This document shows positions 1-64,000 of a stretch of 64,000 bases of DNA, in pieces. This stretch comes from Poseidonibacter lekithochrous (GTDB lineage Bacteria; Campylobacterota; Campylobacteria; Campylobacterales; Arcobacteraceae). The position numbers were made by a program, and so were the translations under genes. The stretch is from positions 1-64,000 of the forward strand of contig NZ_JAHKQT010000038.1 in assembly GCF_018861145.1 (NCBI RefSeq), in the 5' to 3' direction. The notes beneath the pieces are model-generated. The model worked only from the letters and a program-made list of their open reading frames with translations. It did not search any database and had not been told where the DNA came from. Within the stretch, counting starts at the first letter, position 1, and the number at the start of each line of letters is the position of its first letter.

Positions 1-437
1 TGAATTGCTAAGTTAAGTGGGTGATTAAATGCAGAAATTGCAGCAACTACACCTATTGGTTCTTTAAAAGTATATGCCATTCTATTTGCAGACGAAGCTG
101 TATGCCCCATTGCAATTTGTTTACCTTCTCTTACCCCTAAAGCTTCAATTGCAAGTTTAACTCCATTTATTGCTCTATATACTTCAACTTCTGAATCCAT
201 CCAAGGTTTTCCACCTTCACTTGCACAAAGTTTTGTTAATTCATCAATTTGTGAAGACATAATTTTTACTACATTTTCTAAAATTTCAACTCTTTTATAT
301 GTTGGCAATGCATTTTTATGGTCTAAAAAAGTAGCTTTTGCTAAATCTAAAGCTGCTTCTACTTCTACAACTGATCCATATGGAACTTTTCCAACTACAC
401 TTCCATCAAATGGTGATGTTACTTCTATTGTACTCAT
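1..437 (-). CDS. NAD(P)-dependent aldehyde dehydrogenase, N-terminal part (runs off the window)
   Basis: The first ~145 residues of an aldehyde dehydrogenase; the rest lies beyond base 1. The start is ATG at 437 (MSTIEVTSPFDG). The segment FKEPIGVVAAISAFNHPLN near residue 125 is the typical start of the ALDH cofactor-binding domain and resembles lactaldehyde/semialdehyde dehydrogenases. The catalytic Cys and Glu lie outside the window. It is the last visible gene of the gabT-TRAP-uspA series, so oxidation of the semialdehyde made by the aminotransferase (for example succinate semialdehyde) is the natural inference. The substrate is not readable from this fragment; sulfoacetaldehyde or another omega-aldehyde remain possible. 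Confidence 0.85.
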   Translation of the reverse strand, partial: MSTIEVTSPFDGSVVGKVPYGSVVEVEAALDLAKATFLDHKNALPTYKRVEILENVVKIMSSQIDELTKLCASEGGKPWMDSEVEVYRAINGVKLAIEALGVREGKQIAMGHTASSANRMAYTFKEPIGVVAAISAFNHPLNLAI

Positions 438-475
438 AATTTTCCTTTTTTTAATTATATAAAAACGTCATAAAT

Positions 476-910
476 TTAATAGTCAGTAAGACGTATAACA
501 AATACGGAACAACCTGCATGACGAATAACTCTTTCTGCTGTGCTACTTATAAAATAACTATGTAATCCTGGCTTTGTTGCCATCATTACAATGGCATCAG
601 CATTTATTTTCTTTCCTGTTTCAAGTATTTCTTGATGTGCTGATCCATCTTTTACCATTAATGTTATTTTGTCTAATGGTAAAGAATGTTCTTTTATAAT
701 TTCTTTTAATTTATCTAATGCGACATGGTCATAATTAGTTTGTGTATTATCATCTAAAATAGGATATACCGAACCATGCGAACGATTTTGATTAACATAT
801 AATAATGTAATCTTCCCATCATCATCTAGTACTTCAAAGGCACCTTTGAATAATTTCTTATGATTCTTTGTATACTCTAAATGAATAGGTACTAAAATAT
901 TTTTAAACAT
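476..910 (-). CDS. Universal stress protein (UspA family)
   Basis: 144 aa, a normal length for a single-domain UspA. It opens with MFKNILVPI and ends with the nucleotide-binding signature region SSTAERVIRHAGCSVFVIR, where the G/S-rich loop that contacts ATP phosphates sits. It lies 12 nt after the TRAP large permease gene and before the aldehyde dehydrogenase, so it is almost certainly co-transcribed. In Halomonas the UspA-type protein TeaD sits beside the TeaABC ectoine TRAP transporter and modulates it. A similar role here is inference from position only. Confidence 0.9.
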   Translation of the reverse strand: MFKNILVPIHLEYTKNHKKLFKGAFEVLDDDGKITLLYVNQNRSHGSVYPILDDNTQTNYDHVALDKLKEIIKEHSLPLDKITLMVKDGSAHQEILETGKKINADAIVMMATKPGLHSYFISSTAERVIRHAGCSVFVIRLTDY

Positions 911-922
911 TTATTATCTCCT

Positions 923-2245
923 TTATCCCATGACTAAGTTTGGTAACCATAGAACAATTTCTGGGAAAATCATACAAGTAATTAATACTACTAAATTTAC
1001 TAAAATAAAAGGAGTAACTGACTTATAGATTTCTCCCATTCCAACATCTGGTGGCGCGATACCTTTTAAGTAAAACAGTGCAAAACCATAAGGTGGAGTT
1101 TGTACTGCGATTAAAATATTAATAATCATTAATACCCCAAACCAAATTGGATCATAACCAAGAGCAACTGCAATTGGTGTAAATAATGGTGCACACATTA
1201 ATACAATAATAAATTCATCAATAATAAATCCTAAGAACAACATGATAAGTTGAAACATAAGAATAATCATAATTGGTGGTAACTCTAATCCATGTGTAAA
1301 GTCTGCAATCATACCTTGAATCCCCATTAATAAATGGTAATTGCTAAATACAGAAGCTCCTAAAATAATCCACATTGCAACACTAACAAGTGCTGCTGTT
1401 TGGAAACCAACTAATCTAAACATATCAAGTTTAAAACGTTTAAAGAAGATAGCAAGAAGAATAGCTCCGGCAACTCCTAATGCACCAGATTCAGTTGGTG
1501 TTGCAATACCTGAAATAATACTTCCTAAAACAACAAAAATTAATCCAATAGCAAAAAAACCATCTCTTGCAATTTTAAATTTCTCTTTTTTAGTAAGTTC
1601 TGGTAAAGTCAGATTTTCACTAAGAAGTGGCGCTTTTTCTGGTTTTAATTTTGTACTAATTACAATATAAGTAATTAATAAAATAATTGTAAATACAGCT
1701 GGTACCATTGCTCCTAAGAACATACGTCCAACAGAATTTTGAGTTGAAGCTGCAAACATAATCATAGGAATACTTGGAGGTATTAAAATACCTAGTGCTC
1801 CTCCTGACATAATTGTTCCAAGGGCTAGTTTACGATCATAACCTGCATCTAACATAGGTTTTAACGCAATACTACCTGAGCTCATAATACCAGCACCAAT
1901 AATACCAACCATTGCTCCAATCATAGAACAAATAAAAACAACACTAATTGCTAGTGAACCACGGATTTTTCCAATTAGCATTTGGCTTGCACTAAACATA
2001 GCATCACCAATACCTGAATGGGTTAAAAGTTGTCCCATGTATATATACAATGGAATTGCAAGTAGGATAAAACTAAAATAAGTTGATTCTACAGTAGTTG
2101 GAATAACATTAAATATTCCATCTCCCCATGTAAAATAGCCAATTATCATGGCAATTCCACCTAGAGCTAAGCCTACAGGTGCACCTAAAGCGAAAAAGAT
2201 TAAAATACAAACTAATAAAACAACGGTAAGTAATTCAACACCCAT
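923..2245 (-). CDS. TRAP transporter large permease (DctM type)
   Basis: 440 aa, very hydrophobic, the usual length for a DctM subunit with about 12 membrane helices. Landmarks include IPLYIYMGQLLTHSGIGDAMF near residue 65 and GILIPPSIPMIMFA near 150, both typical of the DctM family. Its start overlaps the end of the small permease gene by 11 nt, so the two are translationally coupled. It forms the solute:Na+ symport channel fed by the periplasmic binding protein encoded upstream. The substrate is not fixed by this subunit; the neighbouring aminotransferase suggests an amino-group-bearing organic acid. Confidence 0.93.
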   Translation of the reverse strand: MGVELLTVVLLVCILIFFALGAPVGLALGGIAMIIGYFTWGDGIFNVIPTTVESTYFSFILLAIPLYIYMGQLLTHSGIGDAMFSASQMLIGKIRGSLAISVVFICSMIGAMVGIIGAGIMSSGSIALKPMLDAGYDRKLALGTIMSGGALGILIPPSIPMIMFAASTQNSVGRMFLGAMVPAVFTIILLITYIVISTKLKPEKAPLLSENLTLPELTKKEKFKIARDGFFAIGLIFVVLGSIISGIATPTESGALGVAGAILLAIFFKRFKLDMFRLVGFQTAALVSVAMWIILGASVFSNYHLLMGIQGMIADFTHGLELPPIMIILMFQLIMLFLGFIIDEFIIVLMCAPLFTPIAVALGYDPIWFGVLMIINILIAVQTPPYGFALFYLKGIAPPDVGMGEIYKSVTPFILVNLVVLITCMIFPEIVLWLPNLVMG

Positions 2246-2777
2246 CTGCTAACTCCTTTTCAAATAATTCATCACCTGTAATTAAGTGATAAAGTTCAGT
2301 AACAATATCTCTTGTTAGTTGCATTATAAATAATCCGCTAGCAATACACAACATAACCCAGAAGTGCCACATAGCAGGGGCCCATTCACTTTGACGTCTA
2401 AAATCAAATTCAATTGCTTCTTCAAACTTTCCAATACTTACATAAAATATAACCATAAGAAAGAAAATCCCTAATGAGAATGAGATAATATTAAAAATAT
2501 TTTTAACTTTTGGAGAAACTGTTAAGTAAAGTATATCTACATTGATATGTGCTCTTTTTTGTTGAGCATAAGCTCCACCTAAAGCAGATATATAACCAAA
2601 AAGAAATAAAGATAAGTCATATGCCCAAATTGTAGGGGCATCAAATATATATCGAGCTGCAACCTCGTATACAACAATAAAGGCCAGGACAGGCATCATA
2701 TATGATGCCGCCTTTCCTAAAAACATTATAATTTTGTCATTAATTGTACAAAATAGTTTTAGATTTTTTTTAAACAT
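2235..2777 (-). CDS. TRAP transporter small permease (DctQ type)
   Basis: 180 aa with four predicted membrane helices (about residues 20-40, 55-75, 95-115, 140-160). WAYDLSLFLFGYISALGGAYAQQ contains the DctQ family pattern in which the second helix is followed by the region with RAHINVDIL. The gene lies between the binding-protein gene (27 nt upstream) and the large permease gene (11 nt overlap), the standard P-Q-M order. Confidence 0.92.
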   Translation of the reverse strand: MFKKNLKLFCTINDKIIMFLGKAASYMMPVLAFIVVYEVAARYIFDAPTIWAYDLSLFLFGYISALGGAYAQQKRAHINVDILYLTVSPKVKNIFNIISFSLGIFFLMVIFYVSIGKFEEAIEFDFRRQSEWAPAMWHFWVMLCIASGLFIMQLTRDIVTELYHLITGDELFEKELADGC

Positions 2778-2803
2778 GATTAATACCAGTTTTAAAATTC
2801 AAA

Positions 2804-3832
2804 TTATTTTGTTTGTGTTTTTCTAAGAATATCAACAAGTTGTTTACTATATTTATCTTTAGAAGAATACTCATCCCATAACCCAGCACCTGCTTTTGCC
2901 CATGCAGCTTTATCAGCTTCTGAGGGTGTAGGTGACCATTGTAAACCTTTTGCAACCATTTGATCTACAGCTTCTTTTTCCCATTTTTTAGAATTTTCTA
3001 ATTGAGATTTTGCATGTGCAACTGTTGCATCATAAACTGCTTTTTGTAATTCAGGAGTTAGTTTTTTCCATGCAGATCTATTAACAACAATTGGTAAAAC
3101 TTGTGCACCTGCTAATGGTAATTTATACATATATTTAGCAACTTCAACATGATTTCCATCTCTATGGTCAATCATATTTGAACCAATAGAACCATCAATA
3201 ACACCAGTAGCTAAACTTGTATAGATTTCACTCCATGCCAAAGATACAGGAGAAGCACCTAAATTTCTTAAGAATTTACCATAAGCACCTGGAGCTCTAA
3301 TTTTTAGACCTTGAAAGTCTGCAACTGATTTAATAGGTTTTTTAGTAATAATATAAACAGCTGGTTGAATATATGGTTCTAACCATGCAAGTCCTTGAGA
3401 ACCATATGCTTTTTTAAGAACATCACCAAAACCTTGCTCATGGAAAAGTTTATGTAATGCTACTGCATCATCTGTACCACCAGGTAATCCAATTTCAACT
3501 ATACCTGCTGGTAATTCACCTGCATGCATTGATTGGAATGGCGCTGCCATAGAAATTAAACCAGATTTTGCAGCTCCTAATAAACCAGAAGTTCCAACAC
3601 CTTCACCTGAAAATAAAACTTGTACTTTAATCTTTCCATCTGTTCTTTTTTCTATGTCAGTAGCCAGGTCTTTATATAGTTCCCCAAATGCAGTACCTCT
3701 TCCATATAGGTTTGCAAATCTCCAGTTATGATCTGCAGCTTTTGCAGTATCAACCATTGTCATAACACTTAATAATGCAACGATTGATGTTGTCATTAAA
3801 CTTTTTTTGATATTAGTAAATAATTTTAACAT
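2804..3832 (-). CDS. TRAP transporter solute-binding protein (DctP family)
   Basis: 342 aa with a Sec signal peptide (basic N-terminus, hydrophobic stretch around residues 12-28, cleavage near AKA-ADHNW). The mature part has the DctP fold landmarks: GLKIRAPGAYGKFLRNLGASP near residue 175, including the conserved Arg that binds substrate carboxylate in this family, and the ATGVIDGSIGS segment near 210. It delivers substrate to the DctQM permease encoded just downstream. Substrate class is unknown; the gabT and aldehyde dehydrogenase genes around it make GABA, taurine or a related omega-amino acid candidates. Confidence 0.92.
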   Translation of the reverse strand: MLKLFTNIKKSLMTTSIVALLSVMTMVDTAKAADHNWRFANLYGRGTAFGELYKDLATDIEKRTDGKIKVQVLFSGEGVGTSGLLGAAKSGLISMAAPFQSMHAGELPAGIVEIGLPGGTDDAVALHKLFHEQGFGDVLKKAYGSQGLAWLEPYIQPAVYIITKKPIKSVADFQGLKIRAPGAYGKFLRNLGASPVSLAWSEIYTSLATGVIDGSIGSNMIDHRDGNHVEVAKYMYKLPLAGAQVLPIVVNRSAWKKLTPELQKAVYDATVAHAKSQLENSKKWEKEAVDQMVAKGLQWSPTPSEADKAAWAKAGAGLWDEYSSKDKYSKQLVDILRKTQTK

Positions 3833-3963
3833 TTTTCTTTCCTTTTATTTTATTTTGACTAGTTACCTTTGATAATAAAGAACACTTAAAGAGTGAATTT
3901 TTATAACAAAGATTAATTTAAATATATTCATTTTGTCTATTTTATACCTCCTACTCTAAGTTT

Positions 3964-5247
3964 TTATTTTTCTACTAAACTTGAAAAAAGGTCAGCAAAT
4001 TTGTCTAAACCTTCGTTCATGATGTCATCACTAATTGTAAGTGCTGGTAAGAATCTAATTACATTACTATTAAATCCACAAGATAATAAGATTAATCCAA
4101 ACTCAGCTGCTTTTGAAATAATTGCTTTTGTTAAATCTGCATTTGGTTTGTCTGGATTACCATCACACATTAATTCAATTGCAATCATTGCCCCTTTATT
4201 TCTTACATCAGAAATTAAATCTGGGAATTGAGATTGAAGCTCACTTAATCTTGAATTGAAAGTTTTTCCAATTTCATTTGAACGATTTATTAAATTTTCT
4301 TCTTCCATAATCTTTAAAACAGCTAATGCTGCAGCACAAGCTACTGGTGACCCACCGTATGTTCCACCTAATGCTCCAGGAATAGGTGCATCCATAATCT
4401 CTTGTTTTCCAACTACAGCAGAAAGAGGATATCCACCTGCAATACCTTTAGCCATAGTGATTAAATCTGGCTCAACACCTGAATATTCACAATTAAACAT
4501 TTTCCCAGTTCTACCAAAACCTGTTTGGATTTCATCTGCGATTAATACAATTCCATGCTCATCACATATTTTTCTTAGCTCTTGTAAAAGTTCTACTGGA
4601 GTTGAATAAAATCCACCTTCTCCTTGTACAGGTTCAATGATAATTGCGGCAACATCACTTGGTTCAATATCAACTTTAAATAAGTTTTTAATAGCTTTTA
4701 ATGAATCTTCAATAGTTGCACCATAAGAGCTAGCTGGAAAAGGAACATGATATATATCACCAGGGAATGGTCCAAATGCTTTTTTGTATGGAGCTATTTT
4801 TCCAGTAAGTCCCATTGTTAAATTTGTTCTACCATGAAAAGAGCCATTAAATGCAATAACTCCACGTCTGCCTGTATAAGCTTTTGCAATCTTTACACAA
4901 TTTTCAACAGCTTCAGCCCCTGTTGTTACAAAAATAGCTTTTTTTTCACTGTCCCCAGGAGCCAATTTTGTTAATTTTTCTGCTAATTCAACTGCTACCT
5001 CATAAGGATTTACCATTACACATGTATGAGAAAAATTCTCAATTTGTGCTTTTACTGCAGCAACAATCTTAGGATGGCTATGTCCTGTATTACACACAGC
5101 AATTCCTGTACCAAAATCAATGTATCTATTATCTTCTACATCCCATAATTCAGCGTTCTTTGCGTGCTTTACATAAATAGGATAAGCATTTCCTTGACCT
5201 CTTGCAAAAACTTTATTCTTTCTATTTTGTAACTCATGATTATTCAT
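3964..5247 (-). CDS. gabT: 4-aminobutyrate aminotransferase
   Basis: 427 aa PLP class-III aminotransferase, collinear with E. coli GabT/PuuE from end to end. Visible motifs: TTGAEAVENCVKIAKAYTGR (cofactor phosphate region), FNGSFHGRTNLTMGLTGK, EPVQGEGGF, LIADEIQTGFGRTG (Asp that holds the PLP pyridine nitrogen), and the PLP-binding lysine in TMAKGIAGG near residue 268. It transfers the amino group of GABA or a similar omega-amino acid to 2-oxoglutarate. It is the first gene of the group that continues with the TRAP transporter, UspA and aldehyde dehydrogenase after a 131-nt gap. A putative regulator site lies about 60 nt upstream of the start. Confidence 0.92.
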   Translation of the reverse strand: MNNHELQNRKNKVFARGQGNAYPIYVKHAKNAELWDVEDNRYIDFGTGIAVCNTGHSHPKIVAAVKAQIENFSHTCVMVNPYEVAVELAEKLTKLAPGDSEKKAIFVTTGAEAVENCVKIAKAYTGRRGVIAFNGSFHGRTNLTMGLTGKIAPYKKAFGPFPGDIYHVPFPASSYGATIEDSLKAIKNLFKVDIEPSDVAAIIIEPVQGEGGFYSTPVELLQELRKICDEHGIVLIADEIQTGFGRTGKMFNCEYSGVEPDLITMAKGIAGGYPLSAVVGKQEIMDAPIPGALGGTYGGSPVACAAALAVLKIMEEENLINRSNEIGKTFNSRLSELQSQFPDLISDVRNKGAMIAIELMCDGNPDKPNADLTKAIISKAAEFGLILLSCGFNSNVIRFLPALTISDDIMNEGLDKFADLFSSLVEK

Positions 5248-5283
5248 TTTTCCAACCTTTTTTGTATTTAAATATTTGCTTAA

Positions 5284-5325
5284 TTAAATTATTGCTGAAG
5301 ACAGTATTCAAATAGTATCATTATG
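5284..5325 (-). promoter_or_regulatory. Putative response-regulator operator and -10 region of gabT
   Basis: On the minus strand this reads CATAATGATACTATTTGAA, then TACTGTCTTC, then AATAATTTAA. ATACT occurs twice 11 nt apart, the helical spacing of OmpR-family half sites. The same 42-nt block recurs at 7988-8029 with 36 matches, again ~60 nt before a start codon, and its core recurs at 11825-11840. The AATAATTTAA portion is a likely -10 region 11 nt downstream of the repeat. Binding by the regulator at 11954-12694 is inferred. Confidence 0.55.
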
Positions 5326-5376
5326 GATTAATTTTATATGTTTTTAAATATTTATTATTAGAAGTAAAAGGGAGTT

Positions 5377-6210
5377 TTATTTTATGATTTGATGAAGTTT
5401 AGAACAATGTTCTAAAAGTTCATTTTTAGCATGTATATTATTTATGATATCTTGATGACTGTATATATGAGCATTATAAACGTATATATATAATTCATCA
5501 TTTTTTTGTAAGTAGTTTTTTTTTGCAAATTCACTATATGATGTTGCACCAGCTGCAATTAATATACCTTTAGCATCTTTAGCATTTTTCATAAATTGAG
5601 TTATTTCTTCTAATGGACCACAATCTTTTTGTGTATTAAACTGGTTTACCATCCAATCTTTTAGTTGAGTAAAGAAATAACTATAAGAATTAATTGCAGA
5701 AATTGTTCCATAGTTATGAATTTGATCATTCCTTTTTATAAAAGAAGAAATATGATATTCATTTAGAATTCCATTTTCTGTAAAGTTATCAATTTCAATA
5801 ATTTGACTTGAAATACCTTTTGTATTAATACCCCAGTTTTTTTTTGTGCTTAATTTACTTCCGTTTTGTATTCTAAGAGAACAATCATTAAATGCAGTAA
5901 AATATCTAGGTATTATATCAATAACTTTACCGTCTTCGTAAATAAAATTACAGATTAATGCAACTTCTGGTTCTGCTTGTATCTTATCTTTTTCTCTTTC
6001 ATGTGTTAATATGATTTTCTCAGAAATAGGATATGTTCCTAAAAAAGACTTATCTCCTTTTATATAAAAAGGAAATAAACCTTTTGGTGTATTTTCCCCT
6101 TCTGTTTGAATCTGTGTAAATTCATTTTCTTCCCCAGCTTCATTTAAATGATTAGGAAAATTACCAGCGACAGCAAATCCTAAATAATCTTTTAATTCTT
6201 CTATTAACAT
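5377..6210 (-). CDS. DUF5718-like conserved protein
   Basis: 277 aa soluble protein with no signal peptide. The N-terminus (LKDYLGFAVAGNFPNHLNEAGEE) matches what I recall of the DUF5718 family, seen in Campylobacterota and gammaproteobacteria; a function is not known to me. No catalytic motif stands out. It starts 13 nt after the glutamate-synthase-like gene and is probably in the same transcript, so a shared role in nitrogen or amino-acid metabolism is possible but unsupported by its own sequence. Confidence 0.6.
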   Translation of the reverse strand: MLIEELKDYLGFAVAGNFPNHLNEAGEENEFTQIQTEGENTPKGLFPFYIKGDKSFLGTYPISEKIILTHEREKDKIQAEPEVALICNFIYEDGKVIDIIPRYFTAFNDCSLRIQNGSKLSTKKNWGINTKGISSQIIEIDNFTENGILNEYHISSFIKRNDQIHNYGTISAINSYSYFFTQLKDWMVNQFNTQKDCGPLEEITQFMKNAKDAKGILIAAGATSYSEFAKKNYLQKNDELYIYVYNAHIYSHQDIINNIHAKNELLEHCSKLHQIIK

Positions 6211-6223
6211 TATGCTATCCTTA

Positions 6224-7954
6224 TTAGCTTATTTTATTTTTATAAGTATTTTCATCATTATTAAAAGAACCTTGTTTGTTAAAAACTCTTCTCTCAAATA
6301 CGCTTTCCATATCATCATAAATAATTGAATCTTTATCTAAAAAAATTAATTTTTCTTTATCTAGTTCATTTACATTTTTTAATCCCATAACTGCCAATAA
6401 ACTTTTCATACTTTTTAAAATATTATTATGGTAATTTTTAATGAAGTCTGAATGCTTTTTAACAAAATAATGCTTTCTCTTTTTAATATCTTGTGTAGCT
6501 AAACCAACTGGACATTGATGTTTTCCTGCACCAGAACAATATCTTGCTCTTATACACCCAGCACTCATCATAAAACCACGTGCAATTTGCACAAAATCTG
6601 CTCCAATACATAATGTAATAACTACGTCATCAGGTGTTAATATTTTTCCACTAGCAGAAATTTTCACTTTATCTCTTACACCAAAATCCTTAAGAACTTT
6701 ATCAACTAAATATAAAGCATCACGAATATCCATACCAATTCTTTCCATCATATCTAAAGGTGCAGTAGCACTTCCACCACTCCCTCCATCAAGAGAAATA
6801 TAATCTGGATATGGTAGATTTAAAGAGACTCTTCTTTTTATTTCCTTTACAATAGGCACGATATTATCATAATCAGAGATAACAATTTTTATACCAACAG
6901 GTTTCCCTGATGCCTCTTGTAGTTCTCCTATAAAATCAAATAATTCTTCATTTGAATTTGCATATGGAAATCTATTTGGAGAAAATGCATCTTTATTAAC
7001 TTCAATATTTCTATAATAAGCAATAGCTGGTGTGACTTTTTCAGCAATTAATTTTCCACCGGTTTGTTTTGCTCCCTGAGCAATTTTAATTTCAGTCATA
7101 CGGCAAAAGGCCATTTGTTTTTTGTATCGTTCCTTATCAAACTTTCCATCTTTAGTTCTAACCCCATATAATCCTGAACTAATTTGCAAAATTATGTCAG
7201 CCATATCTTCTGGAACATCTTGAGGAAAACTTTCTATAGGAACATCCCAATTAGGTCTATAAAAACAGTCTTTTTCTTTATTAAATATATAAGTATCTGC
7301 TTCTAAATCACCTTTAAATACAGATTTTCTATAAAATTCAATTGCTACTGGTGTATTAAGTAATGATTTTGATAATTTAAATAACCATTCTTGAAAAGGA
7401 GTTCCTTTTACTTCTTTCATATATATAGGATCATAGTTAGTATGAGTTACAAAAAAGTTTGATGTTAATCCACCTTCTCCTGAATTAATTGGGAAATTTC
7501 CTCCTTTTGCACCATAAACAAAGGCTCTAGTTCCTTCTGGAGAAATTGAACCATCGCTCATAGGTCCTCTTCCTATAATTGAATTTGCAAAAAAAGGTTT
7601 TTCCCTATTTTCACCAAAAGTAACTGAAAAGTCATTATCAACTTCATCGTCATTTAAAACAATATTTGTGTGTTTTAACATAAGTTTTGGTTTTGGCAAA
7701 GGTTGAGATGGTGAAAAAGAGGAATAATTAACTTTATCCCTTGATGCAGCATAAACCCAATCTAATTTATCCATTGATTCATAAAACTTTTCATCACCAA
7801 AATACTGTCTAAAAGGTTCTCTGAACTCTTGAAAAATAAATCTAAGTCTTCCTATAATTGGATAATTGACCAAAATTTGATGTGTTCTTTGTACATATTT
7901 ATCGTGAAAATACCATGCAAATATACCTACTAAAAAAACTAATAACATTTCCAT
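6224..7954 (-). CDS. Membrane-anchored FMN-binding glutamate synthase-like oxidoreductase
   Basis: 576 aa. An N-terminal hydrophobic helix (residues ~2-17) is followed by a GltB2-type FMN barrel. SLDGGSGGSATAPLDMMERIG and IARGFMMSAGCIRARYC carry the FMN/2-oxoglutarate site residues. Three cysteines, in CIRARYCSGAGKHQCP, correspond to the [3Fe-4S] ligands of glutamate synthase, but the second and third are separated by seven residues rather than the four of classical GltB. There is no glutaminase (GATase) domain, as in other stand-alone proteins of this family. The physiological reaction of these stand-alone proteins is not established. It shares an upstream motif with gabT. Confidence 0.85.
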   Translation of the reverse strand: MEMLLVFLVGIFAWYFHDKYVQRTHQILVNYPIIGRLRFIFQEFREPFRQYFGDEKFYESMDKLDWVYAASRDKVNYSSFSPSQPLPKPKLMLKHTNIVLNDDEVDNDFSVTFGENREKPFFANSIIGRGPMSDGSISPEGTRAFVYGAKGGNFPINSGEGGLTSNFFVTHTNYDPIYMKEVKGTPFQEWLFKLSKSLLNTPVAIEFYRKSVFKGDLEADTYIFNKEKDCFYRPNWDVPIESFPQDVPEDMADIILQISSGLYGVRTKDGKFDKERYKKQMAFCRMTEIKIAQGAKQTGGKLIAEKVTPAIAYYRNIEVNKDAFSPNRFPYANSNEELFDFIGELQEASGKPVGIKIVISDYDNIVPIVKEIKRRVSLNLPYPDYISLDGGSGGSATAPLDMMERIGMDIRDALYLVDKVLKDFGVRDKVKISASGKILTPDDVVITLCIGADFVQIARGFMMSAGCIRARYCSGAGKHQCPVGLATQDIKKRKHYFVKKHSDFIKNYHNNILKSMKSLLAVMGLKNVNELDKEKLIFLDKDSIIYDDMESVFERRVFNKQGSFNNDENTYKNKIS

Positions 7955-7987
7955 ATAAAAATCCTATATTTTCTATCTTCTTCTTTA

Positions 7988-8029
7988 TTAAATTATTACA
8001 GAAGAATGTATTGAAAAAGTATCATTATG
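7988..8029 (-). promoter_or_regulatory. Putative response-regulator operator upstream of the glutamate synthase-like gene
   Basis: Minus strand: CATAATGATACTTTTTCAA, then TACATTCTTC, then AATAATTTAA. It is the second copy of the block found at 5284-5325. The core on the plus strand differs at 2 of 22 positions and the -10-like AATAATTTAA is identical, at the same 11-nt distance. It lies ~58 nt upstream of the ATG at 7954. Confidence 0.55.
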
Positions 8030-8088
8030 CTTTGTTTTAATGGAAATATTAATAATTAAGAGGAGTAAATAATTATAAGTTGCTTATA

Positions 8089-10563
8089 TTAGATATTAAT
8101 AGGAATATGAATACAAAAAGTAACTCCATTTGGGATATTTTGTACACTTAATTGACCTTGCATATTTTGTTCAATAATCATTTTACTCATATATAAACCA
8201 AGGCCAGTACCATTATAATTATTCTTTGTTGTAAAATAAGGTTCAAATATTTTGTTGATGATAGCTTCATTAATTCCTCCTGCATTATCGGAGATTGATA
8301 TTTGAATGTCATTTTTATTTTTTTTAGTTTCTATGATAATATTTGGATTTTTAACTTTTGTTTCTAAAAAAGCATCTTTCGAATTGGTAATAATATTTAA
8401 AAAAACTTGTGAAAGTTCACTTTCAAATCCATAGATAATTACGTCATCTGAAATTATAACTTCGATTTTTATACTATTACTTTTGAAACTGTCATTTATA
8501 AGAAAAATAGTTTGTTGAAGAGCTTTTTCTATTGAAAAAGGATGCATCTCTTTATTAGGTTTAAAAAAGTCTCTGAAGTCATTAATAGTTTGAGACATTT
8601 TTTCTGTAAGTGCATTACTAAGAATTCTTTGTTTTTCTAAATACTCTTTATCAAGTTTTTCAAGAGAATATCTCAGATGTATATTTTGAACAATTGTACT
8701 TAATGCACTTAATGGTTGTCTCCATTGATGAGCAATCATACTAATCATTTCTCCCATTTCGGCAAGTTTTGATTGTTGGATTAATATTTGTTCTTGTTTT
8801 TTTCTATTATTAATTTCTACTTTTATTCTTGTATCTAATGTATTATTTAAATGTTCAAGTTCGTGAGTTTTAATCTTAAGTTTTTTATTTGAAAGTTCTA
8901 ATTCTTGAGTTCTAATCTGTACCTTTCTTTCTAAGGTACTATTTAAAGTTTCAATTTCATCTTTTGCTTTTGTTAATTTTCTAATATATCTACGTTGCAT
9001 CATATATGTATATAAAATTATTAATAAAATAATAATAAATGATGCAAGAATTTTCCAAAAGAGGTTATAGTCAAAGATTTTTTCTAATTTTACAGGTACC
9101 CAATCATTCATAATTTTTTGTCTAAGTTCATCACTTATAGATGATACTATTTTATCAAATATATTTAAAAGTATAGGATCGTCATTTCTTACCCCTACAG
9201 CTAATTCCCATTGATTCTCAAATTTACCTGATATTTGTAAGCTTCCATAAAACTCTTCTTGAAAAGCATAAGCTACGTTAAGATGTGTTGTAACTTGTCC
9301 AAAAAGCTCTCCTCTTTCAACTTTTTTTAAACCAACACGTAAGTGTTCTTGATCTATTACATCAATATTAGGATAATTCTTTCTAATTTTTTCATTGTAC
9401 GCAAAGTTTTTTTGAATACCTATTTTTTTATCTTTTAAAGTCTTTAAGTCACTAATAAAAGTTACAGTTCTTTTTGTAACTAAAACTAAAGGTGCTGTTA
9501 TATATGCTTTTGTAAAATTCATATATTTTCGTCTTTTTTCAGTATCCATGACTAAAGAGAGAATATCACATTTTCTATTTCTTACATATTCTAAGGATTG
9601 TGTCCAATCTTTTGTTTCTACAAGGTTTATAGGAATTCCAACTTTTTTCTGAAAATCTTTCATATAATCAGCAACAATACCAACATGTTTATGATTTTCT
9701 ATTTTTTCATAAGGCATCCAATCTGGATCAACACACATATTTATACTTACTTTGTTTTTTAAATAATTTAATTCTTTTTTAGTAAGTTTTAAAGGTAAAA
9801 TTGCTAAATCCTTTAAAAACCATTTATCAAAAAGTACTTTCTCTTCTTTTACGGATATTGAATTTAAGCCTTTTTCTAAAATTGATTGTAAATGTGTTTT
9901 TTCTTTATTTATAAAAAAAGATAAATTTGAAGGTTCAAAATTAATTAGAGGCATTGCTTTTAAATCAATAATTAAATTATCTTCTAAGTATTTTTGAATA
10001 ATAATTGGAGAAGCTATAAAAGCATCAACACTTCCTTCTAAAAGCTTTTCTACAGATTCTTGAATACTTTCTGTTTGAATGATTTTAATTTCATAATCTT
10101 TATTCTTTAATTTGAAGGTTTCATCTTCTTCTGTGATAATTGCAACTTTTTTATCTTTTAAATCTTGAAGAGAGTGGATATCATTTTGTTCTTTTTTTAC
10201 AAATAAGATTTTTTTGATTTGTAAAATTTCAGAAGAATATACCCCATAATTATTTTTTATTCTTGAATTATTTACTACAGGTACTACATCAATTTCGCCA
10301 TTTTCAAAAGCAAATCCTATATTACCTTGGTTAAGATCAACAGTTTTAGTTTTAATTTGAAATTTTTTTATAATAAGTTCTAGTACATCGATTGCAAAAC
10401 CATCTCTTTCATAATCTTTATTTAGAAAGCTTAATGGATACAAATCTGTAACACCAACTTTCATACTATTATTCTTTATCCATTCTTTCTCTTCTTTACT
10501 TAAGATTGATGAATCTGCAAATAATGTACCAAAAAAGATAATAAATAAAACAAAAAACTTCAA
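8089..10563 (-). CDS. Sensor histidine kinase with two periplasmic SBP_bac_3 domains
   Basis: 824 aa. After a signal peptide (MKFFVLFIIFFGTLFA) come two tandem solute-binding domains of the amino-acid-binding type (about residues 20-255 and 265-490; the second contains CVDPDWMPYE and LVETKDWTQSLEYVR). One membrane helix follows near 500-520, then a coiled coil to ~600, the H-box SMIAHQWRQPLSAL with the phosphorylated His near 612, and a C-terminal ATPase with ISDNAGGI and GTGLGLYMSK. There is no HAMP domain. It follows the hybrid kinase gene by 27 nt on the same strand. The ligand is probably a small polar metabolite such as an amino acid; the exact one is unknown. Confidence 0.92.
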   Translation of the reverse strand: MKFFVLFIIFFGTLFADSSILSKEEKEWIKNNSMKVGVTDLYPLSFLNKDYERDGFAIDVLELIIKKFQIKTKTVDLNQGNIGFAFENGEIDVVPVVNNSRIKNNYGVYSSEILQIKKILFVKKEQNDIHSLQDLKDKKVAIITEEDETFKLKNKDYEIKIIQTESIQESVEKLLEGSVDAFIASPIIIQKYLEDNLIIDLKAMPLINFEPSNLSFFINKEKTHLQSILEKGLNSISVKEEKVLFDKWFLKDLAILPLKLTKKELNYLKNKVSINMCVDPDWMPYEKIENHKHVGIVADYMKDFQKKVGIPINLVETKDWTQSLEYVRNRKCDILSLVMDTEKRRKYMNFTKAYITAPLVLVTKRTVTFISDLKTLKDKKIGIQKNFAYNEKIRKNYPNIDVIDQEHLRVGLKKVERGELFGQVTTHLNVAYAFQEEFYGSLQISGKFENQWELAVGVRNDDPILLNIFDKIVSSISDELRQKIMNDWVPVKLEKIFDYNLFWKILASFIIILLIILYTYMMQRRYIRKLTKAKDEIETLNSTLERKVQIRTQELELSNKKLKIKTHELEHLNNTLDTRIKVEINNRKKQEQILIQQSKLAEMGEMISMIAHQWRQPLSALSTIVQNIHLRYSLEKLDKEYLEKQRILSNALTEKMSQTINDFRDFFKPNKEMHPFSIEKALQQTIFLINDSFKSNSIKIEVIISDDVIIYGFESELSQVFLNIITNSKDAFLETKVKNPNIIIETKKNKNDIQISISDNAGGINEAIINKIFEPYFTTKNNYNGTGLGLYMSKMIIEQNMQGQLSVQNIPNGVTFCIHIPINI

Positions 10564-10590
10564 ATAATAACTCCAAATATCTTTATAAGA

Positions 10591-11784
10591 TTATATCATA
10601 GAATGAAGTATTATTGAAAAACAAATACCATCATTAACATTTGAGGCAAAGATGCTTCCTCTATGATTTTTTTCAACTATGATTTTTGACATATAAAGAC
10701 CTATTCCTGTACCATTCTTTTCTTTTTTTGTTGAAAAGTAGGGTTCAAATATAATATTGAGTTTATCATCTTCAATTCCTCCTCCATTATCATATATATC
10801 TATTTTAATTGTATCTTCTAAATCTTCTGTTTTAATTTCAATTTTAGGATTTTCTGTCTCTTTTTCAACAAACTTATCTTGTGCATTTTTTAATATATTT
10901 ATAAGTACATGAATAATCTCATTTTCATAAATATCAATTTGTTTTTTACTTTTAAGATCTAGAATAACTTGAATATTGTTTGATTGTAAATCTTTTTGAA
11001 TTATTTTTAATGTATGTTGAATTGAATTTTGAATATTTGTATTAACAGATATCTTATCTGTTTTAAAAAAGTTTCTAAAATCATTTATTGTTGTAGTTAG
11101 ATTTTGTACATAAAATTCAATTTCATCAAGTTTCTTACTAAAAAAATAAGATTGTTGCTCTCTACCTTCTTTTGTCTCTAAATCAAATTCTTCTCTGAGT
11201 AATTTATATTTTAAATTAAAAGATGCCGTTCCTATTGAGGCTAAGGGCTGTCTCCATTGATGAGCTATCATATTTATCATTTCACCCATTGCTGCAAATC
11301 TAGATTGCGTTTCGATAATATGTTGCTTTTCTTCATTTTTTTGGATTTCTATTTCTAGTTTTTTATTTTTTTCTAATAGCTCTTCTTTTAATACTTTTGC
11401 TTCAATTGCTTTGATTATATTTTTTTCTAATTTATATATGTCAATAGGTTTTAATACATAATCATTAATATTATATTCTATGGATTGCATAAGAAAGTTT
11501 GTTTCTTGATGAGCTGTTGTAATAATTATAGGAATATATTCATCTAGTTCTCTGATTTTTTCAATCATGCCTAATCCATCTAATTCTGGCATTTTTATAT
11601 CAGTTAAAATTAGATCAATACTTTCCCTGTTAGATTGGAAAAGAGATAAACCTTCTTGACCATTCTTTGCACAAATTACATTTATACCAAAAAGAATTAG
11701 TGTTTCTGTTATTCCTTCTTGTATTACCGATTCATCTTCTGCATACAGAACAGTTATATTTTTAAGAATTTGTTTATCCATCAT
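10591..11784 (-). CDS. Receiver-histidine kinase hybrid without membrane domain
   Basis: 397 aa, cytoplasmic. An N-terminal receiver domain (residues ~8-125) has the acidic pair in LYAEDES, the phosphoacceptor Asp in LILTDIKMPELDG near 58 and the conserved Lys in YVLKPIDIYKLE. A short coiled coil leads to the H-box NMIAHQWRQPLASIG (His near 175) and an ATPase domain ending with DIYDNGGGIEDD and GTGIGLYMSK. A receiver placed before a kinase suggests that it relays or integrates signals, probably from the 824-aa sensor encoded 27 nt downstream. It is divergent from the response regulator gene. Confidence 0.92.
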   Translation of the reverse strand: MMDKQILKNITVLYAEDESVIQEGITETLILFGINVICAKNGQEGLSLFQSNRESIDLILTDIKMPELDGLGMIEKIRELDEYIPIIITTAHQETNFLMQSIEYNINDYVLKPIDIYKLEKNIIKAIEAKVLKEELLEKNKKLEIEIQKNEEKQHIIETQSRFAAMGEMINMIAHQWRQPLASIGTASFNLKYKLLREEFDLETKEGREQQSYFFSKKLDEIEFYVQNLTTTINDFRNFFKTDKISVNTNIQNSIQHTLKIIQKDLQSNNIQVILDLKSKKQIDIYENEIIHVLINILKNAQDKFVEKETENPKIEIKTEDLEDTIKIDIYDNGGGIEDDKLNIIFEPYFSTKKEKNGTGIGLYMSKIIVEKNHRGSIFASNVNDGICFSIILHSMI

Positions 11785-11803
11785 AATAATCTCTTTTGCT
11801 TTT

Positions 11804-11840
11804 TTTATATCATATCAATAAATAGCACTCAAATAGTATT
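11804..11840 (-). promoter_or_regulatory. Putative autoregulatory operator in the divergent kinase/regulator region
   Basis: On the minus strand AATACTATTTGAGTGCT (11825-11840) matches the core seen before gabT in 13 of 16 positions. It sits ~45 nt upstream of the hybrid-kinase start codon, with TATGATATAA as a possible -10. It also lies ~115 nt upstream of the divergent regulator gene, so it could serve both promoters. A more degenerate match than the other two copies. Confidence 0.42.
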
Positions 11841-11953
11841 CAATTCTATCATAATATTAATATATTTAAATAAATAAGTTATAGGATGTTTTAACAAGAT
11901 TTTTTATAGATTAATGTAAGAAACAAAATGCTAATATGATAAAAAGGATTCTA

Positions 11954-12694
11954 ATGGACTATGGCTTATTAAAAAAATATACTAAAAATTTAACTGTACT
12001 TTTAGTTGAAGATGACATAGATTTTAGAAAAGAATTCTCTGAATTACTGCAAGATATTTTTCCAAGTGTAACAGTTGCAATCGATGGATTAGATGGACTT
12101 AATAAATATAAACAATATCACAAAGATACAAATAAATATTATGATTTAATCATTTCAGATATAAAAATGCCAAATTATGATGGTGTAGAATTAATAGATG
12201 CCATTTATAAAATTAAAGAAGATCAAACAGTTGTAATTTTATCAGCACGGAGTGAATTTAATTATCTTTTACCTTTAGTTAATTTAGGGATACATCAATT
12301 TTTTACCAAACCTATAGACTATTCTAGTTTTTTGGATGATATATTTAAGTTATGTAATCAAATTTACAATAATAATTTAAATCATAATAATGATATTATA
12401 AAAATTGATGAGTTTTTAATCTGGGAAAAAAAGAATAAAAGATTACTTCAAAATAATAGTGAAATAGAATTAACGAAAAAAGAAATTATTTTTTTAGACA
12501 CAATATTAAGTAATAATGAAAAAATATGCACCGCAGATGAATTAATCAATGCTATTTGGTTCGAAGAATTTGATTTTAATGCAGATATTAAAAATCTCAA
12601 AAATATGATATCACGTTTACGAAAAAAAGTACCAAACTTATATATTAAAAATATTTATGGTATGGGATACAAGGCTGCATGTACATCAAAATAG
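11954..12694 (+). CDS. OmpR/PhoB-family response regulator
   Basis: 246 aa from the ATG at 11954, preferred over ATG 11936 because AAGGA ends 5 nt before it. The receiver domain has LLVEDDIDF (acidic pair), LIISDIKMPNYDG (phosphoacceptor Asp near residue 57), VVILSARSEF and FFTKPIDYSSF (Lys). The C-terminal winged helix runs from IELTKKEIIFLDTIL to LYIKNIYGMGYKA, with the recognition helix near DIKNLKNMISRLRKK. It is the likely output of the neighbouring kinases; no cognate pairing is proven. The stop at 12694 abuts a truncated Fic gene on the other strand. Confidence 0.92.
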   Translation: MDYGLLKKYTKNLTVLLVEDDIDFRKEFSELLQDIFPSVTVAIDGLDGLNKYKQYHKDTNKYYDLIISDIKMPNYDGVELIDAIYKIKEDQTVVILSARSEFNYLLPLVNLGIHQFFTKPIDYSSFLDDIFKLCNQIYNNNLNHNNDIIKIDEFLIWEKKNKRLLQNNSEIELTKKEIIFLDTILSNNEKICTADELINAIWFEEFDFNADIKNLKNMISRLRKKVPNLYIKNIYGMGYKAACTSK

Positions 12695-12950
12695 TAAAAA
12701 GTAAGTTTACAGTTCTAAATTTTCCTGCCCAATCATATAGTTGGAAAAAGATTTGTTCATGAACTTTACAAAGGTATTTTTCATCAAATTTAATATTTTC
12801 ATCTAGCTTTGTATGTAGATTTTCATAAGCTCTAGCTAATAACTCTTTTTCAATCTCAGTTATAATTTCAAGCTCTTTGATATTTAGTTTATTTATAGGA
12901 ACATCACTATTTTCATAATAAATGTGGTTTGAAGGAGGATAGTATTTCAT
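12695..12950 (-). pseudogene. Truncated Fic-family AMPylator (toxin), N-terminal remnant
   Basis: About 83 residues look like a Fic protein: an N-terminal helix region with SNHIYYEN and ELEIITEIEKELL, then CKVHEQIFFQLYDWAGKFRTVN, which is the beginning of the Fic core. The homology ends at the TVN near 12703, just before the regulator gene; the ORF then reads into that gene's antisense strand until 12645. The catalytic loop HPFxxGNGR is absent, so the toxin should be inactive. It starts in a TAATG overlap with the intact antitoxin-like ORF, the usual antitoxin-toxin arrangement. Confidence 0.8.
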
Positions 12951-13084
12951 TATTTAAGTAAAGATAAATATTGTTTTACTTTTTTTAATGTCTCTTTATC
13001 TTTAATAGGTTTATAACCCTCAATTTGATTTGAAATTGAAGCAGTTTTTAAAGCTTTTTTTCTAGAAAAAGGTGGTTTACTCAT
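12950..13084 (-). CDS. Small Fic antitoxin-like protein (VbhA/YhfG type)
   Basis: 44 aa, MSKPPFSRKKALKTASISNQ then IEGYKPIKDKETLKKVKQYL. It contains SNQIEG, which fits the (S/T)xxxE(G/N) inhibitory motif of class I Fic antitoxins; its Glu blocks the ATP site of the toxin. A strong Shine-Dalgarno (AAAGGAG) stands 9 nt before the ATG, and its stop overlaps the Fic start (TAATG). The antitoxin is intact while the toxin is truncated. Identification rests on the short motif and on context. Confidence 0.72.
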   Translation of the reverse strand: MSKPPFSRKKALKTASISNQIEGYKPIKDKETLKKVKQYLSLLK

Positions 13085-13362
13085 AACTTAACTCCTTTAT
13101 TTAAATTAAATCTATATCTTTTTTTATTTACTTTTAGAAGTAAAAATTAAATTTACCTATTTATCCTATACATCTAATATTTTGAATATATAGATTCAAT
13201 TTATGTGACACTATTCAAAAAATCTATTTTCATCTATATCATCGTGAATTATATCATTTTCTCTATCAATAATGTTTAAAATAATTGTAAGTATAAGACT
13301 TAACTAGAAGTTATAAAAATGATTTAGATAAAATAAAATCACATTTTATAAAAAAGAGAATA

Positions 13363-13970
13363 ATGCAAAATAATACAATTATTTATTACAATAATAATTC
13401 AAAACAATTAGCAAATCGTTATGAATCAGCAAATGTAAAAGAAGTTCAAAACTTTTAATTGAAACTTTTAAAAAAGAATCAAAAATTCTTGAGGTTGGTT
13501 GTGGTTCTGGTAGAGATGCCGCATATATGATTAAAAATGGTTATTCTATTATTGCAACAGATGGTTCAAAAGAAATGATTGAGGAAGCAAAAAATATTCA
13601 TCCTGAATTATCAAAAAAACTTTTGTATAAATCTTTGCCGAATGATTTAAATTTTGAGATGAAATTTGATGGAATATATTCAATTGCAACTCTAATGCAC
13701 TTATCAGAAAATGATCTTAATAAAACAATTTCAAAGATTTATAATCTATTAGAGCACAATGGTAAATTTTTAATATCAGTGTCATTGTCAAGAGATGATA
13801 TTAACGAAGAAGGTTTTGATAATAAAGGAAGGTTCTTTTTAATTTTGACACTTGAAAACTGGATAAATATTTGCGAATCTATTGGTTTTAGAATACTATA
13901 TACATATATTAATAAAGATGGACTGCAAAGAGATGGTATTGAATGGCTAACATTAGTAGCTCAAAAATGA
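13363..13970 (+). pseudogene. SAM-dependent methyltransferase, frameshifted
   Basis: A class I methyltransferase split by an apparent 1-nt deletion in the A-run near 13448-13451. The first part (ATG at 13363) reads MQNNTIIYYNNNSKQLANRY and stops at TAA. The next frame continues with LIETFKKESK, then motif I ILEVGCGSGRDAAY, the acidic SIIATDGSKEMIE, and the motif IV-like FDGIYSIATLMHL. Restoring one A gives a continuous ~203-aa protein. It could be a true pseudogene or a homopolymer sequencing error. Substrate unknown. It lies in the decayed strip between the regulator gene and the ssrA island. Confidence 0.78.
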
Positions 13971-14329
13971 ATATTGAAAATATAAAAAAAGATGTTCTAG
14001 ATTATTTAGGAAATGATTTTTTCTTTAATAAATATCTTTTACGAGGTATTCTATTAACTGATAACTTTAATAATTCAATTATCATTGATAATAATATTTG
14101 TGATGAAACTAATTCTTTTACATATAATGAATACACAAAAGAACAAAATTCTTTAATGTCAGTTCACAATAAAGTTTATAGATTTGTAATTGATAATGAA
14201 AAAGATTTTGAAAAATTTAAATTAACTTATTCACATATTCAAAACAATGATTTTAATGAAGATTGCTTGAAAAGTAATCTTTTTTATAGATTACATTTTA
14301 TTTTTTTAAATGCTTTTGTTGGATTTTAA
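13967..14329 (+). CDS. Unrecognised 120-aa protein coupled to the methyltransferase
   Basis: Starts at ATG 13967 in an ATGA overlap with the methyltransferase stop, which indicates translational coupling. It reads MNIENIKKDVLDYLGNDFFF and is rich in Asn, Asp, Lys and aromatic residues, without a signal peptide; the last dozen residues are hydrophobic (FIFLNAFVGF). I do not recognise the family. It ends ~100 nt before the island boundary and may be the N-terminal remnant of a longer protein cut by earlier rearrangement. Confidence 0.5.
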   Translation: MNIENIKKDVLDYLGNDFFFNKYLLRGILLTDNFNNSIIIDNNICDETNSFTYNEYTKEQNSLMSVHNKVYRFVIDNEKDFEKFKLTYSHIQNNDFNEDCLKSNLFYRLHFIFLNAFVGF

Positions 14330-14431
14330 AATATATGATACTTACAATATAAGCAATGATATTATAAAAATAAGTTTACGTTTCTTAGATTTGAGAGAGT
14401 AGATGTTTTAAGATTTTTGATTATATTAATA

Positions 14432-14453
14432 TTTGGTGGAGATGTCCGGGATT
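14432..14453. repeat. Distal attachment site of the island (copy of the ssrA 3' end)
   Basis: 22 bp beginning TTTGGTGGAGATG and ending CCGGGATT are identical to 22710-22731, the 3' terminal part of ssrA. Beyond the match the sequence departs from ssrA (TAAG here, GAACC there). Such a displaced copy of a tmRNA 3' end is the classic scar of integrase-mediated insertion. The ~30 bp to its left also resemble the sequence left of the ssrA copy (shared TAAGATTT and ATTATATT), so the attachment region may be longer or an older island may lie further left. Confidence 0.9.
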
Positions 14454-14500
14454 TAAGTTTCTTATTATATAGGTATTTAAGAATGTATTTTATAAAAGCA

Positions 14501-14516
14501 CCCCTAAAAAGTACCC
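14501..14516. repeat. Putative integrase arm-type site, distal end
   Basis: CCCCTAAAAAGTACCC, 47 nt inside the distal attachment repeat. It differs by one base from CCCCTAAAAGGTACCC at 22582-22597 near the other end. AAAAAGTACCC also occurs inverted at 22509-22519 and 22540-22550. Repeats flanking both att cores are expected for integrases with an N-terminal arm-binding domain; binding is inferred. Confidence 0.5.
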
Positions 14517-14539
14517 TATAATTTATTATAAAGTAAGTT

Positions 14540-14911
14540 TTATTGAATATCTTTTATTATTTGAATTGTAGTTTTATATAATTCATTTACATCTTTTTTA
14601 CAAAGATTAAAAATTACTTCAGCATCTAAGTCAAAATAGTGATGTGATAAAATATCTCTAATTCCTTTAACTTGTTTCCATGGAATATTTGAATAATTTA
14701 ATAAAAGTTGATTATCTGATAGTTTATCAATATTTTTAAATCCTTCTCCAATAGCAACTAATCTCATTGCAATACTGTCAAGTTTTTCAAGTCCATTTTC
14801 AGTTTCTAAAAAGTCATCACTAGACTTAATATTTTTTACTCTTGTTTGGATTAACTCAAGAGAATATTTTATATCTTCTAATGTTGAAAGTATTAATTCT
14901 TTGTTAGACAT
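14540..14911 (-). CDS. hepT: HepT-like HEPN RNase toxin (DUF86)
   Basis: 123 aa, all-helical. It has the HEPN RNase motif Rx4HxY as RDILSHHY near residues 84-91, preceded by NIPWKQVKGI, the usual DUF86 context. Its start overlaps the upstream nucleotidyltransferase gene by 8 nt, the standard MntA-HepT order. In known pairs HepT cleaves RNA and MntA AMPylates a HepT tyrosine close to this motif to silence it. On this island it probably acts in maintenance or phage defence. Confidence 0.9.
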   Translation of the reverse strand: MSNKELILSTLEDIKYSLELIQTRVKNIKSSDDFLETENGLEKLDSIAMRLVAIGEGFKNIDKLSDNQLLLNYSNIPWKQVKGIRDILSHHYFDLDAEVIFNLCKKDVNELYKTTIQIIKDIQ

Positions 14912-15203
14912 TGATTAAATCTTTTTTAATTGTTTGAAGGAAGAAAGGTTTTATATTTTTGTGTTCTCTTATTATATCAACTTTTTTATTTAAGTCATGC
15001 TCAATTTGATTTTTAATAGCTACCATATCAAATAAAGATGGTTTCATTTTTACAAAAATATCTATATCACTAGATTCTGTTGCTTCATCTCTTGCATAGC
15101 TTCCAAATAGTCCTATTTGTTCTACACTATAATTTTCTTTGAATTCAGAATAATGCTCTTTTAAATAGTTTAAGATATTTGCTTTATTGATTTGTTTAGA
15201 CAT
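14904..15203 (-). CDS. mntA: MntA-like minimal nucleotidyltransferase antitoxin
   Basis: 99 aa, MNT family. The active site GLFGSYARDEATESSDIDIF fits GSxARx9DxD with both catalytic Asp residues of the DID present, so AMP transfer to HepT is plausible. A Shine-Dalgarno (AAAGG) stands upstream of the ATG, and TATAAT near 15285 on the minus strand may be the promoter of the pair. Confidence 0.9.
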   Translation of the reverse strand: MSKQINKANILNYLKEHYSEFKENYSVEQIGLFGSYARDEATESSDIDIFVKMKPSLFDMVAIKNQIEHDLNKKVDIIREHKNIKPFFLQTIKKDLINV

Positions 15204-15309
15204 ATATTAAGCCTTTCATAATCTTTTTATTTGAATCAGATACAAATAATTTATTTAAGATTTCTTTTTTGTTCATAATGATAATTATATCATAAAATAT
15301 TAGATTCTT

Positions 15310-15696
15310 TTATCCCAGGTAATCAGGTCTAAATTCTAAATTACCTAGATTCTGATTATTTAAAAATACATTACATTTTGGTTGAGAAAAAAGATTATCT
15401 TTGCCACATTCAATTGTAAGTGGCTTCTTATTGTAGAACAATTCTATTCTTCCTGAAAAGTTTTCATTAAGTGGTGCTTTTACAATTAGTTTGTTATCAA
15501 TATATAGTATAACTCTATTTTGTACTGTTTCAGTTAGAAAACCTACATTTCTATAAAGTTCAATATTTCCACTTATTTTATAATCTTCTTCTAGGTTTAC
15601 ATTTTTTTTAAAACTAGAATTATAATTAAGTTTAGATGAACAAGCTGTAAATAATAATGGTAATGTAATTATTAATGGTATTAATAATTTATTCAA
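15310..15696 (-). CDS. Small lipoprotein of unknown function
   Basis: 128 aa from a TTG start with AAAGGA 7 nt upstream. The N-terminus MNKLLIPLIITLPLLFTACS is a lipoprotein signal peptide with lipobox LFTAC, so Cys19 should be lipidated. The mature part is predicted to be mostly beta strand, with a C-terminal Cys pair (ECGKDNLFSQPKCNVF). I do not recognise the family. On mobile elements small lipoproteins often serve surface exclusion or block superinfection; that is only a suggestion here. Confidence 0.75.
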   Translation of the reverse strand: MNKLLIPLIITLPLLFTACSSKLNYNSSFKKNVNLEEDYKISGNIELYRNVGFLTETVQNRVILYIDNKLIVKAPLNENFSGRIELFYNKKPLTIECGKDNLFSQPKCNVFLNNQNLGNLEFRPDYLG

Positions 15697-15759
15697 GTCG
15701 TATCCTTTGTGCTTTTTATAAAAAATAATAAAATGATTATACTTATTAAATTATTTATA

Positions 15760-15930
15760 TTATCTTAATCTTGACATCCAATTATTTATTTTTTCTTCTT
15801 CCCAAACTGTAATACGTGGGCTTAATTTAATAGGTTTAGGGAATTTATCCTCTTTTACCCACAACCATATTGTACTTTTGGCAATACCCGTCTTTTTCAT
15901 AACTTCTGTTATTCTCAAAAAATTACTCAT
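15760..15930 (-). CDS. AlpA-like excisionase/transcriptional regulator
   Basis: 56 aa, MSNFLRITEVMKKTGIAKST followed by IWLWVKEDKFPKPIKLSPRI. This is the winged-helix pattern of the AlpA/MerR-like excisionase family: the helix-turn-helix picks a site, then FPKPIKL and the W-E-E-x-x-I-NNWM ending are typical. AAGGAGAG is the ribosome binding site. AlpA in P4-like elements activates the integrase or promotes excision; here it lies next to the replication gene. Confidence 0.88.
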   Translation of the reverse strand: MSNFLRITEVMKKTGIAKSTIWLWVKEDKFPKPIKLSPRITVWEEEKINNWMSRLR

Positions 15931-15961
15931 AATTCTTTACTCTCCTTTCCTTGGCTGTTTA

Positions 15962-15986
15962 AAGGAGGGAATAAATCCCTCTTTTT
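15962..15986 (-). terminator. Hairpin after rep
   Basis: Minus strand AAAAAGAGGGATTTATTCCCTCCTTT: a GAGGGA/TCCCTC stem with flanking A/T pairs, directly after the rep stop and before alpA. Confidence 0.5.
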
Positions 15987-15995
15987 ACTATTGTT

Positions 15996-17342
15996 CTAAT
16001 CATTCACTTCCTGAGGACTAATATCTAAAACCAATCCTCTTTTCATAGCTTCTTTCAAAGCAACCTCATATATATGCTTATTTTTTGTAGATAAGTTTTG
16101 TTTTTCTCTTACCTTGTCTAAGTAAGTTAATAAATCATAGTTTTGTAACTGCACTACTGTTTCAATAGCTAATGGTTTAATTAAATTACCATCCTCTAAT
16201 AATCTTAAATGCTCAGAATTACCATCTTTATCAATAACTTCAACTTCTGTATATCTTTTTCTCATACTCTTTGGAGTACTAGTCTTATTTAACGACTCTT
16301 TAGCCTCTGTATAGAGTTCTTCTAAGAAATCAACATCAATGTTCAATCTATTTACTAAAGCACGTCTTACTAGTGCTATGTACTCTAATTTAAACTTGTA
16401 ATCGTCATAAATAGATACAGCTCTTTTAACTCTTTGTAGAGGTAATTGTATTTGTAAAAAATCTTCTAATAAATACTCTTGTTTTATCTCTTCCCAAATA
16501 GGAAGAGTATCTCCTCTATGTTTGTTATTGTGCTTTACTGCATTATCACTAAGAGTTGTTATATCTATTAACCTTATATCATCCATAGAAGCTTTAAATA
16601 ACTTCTCTGCATTACAAAGTAAGTCTTCAATAGTTAAGATATTAAATGTCTTTAAATAGCCTCTTTGCATCTCAAACTCAACATTAAAAATAGGCTCTTC
16701 TAAATCAAAGCCATTATTTAAAAAGTACTCATACATTAAGTCTCTTTTTTTGTTCTTCTTTAACTCTTCTTTCTTGTTGTAAAGTCTTAATTTAAAAGGT
16801 GCTTTACCTACATATATTGTTTGTAGTTCTGTTGAACTTCCAATTTCACTAATAGTTGAATATTGTTTCTTTCTTGATACAAACATTTCTTTGCTTACAA
16901 ATGAAAAATCATATTGAATAAAACAATTTAAATCTGCTCTTGTTATTGGATAATATCCACTAACATAATCTTTTAATAAGATGTCGTTAATAAAATCAAT
17001 TAAACTTCTTATTCCAATAGTATAAATACCAATACCTAGTAATTGAATTCTAATATCGTTTAAACCTCTGTTTTTATATCTATCTTTTAAACCTATTTTA
17101 AAATAATCATTGATATCTTTAAACCAATGAAAGCCTTCATTTTTTCCTAAGAAATTTAATGGAATATCATTTAAGTTAATGTGAATATCATTATTCTCAA
17201 ACTCAATATCTTTCTTCTCAAAATTTCCTTTTACTTCTTCTATTTGGTCTAACATTTCTAGATATAAATCATCATAGTTTTCGTTTGATTCACAAAAGTA
17301 ATAAAGTGTATCAATACCAAATATCTTTTTAGTAGTACTCAT
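15996..17342 (-). CDS. Rolling-circle replication initiator (Rep_trans / phage replication initiation family)
   Basis: 448 aa. It resembles the Rep_trans family (pT181 RepC, ICEBs1 NicK, RstA-like phage initiators). TRADLNCFIQYDF near residue 150 fits the conserved Arg/Asp segment, TIYVGKAPFKLRLYNKKEEL near 190 matches the (Y-x-G)...(R-x-Y-x-K-x-x-E) signature, and FNVEFEMQRGYLK follows, carrying acidic residues of the metal site. The nicking Tyr cannot be assigned with certainty. Family members nick a double-strand origin and start rolling-circle replication. Strong ribosome binding site (AAAAGG). Two overlapping inverted repeats stand 20-50 nt upstream. Confidence 0.78.
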   Translation of the reverse strand: MSTTKKIFGIDTLYYFCESNENYDDLYLEMLDQIEEVKGNFEKKDIEFENNDIHINLNDIPLNFLGKNEGFHWFKDINDYFKIGLKDRYKNRGLNDIRIQLLGIGIYTIGIRSLIDFINDILLKDYVSGYYPITRADLNCFIQYDFSFVSKEMFVSRKKQYSTISEIGSSTELQTIYVGKAPFKLRLYNKKEELKKNKKRDLMYEYFLNNGFDLEEPIFNVEFEMQRGYLKTFNILTIEDLLCNAEKLFKASMDDIRLIDITTLSDNAVKHNNKHRGDTLPIWEEIKQEYLLEDFLQIQLPLQRVKRAVSIYDDYKFKLEYIALVRRALVNRLNIDVDFLEELYTEAKESLNKTSTPKSMRKRYTEVEVIDKDGNSEHLRLLEDGNLIKPLAIETVVQLQNYDLLTYLDKVREKQNLSTKNKHIYEVALKEAMKRGLVLDISPQEVND

Positions 17343-17362
17343 TTATTTTTCCTTTTGACGTG

Positions 17363-17390
17363 TAGTAAGGGGTGTTACTAAAGACCCCTT
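17363..17390. promoter_or_regulatory. Two mutually exclusive hairpins upstream of rep
   Basis: TAGTAA (17363-17368) pairs with TTACTA (17375-17380), while AAGGGGT (17367-17373) pairs with ACCCCTT (17384-17390). The stems share bases, so only one can form at a time. The position, just before a Rep_trans gene, fits an attenuator or a double-strand origin. No nick sequence could be assigned. Confidence 0.45.
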
Positions 17391-17417
17391 TTAAACTATT
17401 CATTGTCACAAAGAAAA

Positions 17418-17447
17418 AAACATTGCATCCGTCCCTCTGCAATGTTT
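17418..17447. terminator. Perfect hairpin between the 86-aa gene and rep
   Basis: AAACATTGCA (17418-17427) pairs with TGCAATGTTT (17438-17447), 10 bp, with a 10-nt loop. On the minus strand the stem is followed by TTTTTCTTT, so it is a good intrinsic terminator for the 86-aa gene. An origin role is also conceivable. Confidence 0.65.
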
Positions 17448-17456
17448 CTTTTCTTT

Positions 17457-17717
17457 TTAGACACCATAATATTTGACTTCTCCAATTACACCAACATCTA
17501 CTTCTACAATTTTTCCAATTCTATCTTTTGTGAAAAGATTTACTTTTTCATTTGGAATACTTACATCTAGTAGAGTAATCTTTGTTGAACTATCCTTCAT
17601 AACTTGTTTACTTAATAGTTGTAATTTTGTTTTACCTATTGTTGTAACATTTGTATTTTTATCTGTGAAATCATTTGATTTATATATTCCCATTAATTCA
17701 GCTTTTAAAACTAACAT
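17457..17717 (-). CDS. Small protein, possibly ssDNA-binding (phage G5P-like)
   Basis: 86 aa, with Shine-Dalgarno AAGGA 8 nt before the ATG. No signal peptide or membrane helix. The pattern is beta-rich (KAELMGIYKS, TIGKTKLQLLSKQV, TKITLLDVSIP, GKIVEVDVGVIG), of the size and fold type of filamentous-phage gene V proteins (~87 aa), and it precedes a Rep_trans gene as ssDNA-binding proteins do in rolling-circle phages. The sequence match itself is weak; the assignment is inference from length and context. Confidence 0.45.
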   Translation of the reverse strand: MLVLKAELMGIYKSNDFTDKNTNVTTIGKTKLQLLSKQVMKDSSTKITLLDVSIPNEKVNLFTKDRIGKIVEVDVGVIGEVKYYGV

Positions 17718-17852
17718 TTTTAATTCCTTTATGAATTTATCTATTTGTTTAAATAGAAAGTTTAGTAAACGTCTTTACTGTTATATAAATTTATATGTCT
17801 TTGTTTTGATATCGATAAAAGAAGTATAGAATATAAGGAAGGAAAAAATCTT

Positions 17853-17885
17853 CTTAACTGAAATTAAAAATTAATTCTAGTTAAG
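17853..17885 (-). terminator. Terminator after the 407-aa gene
   Basis: Minus strand: CTTAACT pairs with AGTTAAG (plus-strand 17853-17859 and 17879-17885) across an AT-rich loop, followed by AAGATTTTTT. It lies 12 nt after the stop codon. Confidence 0.5.
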
Positions 17886-17897
17886 TTGAAATTATTT

Positions 17898-19121
17898 TTA
17901 TATTTTGATAAGTAAGTGTTGAGGTTTTAGTCTATTTGAAATATATTCATAATATGAAAAAAGAAAGAACACTTCTCTAGGTATGAAATTCATCTCTTTT
18001 AAATTTCTTATTAAGTTTTTAAGTTGTTCAATATCTGATATTTCACTTTCTAAGGGTAAGTCTTTATTATAATCATGTCTAACTCCTGATAAGCTTTTAA
18101 ATCCAATTTCAATCATTTTATCTAGAGCATTTATTTGTTCTGCCTTCTTTTCATAAACAAATATAGGAGTATTCTCTATAATTGTTTTTTGTATATAACT
18201 TTTACCTATTTTATCAGTAGTATAAGTAAAAACAGCTCTTTTGTTTTCTAAGTTTAGACTATCTATATTTTCTCTATAAAGTGTATAAGAAATATTGGCA
18301 ATTGCATCAGCTTGTTTTATACTAAACTTTTTATCATAAATTCCTATTGTTTCACATATAAAAATTGCAAAGCTATATAATATTTCTAGTTCAGAGGTAA
18401 GAGTACCATTGAATAACTGTGTTAATTCTCTAAAGGATGCATTTTCAAGGTCTGTTGATTCATCATTTTTATAATCTATTCCATATAGATTATTTGCAGT
18501 ATTGATAATTTCTGGTAAATCTTTAAATCTTTTATCTTGACATTTTTCTAGAATTCTTATTTGATGTTCAGTTTTTTTAATTTCAAAATCATCATTTATT
18601 TTGAAGTAAGGATTATTCAGTTTATCTCTTAGTGCTGTTAATTGGGTATTAATCATATCTTTTAAACTAGTACTAGCAGACTTTGTACCATTGTAAGTAG
18701 ATTTCTTTAATGGATATTCTTTTAATAAACTATCTACTTTTTTTGCATAAGTCATAATTGAAACAATTTCATTAAATATTGGAGTATCTGATTCTAGATT
18801 TATTTTAATCTTCTTCTTTTTTATAAGAATTTTAAATTCTTGTTTTAATGTAGGGATTAAATCTTCATCAATATCAGGATAGCCTATTAATATACTATCG
18901 TTAATCATTTTCTTTTTTGAAGTATTATACTTTTTAAATAATTCTTTTAGAGATTTAAAATGTATTGTTTCCTCTGGTAGGTATTGTTTTATTACATTTT
19001 CTAGTGAATGTCTTTTTTCATCATCTGCAATGTCACTTAATACATTTTTACTAATTTTATTAAATAAGTCTATTATTTGTTTTTCTGATTTAAAGTATTT
19101 AATATTATATTTTTTATACAT
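17898..19121 (-). CDS. Unrecognised 407-aa island protein
   Basis: 407 aa, soluble, Lys/Glu/Ile-rich and predicted to be mostly helical, without signal peptide, membrane helix or recognisable catalytic motif. The C-terminal third (ALDKMIEIGFKSLSGVRHDY to FFLFSYYEYISNRLKP) looks like a compact helical domain. No Shine-Dalgarno precedes the ATG; instead TATAAT ends 5 nt before it, so transcription may begin at or near the start codon (leaderless). It sits between the TIR operon and the replication genes and is ended by its own terminator, so it may be a core element gene rather than a defence gene. Confidence 0.6.
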   Translation of the reverse strand: MYKKYNIKYFKSEKQIIDLFNKISKNVLSDIADDEKRHSLENVIKQYLPEETIHFKSLKELFKKYNTSKKKMINDSILIGYPDIDEDLIPTLKQEFKILIKKKKIKINLESDTPIFNEIVSIMTYAKKVDSLLKEYPLKKSTYNGTKSASTSLKDMINTQLTALRDKLNNPYFKINDDFEIKKTEHQIRILEKCQDKRFKDLPEIINTANNLYGIDYKNDESTDLENASFRELTQLFNGTLTSELEILYSFAIFICETIGIYDKKFSIKQADAIANISYTLYRENIDSLNLENKRAVFTYTTDKIGKSYIQKTIIENTPIFVYEKKAEQINALDKMIEIGFKSLSGVRHDYNKDLPLESEISDIEQLKNLIRNLKEMNFIPREVFFLFSYYEYISNRLKPQHLLIKI

Positions 19122-19260
19122 GAATGATTATAACTAAAAACAAAATAAATAATTAAAAAAGTATAATCTACGTTCTATAGGCTGATAACCAAATACTTGA
19201 ATAAGGTGGCAGTTCATGACCTGACCCCTTCATTAAAATATTATCCTTAACTTATTAAAT

Positions 19261-20037
19261 TTATGACTTAATAAATCCTTTGTCTTTCTTTAAAAAAGTT
19301 CTTATATTACCTAATTCATCCTCAGTCACTTTAAAATTTTTCTTAATTACATCATCCTTTAACCCCATTAATATAGAATTTTTGAATAGCTCATAATTGG
19401 AACTTTTTATACCCTTATTCCTAGGTGATGAAGAAGATGAGATACTCTTTTCCTCTAGTTCTTGAATTTTCTTATCCATTTTTCTAGTTGCATACAATAT
19501 TTCTTCTAACATATCATTTTCAGTACGTTCAGGGTATTCAATATCCTGATTTGGTTCTTCTTTCATAATTTCTGTAATCTTTTCATTGAAGGAATCCCAA
19601 TATACGGCAAATACATCTTCTAATATTTTCTCAGGAAGTTTATTTTCACCTAGTTCTTTATTAATTGTTAATAGTAGTGAAAACATGCCCTCTTTATTTG
19701 GTAAAGTATGATTAAATTGGGCTAAAGGACCTTTAATATCTTTTGGCTCTAAATTAAACAATATAGGACAAACTCTATTTGTTGCAATTCCTTTTGCTAA
19801 AGCACCAGCTTCAAATAAAAGCCAAGGTTTTTCTTTATTATCTTTAGTTAAACATAATATTCCAATTCTAGTTTCTTCTAGGCTCTTATGAATATCACTA
19901 AACCATATTGCCCCTTTATCTAAATCTTTAGAAGAAATCCAAGGTTCAGTTGCTTGTAATGTACATTTAATCCAATCTCTCAATACTTCTGCAAATTGAT
20001 TACTAAATTCACCTGACCAACTTATAAATACTTTCAT
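19261..20037 (-). CDS. TIR-domain protein (putative NAD-cleaving or signalling)
   Basis: 258 aa. An N-terminal TIR domain (residues 1-150) begins MKVFISWSGEFSNQFAEVL, with the DLDKGAIWFSDIHKSLEETRIGILCLT segment and KPWLLFEAGALAKG. The Glu of FEAGA is in the position of the catalytic Glu of NAD-processing TIR enzymes. A coiled coil follows (EMLEEILYATRKMDKKIQELEEK, ~175-195), then a Ser-rich linker and a helical C-terminus (~205-258). It follows the ThsB-type gene by 17 nt with its own AAGGA. It is probably part of an NAD-derived-signal or NAD-depleting abortive defence. Confidence 0.85.
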   Translation of the reverse strand: MKVFISWSGEFSNQFAEVLRDWIKCTLQATEPWISSKDLDKGAIWFSDIHKSLEETRIGILCLTKDNKEKPWLLFEAGALAKGIATNRVCPILFNLEPKDIKGPLAQFNHTLPNKEGMFSLLLTINKELGENKLPEKILEDVFAVYWDSFNEKITEIMKEEPNQDIEYPERTENDMLEEILYATRKMDKKIQELEEKSISSSSSPRNKGIKSSNYELFKNSILMGLKDDVIKKNFKVTEDELGNIRTFLKKDKGFIKS

Positions 20038-20054
20038 GAAAATCCTTTTTTTAT

Positions 20055-20537
20055 TTAATTATTTCTTCTGTATATTTGTGCACTAGGTGCTTTATGCTTG
20101 TTTTTCAGATAATTAGTAGGAAAATTATCTAAAGAATATTTTATTTTATGTAATTCAAAAGGTACGGATAGAAAATAAGAAGTTTTCTTTAATATAGGAG
20201 GTGTCATTTTATGTGAACCATTTATTTTATTTAAATTTACAGCAATAATTGGTATATCCATGCTTATTGCTATATCTATTTCCCATCTCACAAATTTATA
20301 TAAAAATTTTGTATTATCGCCCACTAAAACTAATACTTGCTTCGTATTTATCATTCTCTCACGAAGTTTTCTTTTGATTGTATCCTCTAAAGACCCATCT
20401 CTTAAATTATTTAAATCATGTGCATTATGAAAGTTAAAATCAATACTATTATTTTCTTTCCATGCTGTCATTAGCCTATAATATTTCATATCATTATCAG
20501 CATCAAATATTATATAAGTCTTATTCTTATAACTCAT
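20055..20537 (-). CDS. ThsB-type TIR-like protein (MTH538/DUF1863 fold)
   Basis: 160 aa. YIIFDADNDMKYYRLMTAWKE, FNFHNAHDLNNLRDGSLEDTI, RERMINTKQVLVLVGDNTK and KFVRWEIDIAISMDIPIIAVNLN follow the ThsB family pattern through almost the whole length. The Glu in RWEI corresponds to the catalytic Glu of Thoeris ThsB, which makes a cyclic-ADP-ribose-type messenger from NAD after phage sensing. The start lies in an ATGA overlap with the preceding membrane-protein gene. No SIR2-SLOG ThsA or macro-domain ThsA is present nearby. Confidence 0.85.
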   Translation of the reverse strand: MSYKNKTYIIFDADNDMKYYRLMTAWKENNSIDFNFHNAHDLNNLRDGSLEDTIKRKLRERMINTKQVLVLVGDNTKFLYKFVRWEIDIAISMDIPIIAVNLNKINGSHKMTPPILKKTSYFLSVPFELHKIKYSLDNFPTNYLKNKHKAPSAQIYRRNN

Positions 20538-21184
20538 GTATTTCCTTTATCTAAAGTTTTTGGTATTGAATTAGTTATTATAATTGTTAAAAATATAAAT
20601 GTATTAATCACTTCAGAAAGAAATAGAATTCTAATCTCTTGAGTTAAAGGTTGTATTCCACTATATGTTAATGTGAATGCGGTAGAAACACTTAAATAAA
20701 TGGAGGTTAAATTATCTAGTAAAAGAATATCAAAATATGTATCATTAATTAGAATCATTTCTGAATAATGACATTTATATAAATATGCATAGCAAAATAG
20801 ATAGAAAGCAATAGCTAACATGTAATTTATAAAGTTTTTTTTAATTGCGATGTCATCTACTCTTTGCTTATATTTACTTCCCCAAGTATGATAATAAAAA
20901 TATACAAATAAGTTACTATATAGTAAATAAAATATAAAATATTTTGATAAAGGATTATTATATTCTTTAATCCAAAAAATAATCAATATAGACCATTTAA
21001 AGACTTGATAGATATCAATAGCAAAAATACTGTATTTTCTAATTTTATCAATAGAAGTTAATTCTTCACCATTAGAATTGAATATTGCAATTTTTTTTGC
21101 AATAAATTTAAAGAATTCAACTAAATTAGTAAAATACAGAATTGAAATTAAAAAATTAAAACTAGGATATATAAAACCGTTCAA
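20534..21184 (-). CDS. Membrane protein with a K+-channel-like pore loop, candidate effector of the TIR operon
   Basis: 216 aa from TTG at 21184, chosen because AAGG lies 6 nt upstream (TTG 21199 would also be in frame). Hydrophobic helices are predicted at about 5-25, 55-75, 80-100 and 118-138, then a C-terminal pore-like unit: a short amphipathic helix, TLTYSGIQP (171-179) in the place of the channel filter (compare TVGYGDxxP), and a final helix ILFLSEVINTFIFLTIII. It overlaps the ThsB-type gene by 4 nt, so co-expression is near certain. Ion-channel function is inferred from this pattern; the filter is degenerate. Confidence 0.65.
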   Translation of the reverse strand: MNGFIYPSFNFLISILYFTNLVEFFKFIAKKIAIFNSNGEELTSIDKIRKYSIFAIDIYQVFKWSILIIFWIKEYNNPLSKYFIFYLLYSNLFVYFYYHTWGSKYKQRVDDIAIKKNFINYMLAIAFYLFCYAYLYKCHYSEMILINDTYFDILLLDNLTSIYLSVSTAFTLTYSGIQPLTQEIRILFLSEVINTFIFLTIIITNSIPKTLDKGNT

Positions 21185-21282
21185 AAAAAACCTTACCAAA
21201 TATTATTTAATTTATTATAACAAAATAATATTTTAGTTAACTTCAAGATAGATATAGATAAATTAAGGGTTACTATTTTAAT

Positions 21283-22524
21283 CTAAGTATTGGTAGATAA
21301 ATAATTCTTCAAGTTTTTTAAATAATTAGCATACCACTTAATTAAACTTCTCATACTATCTTTATATGAAGCACGATTATACGCCTCTTTAACTTTATTA
21401 GATTCTTTATGTGAAAGTAAAGCTTCAATAACTTCTCCACTATATCCATGTTCTTCCATATTCTCATAGGCAATAGTTGAAAACATAGCTCTAAAACTAT
21501 GAGGTACAAACTCTTCTTTTGTATATCCCATTCTTCTTAATGCTCCAATAAGAGTATTATCACTCATTGGTTTATCTTTTGCTCTAAAGCTTGGAAATAC
21601 ATATTGACCATTTCCTGTAAATTGTTTTACTTCTTCTAGTATTTCTATTACTTGATTTGGAAGTGGAAGTATAAATTCTATTTTAGTTTTCATTTTTGAA
21701 GCTGGTATTATCCATTCTTTTTTTACTAAGTCTATTTCAAACCATTCACAATGTCTAATGTTATAACTTCGTACAAATACATAAGGAAGCATTTTTAAAG
21801 CCATCTTTGTAGTGTAATCTCCTGAGTATTCATCAATAGCTAAAAGTAATCCTTTTATATCTTTTTCTTTTGTGAAAGTAGGGTAGTGTTTCTTTTCCCT
21901 TTTACCTAAGATATTCTTTTGTTCTATGTCTGCTACTATATTATGAGGAACATATTCTAAAGTTACTGCATACTTATATATTTTATTGATAATCATAAAT
22001 ACTCTACTCGCTGTATCTTGTAAATCTCTTTCTTTTAGTATTTTAAGTATTTCAATTAAATCTAATCTTGTTACATCTTCTATTGGTTTATCTTTCATAT
22101 ATTTATATACATAGTTTTCTAATGCACGACCTAATTTTATATGATAATTTTCTGATACTTCTGTTTGATAGTTTTCATGCCATTCTTGAGAAACTTTATA
22201 AAATGTATTTTCTTTTTTCTTTTCTACTTTTTGGATTTCTTCTTTTTTTTGTTTCTTTTGTTCATTTGGATCTATATCCTTTGCAATTAAAGATTTAAGT
22301 TCTTCTCTTTTTGCTCTTACATCTTTTAGAGATAAACTTGGATACGTTCCTAATGCAATAACTTTTTCTTTATTATTGAATCTATATTTCAATCTCCATC
22401 TTTTCCCACCAGTTTTTGCAACTAATAAAAAAAGTCCTCCACCATCAAAAAGCTTATAATCTTTTTCTTTAGCTTTTGCAGTTTTTACTTGTGTAGCTGT
22501 TAGTGGTAGGGTACTTTTTGCCAT
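21283..22524 (-). CDS. Tyrosine recombinase/integrase (Arm-binding DUF4102 type)
   Basis: 413 aa, the usual length for P4-type island integrases. The N-terminus has the arm-binding domain (DGGGLFLLVAKTGGKRWRLKY, then IALGTYPSLSLKDVRAKREE), followed by a core-binding domain (~100-200). The catalytic domain holds Arg in SYNIRHCEWFEIDL, the HxxR motif in VPHSFRAMFST, His in ALLSHKE and the nucleophilic Tyr in VKEAYNRAS. It lies next to the ssrA copy of the attachment site, as expected for an integrase that uses ssrA. No damage is visible. Confidence 0.95.
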   Translation of the reverse strand: MAKSTLPLTATQVKTAKAKEKDYKLFDGGGLFLLVAKTGGKRWRLKYRFNNKEKVIALGTYPSLSLKDVRAKREELKSLIAKDIDPNEQKKQKKEEIQKVEKKKENTFYKVSQEWHENYQTEVSENYHIKLGRALENYVYKYMKDKPIEDVTRLDLIEILKILKERDLQDTASRVFMIINKIYKYAVTLEYVPHNIVADIEQKNILGKREKKHYPTFTKEKDIKGLLLAIDEYSGDYTTKMALKMLPYVFVRSYNIRHCEWFEIDLVKKEWIIPASKMKTKIEFILPLPNQVIEILEEVKQFTGNGQYVFPSFRAKDKPMSDNTLIGALRRMGYTKEEFVPHSFRAMFSTIAYENMEEHGYSGEVIEALLSHKESNKVKEAYNRASYKDSMRSLIKWYANYLKNLKNYLSTNT

Positions 22525-22598
22525 TTGTTAATTCCTTATGGGGTACTTTTTTTAAATCGTATAGGGAATTTTATCATGATGCCCCTAAAAGGTACCCC
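22509..22598. repeat. Putative integrase arm-type sites, ssrA end (three copies)
   Basis: AAAAAGTACCC occurs inverted at 22509-22519 (inside the first integrase codons) and at 22540-22550, and the related CCCCTAAAAGGTACCCC lies at 22582-22598 in direct orientation. A near-identical copy lies at the far end of the island (14501). The copies at the integrase start could also let the integrase repress its own gene. Confidence 0.5.
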
Positions 22599-22709
22599 AA
22601 AAGTTATAGATTTGATAGTATTAGCTTAGACTGTGTTGGTAGATAAAGTGGCTATATAGCCTATATATTGGTGTCTAGATAGACTTTATAAGATTTGTTT
22701 GAATTATAT

Positions 22710-22731
22710 TTTGGTGGAGATGTCCGGGATT
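22710..22731. repeat. ssrA-proximal attachment site
   Basis: The 22-bp copy that forms the genuine 3' end of ssrA (T-arm 3' half, acceptor stem and CCA). Identical to 14432-14453. Because this copy keeps ssrA whole, integration did not disrupt tmRNA. Confidence 0.9.
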
Positions 22732-23101
22732 GAACCGGAGTCTTAAAACATATCCGCATAGCGTCTACATGTTTAGAAGAGGTCGATTAATTTCACTTTT
22801 TATAAGCTCAACCTGCAAGGCTTATAGAAGCTAAGATTTGGAATGTCTCTTCAAAGGGCAATCAACTCTTCAAAGATAAGCTATTGGGGTGAGCCCATTT
22901 AAATCTACCTATATAGCATCAGTAGAATGAGCCTCCTAGTCTCGACCCAATTAAGGGGAGTCTAAATTAAAACTTACGCTGCTGCGTAAGCTGGAGAATA
23001 ATTGTTATTATTTGCGTTTAAAAATTATGAACCGTGTAACGGCATGTTCAGGCCGACATGCAACTAAGCTTCAATGCTCTAATCGAAGCCAAATCATCCC
23101 C
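22712..23101 (-). ncRNA. ssrA: Transfer-messenger RNA (tmRNA)
   Basis: 390 nt. The 5' GGGGATG pairs with CATCTCC of the 3' end to form the tRNA-like acceptor stem, ending ACCA at 22712. TTCAATCCCGG is the T-loop part. The tag frame at 23015-22974 encodes ANNNNYSPAYAAA followed by TAA. It rescues stalled ribosomes by trans-translation and tags the product for proteolysis. The 3' end is the insertion site of the island to its left. Confidence 0.95.
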
Positions 23102-23181
23102 ATATATTTGTTCGCAACTTTAACAAATATTTACTTAAAAGATAATATAATCATTATAATAAAAAACATAAGAGGTCAAAA

Positions 23182-24390
23182 ATGACAAATTCAAATACTG
23201 GTATCCTAATAATAGGTGCAGGTGGTGTTAGTAGGGTAGCAACTGTTAAGTGTGCGATGAATATCGATACATTTGAAAAGATTACATTAGCATCTAGAAC
23301 AATTACAAAATGTGAATCAATTAGAGATGACATAAAGAAAAATCAAAATGTTAATATCAATGTTGCATCTGTTGATGCTAATGATGTACCAGCACTTGTT
23401 AAATTAATAGAGCAAGTAAGCCCTAGAGTTGTTTTAAATGTGGCTTTACCTTATCAAGATTTAACAATCATGGATGCTTGTACTCAAGCAGGTGTTGATT
23501 ATGTTGATACAGCAAACTATGAACATCCAGATGAGGCGAAATTTGAATATAAACTTCAATGGGCAAAACAAGAACAATTTGAAAAAGCTGGTGTAAAAGC
23601 TCTTTTAGGTTCTGGGTTTGATCCTGGAGTTACAGGTGTATTTTGTGCTTATGCCCAACAAAACTTATTTGATGAAATAAACTATATTGATATTATGGAT
23701 TGTAATGCAGGGGATCATGGTTATCCTTTTGCTACAAACTTTAATCCTGAGATAAATTTGCGAGAAGTATCTGCAAAAGGTAGATATTGGGAAGAGGGTA
23801 AATGGATTGAAACTGAACCTTTAGAAATAAAAGTTGAACATAATTATCCAGAAGTTGGTGTAAAACCTTCTTATCTTTTATATCATGAAGAGTTAGAGTC
23901 TTTATGTAAAAATATTAAAGGTTTAAAAAGAATTAGATTCTTTATGACATTTGGAGATTCATACATTCAACATATGAGATGTTTAGAAAATGTAGGGATG
24001 TTAGGTATAAAAGAAGTAGAGCATAAAGGTCAAAAGATTATTCCTATTGAATTTTTAGCTACATTATTACCAGATCCTGCATCACTTGGACCTCGTACAG
24101 TTGGTAAGACAAATATCGGTTGTATTATAAGTGGAATTAAAGATGGGAAAAAGAAAAAAGTTTATATCTATAATATCTGTGACCATGAAGAGTGTTATAA
24201 AGAAACAGGGGCACAAGCTGTTTCCTATACTACAGGAGTTCCTGCAATGATTGGAACGAAGATGATTTATAAAGGTATTTGGGATGGAAAAGGTGTATTT
24301 AATATCGAAGAGTTTGATGCTAAGCCATTTATGGATGAGTTAATGACTCAAGGGTTACCTTGGAAGATATTAGAATTACCAGCTGATTAG
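23182..24390 (+). CDS. Carboxynorspermidine/carboxyspermidine synthase (saccharopine dehydrogenase family)
   Basis: 402 aa. The Rossmann motif GILIIGAGGVSRVATVKCA stands at the N-terminus. TANYEHPDEA, GSGFDPGVTGVFCAYA and the DCNAGDHGYPFATNFNPEINLREVS segment are typical of the CASDH branch rather than of lysine-pathway enzymes. It condenses a diamine (putrescine or diaminopropane) with aspartate semialdehyde using NADPH. The decarboxylase partner nspC lies just downstream after a rubredoxin gene. TATAAT-like boxes at 23145-23160 and AAGAGG form the promoter/RBS region. Confidence 0.92.
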   Translation: MTNSNTGILIIGAGGVSRVATVKCAMNIDTFEKITLASRTITKCESIRDDIKKNQNVNINVASVDANDVPALVKLIEQVSPRVVLNVALPYQDLTIMDACTQAGVDYVDTANYEHPDEAKFEYKLQWAKQEQFEKAGVKALLGSGFDPGVTGVFCAYAQQNLFDEINYIDIMDCNAGDHGYPFATNFNPEINLREVSAKGRYWEEGKWIETEPLEIKVEHNYPEVGVKPSYLLYHEELESLCKNIKGLKRIRFFMTFGDSYIQHMRCLENVGMLGIKEVEHKGQKIIPIEFLATLLPDPASLGPRTVGKTNIGCIISGIKDGKKKKVYIYNICDHEECYKETGAQAVSYTTGVPAMIGTKMIYKGIWDGKGVFNIEEFDAKPFMDELMTQGLPWKILELPAD

Positions 24391-24492
24391 GTAAAAGTAA
24401 AGTAAGTTTAAATTATAAAACTAGTTTTAGAATAAAGTATTTTTAAAACTAAAAAACTTGTATAATATTTTATAAAACATTAGGAGAAAATA

Positions 24493-24660
24493 ATGCAAAA
24501 ATATATATGTACAGTGTGTGATTATATTTACGACCCAGCTATTGGTGATCCTGATTCAGGAATTGAACCAGGAACAGCATTTGAAAATATACCAGATGAT
24601 TGGGAGTGTCCAGATTGTGGTGTAACAAAAGAGGATTTTGAGCCATTTGAAGAAAAATAA
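24493..24660 (+). CDS. Rubredoxin
   Basis: 55 aa: [20 protein letters not shown], with CTVC near the N-terminus and CPDC near residue 40 forming the FeS4 site, and the rubredoxin landmarks [12 protein letters not shown] and IPDDWECP. Complete length for the family. It has its own TATAAT at 24461-24466 and RBS TAGGAG. A cytoplasmic one-electron carrier, probably in oxygen or peroxide defence; no functional link with the polyamine genes on each side is evident. Its 3' end overlaps the next gene. Confidence 0.96.
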
Positions 24661-25801
24661 AAATAATGAAATAGTAAATAGTTTTGAGAAGTTACCAAGT
24701 CCTAGTTTTGTATGTGAACAGGACTTATTAGAAAATAATTTAAAATTATTAAAAAAAATACAAGAGGAAGCAGATGTAAATATCCTTTTAGCTTTAAAAG
24801 GTTTTGCATTATATTCAACATTTGATTTATGTAGAAAATACTTAAAAGGATGTTGTGCTTCAGGACTTCACGAAGCAATACTTGCTAAGGAAGAGTTTGG
24901 TGGAGAAGTTCATACTTATTCACCTGCTTTTAAAGATGAAGAAATAGATGAAATCATAGAGCTTTCAAATCATTTAGTTTTTAACTCTTTTAATCAATTA
25001 AATCAATTTAGAGAAAAAGCTTTAGGAAAAACTTCAATTGGACTTAGAATAAATCCTGAGTATTCAAGTGTTGAGGTTGATTTATATAATCCTTGTGCGG
25101 TTAATTCTAGACTTGGAATTACAAAAGAAAATTTTCAAGAAGATAATCTTAAAGGAGTTGAAGGATTACACTTTCATGCTCTTTGTGAACAGAATGTAGA
25201 TGCTTTAGAAGGAGCCCTTGCAGCTTTTGAAAAAAACTTCTCGCAATATTTTGAAAACTTAAAATGGGTAAATTTTGGTGGTGGACATCATATTACAAGA
25301 AATGATTATGATGTTGAGGGTTTGATAAAACTATTAAAAGAATTTAAAAAAAGATATCCACATCTAAAAGTATTTTTAGAACCAGGCGAAGCAGTAGGTT
25401 GGCAAACAGGTTATTTAGTAGCAAGTGTTTTGGATGTTATTAAAAATGGAATGAATCTAGCTATTTTAGATACTTCAGCAGAAGCACATATGCCAGATAC
25501 TCTTGCAATGCCATATCGAGCAGATATTAGAAATGCAGGAAATGCAAATGAAAAAGAGTTTACTTATAGATTAGGTGGAAATACTTGTTTAGCGGGTGAT
25601 ATTATCGGAGATTATTCTTTTGATAAGCCTTTAGAAGTAGGAGATAAAATCATTTTAGAAGATATGATACATTATACGATGGTAAAAACTACAACTTTCA
25701 ATGGTATTAAATTACCTTCTGTTGTAATAAAAGTATCGGATGATTGTTATCAAATTGTAAACAATTTTGGATATAATGAGTATATAAGCAGACTTTCATA
25801 A
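24638..25801 (+). CDS. nspC: Carboxynorspermidine/carboxyspermidine decarboxylase
   Basis: 387 aa fold-type III PLP decarboxylase. [20 protein letters not shown] near the N-terminus is typical of NspC. The PLP lysine is in [30 protein letters not shown] and [12 protein letters not shown] (phosphate-binding glycines) follow, and [14 protein letters not shown] carries the active-site Cys. It removes CO2 from carboxyspermidine to give spermidine or its nor-form. No ATG is available: start codons are TTG at 24638 or TTG at 24647, both inside the rubredoxin gene with AGAGGA just upstream, which implies translational coupling. Confidence 0.92.
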
Positions 25802-25815
25802 AGGATTAATTGGCA

Positions 25816-26640
25816 ATGGTAAAAAAGAAAAAGAAAGCAAGAAAAGTTCAAGTTTGGGTTAAAAAAGAGACCTTAGAGTACGAAAAAGAACTAAGAAAAA
25901 TGCAAATTGAGTTATTAAAGTTCCAAAATCATGTAAAAGATAAGGGTTTAAAAGTTTTAATGATTTTTGAAGGTAGAGATGCTGCTGGAAAGGGTGGAAC
26001 TATTAAAAGAATTACTGAACATTTAAATCCTAGGGGTGCTAGAGTAGTTGCTTTAGAGAAGCCAAGTGATAGAGAAACTTCTCAATGGTACTTTCAACGA
26101 TATACTCAATATTTACCAAGTGCTGGGGAAATTGTTTTATTTGACAGGTCATGGTATAACAGAGCTGGTGTTGAGCCAGTAATGGGATTTTGTACTAAAA
26201 CAGAACATCATGAATTTTTAAAAGAAGTTCCAGAATTTGAGCAAATGCTTGTAAAATCTGGAATTATTTTAATGAAGTTTTATTTTTCTGTATCAAAAAA
26301 AGAACAAGCTAAAAGATTCAAAAAAAGAGAAGTAGATCCACTTAAGCAGTATAAGCTTTCGCCAGTAGACAAAGAGTCTCAGAAATTATGGGATAAATAT
26401 ACTATTGCTAAATTTTCTATGTTAATGGCTTCGAATACTGATATGTCTCCTTGGACTGTAATTAAAAGTGACGATAAAAAACAAGCTAGATTAAACTGTA
26501 TGAAGTATATTCTATCACATGTTGAATATCCAAATCAAATTGATCCTTCATATATACAAACTGATGATCGTATTTTAACAACAGGTACTCAAGAGATTGA
26601 AAATATGGAACAAGAAAATAAATTTGCAAGGTCTCGCTAA
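25816..26640 (+). CDS. ppk2: Polyphosphate kinase 2 (PPK2)
   Basis: About 274 aa from ATG 25816 (AAGGA 10 nt upstream; a TTG at 25810 is an alternative). Walker A is GRDAAGKGG, followed by the PPK2 signature QWYFQRYTQYLP and Walker B-like LFDRSWYNRAGVE; the lid region has KKREVDPLKQYKLSPVD. The enzyme transfers phosphate between polyphosphate and nucleoside di-/monophosphates. The N-terminus is short and basic (VKKKKKARKVQVWVKKE). It is followed 2 nt later by a second PPK2 gene. Confidence 0.94.
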   Translation: MVKKKKKARKVQVWVKKETLEYEKELRKMQIELLKFQNHVKDKGLKVLMIFEGRDAAGKGGTIKRITEHLNPRGARVVALEKPSDRETSQWYFQRYTQYLPSAGEIVLFDRSWYNRAGVEPVMGFCTKTEHHEFLKEVPEFEQMLVKSGIILMKFYFSVSKKEQAKRFKKREVDPLKQYKLSPVDKESQKLWDKYTIAKFSMLMASNTDMSPWTVIKSDDKKQARLNCMKYILSHVEYPNQIDPSYIQTDDRILTTGTQEIENMEQENKFARSR

Positions 26641-26642
26641 TT

Positions 26643-27773
26643 ATGAATTTAAGTGATTTTGAAAGAACAAACCATAGTGGATTATATATTTCAAAAGCTG
26701 CTCATCCAACTTTTGGAAAAAAATATATAGCAAGATTTCAATATGAAAAGAAAAGATATGTAAAGGTATTAGGTTATACAAAAAAAGATAAGCTAACAAA
26801 AAAAGCTGCATTAGATTTAATGCAAAAATTCAAAGATTCAATAATGGTAAATAAAAAAGTAACACAGCCTATTAAAAATAACATAGTAAATGAGAGTGTC
26901 AATAGCTCTGATAATGAAGAACTTAATAAATTAATAGAAGAAAACAAGAGTTTAATATCAATTTTAGGCGATTATAAAAAACTAAATGAAGATATTTTAA
27001 AAGAAGGTATTCAAAAGATTTATGATCTAGAAGAGCTTAAGAAATATCAAATTGAACTAATTAAGTTACAAAATTATTTAGAATCAAATAGTAAAAGAAT
27101 GATTGTTATTTTTGAAGGAAGAGATGCTTCTGGAAAAGGTGGTGCAATTAGACGAATGACTAGATATATGAATAATAAGCATTATAGAGTTGTAGCACTT
27201 GGGAAACCTACTGAAACACAACGAACACAATGGTTCTTTCAGCGATATATCGAACATTTTCCAAGAGGTGGAGAAATAGTACTATTTGATAGATCTTGGT
27301 ATAACAGAGCTATGGTTGAACCTATTTTTGGCTTTTGTACTAAAGAAGAACATGAAATCTTTATGGAAGATGTTGTAAATTTTGAGCAAGATTTAGTAAG
27401 ACAAGGAATGATTCTAATCAAACTTTATTTTTCTGTTTCAAAAGAAGAACAAAAAAGAAGATTTGATAGAAGAATTGAAGATCCATTAAGACAATGGAAG
27501 TTTTCAGAAGTTGATATGCAAGCACAAGACTTATGGGATGAATTCTCTGAAAAGAAATATGAAATGCTAAGACGTACAACTTCAAGAAGCGCACCTTGGA
27601 ATATTGTAAGAAGTGATGATAAGCATAAAGCTAGACTTGAAGCTATGAAGATAATTTTAAATTCGGTTGATTATGATGGAAGAAATTATTCACTTGATTA
27701 TGAACCAAATGAAGCTGTAAATATTTCAGTTCAAAAAGAACTACTTCAAATGAGAAAATCTAAAAACTATTAG
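26643..27773 (+). CDS. Second PPK2 with an N-terminal integrase-arm-like extension
   Basis: 376 aa. Residues ~130-360 are a full PPK2 core: GRDASGKGG, QWFFQRYIEHFP, LFDRSWYNRAMVE, RRIEDPLRQWKFSEVD. Residues ~1-65 form an additional domain (GLYISKAAHPTFGKKYIARF, then KRYVKVLGYTKKDKLTKKAA) whose strand pattern resembles the AP2/arm-DNA-binding domain of tyrosine integrases. Residues 70-125 are a helical linker. The function of the extension is unknown; the resemblance is by eye. About half of the core residues are shared with the preceding PPK2, so the pair arose by duplication. Confidence 0.92.
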   Translation: MNLSDFERTNHSGLYISKAAHPTFGKKYIARFQYEKKRYVKVLGYTKKDKLTKKAALDLMQKFKDSIMVNKKVTQPIKNNIVNESVNSSDNEELNKLIEENKSLISILGDYKKLNEDILKEGIQKIYDLEELKKYQIELIKLQNYLESNSKRMIVIFEGRDASGKGGAIRRMTRYMNNKHYRVVALGKPTETQRTQWFFQRYIEHFPRGGEIVLFDRSWYNRAMVEPIFGFCTKEEHEIFMEDVVNFEQDLVRQGMILIKLYFSVSKEEQKRRFDRRIEDPLRQWKFSEVDMQAQDLWDEFSEKKYEMLRRTTSRSAPWNIVRSDDKHKARLEAMKIILNSVDYDGRNYSLDYEPNEAVNISVQKELLQMRKSKNY

Positions 27774-27797
27774 TTTTTAGATTTTACTCTTTTTTAT
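27760..27797 (+). terminator. Terminator after the PPK2 pair
   Basis: CTAAAAAC/GTTTTTAG stem at the stop codon, followed by ATTTTACTCTTTTTTATTTT. The tail abuts the convergent TRAP permease gene. Confidence 0.6.
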
Positions 27798-27799
27798 TT

Positions 27800-29953
27800 T
27801 TAGTAAACTAATCCTAAATTTTTCATTCTTGCTTTTTGTGATAGGTAAATAGCTACATATATACCTAATCCAATTACATAAGACACATACTCATGTGGTA
27901 AATGTAACCACTCTTGAGCAATATTTGGAACTAACATAAAAGGTACAATTAAGAAAAATGCAAATCTCTCAATTATGCTTGTTTTCATCATAAAGTAACT
28001 TTGTGTTGCACTAGAGAATGCGAACATTCCAATTACAGCCATTGTAAATATAAGTGCTATTTCAGCAGGATTTGTAATCCATTGCCATAATGCTGGATTA
28101 TCAGGATCATTAGCATCTACACCATCGATTAATAATAATTTGTTATTAAAGAAAAATGCAAATGGCAAAATAGCGGTTCTGATATCATAAGCAAAACCTT
28201 GAACACCTGTCTTTATTGGATCAGATTTTGCAATCCCAGCTGCGGCATATGCCGCAATACCAACAGGTGGGGTGTCATCGGCTAGAATACCAAAGTAAAA
28301 TACAAAAAGGTGAGCGGCGATTGTAGGAATTAAGAATCCATTATCAGCTGCTAGTGAAATAATAATAGGTGCTGTTAAACTTGCCATAATAATGTAGTTA
28401 GCTGTTGTAGGCAGTCCCATTCCAAGAATTAGAGAAATGATTCCTGTAAATAATAAAATAGCTAAGATATAACCACCTGAAAGCTCTTCAATTACTTCAA
28501 TTAAAACTTGACCAATACCTGTTAATGTTACAGATCCTACAACAATACCAGCAACACCAGTTGCAATTGCAATAGGAACCATATTTTTAGCACCATTTAC
28601 CATACCAATAGCAATATCTTCAAAACCTTCTAAGAAAACTCTTTTTGTAAGTTTTTCTTTTCTTAATATTGCACCAATTGGTTTTTGAGTAACCATAATT
28701 AACATCATAAATTGAATTGCACTAAGAGCAGCACTTTGAGCTGACTCTTGTAATACTATTAGTGTATAAATCAAGAAGAAAATAGGAATGATATAATGAA
28801 TACCTTGTTTAAAGATATCCCAAACACGCGCTAATTTACTTGGTTCTTCACCTTCTAATCCTAATTTTAATGCTTCTAAATGAACTATATAAAATAGTGC
28901 AAAATAAGAAACAAAAGCAGGAATAAATGCAGCCATTACAACATCAGTATATGCAAGTCCTAAAAATTCTGCAATAATAAATGCTGCTGCTCCCATAATT
29001 GGAGGCATAAGTTGTCCATTTGTAGAAGCGGCAACTTCAACAGCGGCTGCTTTATGTGCTGGGAATCCTAACCTTTTCATTAAAGGAATAGTAAAAGTTC
29101 CTGTTGTTACTGTATTTGCAATAGATGAACCTGAAATAATACCTGTAAGTCCTGATGCGGCAACAGATGCTTTAGCAGGTCCTCCTCTATATTTCCCTAA
29201 AGCCGCATAAGCCATATTAATAAAGTAATCACCAGCACCAGCACGTTCAAGTAGTGCTCCAAAAAGTACAAATAAGAAAACAAATCCAGCTGAAACTCCT
29301 AATGGAACACCAAAAATACCTTCAGTTGTTAAATACATTTGTGAAGAAAGTTTTGTTAAACTCGCACCTTTATGTGCAATTAAATCCGGCATATATTGAC
29401 CAAAGTAGTCATATAATAAGAAACAAATTGCAATAACTGAAAGTGCCATACCTAAAGCACGTCGTGAAGCTTCAAGTAAGATTACTATTGTTATAAGTCC
29501 TATTACTACATCTCTTTGAAGATATGCTCCTGCACGCATTGATAAGCCAGTATAATCGTAATAAACATATAATGCACCAATAGCACCAACTATAGCAAAA
29601 GCAAAAGCATGCCATGGTATTTTGTATTTTAATATTCGTGATTTATACATTGGGTACATCATAAAACATAATACAATTGCAAATGCTAAATGCACAGATC
29701 TTACAAATGCACCATTTGTTGGTACAAAAGCTACGTAAAGTTGGTATGAAGACCAAAGAAACGCAACTATTCCTATTAGCCAAAATTCCCAGTTTGTTTT
29801 ATCAAAAGATCTTTGACCTTCTAAATCTGCAATTAATTCCTCTTCATTAGAGTGTATCTCTTTTGATTCTGGGATATGCTTTCTATTATCTTTATCCTCA
29901 AGATGACAAAGAAGTTCTTCTTCTCTATTACTTAAGTCTACTTCATGTTTCAT
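27800..29953 (-). CDS. TRAP transporter permease, fused DctQM of the TAXI type
   Basis: 717 aa with about 16-18 membrane helices: the small and large TRAP subunits in one chain, as in 4TM/12TM TAXI systems. Residues 1-50 are charged and cytoplasmic. Landmarks include GVSAGFVFLFVLFGALLERAGAG, TGIISGSSIANTVTTGTFTIPLM, EVAASTNGQLMPPIMGAAAF and LILGMGLPTTANYIIMA. It works with the TAXI binding protein encoded just upstream. Substrate unknown; glutamate and related dicarboxylates are known for a few TAXI systems. Confidence 0.94.
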   Translation of the reverse strand: MKHEVDLSNREEELLCHLEDKDNRKHIPESKEIHSNEEELIADLEGQRSFDKTNWEFWLIGIVAFLWSSYQLYVAFVPTNGAFVRSVHLAFAIVLCFMMYPMYKSRILKYKIPWHAFAFAIVGAIGALYVYYDYTGLSMRAGAYLQRDVVIGLITIVILLEASRRALGMALSVIAICFLLYDYFGQYMPDLIAHKGASLTKLSSQMYLTTEGIFGVPLGVSAGFVFLFVLFGALLERAGAGDYFINMAYAALGKYRGGPAKASVAASGLTGIISGSSIANTVTTGTFTIPLMKRLGFPAHKAAAVEVAASTNGQLMPPIMGAAAFIIAEFLGLAYTDVVMAAFIPAFVSYFALFYIVHLEALKLGLEGEEPSKLARVWDIFKQGIHYIIPIFFLIYTLIVLQESAQSAALSAIQFMMLIMVTQKPIGAILRKEKLTKRVFLEGFEDIAIGMVNGAKNMVPIAIATGVAGIVVGSVTLTGIGQVLIEVIEELSGGYILAILLFTGIISLILGMGLPTTANYIIMASLTAPIIISLAADNGFLIPTIAAHLFVFYFGILADDTPPVGIAAYAAAGIAKSDPIKTGVQGFAYDIRTAILPFAFFFNNKLLLIDGVDANDPDNPALWQWITNPAEIALIFTMAVIGMFAFSSATQSYFMMKTSIIERFAFFLIVPFMLVPNIAQEWLHLPHEYVSYVIGLGIYVAIYLSQKARMKNLGLVY

Positions 29954-30022
29954 ATGAATCCTTTTGGTTATTAGATATTAAAAAAAATTATTATAATGTA
30001 GTCTTTTTAAATATCTTAAAAA

Positions 30023-30054
30023 AAAAGGTTAAAGAGTATTCTCTTTAACCTTTT
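30023..30054 (-). terminator. Strong hairpin between the TAXI binding-protein and permease genes
   Basis: AAAAGGTTAAAGAG (30023-30036) pairs with CTCTTTAACCTTTT (30041-30054), 14 perfect bp with a 4-nt loop. A second hairpin at 30065-30088 overlaps the stop codon of the binding-protein gene and is followed on the minus strand by ATTTTTT. Together they should stop most transcripts before the permease gene. Confidence 0.75.
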
Positions 30055-30072
30055 GACAAAAAATAGCGGGTC

Positions 30073-31020
30073 TTATAAAAGACCTGCTTCTTTAAATGCT
30101 TTTTTTGCACCTTCATGTTGAGGAACAGATAAACCATCTAATAATGATTTTTTAGTAATAGTTTTATAAGCTGGGTGAAGTTTTTTGAAATCTTCAAAGT
30201 TATCTAAAATTGCTTTTGTTACAACATAAACAGCTTTATTATCTAGTGCAGTACTAGAAACTAAAACAGCTTTAACACCAATACTTGGTACATCAGTAGT
30301 TACACCTTTATAGAAAGTTCCAGATATAGTACCTTTTGCATAGTATGGATACTTTTTAACTAATTTATCAATTTGTTCACCATCAATTGGTACAATATTG
30401 ATATCTACAGAGTTTGATGCATCTTTGATATTTGCAGTTGGGTGACCAAACATACCAAAGTAACCATCAATTTTTTTATCTTTTAACATATTTGGACCTT
30501 CAGTAGATTTTAATTCACTTTTTAAATCTAATGAAGAATCTTTTACTCCAAATGCATCCATAACAATTTCAGTTGTCATTCTTGTACCTGAACCTGGAAC
30601 ATCAATATTGATTTTTTTACCTTTCATATCTGTAATAGAATTGATATTACTATCTTTTCTAGCAACAAATGCAAGTAATTCAGGATAAATAGCAATAACA
30701 GATCTTAAATCTTTATTTGGTTTACCTGTGAATTTTCCTTGACCATTATATGCTTGATATGCAGTATCACTTTGAGAAATACCAAAATCAAGTTCACCTG
30801 CTTTAATAGTATTTACATTATATACAGATCCACCAGTTGATTCAACAGTACATCTAATTCCTGTTTCTTTTTTCAGTTTGTTTACCATTCTACAAACTGC
30901 ACCACCTGTTGGATAATATGTTCCTGTAACTCCACCTGTACCAATTGTAATAAATTGAGCAGCCATTGCTGGAATACTTAAGGCACCTACTAATGTTAAA
31001 CTTAATACACTTTTTTTCAT
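30073..31020 (-). CDS. TAXI-family TRAP solute-binding protein
   Basis: 315 aa with a signal peptide (MKKSVLSLTLVGALSIPAMA, cleavage after AMA). The mature N-terminus QFITIGTGGVTGTYYPTGG is the TAXI family hallmark, and VESTGGSVYNVNTIKAGELDFGISQSD is typical as well. It binds the solute in the periplasm for the fused permease encoded downstream. The two genes share a strand but are separated by tandem hairpins, which fits greater expression of the binding protein. Confidence 0.94.
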   Translation of the reverse strand: MKKSVLSLTLVGALSIPAMAAQFITIGTGGVTGTYYPTGGAVCRMVNKLKKETGIRCTVESTGGSVYNVNTIKAGELDFGISQSDTAYQAYNGQGKFTGKPNKDLRSVIAIYPELLAFVARKDSNINSITDMKGKKINIDVPGSGTRMTTEIVMDAFGVKDSSLDLKSELKSTEGPNMLKDKKIDGYFGMFGHPTANIKDASNSVDINIVPIDGEQIDKLVKKYPYYAKGTISGTFYKGVTTDVPSIGVKAVLVSSTALDNKAVYVVTKAILDNFEDFKKLHPAYKTITKKSLLDGLSVPQHEGAKKAFKEAGLL

Positions 31021-31097
31021 ATATTCTCCTTTTTTTTAGTAATAAATGATATAAAAAAATGTATTAAATGTACCTTTTTTATGAAACTTTTATGTAA

Positions 31098-32804
31098 TTA
31101 CCAAGGGTTTTCTAGTGTATTTGTCTCTTTTTTGCTTTCCATTTTCTTCATTAATGAGTTGGTTTTTTGGTTTTCTAATTGTTTTAGCCATTTTTGTTCT
31201 TCTAAATCTGATATCTCATGTGGTTTAGCAGGTTTTAAATTTTTTTGTTCTTTTTTATCTTGACTTTTATTTTTTTGTTTGTTTTCTTCTTTCTTTTTAT
31301 CTTCCTTGTTGTTATCTTCCTTGTTTTTTTCTGATTCTTTTTTTTCAGTATTTTTATTCTTATCTTTTGATTCTTTATTGTTCTTTTTATCTTTTTTATC
31401 TTTATTTTCTTCTTTTTTCTTATCGAGGGCTTTATTAACTAAATCTAAGTTTTCTTTTGTTTGTTTATCATTTTTTAATTTTAATGCATTTTCATAAGCG
31501 GTCTTTGCTTTTTCTAGATTTCCTGCTTTTACATAAGAATTCCCTAGATTATGAAGTTTTTGAAAATCAAAATTTTTGTCATTTGTTTGAATTTCTTTAT
31601 ACTTTTTAATAGCCTTTTTATATTTTCCCTCTTTATATAATGAGTTAGCAAGATTATATTTTGTTTGTTCATTTTGTTCTAAACTTGAATATTTTTTTAT
31701 AGCTTCTTTATAGTTTTCAGTTTTATAAGCTTTATTCGCTTCTTCAATAGTCTTAAAATCAAAGATTGAAGCTTGGAGTTGATTTATATTTAAAGATATA
31801 AAAACTGCAAAAATACTTATAATGGTTTTTTTCTTTCTAGTTTTAAAAGTAGGCAAAGAAGAAAAAGCAATAAGTAAGAAAATAAGTCCTAATGATAAAG
31901 GATAGTAAAATAGTTCAGTATATGTTTTAAATCTTTTTTCTTTAAACTCTTGTTTTTGAGATTTTGAATTTATATCAGTTAAAACCTGTGTAATATCATT
32001 TGAATCTAATGAGTAGTTAATATATCCACCATTTGTTTCCATACTTAAAGTTTTGATATGTTCATTTAATCCTAAAGTCACAATATTCCCCTTTGCATCA
32101 ACTAAATAGTTTCCGTCTTTTAGTTTAATTGCAGAGCCTTTTTTAGTTGCTGTTGCAATTACATATATATTGATATTGTTTTTATTTGCAAATTCAATTT
32201 CTTCATTAAACTCTTTTTTATCTGCTCCGTCACTTAAAAGAATGAGATTTTTACTTTTATAATTTTTAAGTAGTTTATTTGTAGTTTCTAATGTTGAATA
32301 AATATTTGTACCATTATCAAAATTTATTCCTGTATCTAAATTCTCAATTAATATTTTAAGTGAAGTAAAATCCTGTGTTACAGGTGAAAGTAAAAAAGAA
32401 GACTTTGCAAATAGGATTACTCCTAGTGCATTATTTTTAGATGTATCAATTATATCTAAGAGTTTTTTCTTAGCAAATTCTAATCTATTAGGATATATGT
32501 CATTTGCCATCATTGATTTTGAAACATCAATTGCTATTACAACTGCATTTAATTGTTGTTTTGAATCATGTGTTTTCTCATTTGTAACAGGCCTTGCAAG
32601 AGATATAGTTATTAATAATAAAGCAATAAATAAAGTTATGTTTCTTGCTTTGTTTGAAAAGTATTGACTTGAAACACTTAATTTATCAAGAACTTCTTTT
32701 GAAAAATACTTATCAAATGTATTCTTTTTTTTGATAATTAAAATCATTAATATTATTGAAGGTATTAGCATTAAATATATAACATTTATGTATAAAAATT
32801 GCAA
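31098..32804 (-). CDS. VWA-TPR membrane protein (BatB/BatC-like fusion)
   Basis: 568 aa from TTG at 32804 (AAGGAG upstream). Two N-terminal membrane helices (~5-25, 57-75) precede a von Willebrand A domain with MIDAS motif AIDVSKSMM near residue 93 and LLSDGADK near 195. A third helix (~305-322) and a fourth (~332-350) follow, then two or three TPR units (EANKAYKTENYKEAIKKYSS, YNLANSLYKEGKYKKAIKKY, HNLGNSYVKAGNLEKAKTAY) and a highly charged Lys/Glu/Asn tail (455-530). The layout equals BatB and BatC joined. Bat proteins are linked to stress tolerance and are often encoded next to MoxR ATPases; none is visible here. Confidence 0.88.
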   Translation of the reverse strand: MQFLYINVIYLMLIPSIILMILIIKKKNTFDKYFSKEVLDKLSVSSQYFSNKARNITLFIALLLITISLARPVTNEKTHDSKQQLNAVVIAIDVSKSMMANDIYPNRLEFAKKKLLDIIDTSKNNALGVILFAKSSFLLSPVTQDFTSLKILIENLDTGINFDNGTNIYSTLETTNKLLKNYKSKNLILLSDGADKKEFNEEIEFANKNNINIYVIATATKKGSAIKLKDGNYLVDAKGNIVTLGLNEHIKTLSMETNGGYINYSLDSNDITQVLTDINSKSQKQEFKEKRFKTYTELFYYPLSLGLIFLLIAFSSLPTFKTRKKKTIISIFAVFISLNINQLQASIFDFKTIEEANKAYKTENYKEAIKKYSSLEQNEQTKYNLANSLYKEGKYKKAIKKYKEIQTNDKNFDFQKLHNLGNSYVKAGNLEKAKTAYENALKLKNDKQTKENLDLVNKALDKKKEENKDKKDKKNNKESKDKNKNTEKKESEKNKEDNNKEDKKKEENKQKNKSQDKKEQKNLKPAKPHEISDLEEQKWLKQLENQKTNSLMKKMESKKETNTLENPW

Positions 32805-32894
32805 TTGAAAACTCCTTGGAAATGTATTTTATTAAAGCTTTATTAATTTTTAGATAAAATCACGATTAAAATTATAACAATCGGAGTAAATTTG

Positions 32895-34196
32895 ATGGAA
32901 TTTAACGCAAAAAAAGTTGACGAAGCAAATGCAGTTATATCTGCAACAATCGCAAAAGAGACAATTGAAAAGAACTTAGATAAAGTAGCAAAAGAAGCTG
33001 CAAAAACTATGGATATCCAAGGTTTTAGAAAAGGTAAAGTTCCTGTTGCTGTTGTTAAGCAAAGATATGCTGACAAATTAAGTGAAGACGCTGAAGGTGA
33101 AGCATTAAGAGCTGTATTAGCAAATGGTTTAAAAGAATTAAATATTAAAAATGAAGATTTAGTAGGTGAGCCTTCAATTTCTAAATTTGATAAAAAAGAA
33201 GATGGTTCAATTGATATTGAAGTATCTGTAGCTTGTAAACCAGTAGTTGACTTAGGTGATTATAAATCATTATTACCAGAAGTTGAAGATAAAGCAGTAG
33301 ATGCAAAAGAAATTGATGCAAAAATAGAAGAAATGGCTAAACAATCTGCTCCTTTAACTAAAATTGCTAGAAAAAGAATGGTAAAAGATCAAGATCACGC
33401 ATTAATTGATTTTGAAGGTTTTGTTGATGGTGTTGCATTTGAAGGTGGAAAAGCAGAGAAATTTGCATTACACGTAGGTTCAGGTTCATTTATTCCAGGA
33501 TTTGAAGATCAAGTTATTGGTATGAAATATGACGAGCAAAAAGACATCACTGTTACTTTCCCAGAAGAGTACCAAGCAAAAGAATTAGCTGGTAAAGAAG
33601 CTGTATTTAAAGTAACTTTACACGAAATTCAAGAAAAAGCTGCTGCTGAAATTAATGACGAATTTGCTGCTAAAATGTTACAAGGTGAAGAAAATGCAAC
33701 TGTTGAAACATTAAAAGAAAAATTAGAAGAGCAAATGAAAGCTGAAGCTAAAAATAAATATTATAGAGAAGAATTAAAACCTGCATATTTAGAAACTTTA
33801 GTTGAAAAAGTAACTTTTGCATTACCTACAACTATAGTTGATCAAGAAATTAATCAAGCTTTAAATAACAAAGCTAGAACTATGAGTGAAGATGAAATCA
33901 AAGTTTTACAAGAAGATGCTTCTAAAGTTGAAGAATTAAGAGAAGAATTAAGAGCAGATGCTGAAAATTCAGTAAAAGCTACATTTATCGTTGATGCATT
34001 AGCAAAAGCTGAAAGTGTTGATGTAAGTGATCAAGAAGTTTCACAAGTATTATACTATGAAGCAATGCAAATGGGACAAAATCCTCAAGATGTTTTAAAA
34101 CAATATCAAGAAGCAGGATACTTACCAGCAATTAAAATGTCAATGATTGAAGAAAAAGTTATTACTAAATTATTAGACGAAAAATTAGGAAAATAA
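32895..34196 (+). CDS. tig: Trigger factor (ribosome-associated chaperone, PPIase)
   Basis: 433 aa from ATG 32895 (GGAG 8 nt upstream; TTG at 32892 is less likely). The ribosome-binding signature appears as GFRKGKVPVAVVKQRY (residues ~44-60), the FKBP-like domain spans ~150-240 (DFEGFVDGVAFEGGKAEKFA, GSFIPGFEDQVIGM), and the C-terminal helical arms follow. It binds nascent chains at the ribosome exit. First gene of tig-clpP-def, a common order in Campylobacterota. Confidence 0.96.
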   Translation: MEFNAKKVDEANAVISATIAKETIEKNLDKVAKEAAKTMDIQGFRKGKVPVAVVKQRYADKLSEDAEGEALRAVLANGLKELNIKNEDLVGEPSISKFDKKEDGSIDIEVSVACKPVVDLGDYKSLLPEVEDKAVDAKEIDAKIEEMAKQSAPLTKIARKRMVKDQDHALIDFEGFVDGVAFEGGKAEKFALHVGSGSFIPGFEDQVIGMKYDEQKDITVTFPEEYQAKELAGKEAVFKVTLHEIQEKAAAEINDEFAAKMLQGEENATVETLKEKLEEQMKAEAKNKYYREELKPAYLETLVEKVTFALPTTIVDQEINQALNNKARTMSEDEIKVLQEDASKVEELREELRADAENSVKATFIVDALAKAESVDVSDQEVSQVLYYEAMQMGQNPQDVLKQYQEAGYLPAIKMSMIEEKVITKLLDEKLGK

Positions 34197-34212
34197 ACCT
34201 TTAGGATAAACA

Positions 34213-34797
34213 ATGAGTTATATACCATACGTAGTTGAAAAAAGCGGAAGAGGAGAGAGATCTTACGATATCTACTCTAGACTTCTAAAAGATAGAATCA
34301 TTATGTTAAGTGGAGAAGTAAATGATCAAGTAGCATCAACAATTGTTGCTCAATTACTTTTCTTAGAAGCAGAAGATCCAGATAAAGATATCTACCTTTA
34401 TATAAACTCTCCAGGTGGAGTAATTACTAGTGGAATGTCTATATATGACACTATGAATTATATTAAACCTGATGTTTGTACTATTTGTATAGGACAAGCA
34501 GCTTCTATGGGTGCTTTTCTTTTATCAGCAGGAGTTAAAGGTAAGAGATATTCTCTTCCTAACTCTAGAATTATGATTCACCAACCATCAGGTGGTGCTC
34601 AAGGGCAATCAACTGATATTCAAATTCAAGCAAAAGAGATTCAAAGAATGAAAGATAGTTTAAATGCAATGATTGCAGAACAAACTGGACAAAGTGTTGA
34701 AACTATTGCTAATGATACAGAAAGAGATAACTTTATGAGTGCAACTGAAGCGTGTGCTTATGGTCTTATTGATGAAGTTATTACTAAACATAAGTAG
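34213..34797 (+). CDS. clpP: ATP-dependent Clp protease proteolytic subunit
   Basis: 194 aa, full length. Catalytic Ser in [11 protein letters not shown] (near residue 97), His in [14 protein letters not shown] (near 122), Asp in DTERDNFM (near 171). [27 protein letters not shown] is the conserved N-terminus that gates the chamber. 16 nt after tig with TAGGA upstream. Confidence 0.97.
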
Positions 34798-34805
34798 ATT
34801 TTAAA

Positions 34806-35324
34806 ATGCTTAGAGAAGTTATAACTTATCCAAATAAACTACTTCGATTAAAATCAGAAGATGTAGTGGAGTTCAATTCAGAACTTCACACTCTTTTAGA
34901 TGATATGTATGAAACCATGATTGACCATGCTGGTGTTGGACTTGCAGCTATTCAGGTAGGAATTCCTTTAAATGTTTTAATAATTTGTTTACCAAATGAA
35001 GAAGATACTCAAAGTAGAGAGAATTTAATAGAAGCTATTAATCCAGTTATCACGCATAAAGATGGTGAGCAAGTTTTTACAGAAGGATGTTTAAGTGTTC
35101 CTGGTTTTACTGAGGATGTTACAAGAGCTCAACATATTATTGTTGAATACTATAACCGAGACGGTGAAAAACAAACAATGGAAACAGATGATTTTCTAGC
35201 AGTTGCTTGGCAACATGAAATGGAACATTTAAGTGGTCATTTGTTTATTGAACATTTATCTTTTATGAAAAGAAAGAAATTTGAAAAAGAGTGGAAAAAA
35301 AGACTAAAAGAACAGAAAAAATAA
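34806..35324 (+). CDS. def: Peptide deformylase
   Basis: 172 aa. All three family motifs are present: GVGLAAIQVG, EGCLSVPG (metal-ligand Cys) and WQHEMEHLSGHLF (HExxH metal ligands). It removes the formyl group from nascent proteins. 8 nt after clpP; the RBS is weak, so it depends on coupling. Confidence 0.97.
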   Translation: MLREVITYPNKLLRLKSEDVVEFNSELHTLLDDMYETMIDHAGVGLAAIQVGIPLNVLIICLPNEEDTQSRENLIEAINPVITHKDGEQVFTEGCLSVPGFTEDVTRAQHIIVEYYNRDGEKQTMETDDFLAVAWQHEMEHLSGHLFIEHLSFMKRKKFEKEWKKRLKEQKK

Positions 35325-35344
35325 ATTAATATTTTTTCTGATTT

Positions 35345-35722
35345 TTAAATTATCTGCAGTTTATTAGACACATTATATATCATTGATAATAGTAATGCAT
35401 TTACTAATATCCAAACTCCCCAGAAAAATATAGCTTCAAATTTTGTAATGAATAAATCTTTATGTAAATATGGACAAGATTTATATGCTACTACTAAATA
35501 GAAAATTACACCAAAAGCAAAAAATATTTCATTCATTGATGAGATAATAATAAGTAAAAATGATAGAAATGGCAAAAATACACTTAATGCAAAAAACTTA
35601 CCATATTTGGGTCTTTTTGTACTTTCATTAAAATATCCAACAGTATGACCACATTTAGGGCATACAGTTCCAAGTCTTTCTAATATTTGGTTTTCACACT
35701 CAGGACATGAAATTAATTTCAT
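35345..35722 (-). CDS. Zinc-ribbon membrane protein
   Basis: 125 aa. The N-terminal ribbon has CPEC and CPKC pairs (residues 6-9 and 20-23), followed by three hydrophobic helices (about 45-60, 65-80, 100-118). Such small zinc-ribbon membrane proteins are common but have no assigned function. It converges on def. Confidence 0.75.
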   Translation of the reverse strand: MKLISCPECENQILERLGTVCPKCGHTVGYFNESTKRPKYGKFFALSVFLPFLSFLLIIISSMNEIFFAFGVIFYLVVAYKSCPYLHKDLFITKFEAIFFWGVWILVNALLLSMIYNVSNKLQII

Positions 35723-35919
35723 ATATAATACTCCGTAAATTAAAATTGAATTTATAAAGTATATTTATACCTTTTTGTAGATTGTATTGATATTAAAAAG
35801 AGTAAACATAGATATAAAATTAAAAAAGAATAAATATGAGTAGCATTTTATTATAATATGAATTATTATTATATTAAATAATTAGATATAATGAATGATA
35901 TTATTAAAAAAGGATTTCT

Positions 35920-37431
35920 TTGAAAATCATAAATTCAGCCTCATTAGATGGAATAGATGCCTTAAGCATATGTGTAGAATCATCTTTTACAAAAGGTTTA
36001 CCTTCATTTACAATTGTTGGCTTAATATCAACAAGTATTCAAGAATCAAAAGATAGAGTAAAATCTGCATTATTAATGAATGATTATAAATTCCCACCTT
36101 TAAAAATAACAGTAAATCTATCTCCTTCTGATATCAAAAAAAAAGGTACACATTTTGATTTAGCAATTGCTTTACAACTTGCTTTATATGATATAAAAAA
36201 AGATGTATTTGCAGGATTTTATGTATTTGGCGAGTTAGGGCTTGATGGAAGTATTAAAGATACAAGCACTATTTTTCCTTTAGTTTTATCTCTTGCTAAA
36301 AATAGTAAAAATATGAAAGTGTTAGTATGTGAAGATAGTGCAAAAAAGATATCAAATATACCAAATATTGAAATATTTGTTGTTAAAAATATTAGTGATG
36401 CAATAGATTTTTTTAATACAGAAGTAAAAGATAAATTTAAATATATATCTAATGAATTAAGCAGTAAAAATATTAAAATAGGTAATCAAACATATTATTA
36501 TGAAGATTCATATTTAGATGATTTTTCTGATGTTTTAGGACAAGATAATGCAAAGTTTGCTGCTTTAATATGTGCTGCTGGCAACCATAATCTAATGTTT
36601 GAAGGTAGTCCTGGCTGCGGCAAGAGTATGATTAGTAAAAGAATTAGATATATTCTTCCTCCTATGAGTTTAGATGAAATATTGGAAAAAGCAAAACTAC
36701 AATCTTTAGATTATAAAAATATAGAGTTTTCAGCTTTAAGAGTATTTAGAAGTCCTCATCATAGTTCTACAAAATCATCTATTTTTGGAGGAGGAAGTAG
36801 CAATGCCAAGGTGGGAGAAATAGCACTTAGCAATAATGGTGTTCTGTTTTTTGACGAATTGCCGCACTTCTCAAAATCAATTTTAGAAGCTCTTAGAGAG
36901 CCTTTAGAAGATAATAAAATATTAATTTCAAGAGTAAATAGTAAAACTGAATATGAAACTAAATTTATCTTTATTTCTTCAATGAATCCATGCCCTTGTG
37001 GTAATCTTCTATCAAGCATAAAACCTTGTAGATGCAATGATGCTGAAATCCAAAGATATAAAAATAGATTATCAGAACCCTTCTTGGATAGAATTGATTT
37101 ATATGTTGTTATGAATGACACATTAAATGACTCTAAAAATATTGTTTCTTCAACTGAATTACATAAAAATGTTTTAAGTGCTTTTGTAAAGCAAAAGATG
37201 CGTGGACAAATAGAATTAAATGGTAAATTATCAGATGTTGATATCAAAAAATATTGTCTTTTAGATGATGAGTCAAATATTTTATTTGAAAATGCAAAAA
37301 TAAATTATCAATTATCTTTTAGAAGTATAAATAAAGTTTTAAAAGTTGCAAGAACGATTGCTGATTTAAACAATAATGAAACTATTACAAAAGATGATTT
37401 ATTGAAGAGTTTAAGCTTTAGGCGTAGATAA
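35920..37431 (+). CDS. comM: ComM/YifB-family Mg-chelatase-like AAA+ ATPase
   Basis: 503 aa, full family length, from TTG 35920 with AAGGA upstream. N-terminal LonC-like domain (SFTIVGLISTSIQESKDRVKSAL, ITVNLSPSDIKKKGTHFDLAIA); Walker A FEGSPGCGKSM near residue 230; Walker B VLFFDELPHF; Cys cluster NPCPCGNLLSSIKPCRC; sensor motif in RLSEPFLDRIDL. ComM helicase promotes branch migration during natural transformation, which fits the transformation-like operon downstream of era. Confidence 0.93.
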   Translation: MKIINSASLDGIDALSICVESSFTKGLPSFTIVGLISTSIQESKDRVKSALLMNDYKFPPLKITVNLSPSDIKKKGTHFDLAIALQLALYDIKKDVFAGFYVFGELGLDGSIKDTSTIFPLVLSLAKNSKNMKVLVCEDSAKKISNIPNIEIFVVKNISDAIDFFNTEVKDKFKYISNELSSKNIKIGNQTYYYEDSYLDDFSDVLGQDNAKFAALICAAGNHNLMFEGSPGCGKSMISKRIRYILPPMSLDEILEKAKLQSLDYKNIEFSALRVFRSPHHSSTKSSIFGGGSSNAKVGEIALSNNGVLFFDELPHFSKSILEALREPLEDNKILISRVNSKTEYETKFIFISSMNPCPCGNLLSSIKPCRCNDAEIQRYKNRLSEPFLDRIDLYVVMNDTLNDSKNIVSSTELHKNVLSAFVKQKMRGQIELNGKLSDVDIKKYCLLDDESNILFENAKINYQLSFRSINKVLKVARTIADLNNNETITKDDLLKSLSFRRR

Positions 37432-37509
37432 AATCAATTTAAGCCTTTATAATCACAATCATGCTATTATCCAAATAATTAAAAAAGCTTTAAAGCTTGA
37501 GGAGAATTA

Positions 37510-38394
37510 ATGACTAAATGTGGTTATGTATCAGTAGTAGGTCGACCTAATGCTGGAAAAAGTTCGTTACTAAATTGGTTAGTTGGTGAAAAAATTGCAA
37601 TGGTTTCACATAAGGCGAATGCTACAAGAAAAAGATCAAATATTATTGTTATGCATGAAGATGATCAAATTGTATTTGTTGATACACCAGGAATTCATGA
37701 AACAGAAAAACTTATAAATAAGTTTATGTTAGATGAAGCGTTAAAAGCTATGGGTGATTGTGATTTAATTCTATTTTTAGCACCTGTTACTGATAAACTT
37801 ACACATTATGAAGATTTTTTAGTAAAAAACAAAAAGAATATAAATCATATTTTGCTACTTACTAAAATTGATAATGTGTCAAATGAAGAAGTTTTAGCAA
37901 AAATGAAAGAATATGAAATTCATGCTGATAAATATCAATCTATTATTCCTGTATCCATTAAAAAAGCTACAACTCATGCAAATATTTTAGATGATGTTGT
38001 TAAACATTTACCAGAACATCCTTATTTATTTGACCCAGAAATTTTAACAACTGAACATATGAGAGATATCTTTAAAGAGTTTATTAGAGAAGCAATTTTT
38101 GAAAATATTTCAGATGAAATTCCTTATGAAACAGATGTTTTAATAAATAAAGTAGAAGAGAAGCCAAAAATTGATGTAATCAAAGCTACTATTATTGTTC
38201 AAAAAGGAACACAAAAGGGTATGATTATTGGAAAAAATGCAGATGCTATTAAAAGAATTGGTAGAGATGCAAGACTTAAAATAGAAAAACTTACAGGAAG
38301 AAAATGTTTCTTAGAACTTTTTGTTTCAGTTAAAAAAGGTTGGACTAAAGATAAACAAGGTCTTAAAGAACTTGGTTATGATGTAACATTCTAA
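37510..38394 (+). CDS. era: GTPase Era
   Basis: 294 aa. G1 GRPNAGKSSL, G2-region ATRKRSN, G3 DTPGIHE, G4 LTKIDN, and a C-terminal KH domain with GMIIGKNADAIKRIGRDAR. It binds 16S rRNA during small-subunit maturation. AGGAG stands 7 nt before the ATG. Confidence 0.97.
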   Translation: MTKCGYVSVVGRPNAGKSSLLNWLVGEKIAMVSHKANATRKRSNIIVMHEDDQIVFVDTPGIHETEKLINKFMLDEALKAMGDCDLILFLAPVTDKLTHYEDFLVKNKKNINHILLLTKIDNVSNEEVLAKMKEYEIHADKYQSIIPVSIKKATTHANILDDVVKHLPEHPYLFDPEILTTEHMRDIFKEFIREAIFENISDEIPYETDVLINKVEEKPKIDVIKATIIVQKGTQKGMIIGKNADAIKRIGRDARLKIEKLTGRKCFLELFVSVKKGWTKDKQGLKELGYDVTF

Positions 38395-38412
38395 AGAGAA
38401 CTCTCTCTTTAG
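38391..38412 (+). terminator. Hairpin at the end of era
   Basis: CTAAAGAGA (38391-38399) pairs with TCTCTTTAG (38404-38412), 9 bp, including the era stop codon. There is no long T tract, so it may be a transcript-end stabiliser rather than an efficient terminator. Confidence 0.5.
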
Positions 38413-38508
38413 ATAGAAAACTTAAAAAAATAAACTAATATAAAATCTTAATAAATATATCTATAAATTATTATAAAGTGTAAGTAAATATTATTAAAAT
38501 GGTTTTAT

Positions 38509-39390
38509 ATGAAAGATATTGCTTTACCTTCAGATATAAAAAGTATAATTGTTGATGTTTCTGAAGAGATTCAAAAGAAAAATCTTTTAAATTTTGTATA
38601 TACTTCTTTAGATCTTAATAATATTGATTACTCATCAAATGACATAATATATTCTAACTTTTTAGAACACTCAAAGCAGTATCAATTTTTTATTTTTTCT
38701 AATAATTTTAAATATATGATAATAGAATTGTTAGATGATGAACATTCAGAAGATTCATCAAATAGTTTTAGATTATATATAGCAAAAAACTTTTTTGTTA
38801 TATATAAAGACTCAAAACTCTATGCATATCAAACTTTAAATCAAGAATATTCAAAAGATGAATTATTAAATTTTATAAGTAAAAGTTTTAATATTACAAT
38901 TTCTGATATTAATGAAATTAGTGATTCAAGTTTGATTAAACTTAGTGAATATACAGAAAATAAAAATCAAATGTTTACTAATATAAATAAAAAAAACAAT
39001 AAAAGTTTTCTTCTTTTTCTTTCTTACTTGCTTTTTTGTATTCTTAGTACGGTACTTTACAAGACTTATGATAATAAAAGTTTTCAAAATGATAAATTAG
39101 AAAGAAATAAAGCCTTAAAAAATGAACATCTTAAAATATCTAAAACGTTAAAGTTTAAGCCTTTTAATACTCGCTATAAAAGATTGATAAATACTGCGAA
39201 TAAATTTAATCTAAAAATTCTTTCCCTTGATTATAATCCTGAAGTTACAAATATTAAATTAAGTACAAAAAAGAAAGAGAGTATATATTTATTTTTAAAT
39301 GAATATCAAAAGAGTTTATTAGGAAATAGTATTGTAAAAGTTGATTCAAAAAATATATTTATTGGTACGATTAATGTTAAGTCAAATTGA
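38509..39390 (+). CDS. Bitopic membrane protein of the secretion/transformation operon
   Basis: 293 aa. A ~160-residue cytoplasmic part is followed by one membrane helix (SFLLFLSYLLFCILSTVLY, ~166-184), then ~105 periplasmic residues with a coiled-coil start. This is the topology of GspL/PilN-type assembly-platform proteins. I cannot match it to a family by sequence. It is the first gene of a run of four overlapping genes ending with GspE and GspF homologues, in the position of ctsR/ctsX-type genes in Campylobacter; that link is by context. Confidence 0.65.
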   Translation: MKDIALPSDIKSIIVDVSEEIQKKNLLNFVYTSLDLNNIDYSSNDIIYSNFLEHSKQYQFFIFSNNFKYMIIELLDDEHSEDSSNSFRLYIAKNFFVIYKDSKLYAYQTLNQEYSKDELLNFISKSFNITISDINEISDSSLIKLSEYTENKNQMFTNINKKNNKSFLLFLSYLLFCILSTVLYKTYDNKSFQNDKLERNKALKNEHLKISKTLKFKPFNTRYKRLINTANKFNLKILSLDYNPEVTNIKLSTKKKESIYLFLNEYQKSLLGNSIVKVDSKNIFIGTINVKSN

Positions 39391-40024
39391 AAATAGCTTC
39401 TTAAAAAGTGAAGCAAAAGTTAAATTACAACTTTTTATACTACCAATTATTTGTATCTATTTTTATTTTTATTTTTTTAATAAGAATGATTTAGTTCAGA
39501 GTAAAAGTAGTAGTTTAAATACTATTAATAGTTTATTAACTAAGAAATTTAATGGTTCTTATTTATCATTAACCAAAGATATTGAAGCTTTTTGTTTATT
39601 AGAAAAAATTAAGCTTAATTCTATAGATTATAATGAAAAAAAACTTTTAATAAAAGGCAAAACTTCATTATCAAAGATTAATAAATTAATATTAAAGCTT
39701 GAATATATCAATAACTTCTCAAAAATAAACTCTTTGAGTATTGAAAAGATAATAAATAAGAATCAATATATATTTCAAATAAGTAGTGAATTTAAAAAAT
39801 ATCATATTAAAGAAAAAATAGTAAGTATAGAAAAAGTGAAGAAAAAAAATGTTGATAAGTTTAAACTAAAAGCTATTATCTCAAATCATGTGTTATTAAA
39901 TAATAAATGGTATGTATTGAATGATAAAATAGGAAAATATAAGATTCAAAAGATTGAAAAGAATCTAGTAGTTTTAAAGTATAAAGACAAAAATATAAAT
40001 TTGAGGCTAAATAAAAATGAATAA
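39374..40024 (+). CDS. Small bitopic membrane protein (GspM/PilO/CtsX-like by position)
   Basis: 216 aa from ATG 39374, overlapping the preceding gene by 17 nt (a TTG at 39341 would overlap by 50). One membrane helix near the N-terminus (LQLFILPIICIYFYFYFF, ~17-34) and a Lys/Asn/Ile-rich periplasmic part with alternating strands and helices. Topology and place directly before the ATPase gene equal those of GspM/PilO-type proteins, and of CtsX, which docks CtsE in Campylobacter. Sequence similarity is too weak to call. Confidence 0.6.
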   Translation: MLSQIENSFLKSEAKVKLQLFILPIICIYFYFYFFNKNDLVQSKSSSLNTINSLLTKKFNGSYLSLTKDIEAFCLLEKIKLNSIDYNEKKLLIKGKTSLSKINKLILKLEYINNFSKINSLSIEKIINKNQYIFQISSEFKKYHIKEKIVSIEKVKKKNVDKFKLKAIISNHVLLNNKWYVLNDKIGKYKIQKIEKNLVVLKYKDKNINLRLNKNE

Positions 40025-41381
40025 TACAAATAATATATTAATTGATTATGATTTATTTTTTATATATACTAAAGAGTATTTTCTTAAAAATAAAATTATA
40101 CCAATAAAAGAAGATGATATTTCTTTAGATTTGTTAGTGTGTAAAGAATCAAATTTAAATAGTGTAAATACTGATTTTAACAAGGTATTAAAATATACTG
40201 AGGTTGATACAAATGATTTACTTTTTTTTCTTAGTTTTTTAGATATAAAAATTGATTTATATACTAATGCTAAAAGTATTATATCTTTACAAAAAGAGGA
40301 AAAGAAATCAGTTGAAAAGTTTCTTCATACTCTAATAAATTTTTCTATTCAAACTAGAACAAGTGATATTCATATTGAAAAATATATAAATACTGTTCTA
40401 TTTAGGTTTAGAGTTGATGGGAAATTAAAAACTTTTTTTGCTTTTCCTAGTGAATTATTAAAGGTTCTTTCTTCATATGTAAAACTCATTTCAAATATTG
40501 ATATAACCCAAACAAGATTACCTCAAGACTCTAGATTCTCAGTTTTTATAAACAATGAAACCTATGATTTTAGAGTTTCTACAATGCCTACAATTGAATC
40601 GGAATCTATTGTTATTAGAATACTTGATAAGAAAAATATAAATAAAAGTATTGAAGATTTAGGCTTATCTTCAAATATTTACTCTATATTAAAAAAATCT
40701 TTAAACTTAACGCAAGGCTTAATTCTTGTTACTGGACCTACTGGAGCTGGTAAGACTACAACTTTATATTCAATTTTACAAGAGTTAAATTCAAGTGAGA
40801 AAAAAATTGTTACGGTTGAAGATCCTGTTGAGTATAAGATAGACTCTATTTCTCAAATTGCAGTAAATAATAAAATTGGATTAAGTTTTGAAATAATATT
40901 GAGGAATATTTTAAGGCAAGACCCTGATATTATATTTATAGGTGAGATTAGAGATAAACTTTCATTAGATATTGCTTTACAAGCATCATTGACAGGGCAT
41001 TTAGTACTTGCTAGTATTCATTCAAATAATAGTGTTGAAACAATCTCTAGACTTATGGATTTAGATGCAGATCCTTTTTTAATTTCTTCAAGTTTAAAAC
41101 TTATACTTTCTCAAAGACTTGTTTTAAACTATTGCAAGTTTTGTGATGCAAAGGGTTGTGAGAAATGTAACTATACAAAATATTATGATAGGTCATGTAT
41201 TGCTGAAGCAATGAAGATAGATGAAAAGATATCTTCAATGATATTTAAAAAAGAAGATATTAATGATATAAGAAAATATTTAAAGAGTATTGATTTTAAA
41301 ACTATTCTTGATGATGGAAAGGAAAAGGTTTCTTCAAAAATAACATCAATAGAAGAAGTTTTAAAAGTAGTGAATTTTTAA
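40017..41381 (+). CDS. GspE/PilB-family assembly ATPase (CtsE-like)
   Basis: 454 aa. N-terminal domain ~1-90, then TSDIHIEKYINTVLFRFRVDG (N2 domain), Walker A VTGPTGAGKTTTLYS, Asp box VEDPVEYKI, Walker B PDIIFIGEIRD, His box LTGHLVLASIHSNN, and the tetracysteine zinc site CKFCDAKGCEKC. The complete set suggests a functional hexameric ATPase that powers pseudopilus assembly. It overlaps the previous gene by 8 nt and its stop shares a base with the GspF gene (TAATG). Confidence 0.93.
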   Translation: MNNTNNILIDYDLFFIYTKEYFLKNKIIPIKEDDISLDLLVCKESNLNSVNTDFNKVLKYTEVDTNDLLFFLSFLDIKIDLYTNAKSIISLQKEEKKSVEKFLHTLINFSIQTRTSDIHIEKYINTVLFRFRVDGKLKTFFAFPSELLKVLSSYVKLISNIDITQTRLPQDSRFSVFINNETYDFRVSTMPTIESESIVIRILDKKNINKSIEDLGLSSNIYSILKKSLNLTQGLILVTGPTGAGKTTTLYSILQELNSSEKKIVTVEDPVEYKIDSISQIAVNNKIGLSFEIILRNILRQDPDIIFIGEIRDKLSLDIALQASLTGHLVLASIHSNNSVETISRLMDLDADPFLISSSLKLILSQRLVLNYCKFCDAKGCEKCNYTKYYDRSCIAEAMKIDEKISSMIFKKEDINDIRKYLKSIDFKTILDDGKEKVSSKITSIEEVLKVVNF

Positions 41382-42574
41382 TGAAAAAATATAAAGTTGA
41401 ATATCAAAGTGATAGTGGAATTAAAAATGTTCTATTTGAGACTAATGATATATCAAAAGAAAAATTGCCCTCAAATATTATAAATATAAAAGAGATAAAG
41501 AAGTTAAATAGCGGAAGTTTTTTTCAAACTAAGAAGACAATAAAAGAAAAAGTTCTAATTAATATTTTTTATGAATTAAATTTGATGTTAGAGTCAAATA
41601 TTACACTAAGTGATGCCTTGGATATTTTAATTAAAAATAGAAAAGATAAGGTAGTCTTAGAGTTTTTACAAACTCTAAAATACTCATTTTCAAGTTCAAA
41701 AAAAGTTTCTCAAGAATTATCAAAGTTTAAGATTAATTATTTAGTCGGATCTTTTTTAGATATTTCACAAAGTAGTGGAAATATAGTTGCAAATATAAAA
41801 GCATTATCTGAATTACTTATTGAAGCACATGAAATAAAAAAGAGTTTTATAAAATCTATTACTTATCCAATAATTTTAATGATAAGTTTTTTTCTTTCAC
41901 TTATTTCAATTTTTTATTTTGTAATACCTAAATTTAAAACTATTTTTGAACAAACTAATGCTGAACTTCCTCTCGCTACACAAATGCTTTTAAATGTTCA
42001 ATATTTATTTGAAAATTATTTAATTATACTTTTGATTATAGTGATTTTTTTAATAAGTTTATTCATTTTTTTCTATAAAAAAGATGAAAATTTTGAATAT
42101 TTTATTCATAAAATTGCTATAAAGAATATATATTTGATAAAAGATATTTACTTAAATATGCAATTATACAAGCTTTTTTTGTTCTTAGATATTATGTTAA
42201 AATCCAAATATGAATTTCATAAGTCGTTAATCTCTTCAAAAGTTTTAATTAAAAACAAATACCTTTTAGATAAAATGTCAATTATTGATAATTTACTACA
42301 AAATGGTAAAGGTATTAGTTTCTCTTTTTCAAAAACAGAAATATTTGATGATATTACTTTAAATCTGATTAATACAGGTGAGGTATCTAATTCGTTAGAT
42401 ATAACAGTTTGTGAAATAAAGAAAATATATAAAAATAGGTTTAATGATAAAATTAATTTATTAACAGCCTTAATTGAGCCATTCTTTTTGGTAAGTATTA
42501 TGAGTTTGATTCTTTGGATTGTACTTGCAGTATTTATGCCAATTTGGGATATGGGTAATATCATAAAAGTTTAA
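41381..42574 (+). CDS. GspF/PilC-family inner-membrane platform protein (CtsF-like)
   Basis: 397 aa with two GspF domains (~60-180 and 260-390) and three membrane helices (SITYPIILMISFFLSLISIFYF near 165, IILLIIVIFLISLFIFFY near 215, MSLILWIVLAVFMPIW near the C-terminus). NIFYELNLMLESNITLSDAL is the usual opening of the first domain. It forms the platform acted on by the ATPase. No pseudopilin, prepilin peptidase or secretin gene is in view, so those must be elsewhere. Confidence 0.92.
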   Translation: MKKYKVEYQSDSGIKNVLFETNDISKEKLPSNIINIKEIKKLNSGSFFQTKKTIKEKVLINIFYELNLMLESNITLSDALDILIKNRKDKVVLEFLQTLKYSFSSSKKVSQELSKFKINYLVGSFLDISQSSGNIVANIKALSELLIEAHEIKKSFIKSITYPIILMISFFLSLISIFYFVIPKFKTIFEQTNAELPLATQMLLNVQYLFENYLIILLIIVIFLISLFIFFYKKDENFEYFIHKIAIKNIYLIKDIYLNMQLYKLFLFLDIMLKSKYEFHKSLISSKVLIKNKYLLDKMSIIDNLLQNGKGISFSFSKTEIFDDITLNLINTGEVSNSLDITVCEIKKIYKNRFNDKINLLTALIEPFFLVSIMSLILWIVLAVFMPIWDMGNIIKV

Positions 42575-42586
42575 AGGAAATATTTA

Positions 42587-43159
42587 ATGGATAAAAATAT
42601 AGAGTTTGAAAATTCTATTAAAAAGATGCTTGAGCATGTAGGTGAAGACGCAAGTAGAGAAGGTTTACTTGATACTCCAAGTCGTGTAAGAAAAGCTTTT
42701 GAGTTTATGTGTAGTGGTTATACTCAAGACCCTAAAGAGATTTTACAAAAAGCATTATTCACTTCAAGTAATGATGAAATGGTTGTTGTAAAAGATATAG
42801 AGTTTTATTCTCAGTGTGAACATCATATGCTACCAATTATTGGAAAAGTGCACGTTGCATATATCCCAAATGGAAAAGTTGTGGGACTTTCAAAAATTCC
42901 TAGAGTTATTGATGTGTTTGCAAGACGTTTACAAATTCAAGAACAATTAACAGAGCAAATTTGTGATGCATTAAATGAACACTTACAACCAAAAGGTGTT
43001 GCTGTTATGATTGACGCAAGACATATGTGTATGGAAATGAGAGGGGTTCAAAAGATTTGTTCAACGACTGTAACATCTGCATTAAGAGGTTTATTTAAAT
43101 CAAATAAAAAAACTAAAGATGAATTTTTATCAATAGTTTCTTCTTCTTTACGTAAATAA
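42587..43159 (+). CDS. folE: GTP cyclohydrolase I
   Basis: 190 aa. Zinc ligands in [10 protein letters not shown] and [10 protein letters not shown], plus the substrate region [27 protein letters not shown]. It forms dihydroneopterin triphosphate for folate (or queuosine) synthesis. 12 nt after the GspF gene with AAAGGAA, so it may be expressed from the same transcript. Confidence 0.97.
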
Positions 43160-43186
43160 AAAACTAAGAGTCTCTCTTAGTTTTTT
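43158..43186. terminator. Bidirectional terminator between folE and mgtE
   Basis: AAAAAACTAAGAG (43158-43170) pairs with CTCTTAGTTTTTT (43174-43186), a 13-bp stem with a 3-nt loop, with A and T tracts on both sides. It serves both convergent genes. Confidence 0.8.
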
Positions 43187-44537
43187 ATAAAAGTATAATC
43201 TTTGCTAACATTAAGAAACTAAAAAATCCAATTATATCCGTTACTGTTGTTAATAATACAGTACTTCCAATTGCTGGATCAATATCTAGTCTTTTTAGAA
43301 GTAGAGGAATCGATGCTCCAAAGAAGCCAGCTGCAAATAGGTTTAGAACCATTGACATTCCAATTACAAGTCCTAATAACTTTTCATCAAACCAAAGCCA
43401 TGCAATTATTCCCATGATTACAGCAAATAAGAAACCATTAAATAGTGAGATTATAACTTCTTTTTTAACCGCATCTTTAGAGTGTTCTAGCTCAATATCT
43501 CCTAAAGCTAACTGTCTTACCATTACGGCTAATGTTTGTGTTCCAGCATTTCCACCCATTGATGCAACAATAGGCATTAAAATTGCAAGTGCTACATATG
43601 CTTGAATTGTTTCGTCAAAATAACCAATAACTAAAGAAGCTAAAATAGCAGTTGTAAGATTTAGAAATAGCCACATTGCTCTTTTTTTAGCAGTTGCTAA
43701 AAGATTATCTTCATGCTCGAAATCATCATCAACCCCTGCTAATTGATACATTTGCTCCGTTGCATTTTCTTCAATTACATCTAAAATATCATCAGAAGTA
43801 ATTCTTCCCATAAGCATATCTTGATAGCCTACAACAGCAACAACATTTAAATCATATTTTTCAAACTTCTTTGCAACATTATCTATATCGTCTTTATCTT
43901 GAACAACAAAAGGTTTGAATTTATTTTCATCATATTCAGATAAAACTTCCTGATAAGTTTTTTTAAAATCAATAATAATTAAATCTTCAAGTAAAATAGA
44001 TGCAATTAGTTTTTTATCATCATTAATAATAAATACTTGATGAATATTTTCTAATTCATCTTTTGCTTTACCCTCTGTTAATCTATCAAGGGATTGTTTA
44101 ATTGTCTCTTTTAAGTTTGCTGAAAAAAGCTCAGTTTGCATATATGAACCAGCTTGATCTTCCTCATACGTTTTAAGCCAGTCAATCTCTTTTTGATCTT
44201 CAACTTCTAGACCATCATATATTTCTTTTGCTTTTTCAACATCATGTTCTTCAAGTTCTTGGATTATATCTGTTTGGTCATCAGATTCAAGTTCATCTAC
44301 TGCATCAGTTAATTGTTTAATTGTAAGTTCAGAATAAGCATCTTCTCTTAAGTTATCAGGAAGTTCTAGTAATACTTCCCCTAATATATCATCAGGTAGT
44401 TTTTTAAGTACAGCAAAGAAATCTTCTTCACTATTTTTCTCAATTTTTTTAAGGCTATTTGCAATATCACTGGGATGTAAGTTCTCAAGTTCTTCTAAAA
44501 GTTTCTTTGGTTCTTTTATAATTTCATCTTGAGGCAT
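43185..44537 (-). CDS. mgtE: Magnesium transporter MgtE
   Basis: 450 aa. N-terminal acidic helical domain (~10-125), two CBS domains (~135-255; TEGKAKDELENIHQVFIIND and VVAVVGYQDMLMGRITSDD) and five C-terminal membrane helices (~285-450) with the filter-region sequence PIVASMGGNAGTQTLAVMVRQLA. Mg2+ binding between the N and CBS domains closes the channel. Confidence 0.96.
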   Translation of the reverse strand: MPQDEIIKEPKKLLEELENLHPSDIANSLKKIEKNSEEDFFAVLKKLPDDILGEVLLELPDNLREDAYSELTIKQLTDAVDELESDDQTDIIQELEEHDVEKAKEIYDGLEVEDQKEIDWLKTYEEDQAGSYMQTELFSANLKETIKQSLDRLTEGKAKDELENIHQVFIINDDKKLIASILLEDLIIIDFKKTYQEVLSEYDENKFKPFVVQDKDDIDNVAKKFEKYDLNVVAVVGYQDMLMGRITSDDILDVIEENATEQMYQLAGVDDDFEHEDNLLATAKKRAMWLFLNLTTAILASLVIGYFDETIQAYVALAILMPIVASMGGNAGTQTLAVMVRQLALGDIELEHSKDAVKKEVIISLFNGFLFAVIMGIIAWLWFDEKLLGLVIGMSMVLNLFAAGFFGASIPLLLKRLDIDPAIGSTVLLTTVTDIIGFFSFLMLAKIILL

Positions 44538-44547
44538 GTGATATTCC

Positions 44548-45747
44548 TTATAGTTTTTTTACTTCACTTTTATATGTAAGTCTATTTAATTTTGTAGCTT
44601 GAGTTCTATTCTCACTTTTCATTTCATCATTAAAGTTGCTTATAATCTTTTTTGCATTAGCAATAAAAGTCGCTTTCTTTTTACCACTTAAGCCATTTGT
44701 TTTAGGTCTTTTTATTACTTTCATTGGATCAACAGCTCTTCCGTTTTTATAAAGACCTAAATGTAAGTGAGGTCCAGAGCTAAGTCCTGTAGTACCAACA
44801 TATCCAATATGTTGACCTTTTTTAACTCTTTGACCTCTTTTAAGACCTTTTTTAAATCCATTTTGATGAGCATATAAAGTTTTATATCCATTATGGTGAT
44901 TAATGATTATAGTATTTCCATATCCACCTTTACGACCTTTAAATTCTACTTTTCCACCAGCTGCTGCATATATTTTTCTTCCTCTAGGAGCTGCGAAATC
45001 TGTTCCTAAATGAGCTCTATATCTTTTTAATACAGGGTGCCATCTTTTTTTTGTAAATACACTTGAAATTCTTTTGTATGTTAAAGGTATCTTAAAAAAG
45101 TATGATTTTGTAAAACCTTTTCCTTTTTCATTATAGTATTTATCATCTCTACTATTTTTGATTCTATAGTATTTTTTTCCTCTTATTTCTACCATTGCTG
45201 CTTCTAGTTCTGGTAATCCTAAACGTCTTCCTAAAAGACTTTTTTTCTTATATTTTAGTGCAACAAAATCACCTTTTTGCATTTTCCTAAAATCAACAAC
45301 ACCTTTAAATAATGATTTTAATTGTAAAGCTAGAGTAACATCTCCTGTTGCTTGTTGTAAATCATGTGAAACAGAAACACTAATAGGCACTGCGATTGTT
45401 TCTGTATATTCTTCATAATTAATAGGAAGTGTTTGAAATTTAAACTGTCCATTACTTTCTTTATAAATATGTAATTGTATATCATCTGAAACAGGAATTA
45501 AAACTTGATTAAAGTCACCATTGTCTTCAGTATAAAGATAAAATCTTTTATCAGCAACAATCTCAGAACATAACTCTTTGTCTTCTTTTTCAAGATCAAA
45601 ATATAGTTTTTGAGGAATTGAATATTTTTCTAAGAAGGTAAGAAAGCTTTCACCTTTAGGCCATGGTAATTCTTGCACTTCTGCAGAATGCAGAAAGTTT
45701 AAAAATAAAATAATACTTATTATGATTTTTTTCACTGTTAAATTCAC
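44548..45747 (-). CDS. M23 (LytM) zinc metallopeptidase, murein endopeptidase
   Basis: 399 aa with a signal peptide (KIIISIILFLNFLHSAEV). A middle region (~90-240) resembles the OapA-like/Csd3 linker, and the C-terminal M23 domain has HLGTDFAAPRGRKIYAAAGG (zinc ligands His and Asp) and SSGPHLHLGLYKNG (HxH). The layout equals the Csd3/Pgp3-type endopeptidases that set cell shape in Helicobacter and Campylobacter; assignment to that subgroup is by architecture. It is divergent from an L,D-transpeptidase gene. Confidence 0.9.
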   Translation of the reverse strand: MNLTVKKIIISIILFLNFLHSAEVQELPWPKGESFLTFLEKYSIPQKLYFDLEKEDKELCSEIVADKRFYLYTEDNGDFNQVLIPVSDDIQLHIYKESNGQFKFQTLPINYEEYTETIAVPISVSVSHDLQQATGDVTLALQLKSLFKGVVDFRKMQKGDFVALKYKKKSLLGRRLGLPELEAAMVEIRGKKYYRIKNSRDDKYYNEKGKGFTKSYFFKIPLTYKRISSVFTKKRWHPVLKRYRAHLGTDFAAPRGRKIYAAAGGKVEFKGRKGGYGNTIIINHHNGYKTLYAHQNGFKKGLKRGQRVKKGQHIGYVGTTGLSSGPHLHLGLYKNGRAVDPMKVIKRPKTNGLSGKKKATFIANAKKIISNFNDEMKSENRTQATKLNRLTYKSEVKKL

Positions 45748-45814
45748 TTTTTATATAGAAATTAGAACAACTATTATACAATTGCACAACTTAAAAAATA
45801 ATATGGAGAAGCAA

Positions 45815-46777
45815 TTGAGTAAAATCATAATTTTATTAGCTATGGTTATAAATATATTTGCAAGTGATTTAGTAGATTTATATAGACATCAAGGACTAAG
45901 TGCTGTTGAGCAACAACTTGAAGAGAGTTTGAAAGATAAAGAATATTGGAACAATTATTTAAAAAATAAAAATGTAGAATTAGGTTATTATGAAACAAAA
46001 AAATATATTATCTTAACACAAAAAAAAAGATCTGAATTAGCTTTATATAAAATAAATAATCACCAAACAACTTTAGTTACAAAAAATAATGTTATTGTAG
46101 GAGAAAAAGAGGGTGATAAATATTTAGAGGGTGATAAAAAAACACCAGAAGGTGTTTATGATTTAACTAGTAAAAAAACAAGACTTGATCAATTTTATGG
46201 TCCTTTCGCTTTAGTTACTTCATATCCAAATACTTTTGATAAATCCTTAGATAAAAAAGGTCATGGTATTTGGATTCATGGTATGCCTTTGGAAAATAGT
46301 GAAAGAGAAAAATATACTAGAGGTTGTATTGCTTTAGATAATCCTGAATTAGAAAATCTTGAAAAAAATATAGATTTAGAAAATGCAATCTTATTAACGA
46401 GTCAAGATGAATTTCAAAAAGCAAATAAAGAAGAAATCTCATTAGTCCTTTCTTCAATTTACAATTGGAAAGATTCTTGGAAAAGATCTGATATTGATAA
46501 ATATTTAAAATACTATTCTCCTGAATTTAAAAAATATGATGGAAGTGATTTTAAAAAATTTGCAAAATATAAGAAGCGAATATTTAGAAAGAAAGAGAGA
46601 AAAAAAATCCATTTTTCTAATATTAATATAAGTCCTTACCCAAACTCACTAAATAAAAGAATGTTTAAAATAATTATGGATCAAATGTATAAGAGTCCTG
46701 CAGTTGATTTTAAAGGGAAAAAAGAACTATTTTTAGAAATAGTAAATAATGAAGTTAAAATTTTAACTGAAGATTAA
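45815..46777 (+). CDS. L,D-transpeptidase (YkuD), Csd6/Pgp2-like
   Basis: 320 aa from TTG 45815, preferred because GGAG lies 6 nt upstream and a signal peptide follows (MSKIIILLAMVINIFASD); ATG 45803 has no RBS. The YkuD domain (~75-205) has GIWIHGMP and RGCIALDNPELENL with the catalytic Cys. A C-terminal NTF2-like domain (~215-320; WKDSWKRSDIDKYLKYYSPEF) completes the architecture of Helicobacter Csd6 and Campylobacter Pgp2, which act as peptidoglycan L,D-carboxypeptidases. Pairing with the divergent M23 gene points to a shared role in cell shape. Confidence 0.9.
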   Translation: MSKIIILLAMVINIFASDLVDLYRHQGLSAVEQQLEESLKDKEYWNNYLKNKNVELGYYETKKYIILTQKKRSELALYKINNHQTTLVTKNNVIVGEKEGDKYLEGDKKTPEGVYDLTSKKTRLDQFYGPFALVTSYPNTFDKSLDKKGHGIWIHGMPLENSEREKYTRGCIALDNPELENLEKNIDLENAILLTSQDEFQKANKEEISLVLSSIYNWKDSWKRSDIDKYLKYYSPEFKKYDGSDFKKFAKYKKRIFRKKERKKIHFSNINISPYPNSLNKRMFKIIMDQMYKSPAVDFKGKKELFLEIVNNEVKILTED

Positions 46778-46842
46778 AAGTAAATTTAACTCTTTTTTTG
46801 ATATAATCGCCTTAACTATAACAACCATATTTAAGGCTAAAG

Positions 46843-49056
46843 ATGCAAAAAAAAGACATGAACTTAGAAGAGATGGCATTAGCTCACTCTTTAACACTTG
46901 AAGAATTAGATAATATTAAAGAAATTTTAGGAAGAGAACCAAATTATGTTGAAATTGGTATCTTCTCTGCTATGTGGTCTGAACATTGTTCATACAAATC
47001 AAGTAAAAAATACTTAAATGGTTTTCCAACTAAAGCTCCTTGGGTAATCCAAGGTCCAGGTGAAAATGCTGGTGTTATCGACATTGGTGATGGATATGCT
47101 GCTGTATTTAAAATGGAATCTCACAATCATCCTTCATATATTGAACCTTATCAAGGAGCTGCAACTGGTGTTGGTGGAATCTTAAGAGATGTATTTACTA
47201 TGGGTGCAAGGCCTATTGCAAATATGAATTCAATTAGATTTGCTGGTATTGAAGGCGATAGTGAAACTGCACAAAAACATAGATTTCTTTTACGTGGTGT
47301 AGTTGCTGGTATTGGTGGATATGGTAACTGTATGGGAGTTCCTACTATTGGTGGTGAAACTACATTTGAAGAGTGTTATGCAGGTAATAATCTTGTAAAT
47401 GCATTTACAATTGGACTTGCAAAAGCTGACGAAATTTTTCTAGGACTTGCTGAAGGTGTTGGAAATCCAGTAATGTACGTAGGTTCAAAAACTGGTCGTG
47501 ATGGTCTTGGTGGCGCAGTAATGTCATCAGCTTCATTTACAGAAGATAATGAAGCAAAAAGACCAACTGTACAAGTTGGGGACCCATTTACTGAAAAACT
47601 ATTATTAGAAGCTTGTTTAGAATTATTTAAAGAAGATTTAATTATTGGTATTCAAGATATGGGTGCTGCTGGGCTTACTTCATCTTCATTTGAAATGGCA
47701 GGAAGAAGTGAATCTGGAATGATTATGCATTTAGATAAAGTTCCAGCAAGAGAAGAAGGAATGACTCCTTATGATTTCATGCTTTCTGAATCTCAAGAAA
47801 GAATGCTTATTTGTGCTAAAAAAGGTAGTGAGCAAGCTATTATTGATATTTTTGAAAAATGGGAATTAGACGTAGCTGTTATTGGTGAAGTTACAAATAC
47901 AGGAAATATGGAATTATTCTGGCATGGTGAAAAATGTGCAGAAGTTCCAGTTCAACCTGTATCTGAACAAGCTCCTATTTTAGATAGACCAACTTCAAAA
48001 CCAGCTTATTTAGATGGTTTAGAAGATATTAAATTAGATAAAGAAATTTCAAATCAAGCTGCATTTGATGACTTATTCTCTGATATGGAAGTTGTTGATA
48101 AATCTTGGGTTTATAATCAATACGATTCAATGGTTCAAACAAATACTATTAAAGGGCCAGGTTCATTAGATGGTTCATCTATTAGAATTAAAGAGACAGG
48201 AAAAGCATTATCTATGTCTGCTGATTGTAATACAAGACTATGTTTCATAAATCCAGAATTAGGAGCTGCAGCTGCTGTTATGGAATCAGGAAGAAATGTT
48301 GCAATGAGCGGTGCTAGACCAAAAGCTATTACTGATTGTTTAAATTTTGGTAATCCAGAAAATCCTGAAGTAATGTGGCAATTTGCTCAATCTTGTGAAG
48401 GAATTAAAACAGCTTGTAAAGAGTTAGATACTCCTGTAATTGGTGGAAATGTTTCTTTATATAATGAAACAAATGGTGTTGGTGTTTTCCCAACTCCTTC
48501 TATTGCAATGGTTGGTATTAATGATGATGCAAATAAAGTCTTACCTTCTTGTGTTCAACAATCAGGAAATGTTTTATATATCTTAGGAGATACTAAAAGC
48601 GAATTTGGTGGATCTTTATATATGAAAAAAATGTATTCAGTAGTCGCAGGAGCTCATCCTGAAGTAAATTACTCAAATGAATTAAAACTTTGGGATACAG
48701 TAATTGATGCAAATAAAGCTTCACTATTAGAAGCAGCAAAAGATGTTAATGTTGGTGGAATTGCAATTGCATTAGCAAAAATGGCTGTAGTTGGTAAAAT
48801 CGGAGTAGAAGCAGGTATTTCATTAGATGAATCAAGAGATATTTTCTCTGAGTCTTTAAGTAGAGCAATTGTTGAAGTTAAACCTGAAAATTGTGCTGCT
48901 TTTGAAAAATTAGCTGATAGTAAAGATATTCATTGTTCTAAATTAGGTTTAGTTCAAGGAGATAAAATTTCTATCAATGATATTTATAAAGAGTTAGATT
49001 CTGCATCTGATGTTTACTTTAATAAATTCAAAAATGTTATTGAACAAGATTTATAA
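46843..49056 (+). CDS. purL: Phosphoribosylformylglycinamidine synthase subunit PurL
   Basis: 737 aa, the short PurL type that works with PurS and PurQ. Landmarks: [59 protein letters not shown], and the second half repeat [18 protein letters not shown]. It performs the ATP-dependent fourth step of purine synthesis. A TATAAT sits ~35 nt upstream of the start. purS/purQ are not in view. Confidence 0.97.
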
Positions 49057-49073
49057 TCTTAGAATAATATAAA

Positions 49074-49102
49074 ATATTAAGAAGTTTAAAACTTCTTAAT
49101 AT
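49074..49102. terminator. Hairpin between convergent purL and the Amt-GGDEF gene
   Basis: ATATTAAGAAGTT (49074-49086) pairs with AACTTCTTAATAT (49090-49102), 13 bp with a 3-nt loop; it includes the stop codon of the minus-strand gene. Tracts are AT-rich rather than pure T. Confidence 0.6.
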
Positions 49103-50919
49103 ACAAATACTTTATTTCTCCCATTTTCTTTTGCTTGATACAAAGCATCATCTGCATGTTTAAATACATCTTCAAAGGTTTGATCTTTATTTTTAAAACT
49201 ACTAACTCCAAAAGAAGCTGTAATTTTCTCTACTACGGGAAACTTTTCTTTCTCAATGTCAACTCTTAGCTTTTCAGCAATAATTTGAACAATTTCCAAT
49301 TCAGAGCTTTTAACAAGTAAAACAAATTCTTCTCCACCCCACCTTGCGATTACATCAGATTTACGTATATTCTTTGATATTATTTTTGCTAAATGTTTAA
49401 GTACTTCATCTCCAACATCATGTCCAAATGAATCATTTACATGTTTGAAATTATCAATGTCAATTATTACAACTGAATATTTGTATTCAAATAATTTTGT
49501 TTTGATATATTCTAATAAACCTCTTCTATTAAATATTCCCGTGAGTACATCGGTATAAGCTTTTTGTCGTAAATTTTTATTTGAATTAGAAAGTTTCTCA
49601 TTTTTAAGTCTTAATTGACCTAGCAAATGATTAAAGAATTTTGCAACTATCCCAACTTCGGTATCTCTTTCTACATAAACATTTTTATCAAAATTACCTG
49701 TTTTCATAATACTTGTAATACTTTCAATTGTATCAACCCAAGGAAGTTTTGCATTATGCTCACTTACATTAAGTCCAATAACTTCATGTTTTTTTCTAAC
49801 TCTTAATAAGTTAAATTTAAATAAGATAAAAAATAAAATTAAACCTAAAGAAAAAGCAAAAATAAATGCGGTTATAACACCTATTAATTGAACACTTATA
49901 AATTCATATCTATTTAATCCTTCTGGCAATTTTGCAAATATACCAACAGCAATTGTTCCCCAAACTCCTGCTACTCCATGGATACTAATTACACTTAAAG
50001 GATCATCAATTCTCATTTTTTTTGAAATAAATTGATCCGAAAAATACATAAGAATTGAAGATATAAATCCAACAATTGCAGATTGCATTAATGTAAATTC
50101 ATAACATCCCGCAGTAATTCCTACAAGTCCAGCTAAAATACCAAAACTAAATATTTCTACAGCTACTTTTTCTTTATTAAATAGTGTAAGTAGCCATGCT
50201 CCCATACCACCAAATACAGCAGATATTAAAGTATTTAATAAAATTAATGTTGTATCAAAATTAAATTTAAATAAACTTCCTGCATTAAACCCAAACCATG
50301 AAAAAAGTAATATAAATACACCAAATACAATAAAGTTATGATTGCTTGGTGCAAAATGTTTTACTTTCCCATCTTTAAACTTTCCTAATCTTGGCCCTAA
50401 AACTATTGTTCCTGCTAATCCAATCCATGCACCAATTGAGTGAACAACAGTAGATCCTGCAAAATCAATAAATCCCATTTGTGCAAGCCAACCATTTTCA
50501 TTCCAAGCCCAATGTCCATATAAAGGATATATTATTGCACTAACAACAATAGAAACAAGAATGTATCCATTAAATTTTATTCTTTCTGCAACTGCACCTG
50601 AAACTATTGTAATTGCAGTTGCTGCAAACATAGCTTGGAAAAAAAATAGTGCATTTTGTTCTAAATCTTTTCCATCAATTAGAAAGTTATTTGTACCTAT
50701 TAATCCCGAAGTATCTACTCCGAACATAATCCCAAAGCCAATAATCCAAAAAAAGATTATTCCAAAAACCGTATCGATTAGATTTTTCATTGCAACATTA
50801 ATAGTGTTTTTTGTTCGTACTGTCCCTGTTTCAATTAAGGCAAAACCAAATTGCATTAAGAATACAAGAAAGGAACTTATTAAAATCCATAATAAATCAA
50901 TATTTGATAAGTTGTACAT
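49096..50919 (-). CDS. Ammonium transporter fused to a diguanylate cyclase (Amt-GGDEF)
   Basis: 607 aa. Residues ~1-375 form an Amt domain with ~11 helices; the twin-His pore residues are in STVVHSIGAWIGL and ISIHGVAGVWGT. A HAMP-like linker (~390-440) and a short coiled coil lead to a GGDEF domain (~445-607) with FKHVNDSFGHDVGDEVL and RWGGEEFVLL. The signature GGEEF is active-type and the inhibitory-site RxxD (RKSD) lies five residues ahead. It should couple ammonium sensing or transport with c-di-GMP synthesis. No glnK-type PII gene is next to it. Confidence 0.94.
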   Translation of the reverse strand: MYNLSNIDLLWILISSFLVFLMQFGFALIETGTVRTKNTINVAMKNLIDTVFGIIFFWIIGFGIMFGVDTSGLIGTNNFLIDGKDLEQNALFFFQAMFAATAITIVSGAVAERIKFNGYILVSIVVSAIIYPLYGHWAWNENGWLAQMGFIDFAGSTVVHSIGAWIGLAGTIVLGPRLGKFKDGKVKHFAPSNHNFIVFGVFILLFSWFGFNAGSLFKFNFDTTLILLNTLISAVFGGMGAWLLTLFNKEKVAVEIFSFGILAGLVGITAGCYEFTLMQSAIVGFISSILMYFSDQFISKKMRIDDPLSVISIHGVAGVWGTIAVGIFAKLPEGLNRYEFISVQLIGVITAFIFAFSLGLILFFILFKFNLLRVRKKHEVIGLNVSEHNAKLPWVDTIESITSIMKTGNFDKNVYVERDTEVGIVAKFFNHLLGQLRLKNEKLSNSNKNLRQKAYTDVLTGIFNRRGLLEYIKTKLFEYKYSVVIIDIDNFKHVNDSFGHDVGDEVLKHLAKIISKNIRKSDVIARWGGEEFVLLVKSSELEIVQIIAEKLRVDIEKEKFPVVEKITASFGVSSFKNKDQTFEDVFKHADDALYQAKENGRNKVFVY

Positions 50920-51150
50920 TTATTAACTCCATTGTGTTAATTTTAATTATTTTATCAAGTTACAATAATAAAAATATCTTTAAAATAGTTATTTAATAGA
51001 CAATTTTTTATCTTTATATTATTATTTATTAATTTTAATGATAAAAATAGAAACTTTGTTTATACGGCAAAAGCTAGTACTAACTAATTGTTTTATATAA
51101 TCGCAAGGACAAAGACAAATAATTTTAATATATCAAAGGGATAAGTGTAT

Positions 51151-52683
51151 ATGAGAGCATTAATTAGTGTAAGTGATAAAAGTGGTGTTGAAAACTTTGC
51201 AAAAGAGTTAGTTGGTTTAGGATATGAGATCATTTCTACTGGTGGTACATACAATAAATTAAAAGATGCGGGTATTGCAGTTATCGAAGCAAATGAAGTT
51301 ACAAAATTTCCTGAGTGTTTTGAAGGTAGAGTTAAAACTTTAAACCCATATATCCATGGTGGAATTCTACATAGACGTGATAAACAATCTCATCTTGATC
51401 AAGCAAAAGAACTTGGTGTTGAAGGTATTGATTTAGTTTGTGTAAATTTATATCCATTTAAAGAAACTATTGAAAAAACAGATGATTTTGAAGAAATTAT
51501 TGAAAATATAGATATTGGCGGTCCTGCAATGGTAAGATCAGCTGCAAAGAATCATGATTCTGTAATTATTGTTACAGATGTAGTTGATTATGATGTTGTT
51601 TTAAACAATCTTAAAAATGACACTAACACAGCTGAATTTAGAAGAGATATGATGATTAAAGCTTATGAGCATACTGCAGCTTATGATTCAATGATTGCTA
51701 ATTATATGAATAAAAGATTTAACAACGGTATGGGACAAAAACAATTTATTGTTGGTGAAAAAGTATTTGATACTAGATATGGTGAAAATCCACATCAAAA
51801 AGGTGCATTATATGAGTTTGATAAGCACTTATCAAATAAATTCATCACATTAAAAGGTGAAGCATCATTTAACAATATGGGTGATATTAGTGGAGCTGCT
51901 AAAATTGCATCTGCATTTGGTGATGATAATGCTGTTTGTATTGTAAAGCATGGTAATCCATGTGGTTTTGCAATTAAAGATAGTTTATTTGAATCTTATG
52001 AGCAAGCTTTAAGATGTGATCCTATTTCTGCTTTTGGTGGAGTTGTTGCTGTTAATGGTATAGTTGATTTAGAACTAGCAGTTAAAATGAATGAAATTTT
52101 CTTAGAAGTTGTATTTGCCGCTGATTTTACTCCTGAAGCTGAGGAAGAATTAAATAAGAAAAAAAGAATTAAATTATTCAAGCAAGGTACTAAAAAACTT
52201 GAAATGTCAAATGATGCATTTAATTTTAAGATTCTTGATGGTGGATTTGTTTATCAAGATGCTGACAAAGTTGAAGAAGATGAAGTTACAAATTCTGAAC
52301 TTAAATCAAAAAGAGAAGCTACAACTCAAGAAGTAAAAGATATGGAAATTGCATATAAAGTGGCTTCTTTAACAAAATCAAATTGTGTTGTTTATGTAAA
52401 AGACTCAGCAATGGTAGCTGTTGGTATGGGTATGACTTCAAGAGTTGATGCAGCAAAAGCAGCTTTAAGAAAAGCAGAAGATTTAGGAATTGATGTATCT
52501 GGTTCTGTTTTAGCTTCAGAAGCATTCTTCCCATTTAGAGATAGCATTGACGCTGCACAAGAAGCTGGTGTTAAATGTGTAATTGAACCAGGTGGAAGTA
52601 TAAGAGATGATGAAATTATTGAAGCTGCAAATGAATTTGGTATGGCTTTATATTTCTCAGGTAAAAGACACTTCTTACACTAA
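51151..52683 (+). CDS. purH: Bifunctional AICAR formyltransferase/IMP cyclohydrolase
   Basis: 510 aa from ATG 51151 ([20 protein letters not shown], the usual PurH start; a GTG at 51145 is in frame but too close to AAGGG). The IMP cyclohydrolase domain covers ~1-195 (GGRVKTLNP-type [20 protein letters not shown]), and the AICAR transformylase follows with [11 protein letters not shown] and [13 protein letters not shown]. It catalyses the last two steps of IMP synthesis. Confidence 0.97.
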
Positions 52684-52697
52684 GACTTTATTATATT

Positions 52698-52732
52698 AAA
52701 GATAATTTATATATATTTTATAAATTATCTTT
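52698..52732 (+). terminator. Terminator after purH
   Basis: AAAGATAATTTATA (52698-52711) pairs with TATAAATTATCTTT (52719-52732), 14 perfect bp with a 7-nt loop, followed by TCTTCTTTATTTTTT. Confidence 0.72.
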
Positions 52733-52833
52733 TCTTCTTTATTTTTTACTTTCCTTTCTTATTTTAATTTAATATAATCAAATAAATGCTAAAGTCTTAT
52801 ATTAAACATAATTATTATTTTAAAAGGACAGTT

Positions 52834-55440
52834 TTGCTTTCTAAACATTTTAAATCATTATTCTTTATATTAATATTTTTATGTACCTCTTTATTTTCAA
52901 AAGAGTTAAAACCTGTAACTATTCAATTGTCTTGGTTTGATCAGTTTCAATTTGCTGGTTATTATATGGCAAAAGAAAAAGGTTTTTATGAAGAAATGGG
53001 ATTAGATGTAACAATAAAACCTTTTGCATTTGGAATAAATATTCCAAAAGAAGTAAGTCTTGGAATTTCTGACTTTGCAGTTGGTAGAGAAACACTTCTT
53101 TTAGAAAGAAAAAAAGATCAAAAGATTGTTGCTTTATATGCACTATTTCAAGCGACACCTTTAATCTTATTAACAACAAAAGAATCTAATATTAATAGCA
53201 TTGAAGATTTCAGAGGCAAAACTATTATGACTACAATAGATGATGCAAGTGAAGTTTCTTTAAAATCAATGATAAATTCTCATAATATTAAAACAGAAGA
53301 AATAAATTTTATTAAACATACACATAATATTAATGATTTAATTAATAAAAATACTGATGTGATTTCTGCATATTTGTCAAAAGCGCCTTTCTACCTTCAA
53401 AAGAAAGGTATTGAATATAATATATTTGATCCAAAAAAATTTGGTTTTGATATGTATAGTGATTTTTTATTTACTAGTGAGAAATTACTTAATAGTGACA
53501 TTAATACAGTTGACAAATTTAAAAAAGCTTCTTTGCAAGGTTGGGAATATGCATACTCGAATATTGAAGAAGCAAGTGATTTGATTTTTAAGAAATATAA
53601 TAGCCTAAAATTAACAAAAGAAGAATTACAATATGAAGGTCAAGAATTAAAAAAATTATCATATTTTAAAACTAGTAAAATAGGTGAAATAAAAAAAGAA
53701 AAAATGCAAAGAATTTATGATCTGTATAATGTAATGGGCTTAGCTAGCCAAAGAATAAATATAGATGAATTTATTTATTTTGATAAAAAAATAGAAAATT
53801 TAAAGTTTACAGAAAAAGAAAAAGAGTATTTAGAAAATAAAAAAGAAATAAAAGTTTGTGTTATTCGTGATTTTATGCCTTATAGTGATATCCAAGATGG
53901 TAAATTTATTGGCGCGATTTCAGATTTTATGAGTTTAGTTGAAGAAAAACTAGCTTTAGCAGTTTTCCCAGTTGAAACAAACTCTTTATCTCAAAGTTTA
54001 GAATATTTAGAAGATAATAAATGTAATCTTATCCCATCTTTAGCATACAGTAAAGAAAGAGCAAAGCATCTAAATTTTACGCAAGCTTATAATGAAATAC
54101 ATTATGTAATTGTTACTGAGAATTTTGTTCCTTTTATTTCAGATATAAGAGAAATAAAAAATAAAAAAGTTGCAGTTTCTAAAGATCATGAAATTCTAAA
54201 TATACTAAAAAATAAATATAGAGATATTGATTTTATTGAAGTAGAAAACTTAGATGATGGGCTTTTAAAAGTAAAAAATAAAGAAGTATTTGCATATATT
54301 GGAATAAATGCAAGTGTTTGGATTAAACTACAATCACATTATATTGATAAACTAAAAATATCTGGAAAAATTGATGAAGTAATTGAAGTTCGAATGGGAA
54401 TAGAAAAAGAAGATAAAAGTTTACTAAAGATTTTAAATAAACTTGTAATAAATATTGATGATGAACTAAAACAAAATATTACAAATAAATGGTTATTTAT
54501 TCAATATAAAAAAGCTTTTGACTATAAAACGTTATGGCAAGTATTAATATTTATAGGGATTATTTTATTTGCAATTCTATATCGACAAAAATTTTTAGAG
54601 AAAATGAATAGATCATTGACTCTAAAAGTTGAAGAAAAAACAAAAGAATTAAAAGTTATTAATGAAGAATTAGAACAAAGAATTTATAAAGCAGTTGAGG
54701 AAAACTTAAAAAAAGATAGGATTATGTCACAGCAATCAAAAATGGCTGCAATTGGTGAAATGATGGAAAATATTGCACATCAGTGGAGACAACCATTATC
54801 TTTAATTACTACAGGTTCAAGTGGTTTGAAAATAAAAAAAGAACTAGGTGTTTTAGAAGATAAATTTTTAATTGATACATTAGATTCCATAATCAATTCT
54901 GCAACAAACTTATCAACTACAATTGATGATTTTAGAGATTTCTTTAAACCTACAAGAGAAAAGAGTAAATTTTCTTTAGTTGAATGTTGTAATAAAACTT
55001 TGGATTTATTAAATTCTAAACTTAAAACTAAAAATATTAGAATAATTAAAAACATTGAAAGTATTCAACTTGTAGCATACGAGAGTGAATTAATTCAAGT
55101 TATAATGAGCATTTTAAATAATTCAAGAGATGCATTTTCTACCCTTGGAGATCAAGAAAAATTTATTTTTATAGATGTGACAAATGATGATGAGAATGTT
55201 ATTATAAGAATAAAAGATAATGCAGGTGGAGCAAAGGACGAAATCTTAGATAAAATTTATGAACCATATTTTACTACTAAACACAAAGCACAGGGAACAG
55301 GAATTGGTCTTTATATGTGTGAAGAGATGATTACAAAGCATATGAATGGTAAAATTGAATCAACAAACAAAATATATATTTATGAAGATATAGAGTATAA
55401 AGGTTTAGAAACTATAATTACTTTATATCCAGAAATGTAA
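52834..55440 (+). CDS. Sensor histidine kinase with NMT1/THI5-like and SBP_bac_3 domains
   Basis: 868 aa from TTG 52834, chosen because AAGGA lies 5 nt upstream and a signal peptide follows (KSLFFILIFLCTSLFS); ATG 52786 has no RBS. The first periplasmic domain is NMT1/THI5-like (QLSWFDQFQFAGYYMAKEKG, residues ~25-260), and the second is of SBP_bac_3 type (~310-555; CVIRDFMPYSDI). One helix near 572-590, a coiled coil, the H-box ENIAHQWRQPLSLIT and an ATPase with IKDNAGGAKDE and GTGIGLYMCE follow. The ligand could be a thiamine-precursor-like pyrimidine or a sulfonate, the usual NMT1-domain ligands. No response regulator gene is adjacent. Confidence 0.9.
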   Translation: MLSKHFKSLFFILIFLCTSLFSKELKPVTIQLSWFDQFQFAGYYMAKEKGFYEEMGLDVTIKPFAFGINIPKEVSLGISDFAVGRETLLLERKKDQKIVALYALFQATPLILLTTKESNINSIEDFRGKTIMTTIDDASEVSLKSMINSHNIKTEEINFIKHTHNINDLINKNTDVISAYLSKAPFYLQKKGIEYNIFDPKKFGFDMYSDFLFTSEKLLNSDINTVDKFKKASLQGWEYAYSNIEEASDLIFKKYNSLKLTKEELQYEGQELKKLSYFKTSKIGEIKKEKMQRIYDLYNVMGLASQRINIDEFIYFDKKIENLKFTEKEKEYLENKKEIKVCVIRDFMPYSDIQDGKFIGAISDFMSLVEEKLALAVFPVETNSLSQSLEYLEDNKCNLIPSLAYSKERAKHLNFTQAYNEIHYVIVTENFVPFISDIREIKNKKVAVSKDHEILNILKNKYRDIDFIEVENLDDGLLKVKNKEVFAYIGINASVWIKLQSHYIDKLKISGKIDEVIEVRMGIEKEDKSLLKILNKLVINIDDELKQNITNKWLFIQYKKAFDYKTLWQVLIFIGIILFAILYRQKFLEKMNRSLTLKVEEKTKELKVINEELEQRIYKAVEENLKKDRIMSQQSKMAAIGEMMENIAHQWRQPLSLITTGSSGLKIKKELGVLEDKFLIDTLDSIINSATNLSTTIDDFRDFFKPTREKSKFSLVECCNKTLDLLNSKLKTKNIRIIKNIESIQLVAYESELIQVIMSILNNSRDAFSTLGDQEKFIFIDVTNDDENVIIRIKDNAGGAKDEILDKIYEPYFTTKHKAQGTGIGLYMCEEMITKHMNGKIESTNKIYIYEDIEYKGLETIITLYPEM

Positions 55441-55478
55441 ACATTTTGTAAAGCGAATTTAAATACATAGGAATATTA

Positions 55479-56747
55479 TTGAATTGGATTGAATTAGATA
55501 AACAACACGTATGGCATCCATATAATTCTTTACCTTCACGAAGTGATTTGTTAAGCGTAAAAAGTACAAATAAAACATCAATTTTTTTAGAAGATGGAAG
55601 AGAATTAATTGATGGTATGAGTTCATGGTGGAGTTGTATTCATGGATATAATCATCCAAAATTAACGCAAGCATTAAAAGATCAAGCTGATATTATGCCT
55701 CATATTATGTTTGGTGGTATTGCACATGAAAAAGCTTCTATATTAGCTTCAAAACTCGCTAAACTTACAGGTTTAAATAGCGTATTTTTATGTGATTCAG
55801 GTTCGGTATCTGTTGAAGTAGCATTAAAAACTACAATTCAATATCAAGAAGCAAAAGGTTTAAAAAAATATAAGTTTATTGCTTTAGAACACGCTTATCA
55901 TGGAGATACTCTTGCAGCTATGAGTGTATGTGATCCGAATAATTCAATGCACAGTATATATGGTTCTTATTTACCTAAACATATCTTTACAAAAGCTCCT
56001 TCTTTAGGATTTAAAAGTGATTGTTCTGCTTCTATCAAAGCTTTAGAAGAAACATTTTTAAAGCATCATTCGGAAGTTGCTGGATTTATATTAGAGCCTA
56101 TTGTTCAAGGTGCAGGAGGAATGAGGATTTATAATCCAGAGTTTTTAAGAAAAGCTAGAGAGCTTTGTACCAAATATGATGTTTTATTAATTGCTGATGA
56201 AATTGCAACAGGCTTTGGACATACTGGAAAAATGTTTGCATGCCAATGGGCAGATATAAAACCTGATATTATGACACTTGGAAAAGGTTTAACAGGTGGT
56301 TATATGACAATGGCTGCTATGATTACTTCTAAAGAAGTCTCAGATACGATATCAAATTCAAATCTTGGGATTTTAATGCACGGACCAACTTTTATGGGAA
56401 ATGCACTTAGTTGTAGTGTTGCAATTGAGAGTTTAAATTTACTTGATGATGGTAAGTGGCAAGAAAATGTTTTAAATATTGAAATGATATTTAAAGAAGA
56501 ATTAGTTAATGCAAAAGATTTAAAAATAGTAAAAGATGTAAGAAATATTGGTGCAATAGGTGTTATTGAATTAAAAGAGGAGTCATATGCTCAAGAAATT
56601 CAAGATTATTGCGTAAATCATGGAGTTTGGATAAGACCTTTTGGTAAACTTATTTATTCAATTGTTGCATATAATATAGAAGAAAAAGATTTAAGAAAAG
56701 TAATAAAAACTATGATAGATGCAATTAAATCAGTAAAGACAAAATAA
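55479..56747 (+). CDS. bioA: Adenosylmethionine-8-amino-7-oxononanoate aminotransferase
   Basis: 422 aa from TTG 55479 (AGGAA upstream). The N-terminus HVWHPYNSLPS and DGMSSWWSCIHGYNHP are diagnostic for BioA, with EHAYHGDTLAAMSVCDP, LIADEIATGFGHTGKMFAC and the PLP lysine in TLGKGLTGGYM. It uses SAM as amino donor to make diaminopelargonate for biotin. Confidence 0.96.
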   Translation: MNWIELDKQHVWHPYNSLPSRSDLLSVKSTNKTSIFLEDGRELIDGMSSWWSCIHGYNHPKLTQALKDQADIMPHIMFGGIAHEKASILASKLAKLTGLNSVFLCDSGSVSVEVALKTTIQYQEAKGLKKYKFIALEHAYHGDTLAAMSVCDPNNSMHSIYGSYLPKHIFTKAPSLGFKSDCSASIKALEETFLKHHSEVAGFILEPIVQGAGGMRIYNPEFLRKARELCTKYDVLLIADEIATGFGHTGKMFACQWADIKPDIMTLGKGLTGGYMTMAAMITSKEVSDTISNSNLGILMHGPTFMGNALSCSVAIESLNLLDDGKWQENVLNIEMIFKEELVNAKDLKIVKDVRNIGAIGVIELKEESYAQEIQDYCVNHGVWIRPFGKLIYSIVAYNIEEKDLRKVIKTMIDAIKSVKTK

Positions 56748-57403
56748 TGAAAAAACAAAATTTAAAAAAATTATCAAAAAATTTACCCCAGAATCCAGGT
56801 GTATTAGGAAGAGAAAGACTTTTTAATTCTGCAGTACTAATTCCTCTTATTAAGATTAATGGTGAATATTTCTTACTTTTTCAAAAAAGAGCAGCTCATA
56901 TAAGACAAGGTGGTGATATTTGTTTCCCTGGGGGTGGTTTTGAAGAAGGAATCGATAAGGATTTTAGAGATACTGCTTTAAGAGAGACATATGAAGAGTT
57001 AGGAATAGAAGAAAAAGATATAAAGATTATTGGACAACTTGATACTTATGTTGCACCAATTGGAGCTATTATTGAGCCTTTTGTAGCTAAAATAAAAAAA
57101 AGTGTTTTAAAAACGATGGTAATTGATAAAAATGAAGTTGAAAAAACTCTTTTAATTCCAGTATCGTTTTTTAAGAATACAAAAGCAGAAGAATATACAC
57201 TAGCCCATGAGATTCAACCTTATAAGATAAATGAAAAAGGTGAAAAAGAGATTTTATTCCCTGTTGAAGAATTGGATTTACCTGATATGTATAAAAAACC
57301 TTGGGGAAATAAAAGACATAAAATTTGGGTTTATAAATATGAAAATGAGATTATATGGGGAATTACATCTGTTATAATTAATGATTTACTAGAAAAATAT
57401 TAG
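56747..57403 (+). CDS. Nudix hydrolase (CoA pyrophosphatase-like)
   Basis: 218 aa. LLFQKRAAHIRQGGDICFPGGG and TALRETYEELGIE give the Nudix box with the REx2EExG core intact; the segment before the box matches the CoA-hydrolase (NUDT7/YeaB) subgroup (xxKRAxxxRxxGxxxFPGG). It probably cleaves CoA derivatives or another nucleoside diphosphate. Its ATG overlaps the bioA stop by one base, so the pair is co-translated. Confidence 0.88.
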   Translation: MKKQNLKKLSKNLPQNPGVLGRERLFNSAVLIPLIKINGEYFLLFQKRAAHIRQGGDICFPGGGFEEGIDKDFRDTALRETYEELGIEEKDIKIIGQLDTYVAPIGAIIEPFVAKIKKSVLKTMVIDKNEVEKTLLIPVSFFKNTKAEEYTLAHEIQPYKINEKGEKEILFPVEELDLPDMYKKPWGNKRHKIWVYKYENEIIWGITSVIINDLLEKY

Positions 57404-57479
57404 TAAATCCTTTATAACTACACGTAAACTAAATACTGATAGTATATTATACTAATAACAAAAATATAAAGGACATATT

Positions 57480-57911
57480 ATGATTAATAAAATCAATAAT
57501 CTTTCAGAAAGAATTCTTCAAAACTTCCAAAGTCTTTTCTTACTCCTTGCAAGACTTACAATTGCTTATGGTTTTTTAGATCCTGCAATAAATAAATGGA
57601 ATAGTATTTCTGATACAGCTGCATGGTTTGAAAGTTTAGGAATACCTTTCCCTCTATTAAATGTATATATTTCAGCCTCAGTTGAATCATTAGGGGTTGT
57701 TTTATTAGCACTTGGATTATTAACAAGAGCTATTAGTTTACCTTTAATTGGTACAATGATTGTTGCAATTTTAACAGTTCATATTGGAAATGGTTTTAGT
57801 TCAGGAGATAATGGTTTTGAAATACCACTTTATTTCTTATTATTTTTAGGAATATTTGCTTCATTTGGAGCAGGTAAGTTTTCTTTAGATAATTATTTTT
57901 CTAAAAAGTAA
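57480..57911 (+). CDS. DoxX family membrane protein
   Basis: 143 aa, four predicted helices. LLLARLTIAYGFLDPAINKW and LNVYISASVESLGVVLLALGLLTRAISLPLI follow the DoxX pattern. Members are linked to thiosulfate oxidation or redox stress; the specific role is unclear. AAAGGA lies upstream of the ATG. Confidence 0.9.
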   Translation: MINKINNLSERILQNFQSLFLLLARLTIAYGFLDPAINKWNSISDTAAWFESLGIPFPLLNVYISASVESLGVVLLALGLLTRAISLPLIGTMIVAILTVHIGNGFSSGDNGFEIPLYFLLFLGIFASFGAGKFSLDNYFSKK

Positions 57912-57986
57912 ACTTTTACTAGAGTTTAACTCTTATTAATTATAAGTATTTTGATAAAATACTTAAAATTAAAAAAAGGGTTAGAC

Positions 57987-58844
57987 TTGAAACTTTTAAA
58001 CTCATTATTACTTACTACATTTATTTTTACAGGTTGTTCTCAAAATAATTTAAATACTAATAACAATTCAACATTAAATATAAATAAAATTACTGAATGC
58101 AAAGTATTAGAAAATGAAAAAGACAGAATTATTTGTCACTTAGAGAAAGCTAAAAATGGTAATGTAAAATCACAAACTTGGCTTGGATATTATTATAATG
58201 TTGGTAAAGTCGTTCCAAAAGATAAAGTAAAAGCAAACTTCTGGTTTACTAAAGCCGCAATGCAAAATGATCTTTATTCCCAAAGAGAATTAGCAATTAA
58301 TTATATAGAAAAAAAAGATTATAAAAATGCCTTAATTTGGCTTGAAAAAGCATCAAATCAAAATGACAAAGTTGCACTAAGAGAATTAGCTTATCTTTAT
58401 GATTTGGGACATGGCGTAGAAATAGATAAGAATAAAGCTTTTGGATTATTTAAAAAAGCAGCTTTACAAGGTGATATGATTGCACAAAATGAAGTTGGTT
58501 TTTATTATGAAATGGGCTGGGTTGTAAAAAAAGATTATAAAACAGCAATTCAATGGTATGTTCAAACTGCAAAAAAAGAGAATCTTTTTGGATTACATAA
58601 AATGGGAGCCTTTTACGCAAAAGGATATGGTGTTCCTCAAAATTATAAAGAATCGTACAAATGGTTTAGAAAAGCCGCTGTAAATGGAAATAAAGATTCA
58701 ATGCAATGGCTTGGACTTTTTTATGAGCAAGGTAATGGTGTAGATAGAAACTATGCAAAAGCTAAAGTATTATATGAAAAATCAGGAAGTGATTTCTCAA
58801 AAAATAGACTTAAAATTATGAGAGACAAGAGGTTAATAAAATAA
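57987..58844 (+). CDS. Sel1-repeat (TPR-like) lipoprotein
   Basis: 285 aa from TTG 57987 (AAGGG 6 nt upstream). That start gives a lipoprotein signal MKLLNSLLLTTFIFTGC with lipobox FTGC; the earlier in-frame TTG at 57951 would bury it. Five to six Sel1 repeats follow (SQTWLGYYYNVGKVVPKDKVKANFWFTKAA and similar units with the A-x-x-x-Y/F and K-A pattern). An envelope scaffold of unknown partner. Confidence 0.88.
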   Translation: MKLLNSLLLTTFIFTGCSQNNLNTNNNSTLNINKITECKVLENEKDRIICHLEKAKNGNVKSQTWLGYYYNVGKVVPKDKVKANFWFTKAAMQNDLYSQRELAINYIEKKDYKNALIWLEKASNQNDKVALRELAYLYDLGHGVEIDKNKAFGLFKKAALQGDMIAQNEVGFYYEMGWVVKKDYKTAIQWYVQTAKKENLFGLHKMGAFYAKGYGVPQNYKESYKWFRKAAVNGNKDSMQWLGLFYEQGNGVDRNYAKAKVLYEKSGSDFSKNRLKIMRDKRLIK

Positions 58845-59459
58845 ATGAATAAAATATTATTAGAAAATAATGAGATATATCCATCAAAGGTTTTTTGTAT
58901 TGGGAGAAACTATACAGAACATATTGCCGAGTTAAATAATGAGACTCCAGATGAAATGGTTTTTTTTATTAAGCCAAACTCATCAATTTCAGATTCATTA
59001 ATTTTCCCAAAAGGAAATAGTTCTTGTCATTATGAAGCAGAAATCTCTTTTTTAATTAATGACAATAAAATTACTGCAGTTGGATTTGGTCTTGATTTAA
59101 CATTGAGAGAAGTTCAATCAAAATTAAAAGGAAAAGGTTTACCTTGGGAAAGAGCTAAGTCCTTTGATAACGCAGCTGTTTTTACTGAATTTAAATCTTT
59201 TGATGGCGATATAAATGAGCTTTCTATACAGCTGTTTATAAATGATGAGTTAAAACAAGATGGAAATGTTACTATGATGATAAACAAACCATATGAAATT
59301 ATAAAAGAAGCAAATACTTTTCTAAGCTTTGAAGATGGTGATATTTTAATGTCAGGAACTCCAAAAGGTGTTGGAGAGTTCAAAGTAGGGGATAAGTTTT
59401 TAGGAAAAATTTTATATAAAAATGAAATTATAATTGAAAAAGAACTTATTGTTTCTTAA
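58845..59459 (+). CDS. Fumarylacetoacetate hydrolase family protein
   Basis: 204 aa, single FAH domain. VFCIGRNYTEHIAEL, HYEAEISFLI (metal-ligand Glu residues), GFGLDLTLREVQSKLKGKGLPWERAKSFDNAAVF and MSGTPKGVGEFKVGD match small FAH proteins such as acylpyruvases and oxaloacetate decarboxylases. The ATG directly follows the stop of the Sel1 gene. The substrate cannot be assigned. Confidence 0.92.
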   Translation: MNKILLENNEIYPSKVFCIGRNYTEHIAELNNETPDEMVFFIKPNSSISDSLIFPKGNSSCHYEAEISFLINDNKITAVGFGLDLTLREVQSKLKGKGLPWERAKSFDNAAVFTEFKSFDGDINELSIQLFINDELKQDGNVTMMINKPYEIIKEANTFLSFEDGDILMSGTPKGVGEFKVGDKFLGKILYKNEIIIEKELIVS

Positions 59460-59470
59460 AAAGGATGAAA

Positions 59471-59836
59471 ATGAAATTTAATGAATTATCAGATAAAGAA
59501 AAAAGAGTAATAGAGAATAAAGGTACAGAAATGCCATTTTCTGGAAAATATAATGATTTTTATGAAGAAGGAACATTTGTATGTAAAAAATGTAATGCAC
59601 CTTTATATAAATCAGATAGTAAGTTTTCATCAGGTTGTGGTTGGCCAAGCTTTGATGATAATTTAAATAATGCGGTAAAAAGAATACCTGATGCAGACGG
59701 AAGAAGAGTAGAAATTGTATGTTCAAATTGTGGAGGTCATTTAGGACATGTGTTTGAAGGTGAAGGTTTTACTTCTAAAAATACTAGACATTGCGTAAAT
59801 TCTGTTTCAATATCTTTTGAAAAATCAGAGTTATGA
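59471..59836 (+). CDS. msrB: Peptide-methionine (R)-S-oxide reductase
   Basis: 121 aa from ATG 59471 (AGGA 5 nt upstream; ATG 59465 is too close). Zinc-binding CKKC and CSNC pairs, the SSGCGWPSFDD motif, GGHLGHVFEGEG, and the catalytic Cys in NTRHCVNSVSISF. It repairs R-methionine sulfoxide. 11 nt after the FAH-family gene. Confidence 0.97.
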   Translation: MKFNELSDKEKRVIENKGTEMPFSGKYNDFYEEGTFVCKKCNAPLYKSDSKFSSGCGWPSFDDNLNNAVKRIPDADGRRVEIVCSNCGGHLGHVFEGEGFTSKNTRHCVNSVSISFEKSEL

Positions 59837-59847
59837 GGAGCATGATT

Positions 59848-59879
59848 ACTATGAAAGACTTAAAAATGTCTTTCATAGT
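59848..59879. terminator. Hairpin between msrB and the convergent 112-aa gene
   Basis: ACTATGAAAGAC (59848-59859) pairs with GTCTTTCATAGT (59868-59879), 12 perfect bp with an 8-nt loop; T tracts are poor. Confidence 0.55.
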
Positions 59880-59892
59880 TATAAAAAATATT

Positions 59893-60231
59893 TTAAACAG
59901 CCCCTAATATATAATAAATAGGTTTTTTATCTAATTGTTGAAGTTTTACATTGTATTTATCTGCCCAGTGTGAAACTTCATTATGAAATTCTTTTAATAT
60001 TGCATCTGCATCATTTTCATCACATTTAATTTTTAAGTAATCTGTTTTATTTGATAATCCTACATACGCATTCATTTTTTTTAAATGATCATTTAATGAA
60101 AAAATGTGTTTTGAAAATTTATCAAAATTATCAGTAGATGAAATCATTTTTTCGGCTTGTTGTAATGAAGAATCGCTTTTTGAATAACCAAGTTGAGATA
60201 ATATTACTTCAGGTGATACATTAATTTGCAT
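59893..60231 (-). CDS. Conserved-looking hypothetical protein, 112 aa
   Basis: Soluble, helical, MQINVSPEVILSQLGYSKSD, then acidic and Lys-rich segments, ending KKPIYYILGAV. No signal peptide, no motif I recognise. It is expressed away from its neighbours (AAGGAA upstream of its ATG). Confidence 0.6.
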   Translation of the reverse strand: MQINVSPEVILSQLGYSKSDSSLQQAEKMISSTDNFDKFSKHIFSLNDHLKKMNAYVGLSNKTDYLKIKCDENDADAILKEFHNEVSHWADKYNVKLQQLDKKPIYYILGAV

Positions 60232-60371
60232 TTATTTTCCTTTTTTTTTAATTCATCATATTATCAAATCTTTTTTAAATAATAGTTGAATTTTTAGATT
60301 AAAATGTATAGACTTTTTTTATGTTTACAGATAAAATAAGATTAATATTAAATAGATAATTATGGAGATTA

Positions 60372-62384
60372 ATGAACAAGATTTTATTTTTACTAATTTT
60401 TTTTACGCAGAGCTTTTTATTTTCAAAACAAATTGATTTAACAGAAGTAGAAAAAAAGTATTTAGAGAATAAAAAATCATTAAATCTATGTATTGACCCT
60501 TCTTGGATGCCTTATGAAAAAATTGAAAATGGCAAGCATATAGGAATGACAGCTGACTATATAAAACTTTTAGAAAAAAACATTCAAACAGAAATAAAAT
60601 TAGTAAAAACAAATACTTGGAGTCAATCTTTAGAATATGGAAAACAAAGAAAATGTGATATTTTTTCTTTAATAATGAAAATACCTTCACGAGAAGTTTA
60701 CTTAGATTTTACAAAACCCTATTTTGATATTCCTTTAGTTGTAAGTACACAAATAGATGAATTATTTATAAGGGATATTACATCTTTAAATAATAAAAAT
60801 ATAGGTATTGTAAAAGATTATGCTTATGCAGAAATTATTAAAGAAAAATATCCCAAAATAAATCTAATATATGTAGATAATATGGAAGTAGGGCTTGAAA
60901 AACTAGTAAAAGGTGAATATTTTGGATTTATAGGTACTTTATATACATTAGGATACCAAATACAAAAAGAATTTTTAGGAAAACTAAAAATTGCAGGAAA
61001 ATTTGATGAAAAGTGGGAGTTAGGAATTGCAAGTAGAAATGATGAACCTTTATTAAAATCTATATTCGAAAAAGCTATATTGTCAATTCCGAAAGAAGAA
61101 AAACAAGAAATTTTAAATAAATGGCTTTCTATTAAGTTTGAAAAGAATTATTTTACTTCAATGCTGGGTATTCTCTTTTTCTCAATCTTAATTATATCTA
61201 TAATACTTTTAATAAATAAAAAACTAAGTAGCGAAATAAAAAAAAGAAAAGAAGCTGAAAAACTTTTAAAACTTACAATTACAAGTGCTAATTTAGGAGT
61301 ATGGAGTTGGCATTCTAATACAAATAAAAATGAGATTAATGATATTTGGGCTTTGATTTTGGGCTATTCAAAAGAAGAGATAGAAGAAGGCTTAGATTTC
61401 TTTAGTTTTGTTCATAAAGAAGATATTATAAAATTAGATAAAGCCTTGGAAAAGCATGATAAAGATGAAAAGAACCAATATCAATGTGAATTTAGAATGC
61501 GCTGTAAAGATGGCAGTTATAAGTGGATATATAGTAATGGAAAAATCGTATCTCGGGATGAGAATGGAAAGCCTTCTTTAATAGTAGGAATTCATCAAGA
61601 TATAAATGATCGTAAAATATTAGAATTAGAAGTATTTAAACAAAAAGATTTATTTATTCAACAATCTAGACAAGCTGCAATGGGTGAAATGTTAGAGAAT
61701 ATTGCACATCAATGGCGTCAACCATTATCGGTTATTACTACAGTAGCAAGTGGTTTAAAAATTACAAAAGAGCTAAATACCCTTACGAATGAAGATATAG
61801 ATTATTCTATGGATAGGATTATAAGAAGTGGAATGTATTTATCTCAAACTATAGATGATTTTAGAGGTTTTTTAAATAAAGATAAAATTAAGACAAATGT
61901 TAATATCAAAAAAGTTATTGAGAACTCAACATATTTTTATAAAACTCAATTTGATAATGAAGAAATAGATTTAGTGTTAAATATTGATGATTGTATTATT
62001 AATAGTTATGAAAATGAATTACTTCAATGTATACTAAATATTATTAGTAATAGTGTAGATGCTTTAAGTACTTTTGATAATAAAAAGAAATGTATCATAA
62101 TAGATATTTATAAGGAAGGTAAATCTTGTATTATTTCTATTAAAGATAATGCAAGAGGTATTAAAGAAGAAAATTTATTAAAAATATTTGAGCCTTATTT
62201 TACAACAAAACATAAATCACAAGGAACAGGAATAGGCTTATATATGAGTCATGAAATTATCACTAAACATTTACATGGTAAAATTGAAGTTGAAAATGTA
62301 AGTTTTAAATACCTAAATGAAGAATCACGGGGTGCTTGCTTTAAGATTATATTACCTAAAGATGTTGAAGATATACTAGAATAA
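60372..62384 (+). CDS. Sensor histidine kinase with SBP_bac_3 and PAS domains
   Basis: 670 aa. Signal peptide (KILFLLIFFTQSFLFS), one SBP_bac_3 domain (~20-255; CIDPSWMPYEKIENGKHIGM, closely like the second domain of the kinase at 8089-10563), one membrane helix (~260-280), a PAS/PAC unit (~295-420; CKDGSYKWIYSNGKIV and VGIHQDINDRK), the H-box ENIAHQWRQPLSVITT and an ATPase with IKDNARGIKEEN and GTGIGLYMSHE. The usual NAGG of the G1 region is NARG. GGAG precedes the ATG. The 3' end overlaps rnhB by 9 nt on the opposite strand. Confidence 0.92.
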   Translation: MNKILFLLIFFTQSFLFSKQIDLTEVEKKYLENKKSLNLCIDPSWMPYEKIENGKHIGMTADYIKLLEKNIQTEIKLVKTNTWSQSLEYGKQRKCDIFSLIMKIPSREVYLDFTKPYFDIPLVVSTQIDELFIRDITSLNNKNIGIVKDYAYAEIIKEKYPKINLIYVDNMEVGLEKLVKGEYFGFIGTLYTLGYQIQKEFLGKLKIAGKFDEKWELGIASRNDEPLLKSIFEKAILSIPKEEKQEILNKWLSIKFEKNYFTSMLGILFFSILIISIILLINKKLSSEIKKRKEAEKLLKLTITSANLGVWSWHSNTNKNEINDIWALILGYSKEEIEEGLDFFSFVHKEDIIKLDKALEKHDKDEKNQYQCEFRMRCKDGSYKWIYSNGKIVSRDENGKPSLIVGIHQDINDRKILELEVFKQKDLFIQQSRQAAMGEMLENIAHQWRQPLSVITTVASGLKITKELNTLTNEDIDYSMDRIIRSGMYLSQTIDDFRGFLNKDKIKTNVNIKKVIENSTYFYKTQFDNEEIDLVLNIDDCIINSYENELLQCILNIISNSVDALSTFDNKKKCIIIDIYKEGKSCIISIKDNARGIKEENLLKIFEPYFTTKHKSQGTGIGLYMSHEIITKHLHGKIEVENVSFKYLNEESRGACFKIILPKDVEDILE

Positions 62385-62948
62385 ACTTTTTTGTATACCT
62401 TGAATATCTTCATCTAAAGCTTTTAATCTGAAAGTATATCTATGCTCATCACATCTTCCATGCTCTTTTATAAGTTCAACATGAGCTTTTGTTCCATAAC
62501 CTTTATGTTTATGGAAATTATATAAAGGATAATTCTCTGATATTTCACACATATATCTATCTCTACTTACTTTTGCCAGTATAGAAGCGGCACTTACTTC
62601 AGCAACTGTTGCATCTGCTTTTATCTTATGTTGTAATGTTTGTATTCCAAAAGAAGTGTTTCCGTCCATTAAAAATTCATTGGCATTTTTTTTAAGATTA
62701 AACATAATTTCTGTAATGGAGTTTTTTAAACATGCACTTAAACCTTTTTCATCTATAGTTTTAGCATCTGTAAATACAATATGATAAAAAGAATTTTCAA
62801 TAATTAAAGGAAATAGAGCTTCTCTTTTTTTTTCACTTAAAATTTTTGAGTCATTTAACCCTTTTATTTCCTTGTTAATTACTACACCAGCTACAACTAA
62901 AGGACCCGCTATTGGACCTCTTCCTGCTTCATCAATTCCACATAACAT
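62376..62948 (-). CDS. rnhB: Ribonuclease HII
   Basis: 190 aa from ATG 62948 (MLCGIDEAGRGPIAGPLVVA). DEAGRG carries the first two active-site acids; a further Asp is in FLMDGN and another in AAASILAKVSRDRYM-type AASILAKVSRDRY. It removes ribonucleotides from RNA/DNA hybrids. The upstream in-frame extension overlaps the clpB promoter and is not real coding. Confidence 0.95.
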   Translation of the reverse strand: MLCGIDEAGRGPIAGPLVVAGVVINKEIKGLNDSKILSEKKREALFPLIIENSFYHIVFTDAKTIDEKGLSACLKNSITEIMFNLKKNANEFLMDGNTSFGIQTLQHKIKADATVAEVSAASILAKVSRDRYMCEISENYPLYNFHKHKGYGTKAHVELIKEHGRCDEHRYTFRLKALDEDIQGIQKSLF

Positions 62949-63000
62949 ATAATGCCTTTTACTTTTTTTTATTATAACATTTGAATTTATATAAAAAACA

Positions 63001-63031
63001 CTTGACAAACATACACTCAAGGTGCTATAAT
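63001..63031 (+). promoter_or_regulatory. clpB promoter with HAIR-like (HspR) operator
   Basis: -35 TTGACA (63002-63007) and -10 TATAAT (63026-63031), 18-nt spacer. CTTGACA (63001-63007), seven bases, ACTCAAG (63015-63021) matches HAIR (CTTGAGT-N7-ACTCAAG) in 12 of 14 positions and covers the -35 box and spacer, as expected for HspR repression of clpB. Confidence 0.75.
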
Positions 63032-63035
63032 TTTA

Positions 63036-63062
63036 TTAGCAGTTAAACATAAGGAGTGCTAA
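63036..63062 (+). promoter_or_regulatory. CIRCE element (HrcA operator) before clpB
   Basis: TTAGCAGTT (63036-63044), nine bases, GAGTGCTAA (63054-63062). The consensus is TTAGCACTC-N9-GAGTGCTAA: the right arm is perfect and the left arm matches in 7 of 9. It begins 5 nt after the -10 box, contains the Shine-Dalgarno AAGGAG and ends at the base before the start codon. Confidence 0.85.
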
Positions 63063-64000
63063 ATGAATAAAATTTTTGAAAAACTAACAAACCAATTATC
63101 TGAGACAATTGATTCAGGTGTTGCATTATCATTACATAATAAGAATCAAGAAGTAGAAGTTATACATCTTTTATGGGCTTTATTAACAAATACAAATTCG
63201 GTTTTAAACCAATTATTAAATAAAATGAATATAGACAAAGCCGCTATAGTTTTAGAAGCAAAATCATATGCGCAAAAGTTACCTGTGGTTTCATCTGTAA
63301 CTAAAGAAAATATTAAAATATCAAGAAATCTAGCTCAAAGTTTAGAAAAAGCACAAGGACAAGCAGCAAAACTTGGTGATAAGTTTATAGCAATTGATTC
63401 ATGGCTTATTGCGAACTTTGATACACCAGAGTTAAAAGAAGTTTTAGGAAAGTATATAGATTTAAGAGAAGCAGCAAAAGAACTTGAAGCTATGAGAGCA
63501 GGAAGTACTATTGATTCTGCTAGTGCTGATGAAAACTTAGAAGCTTTAGGGAAATATGGAATTGATTTAAATAAAATGGCTATTGATGGAGAATTAGATC
63601 CAGTAATAGGACGTGATGAACAAATCAATAGAATGATGCAAATTCTAATAAGAAAGACAAAAAATAATCCAATTTTATTAGGAGAACCAGGTACTGGTAA
63701 AACAGCAATTGCTGAAGGACTTGCTCAAAGAATTGTAAATAAAGAAGTACCAACTTCATTAATGAATAAAAAAGTAATTACACTTGATATGAGTGCATTA
63801 ATAGCAGGTGCAAAATATAGAGGTGAATTTGAAGATAGATTGAAATCTGTAATAGATGAAGTAAAAAAAGATGGAAATATAATTTTATTTATTGATGAAA
63901 TTCATACAATAATAGGTGCAGGGGCTTCTGAAGGTTCTATGGATGCAGCAAATATTTTAAAACCAAGTCTAGCACGTGGTGAGTTACACACTATTGGTGC
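63063..64000 (+). CDS. clpB: ATP-dependent chaperone ClpB, N-terminal part (runs off the window)
   Basis: The first 312 residues. N-terminal Clp repeat domain (~1-150; [19 protein letters not shown]), then the first AAA+ module: [25 protein letters not shown], Walker [30 protein letters not shown] (pore loop region) and Walker [16 protein letters not shown]. It disaggregates proteins together with DnaK. Start ATG 63063 with AAGGAG upstream. Control by both HspR and HrcA is indicated by the two operators. Confidence 0.97.

Follow-up and report, generated by a model that had tools for sequence, protein, structure and literature searches.

Short blocks of similar sequence lie in front of two metabolic genes and a pair of sensor kinase genes in an Arcobacteraceae genome, and the question raised by this locus is whether they are operators of a single regulon and, if so, which protein reads them. 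The window is a 64-kb stretch of DNA that forms part of the 3.0-Mb genome of a marine Arcobacter relative, whose genus is also represented in the genome set by Poseidonibacter ostreae. The reading that we favour, with a probability of about 0.86, is that all three sites are operators of the response regulator encoded at 11954-12694, which would be the output of the adjacent solute-binding-protein (SBP) and hybrid kinases and would control an autoactivating regulon. The features concerned are collected in Table 1.

Table 1. Genes and putative regulatory elements of the cluster, with positions in the window.
Feature	Position	Strand	Domains, scores or sequence elements
Universal stress protein (usp), last gene of operon	476..910	-	Pfam Usp; same place in orthologous clusters
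TRAP large permease DctM	923..2245	-	Pfam PF06808
TRAP small permease DctQ	2235..2777	-	Pfam PF04290
TRAP solute-binding protein DctP	2804..3832	-	Pfam PF03480
GabT-type class-III aminotransferase	3964..5247	-	TIGR00700 571 bits, cut-off 507
Putative operator/promoter of gabT-TRAP operon	5283..5324	-	TACT 5314-5317 and 5303-5306; -10 AATAAT 5288-5293
DUF5718 protein	5377..6210	-	Pfam PF18985
FMN-dependent glutamate-synthase-like protein	6224..7954	-	Pfam Glu_synthase PF01645
Putative operator/promoter of glutamate-synthase-like/DUF5718 operon	7987..8028	-	TACT 8018-8021, TACA 8007-8010; -10 AATAAT 7992-7997
Membrane histidine kinase	8089..10563	-	Pfam SBP_bac_3 (two stretches) and HATPase_c; two family-3 solute-binding domains
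Soluble hybrid protein, receiver then histidine-kinase ATPase	10591..11784	-	Pfam Response_reg and HATPase_c
Putative operator/promoter of kinase operon	11809..11838	-	TACT 11835-11838, TGCT 11824-11827; -10 TATGAT 11809-11814
OmpR/PhoB-family response regulator	11954..12694	+	Pfam Response_reg and Trans_reg_C
Predicted recognition helix of the regulator, IKNLKNMISRLRKK	12587..12628	+	Residues 218-231 counted from 11936

When the regions upstream of gabT and of the glutamate-synthase-like gene are compared without gaps, their best 42-nt match has 36 of 42 nucleotides identical, as the original prediction had claimed, and the maximum among 100 shuffled pairs is 31. The core of this block had also been said to recur between the hybrid kinase and the regulator. 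A site is indeed present there, with the sequence ATACTATTTGA and then GTGCTATTTAT, but it is a weaker copy with an imperfect second half-site, TGCT in place of TACT. Common to the three window sites is an 11-bp direct repeat, TACTnTTTsAr-TACTnTyTT, followed at fixed spacing by a -10 hexamer. The second TACT or near-TACT lies 11 nt after the first in each case, and, counted from the first T of the upstream TACT, the -10-like hexamer always begins exactly 24 nt downstream, which bears out the proposed 11-nt repeat upstream of a -10 at all three promoters. The same 24-nt spacing is found in the aligned sites of relatives, and in the window the hexamer ends approximately 25-41 nt before the start codons. 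A direct repeat with a period of about 11 bp is consistent with an operator of the OmpR/PhoB type, and the layout, with half-site 1 at -35 and a fixed distance to the -10, is that of a PhoB-like promoter if the transcription start is placed from the -10.

A position weight matrix (PWM) was built from 30 sites in other species, with the window sequence left out. It scores the sites of gabT, the glutamate-synthase-like gene and the kinase operon at 38.2, 31.1 and 24.4 bits, which are ranks 1-3 in the window, and the next-best score in these 64 kb is 13.4 bits. The best scores in simulated controls are 14.4 bits among thirty 64-kb sequences and 12.1 bits in a 3-Mb sequence. The PWM was applied to the 64-kb window, and whole-genome scans were made by pattern. 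In the whole 3.0-Mb genome, matches to the pattern TACTNTTTSANTACTNTYTTNNNNNATAMT with zero or one mismatch are found only at gabT and the glutamate-synthase-like gene; an earlier pattern with a fixed AATTTAAT tail proved too strict. Further matches in this genome, on C41 and C43, were discarded because they lie inside genes. The shorter core ATACTNTTTSAATAC is not very rare, with 12 matches in the window at two mismatches against 4.3 expected, and the full architecture is therefore required for specificity.

The genes from usp to the two kinases are all encoded on the minus strand, and the regulator gene is divergent from them on the plus strand. GabT scores above the curated cut-off for 4-aminobutyrate--2-oxoglutarate transaminase, and this activity is therefore the predicted one. 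The glutamate-synthase-like protein does not qualify as a glutamate synthase large subunit: a Pfam search for the amidotransferase and other domains found only PF01645, and the score against NF008730 is 76 bits with a cut-off of 1047. The DUF5718 gene is probably co-transcribed with the gene at 6224-7954; the two also adjoin in genome G036, and one gene lies between them in G060. Matches of DctP to solved structures were only with distant relatives, and no ligand was indicated by them. In some clusters (loci L068, L069 and L071) an additional dctP copy separates the kinase gene from gabT, and it is this copy that bears the operator. In G055, a gene for an iron-type alcohol dehydrogenase is located between dctM and usp (L142:4894-6027); such dehydrogenases of some clusters reached no curated cut-off. 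The genes of TeaABCD-type TRAP transporters are followed by a universal stress protein gene. The cluster described here shares this usp position after the TRAP genes, and differs in that GabT and a two-component system accompany them.

The regulator scores 66 bits for PF00072 and 47 bits for PF00486, both above cut-off, as expected for a member of the OmpR/PhoB family. Its reading frame is open from 11936, and the start at 11954 is favoured by its better ribosome site (AAGGA). The predicted phosphorylatable aspartate is D75 of a DIKMP motif, which is invariant in an 11-sequence alignment. An AlphaFold2 model places a helix at residues 218-231, the third of the winged-helix domain, in a block with pLDDT of about 61-80. 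No close paralog and no member of the paralogous clade described below was found in the same genome, where the second-best match has 32-33% identity, and the neighbouring regulator is therefore the natural reader of the sites. Just upstream of the regulator gene, at 11919-11936, there is a conserved block, TAAGAAACAAAATGNTAATAT, that recurs in at least six orthologous loci. It probably serves as a promoter, with an extended -10 (TGNTAATAT), for the regulator gene itself, and this promoter is probably constitutive.

The comparison set contains 104 genomes of the family, of which 17, including that of the window, have an ortholog of the regulator; the orthologs in the 16 other genomes are 67-82% identical to it. 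Gene order is the same at most of these loci, with the glutamate-synthase-like gene variably present. Orthologous sites precede gabT or dctP in 13 other genomes, and the hybrid kinase gene is likewise preceded by one in 13. Of the 17 genomes with an ortholog, 9 have exact pattern matches, versus 0 of the 87 without. An ortholog of the TRAP binding protein is found in 13 of the 104 genomes, and all 13 have the regulator. With a PWM trained without any site from such promoters, the promoters of glutamate-synthase-like genes exceed 20 bits in 6 of 12 genomes that have the regulator versus 0 of 11 that do not. Conservation in related genomes, proposed at the outset as a check, is thus found in sites that recur with the orthologous regulator. 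A literature search found nothing on this regulon.

The regulon had been described as local. This holds in that one operator type is present at the promoters of the cluster, but it is not strictly so. The glutamate-synthase-like gene of G060 is located on a different contig, near its DUF5718 partner, and retains a site 106 nt upstream; the regulator would therefore act in trans beyond its neighbours. The PWM finds no site at the glutamate-synthase-like genes of G033 and G075, though the regulator is present, and this part of the regulon is therefore variable. In G087 and G088 the regulator and kinases are present, and neither a clear site nor a transporter cluster was found. Degenerate variants of the site (CTACTTTTNACGCACTTTTTANTGATATGAT) are found at the same promoter position of the glutamate-synthase-like genes of G001, G019 and G030 (L277, L279 and L284), of which G001 has no regulator ortholog. 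A chemoreceptor gene with an operator 43 nt upstream occurs in two species, G033 and G032 (L138:5331-7853 and L139:6514-9039). No regulator ortholog was found in G032, yet the site is there, and it is apparently a relic or read by something else.

The strongest indication of which protein reads the sites comes from covariation between the predicted recognition helix and the nucleotide before the second TACT. The helix NLKNxISRLR is accompanied by A or G at 31 of 32 sites, and the helix HLKSLIYRLR by C at 21 of 21, among them all target promoters of this sub-clade, with Fisher values that are descriptive and take no account of the relatedness of the species. The first class comprises seven orthologs, including that of the window, together with nearly all paralogs examined, allowing for small variants; ten orthologs form the second. 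Relatives with 39% identity in G087 and G088 have a different helix, SLKM. Within the HLKS clade, the operator base is switched at the kinase, gabT/dctP and glutamate-synthase-like promoters. This clade has a single origin (support 100/99), and the covariation therefore represents a single event, though one that extends across several separate promoters. In the model, the switched residues N220, N223 and S226 belong to the third helix of the winged-helix domain. In sequence alignment they correspond to V213, S216 and S219 of Mycobacterium tuberculosis PhoP, recognition-helix residues reported to contact DNA (PMC4832192), and two of the three correspond to PmrA V192 and H195, for which DNA contact is also reported (PMC4660055). 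A coordinated switch of helix and operator, in which the second half-site changed from (A/G)TACT to CTACT, is well supported. That helix and operators appear to have changed together strongly suggests that the neighbouring regulator reads the sites. The original proposal, in which a single operator type is recognized by the adjacent OmpR-family protein, hence gains support from conservation, genome-wide rarity, co-occurrence and covariation, and the autoregulated OmpR/PhoB-type regulon appears to be real.

The architecture also suggests how such a regulon might operate. The inducing signal would be a ligand sensed by the kinases, probably a small solute resembling an amino acid. The 11-bp direct repeat, which spans approximately -36 to -15 relative to the start predicted from the -10, would then be occupied by two regulator subunits in head-to-tail arrangement, such that half-site 1 replaces a poor -35 element and the phosphorylated dimer brings sigma70-RNA polymerase to the -10 next to it. 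The targets activated would be the regulator's kinase operon, giving positive feedback, as well as the gabT-dctPQM-usp and glutamate-synthase-like/DUF5718 operons. Perhaps the substrate of the TRAP transporter serves as an amine donor of the GABA type. Direct repeats are the targets of OmpR/PhoB regulators, and the -35 element of PhoB and PmrA promoters is located within half-site 1 (PMC4660055), which by analogy makes activation from the -35 position probable.

Other explanations for these sites must be considered. The blocks might represent a general promoter feature, or chance similarity among AT-rich leaders, as the roughly threefold excess of the short core in the window could indicate. 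This is barely credible given that the full pattern finds its best matches in the 3-Mb genome at this cluster's own sites, that a simulated 3 Mb reaches 12 bits only, and that relatives without the regulator have no site at the orthologous gene. The genome-wide pattern scan likewise did not find the motif equally common at unrelated genes, the outcome that the original prediction had named as fatal to itself. Alternatively, the regulator might bind and repress, with the repeat over the -35 region blocking polymerase until the signal arrives. Although a position of about -36 to -15 is by itself compatible with steric blocking, we regard repression as unlikely, since the spacing from repeat to -10 is constant at every promoter and in every species and the -35 hexamers are poor. 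This last argument is not decisive, because promoters of Campylobacterota often have no clear -35. The PhoB and PmrA precedent, with half-site 1 at -35, also speaks for activation (PMC4660055).

It is quite unlikely, too, that the operators are real and are read by one or more other OmpR-type regulators, such as those of C15 or C25, alone or together. The C15 regulator, with the helix GLKNIIKRIRKK, is encoded beside TGATACTTTTATGATACTCCTAAGTTATATAAT, and a site of 21 bits is located near the C25 regulator. These C15 and C25 sites score 6.7 and 21 bits, in contrast to about 24-39 bits for the window sites; furthermore, the site, the regulator and the TRAP genes occur together in the genomes compared, and the operator base covaries with the helix of the ortholog. 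Both additional loci in this genome (L159 on C15 and L153 on C25) have a kinase and an OmpR regulator near TolC-like efflux genes, the C25 kinase being of the SBP type, and TACT-type direct repeats occur upstream of the tolC-like gene (C15) and of an adjacent lipoprotein gene (C25). This type of operator may be common to a wider regulator clade, and some cross-recognition of TACT repeats by other OmpR-type regulators is possible.

A reason for the helix switch can also be proposed. The family contains a paralogous regulator clade, at about 44-51% identity, with similar sites near its own genes and before chemoreceptors, which suggests a family-wide set of sensory regulons. At L143, L144 and L145, paralogous regulators are encoded near chemoreceptor-like genes that bear the ancestral ATACT operator. 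A paralog with the ancestral helix is held by 9 of the 10 HLKS genomes versus 0 of the 7 genomes with an NLKN ortholog, the exception being G019, which is 91% complete; as the species are related, these counts are not independent. Because of this distribution, one possibility is that N220H, N223S and S226Y arose once, together with an operator shift throughout the regulon, for insulation from the ancestral-type paralog that shares the cell. We offer this tentatively, at somewhat less than even odds. An ancestral reconstruction study of duplicated two-component systems (PMC9208753, eLife 2022) describes divergence of paralog specificity that leads to insulation within one cell. The likeness to those systems is a divergence of paralog specificity that would fit insulation; the difference is that the change here would lie in the DNA-reading helix and the operators, as judged from sequence only.

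The pho box has an 11-bp period. The PhoB/pho box and PmrA box promoters resemble the sites described here in their tandem, head-to-tail half-sites with half-site 1 at -35 (PMC4660055), whereas the half-site here is TACTnTTT, the targets are those of a TRAP/aminotransferase cluster, and the system is known from its sequence. An 11-bp period is likewise shared with the operator of M. tuberculosis PhoP, in which 7-bp motifs are directly repeated with 4 bp between them (PMC4832192), although its motif is TCACAGC and both the regulator and the organism are distant.

With these findings, a motif spotted by eye becomes a defined regulon that can be tested, in a group for which few regulons have been mapped. 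The operator model predicts further targets, such as the chemoreceptor of G033, and could help to identify the transported compound. In addition, it provides a compact system for the study of specificity, with three residues, one base per half-site, several promoters and a paralog as control. If the insulation proposal is true, the helix switch would be a natural and complete record of the rewiring of a whole regulon for insulation at the level of DNA.

Follow-up and report, generated by a model that had tools for sequence, protein, structure and literature searches.

The region upstream of clpB in Poseidonibacter lekithochrous (Arcobacteraceae, Campylobacterota) contains two inverted repeats, one resembling the HAIR operator of the repressor HspR and the other the CIRCE operator of the repressor HrcA. 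This raises the question whether both heat-shock repressors act on one and the same promoter, or whether one of the repeats has a different origin or function. According to the available part of PMC12131804, clpB of Campylobacter jejuni is "regulated solely by HspR", and the statement in the original prediction that Campylobacter clpB is an HspR target agrees with what is accessible of PMC7464140 and PMC12131804. Both sources, as far as available, describe HspR and HrcA of Helicobacter pylori as independent binders, while in C. jejuni the two proteins interact, and their binding to the gro promoter is cooperative (PMC7464140, accessible part). A CIRCE before clpB has been described in Mollicutes (PMC4245973 and PMC5138195, in the sections available). 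In a literature search by titles and beginnings of abstracts, with subscription journals mostly uncovered, we found no description of dual clpB control in Arcobacteraceae.

In this study, the locus was compared with clpB, hrcA, groES, htpG and cbpA promoters of the family and of the order, and with the presence of the repressor genes. From these comparisons we consider it probable that clpB is jointly repressed by HspR and HrcA at a composite heat-shock promoter.

Sequences and criteria

The window is the whole stretch of DNA analysed, with a length of 64,000 nucleotides. For CIRCE, the consensus TTAGCACTC-N9-GAGTGCTAA with at most two mismatches was used, the same rule as in the accessible parts of PMC4245973 and PMC5138195. 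For HAIR, the consensus CTTGAGT-N7-ACTCAAG was taken as quoted in the available text of PMC7464140. At clpB, a HAIR was called with at least 6 of 7 matches in the left arm and at least 5 of 7 in the right arm. Among 104 family genomes, the clpB promoter was readable in 94; of the other ten, seven gave no match on search and three (G005, G031, G097) were outside the clpB search. Promoters of hrcA were read in 86 of the 104 genomes, most of the remaining 18 being outside the hrcA search. For groES and htpG, selections of 32 and 31 genomes were searched, giving 30 loci each. Where a genome had two promoters of one gene (G025 and G071 for clpB), one row was kept.

Promoter and putative operators upstream of clpB

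The features of the locus are compiled in Table 1. The clpB start codon begins at position 63063 of the forward strand, and the divergent neighbour is a gene for ribonuclease HII. Within the window, 312 amino acids of ClpB are encoded, and the match of this partial protein to TIGR03346 is for that reason below the whole-protein cut-off. The closest named relative of the ClpB N-terminus is that of Poseidonibacter ostreae (96% over 180 aa), with further Arcobacteraceae among the relatives.

Table 1. Features of the clpB upstream region, with positions in the window
Feature	Position	Strand	Remarks
HAIR-like HspR operator (putative), CTTGACA-N7-ACTCAAG	63001–63021 (arms 63001–63007 and 63015–63021)	+	12/14 match
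−35 hexamer TTGACA	63002–63007	+	perfect; within HAIR left arm
−10 hexamer TATAAT	63026–63031	+	spacer 18; TG ahead of hexamer
CIRCE-like HrcA operator (putative), TTAGCAGTT-N9-GAGTGCTAA	63036–63062 (left arm 63036–63044, right arm 63054–63062)	+	16/18 match
Predicted transcription start	63038	+	first purine about 7 nt past −10
Shine-Dalgarno sequence AAGGAG	63051–63056	+	last CIRCE spacer bases and first right-arm bases
clpB, 5′ part	63063–64000	+	continues beyond window end; TIGR03346 ClpB, 1.8e-105

The two hexamers form a sigma-70 promoter, TTGACA-N18-TATAAT, that matches at 12 of 12 positions (63002–63031). The final base of the CIRCE lies directly 5′ of the ATG. If transcription starts about 7 nt past the −10 hexamer, all 25 nt of the predicted leader (63038–63062) are CIRCE sequence, and the Shine-Dalgarno sequence of the clpB transcript coincides with the CIRCE right arm. 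The original prediction of a HAIR-like repeat with 12/14 matches over the −35 region and a CIRCE with 16/18 matches over the ribosome binding site was accurate in sequence and position. Its suggestion that a CIRCE reaching the start codon could block translation initiation on DNA is unsound, as a DNA-bound repressor leaves the site on the mRNA uncovered.

The two repeats differ in what their mere occurrence says. With up to three mismatches allowed, the window contains a single CIRCE, where 0.03 would be expected by chance. For the HAIR, a slightly relaxed pattern with up to three mismatches gave 29 matches in the window against 30.9 expected, and 101 genome-wide against 93 for reversed-pattern controls; by count alone, a HAIR-like match is not significant and uninformative. 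With up to two mismatches, the HAIR was found at six places in the genome; only those before cbpA-hspR and clpB are in promoters, and the other four are inside open reading frames. The clpB HAIR is convincing because of its position in the promoter and its conservation across the family.

Repressor genes and further putative operators in the genome

Both repressors are encoded in the genome. HspR was identified with NF047375 (115.6 bits, cut-off 105) and is encoded in a cbpA-hspR pair with a HAIR of its own. HrcA has 263 aa, and its gene adjoins grpE on contig C11. The protein matches NF003033 (1.3e-69; 234.8 bits, just below the cut-off of 248), its first 85 residues are matched by TIGR00331, and it is similar to the solved HrcA 1stz (1.2e-10). 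With the Pfam model PF01628, no HrcA match was obtained in the whole genome; this is a gap of the model, because the hrcA gene adjoins the CIRCE on C11. Surveys based on Pfam may overlook HrcA in Arcobacteraceae (here hrcA at G000:C11, L004 1548–2339).

Genome-wide, only four CIRCE matches with up to three mismatches were found, before groES (C40), clpB, hrcA-grpE (C11) and htpG (C9), with none for reversed-pattern controls. The hrcA promoter has a layout like that of clpB, namely CTTGACA-N7-ACTCAAT, TATAAT and TTAGCAGTT-N9-GAGTGCTAA. The htpG CIRCE (G000:C9:128803–128829; L003 1501–1527) is situated between htpG and a DoxX-like gene that diverges from it. Among 30 family loci, 28 have a CIRCE with at least 14/18 matches ahead of htpG, the two exceptions being from g6, and htpG is probably an HrcA target here. 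Before cbpA, a HAIR of the form [CG]TTGATT-N7-[AG]CTCAA[GC] has at least 11/14 matches in 19 of 20 genomes assessed (exception G056), a 21st genome cut by a contig end being left out. At groES, a weak HAIR-like repeat is located about 54 nt upstream of the CIRCE, with at least 9/14 matches in 19 of 22 genomes with hspR and 1 of 6 without, and resembles the upstream placement of HspR at C. jejuni gro. A third composite promoter of HAIR, −10 and CIRCE occurs in one genome (G099:C11:60875 onward; L299/L358) after a 64-aa zinc-ribbon open reading frame. It faces a stretch with no evident gene, followed by a convergent gene, and gave no Rfam match at gathering cut-offs; it may be a relic or may drive a heat-shock RNA.

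Conservation in the Arcobacteraceae and in the order

A CIRCE with at least 14/18 matches precedes clpB in 92 of the 94 family genomes read, and Arcobacteraceae loci collected from ClpB relatives have the pair of HAIR and CIRCE at clpB in nearly all cases. The left arm TTAGCA[GA]TT is kept in most family genomes and is common to clpB and hrcA promoters. Loss of the left arm in relatives, which the original prediction had named as evidence against a functional site, is not what was found, since the arm is conserved in its off-consensus form. A composite pattern of HAIR, −10 and CIRCE, which requires the HAIR, TTAGCA and AGTGC and thus selects composites, was present in 82 of the 104 family genomes, in many cases at two places, with none for reversed controls. 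As the pattern selects composites, protein-based searches were added in the comparison of HAIR and hspR. With HspR as query, a match was obtained in 90 of the 104 family genomes and none in 14, where absence means no tblastn-type match in assemblies that are mostly drafts. By genus code, the 14 are 4 of 4 genomes of g6, 7 of 8 of g8, 2 of 3 of g9 and a g2 genome with a completeness of 54%.

Of 268 genomes from the order that lie outside the family, 26 have the composite (51 of 298 overall, including 25 of 30 family members drawn). Twenty outside composites from 19 of these 26 genomes were located before hrcA (14), groES (4) and clpB (1), with one unplaced. Among 34 usable clpB loci taken as outside the family (L041–L076 without the family-like L049 and L055, which has no upstream sequence), a hand count gave a HAIR with CTTGACA and at least 10/14 matches in 28 and a CIRCE with at least 14/18 matches in 2. 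Judged from these loci, the composite is widespread at hrcA and the HAIR is widespread at clpB, and Arcobacteraceae are characterised by the CIRCE at clpB.

The left half-site of the CIRCE

In the window, the left arm of the clpB CIRCE is off consensus at bases 7 and 9. Base 7 was scored in the CIRCE nearest the start codon in 255 promoters of clpB, hrcA, groES and htpG. It is not C in 162 of 175 sites coupled to a HAIR and in 1 of 80 uncoupled sites, counts that come from related genomes and not from independent events; grouped by gene and genus, the figures are 46 of 53 and 1 of 40. Within the family, clpB has a base other than C at this position in 72 of 81 coupled and 0 of 11 uncoupled sites, and hrcA in 73 of 75 and 1 of 11; the sites of groES (0/28) and htpG (0/28) are all uncoupled. 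Outside the family, it is not C in coupled sites of hrcA (12/14), groES (4/4) and clpB (1/1), and it is C in both uncoupled groES sites (0/2). The sole uncoupled exception is hrcA of G089, whose HAIR is just under the threshold. Conversely, C is found at base 7 in 13 of the 175 coupled sites, of which nine belong to clpB. Because the deviation follows coupling in this way, the left arm is not simply decayed.

At clpB, the Shine-Dalgarno sequence enters as a second factor. In an AGGAG and distance tally, which preceded the base-7 recount with the nearest CIRCE and used the distal CIRCE for some hrcA rows, AGGAG crosses the junction of CIRCE spacer and right arm in 72 of 72 clpB sites with a CIRCE at most 6 nt from the ATG and in 0 of 21 others. 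Base 7 differs from C in all 72 ATG-abutting clpB CIRCEs vs 1 of 21 non-abutting ones, and coupled clpB CIRCEs farther from the ATG have C in 9 of 10 cases.

This pattern would also be expected if control were exerted on the RNA level, by a CIRCE hairpin in the leader that covers the Shine-Dalgarno sequence, with the left arm off consensus to avoid locking it; in a stronger form, the hairpin would act as a thermometer. Fold predictions fit in so far as the leader of the window reaches −4.0 kcal/mol vs −9.5 kcal/mol with a consensus left arm substituted. A CIRCE near the Shine-Dalgarno sequence reportedly affects mRNA stability in Bacillus subtilis, which would speak for such control as well. 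However, the deviation is also found where no start codon is near, in 77 of 81 coupled hrcA sites distant from the ATG and in 4 of 4 groES composites of another family, 35–46 nt from the ATG, whereas two HAIR-less hrcA sites abutting the ATG have a consensus inner arm. Moreover, the hairpin is predicted to open only slightly at temperatures up to 47 °C; in the one predicted leader, two Shine-Dalgarno bases are paired, with unpaired probabilities of 0.2–0.27 at this temperature. A search of positions 60000–64000 against Rfam gave no match, which also counts against control on the RNA level. Taken together, we regard this explanation as unlikely.

A left arm off consensus at two bases could instead mark a relic that no longer binds HrcA, the right arm being kept as Shine-Dalgarno sequence (the overlap exists in 72/72 abutting clpB sites) and clpB being in effect controlled by HspR only, as described for C. 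jejuni in the available parts of PMC7464140 and PMC12131804. Several findings make this rather improbable: ribosome binding does not require TTAGCA[GA]TT, yet most family genomes have kept it, and it occurs in the hrcA promoter too; the GTGCTAA part of the right arm goes beyond what a Shine-Dalgarno sequence needs; and in genomes without hspR, all 11 clpB sites that have a CIRCE show a consensus inner arm.

For the off-consensus base 7, coupling to HspR is favoured by these comparisons, and at clpB the overlap with the Shine-Dalgarno sequence would add a second constraint. Coupling fits the hrcA and groES promoters and the clpB promoters of genomes without hspR, and the overlap fits clpB. As sole cause, neither suffices, since the Shine-Dalgarno overlap fails for the hrcA and groES composites and HspR fails for nine clpB composites of g9, g12, g13 and g19. 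Tandem CIRCE-like repeats before hrcA were observed at L147–L149, L151, L152, L154, L155 and at loci of g10, g3 and g19, both in g8 genomes without hspR and in several genera with hspR. A second CIRCE before hrcA as compensation for missing hspR was rejected, as 20 of 75 HAIR-coupled family hrcA promoters also have a second match.

Co-occurrence of the HAIR with hspR

At clpB, a HAIR was called in 81 of 82 genomes with hspR vs 0 of 12 without (Fisher 2.7e-14), a value that is descriptive and carries no evolutionary significance, as the genomes are related. At hrcA, the corresponding numbers are 74 of 77 and 1 of 9. The two arms behave differently. An exact TTGACA is present in 9 of 12 clpB promoters of genomes without hspR (all those of g8 and g9 read). 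The right-arm slot has 0–4 of 7 matches in genomes without hspR and 5–7 of 7 in all 82 rows with hspR, under a best-window rule that is slightly generous for G043. By this comparison, the left arm doubles as −35 hexamer with or without HspR, and the right arm follows HspR.

All 12 clpB rows without hspR fall in one clade of 18, and the absences therefore represent few independent events. The best tree needs five changes of hspR and four of the clpB HAIR, and only two independent pairs are available on starred branches, of which one agrees and one does not differ. In G043, an hspR match and a HAIR before its cbpA were found but no HAIR at clpB, in an assembly with 7% contamination; its cbpA-hspR pair is at L338 (G043:C212), and the sister genome G047 has no hspR match. 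G043 represents either contamination or an intermediate state. G052 is without an hspR match, yet its hrcA HAIR is kept, and G089 and G073 have hspR and are below the hrcA HAIR threshold. In two g6 genomes where hspR was not found, G038 and G037 (L128, L129), the clpB promoter contains no HAIR and no CIRCE, and the gene may escape control by the two repressors.

It is very improbable that the HAIR-like repeat is only a −35 hexamer with a chance right half and clpB is under HrcA alone: the perfect −35 in the left arm, its retention without hspR and the chance-level number of HAIR-like matches in window and genome would allow it, but the dependence of the right arm on hspR and the CTTGACA-containing HAIR at clpB in most loci outside the family speak against it. 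Equally improbable is an origin of the clpB promoter by copying of that of hrcA, with features in common through recent duplication instead of selection for two operators, since, despite the same order, HAIR-to-CIRCE spacing (33–35 nt) and left arms, clpB spacers agree at 7.2 of 16 positions with their own hrcA, 6.8 with hrcA of other genera and 9.1 with clpB of other genera (68 genomes), and a HAIR unaccompanied by a CIRCE also occurs at clpB outside the family. The spacer comparison disfavours a recent copy; an ancient one would be compatible with it.

Proposed regulation of clpB

In joint repression by HspR and HrcA, HspR bound to the HAIR across the −35 hexamer and promoter spacer would block RNA polymerase at the −35, and HrcA bound to the CIRCE across transcription start and leader would block the start site. 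Both repressors would hold clpB expression low until heat or unfolded protein inactivates them, and weakening of either one by heat would loosen repression. The dual HspR/HrcA control proposed originally is well supported by the comparisons, as the genome encodes HspR as well as HrcA, each of the two sites is conserved, and genomes without hspR lack the right arm of the HAIR. The original interpretation as a whole is supported in part.

The HAIR may be the older element at clpB, because it is seen elsewhere in the order. The CIRCE would have been gained in or near Arcobacteraceae, with its right arm built on the Shine-Dalgarno sequence AAGGAG, and through this gain, clpB and the hrcA-grpE operon would have come to share their two repressors. 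The off-consensus left half-site could make the CIRCE a weaker HrcA operator that leans on adjacent HspR by cooperative binding. Extending this, HAIR-coupled CIRCEs might form a distinct operator class in which a weak HrcA half-site is held by HspR as a joint gate, and the HspR-less operator works alone with a consensus inner arm; we put this forward tentatively, as a possibility that falls somewhat short of even chances.

As in C. jejuni, where the accessible parts of PMC7464140 and PMC12131804 place the HspR site of clpB over the core promoter, the putative HspR site overlaps the core promoter here; HrcA control of clpB is not reported in those parts, whereas in P. lekithochrous a CIRCE covers start site and leader. 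Two repressors per chaperone promoter, with HrcA at the start and HspR upstream, are likewise described for groESL and hrcA-grpE-dnaK of C. jejuni and H. pylori (PMC7464140 and PMC6032397, as available). In contrast to these promoters, the target here is clpB. Its putative HspR site lies on the −35, whereas theirs is placed upstream of the core promoter; in its CIRCE, the left half-site departs from the consensus and the right arm provides the Shine-Dalgarno sequence. Mollicutes clpB also has an HrcA operator, but belongs to a different phylum, and the available text on it describes no HspR partner site.

Implications

The results suggest that clpB, and probably also htpG, is under HrcA control throughout a family of Campylobacterota. 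HspR and HrcA regulation, whose overlap is known from groESL and the hrcA operon, would thus coincide more widely here than in C. jejuni. With the Shine-Dalgarno sequence inside the operator, the same bases would serve a DNA-binding protein and the ribosome. The genomes without hspR, in which clpB has no HspR site and its HrcA site follows the consensus, lend themselves to a comparison that addresses the mutual dependence of the two repressors. If HAIR-coupled CIRCEs are indeed a distinct class, the clade without hspR would be a natural experiment in which a two-repressor promoter turns into a one-repressor promoter.
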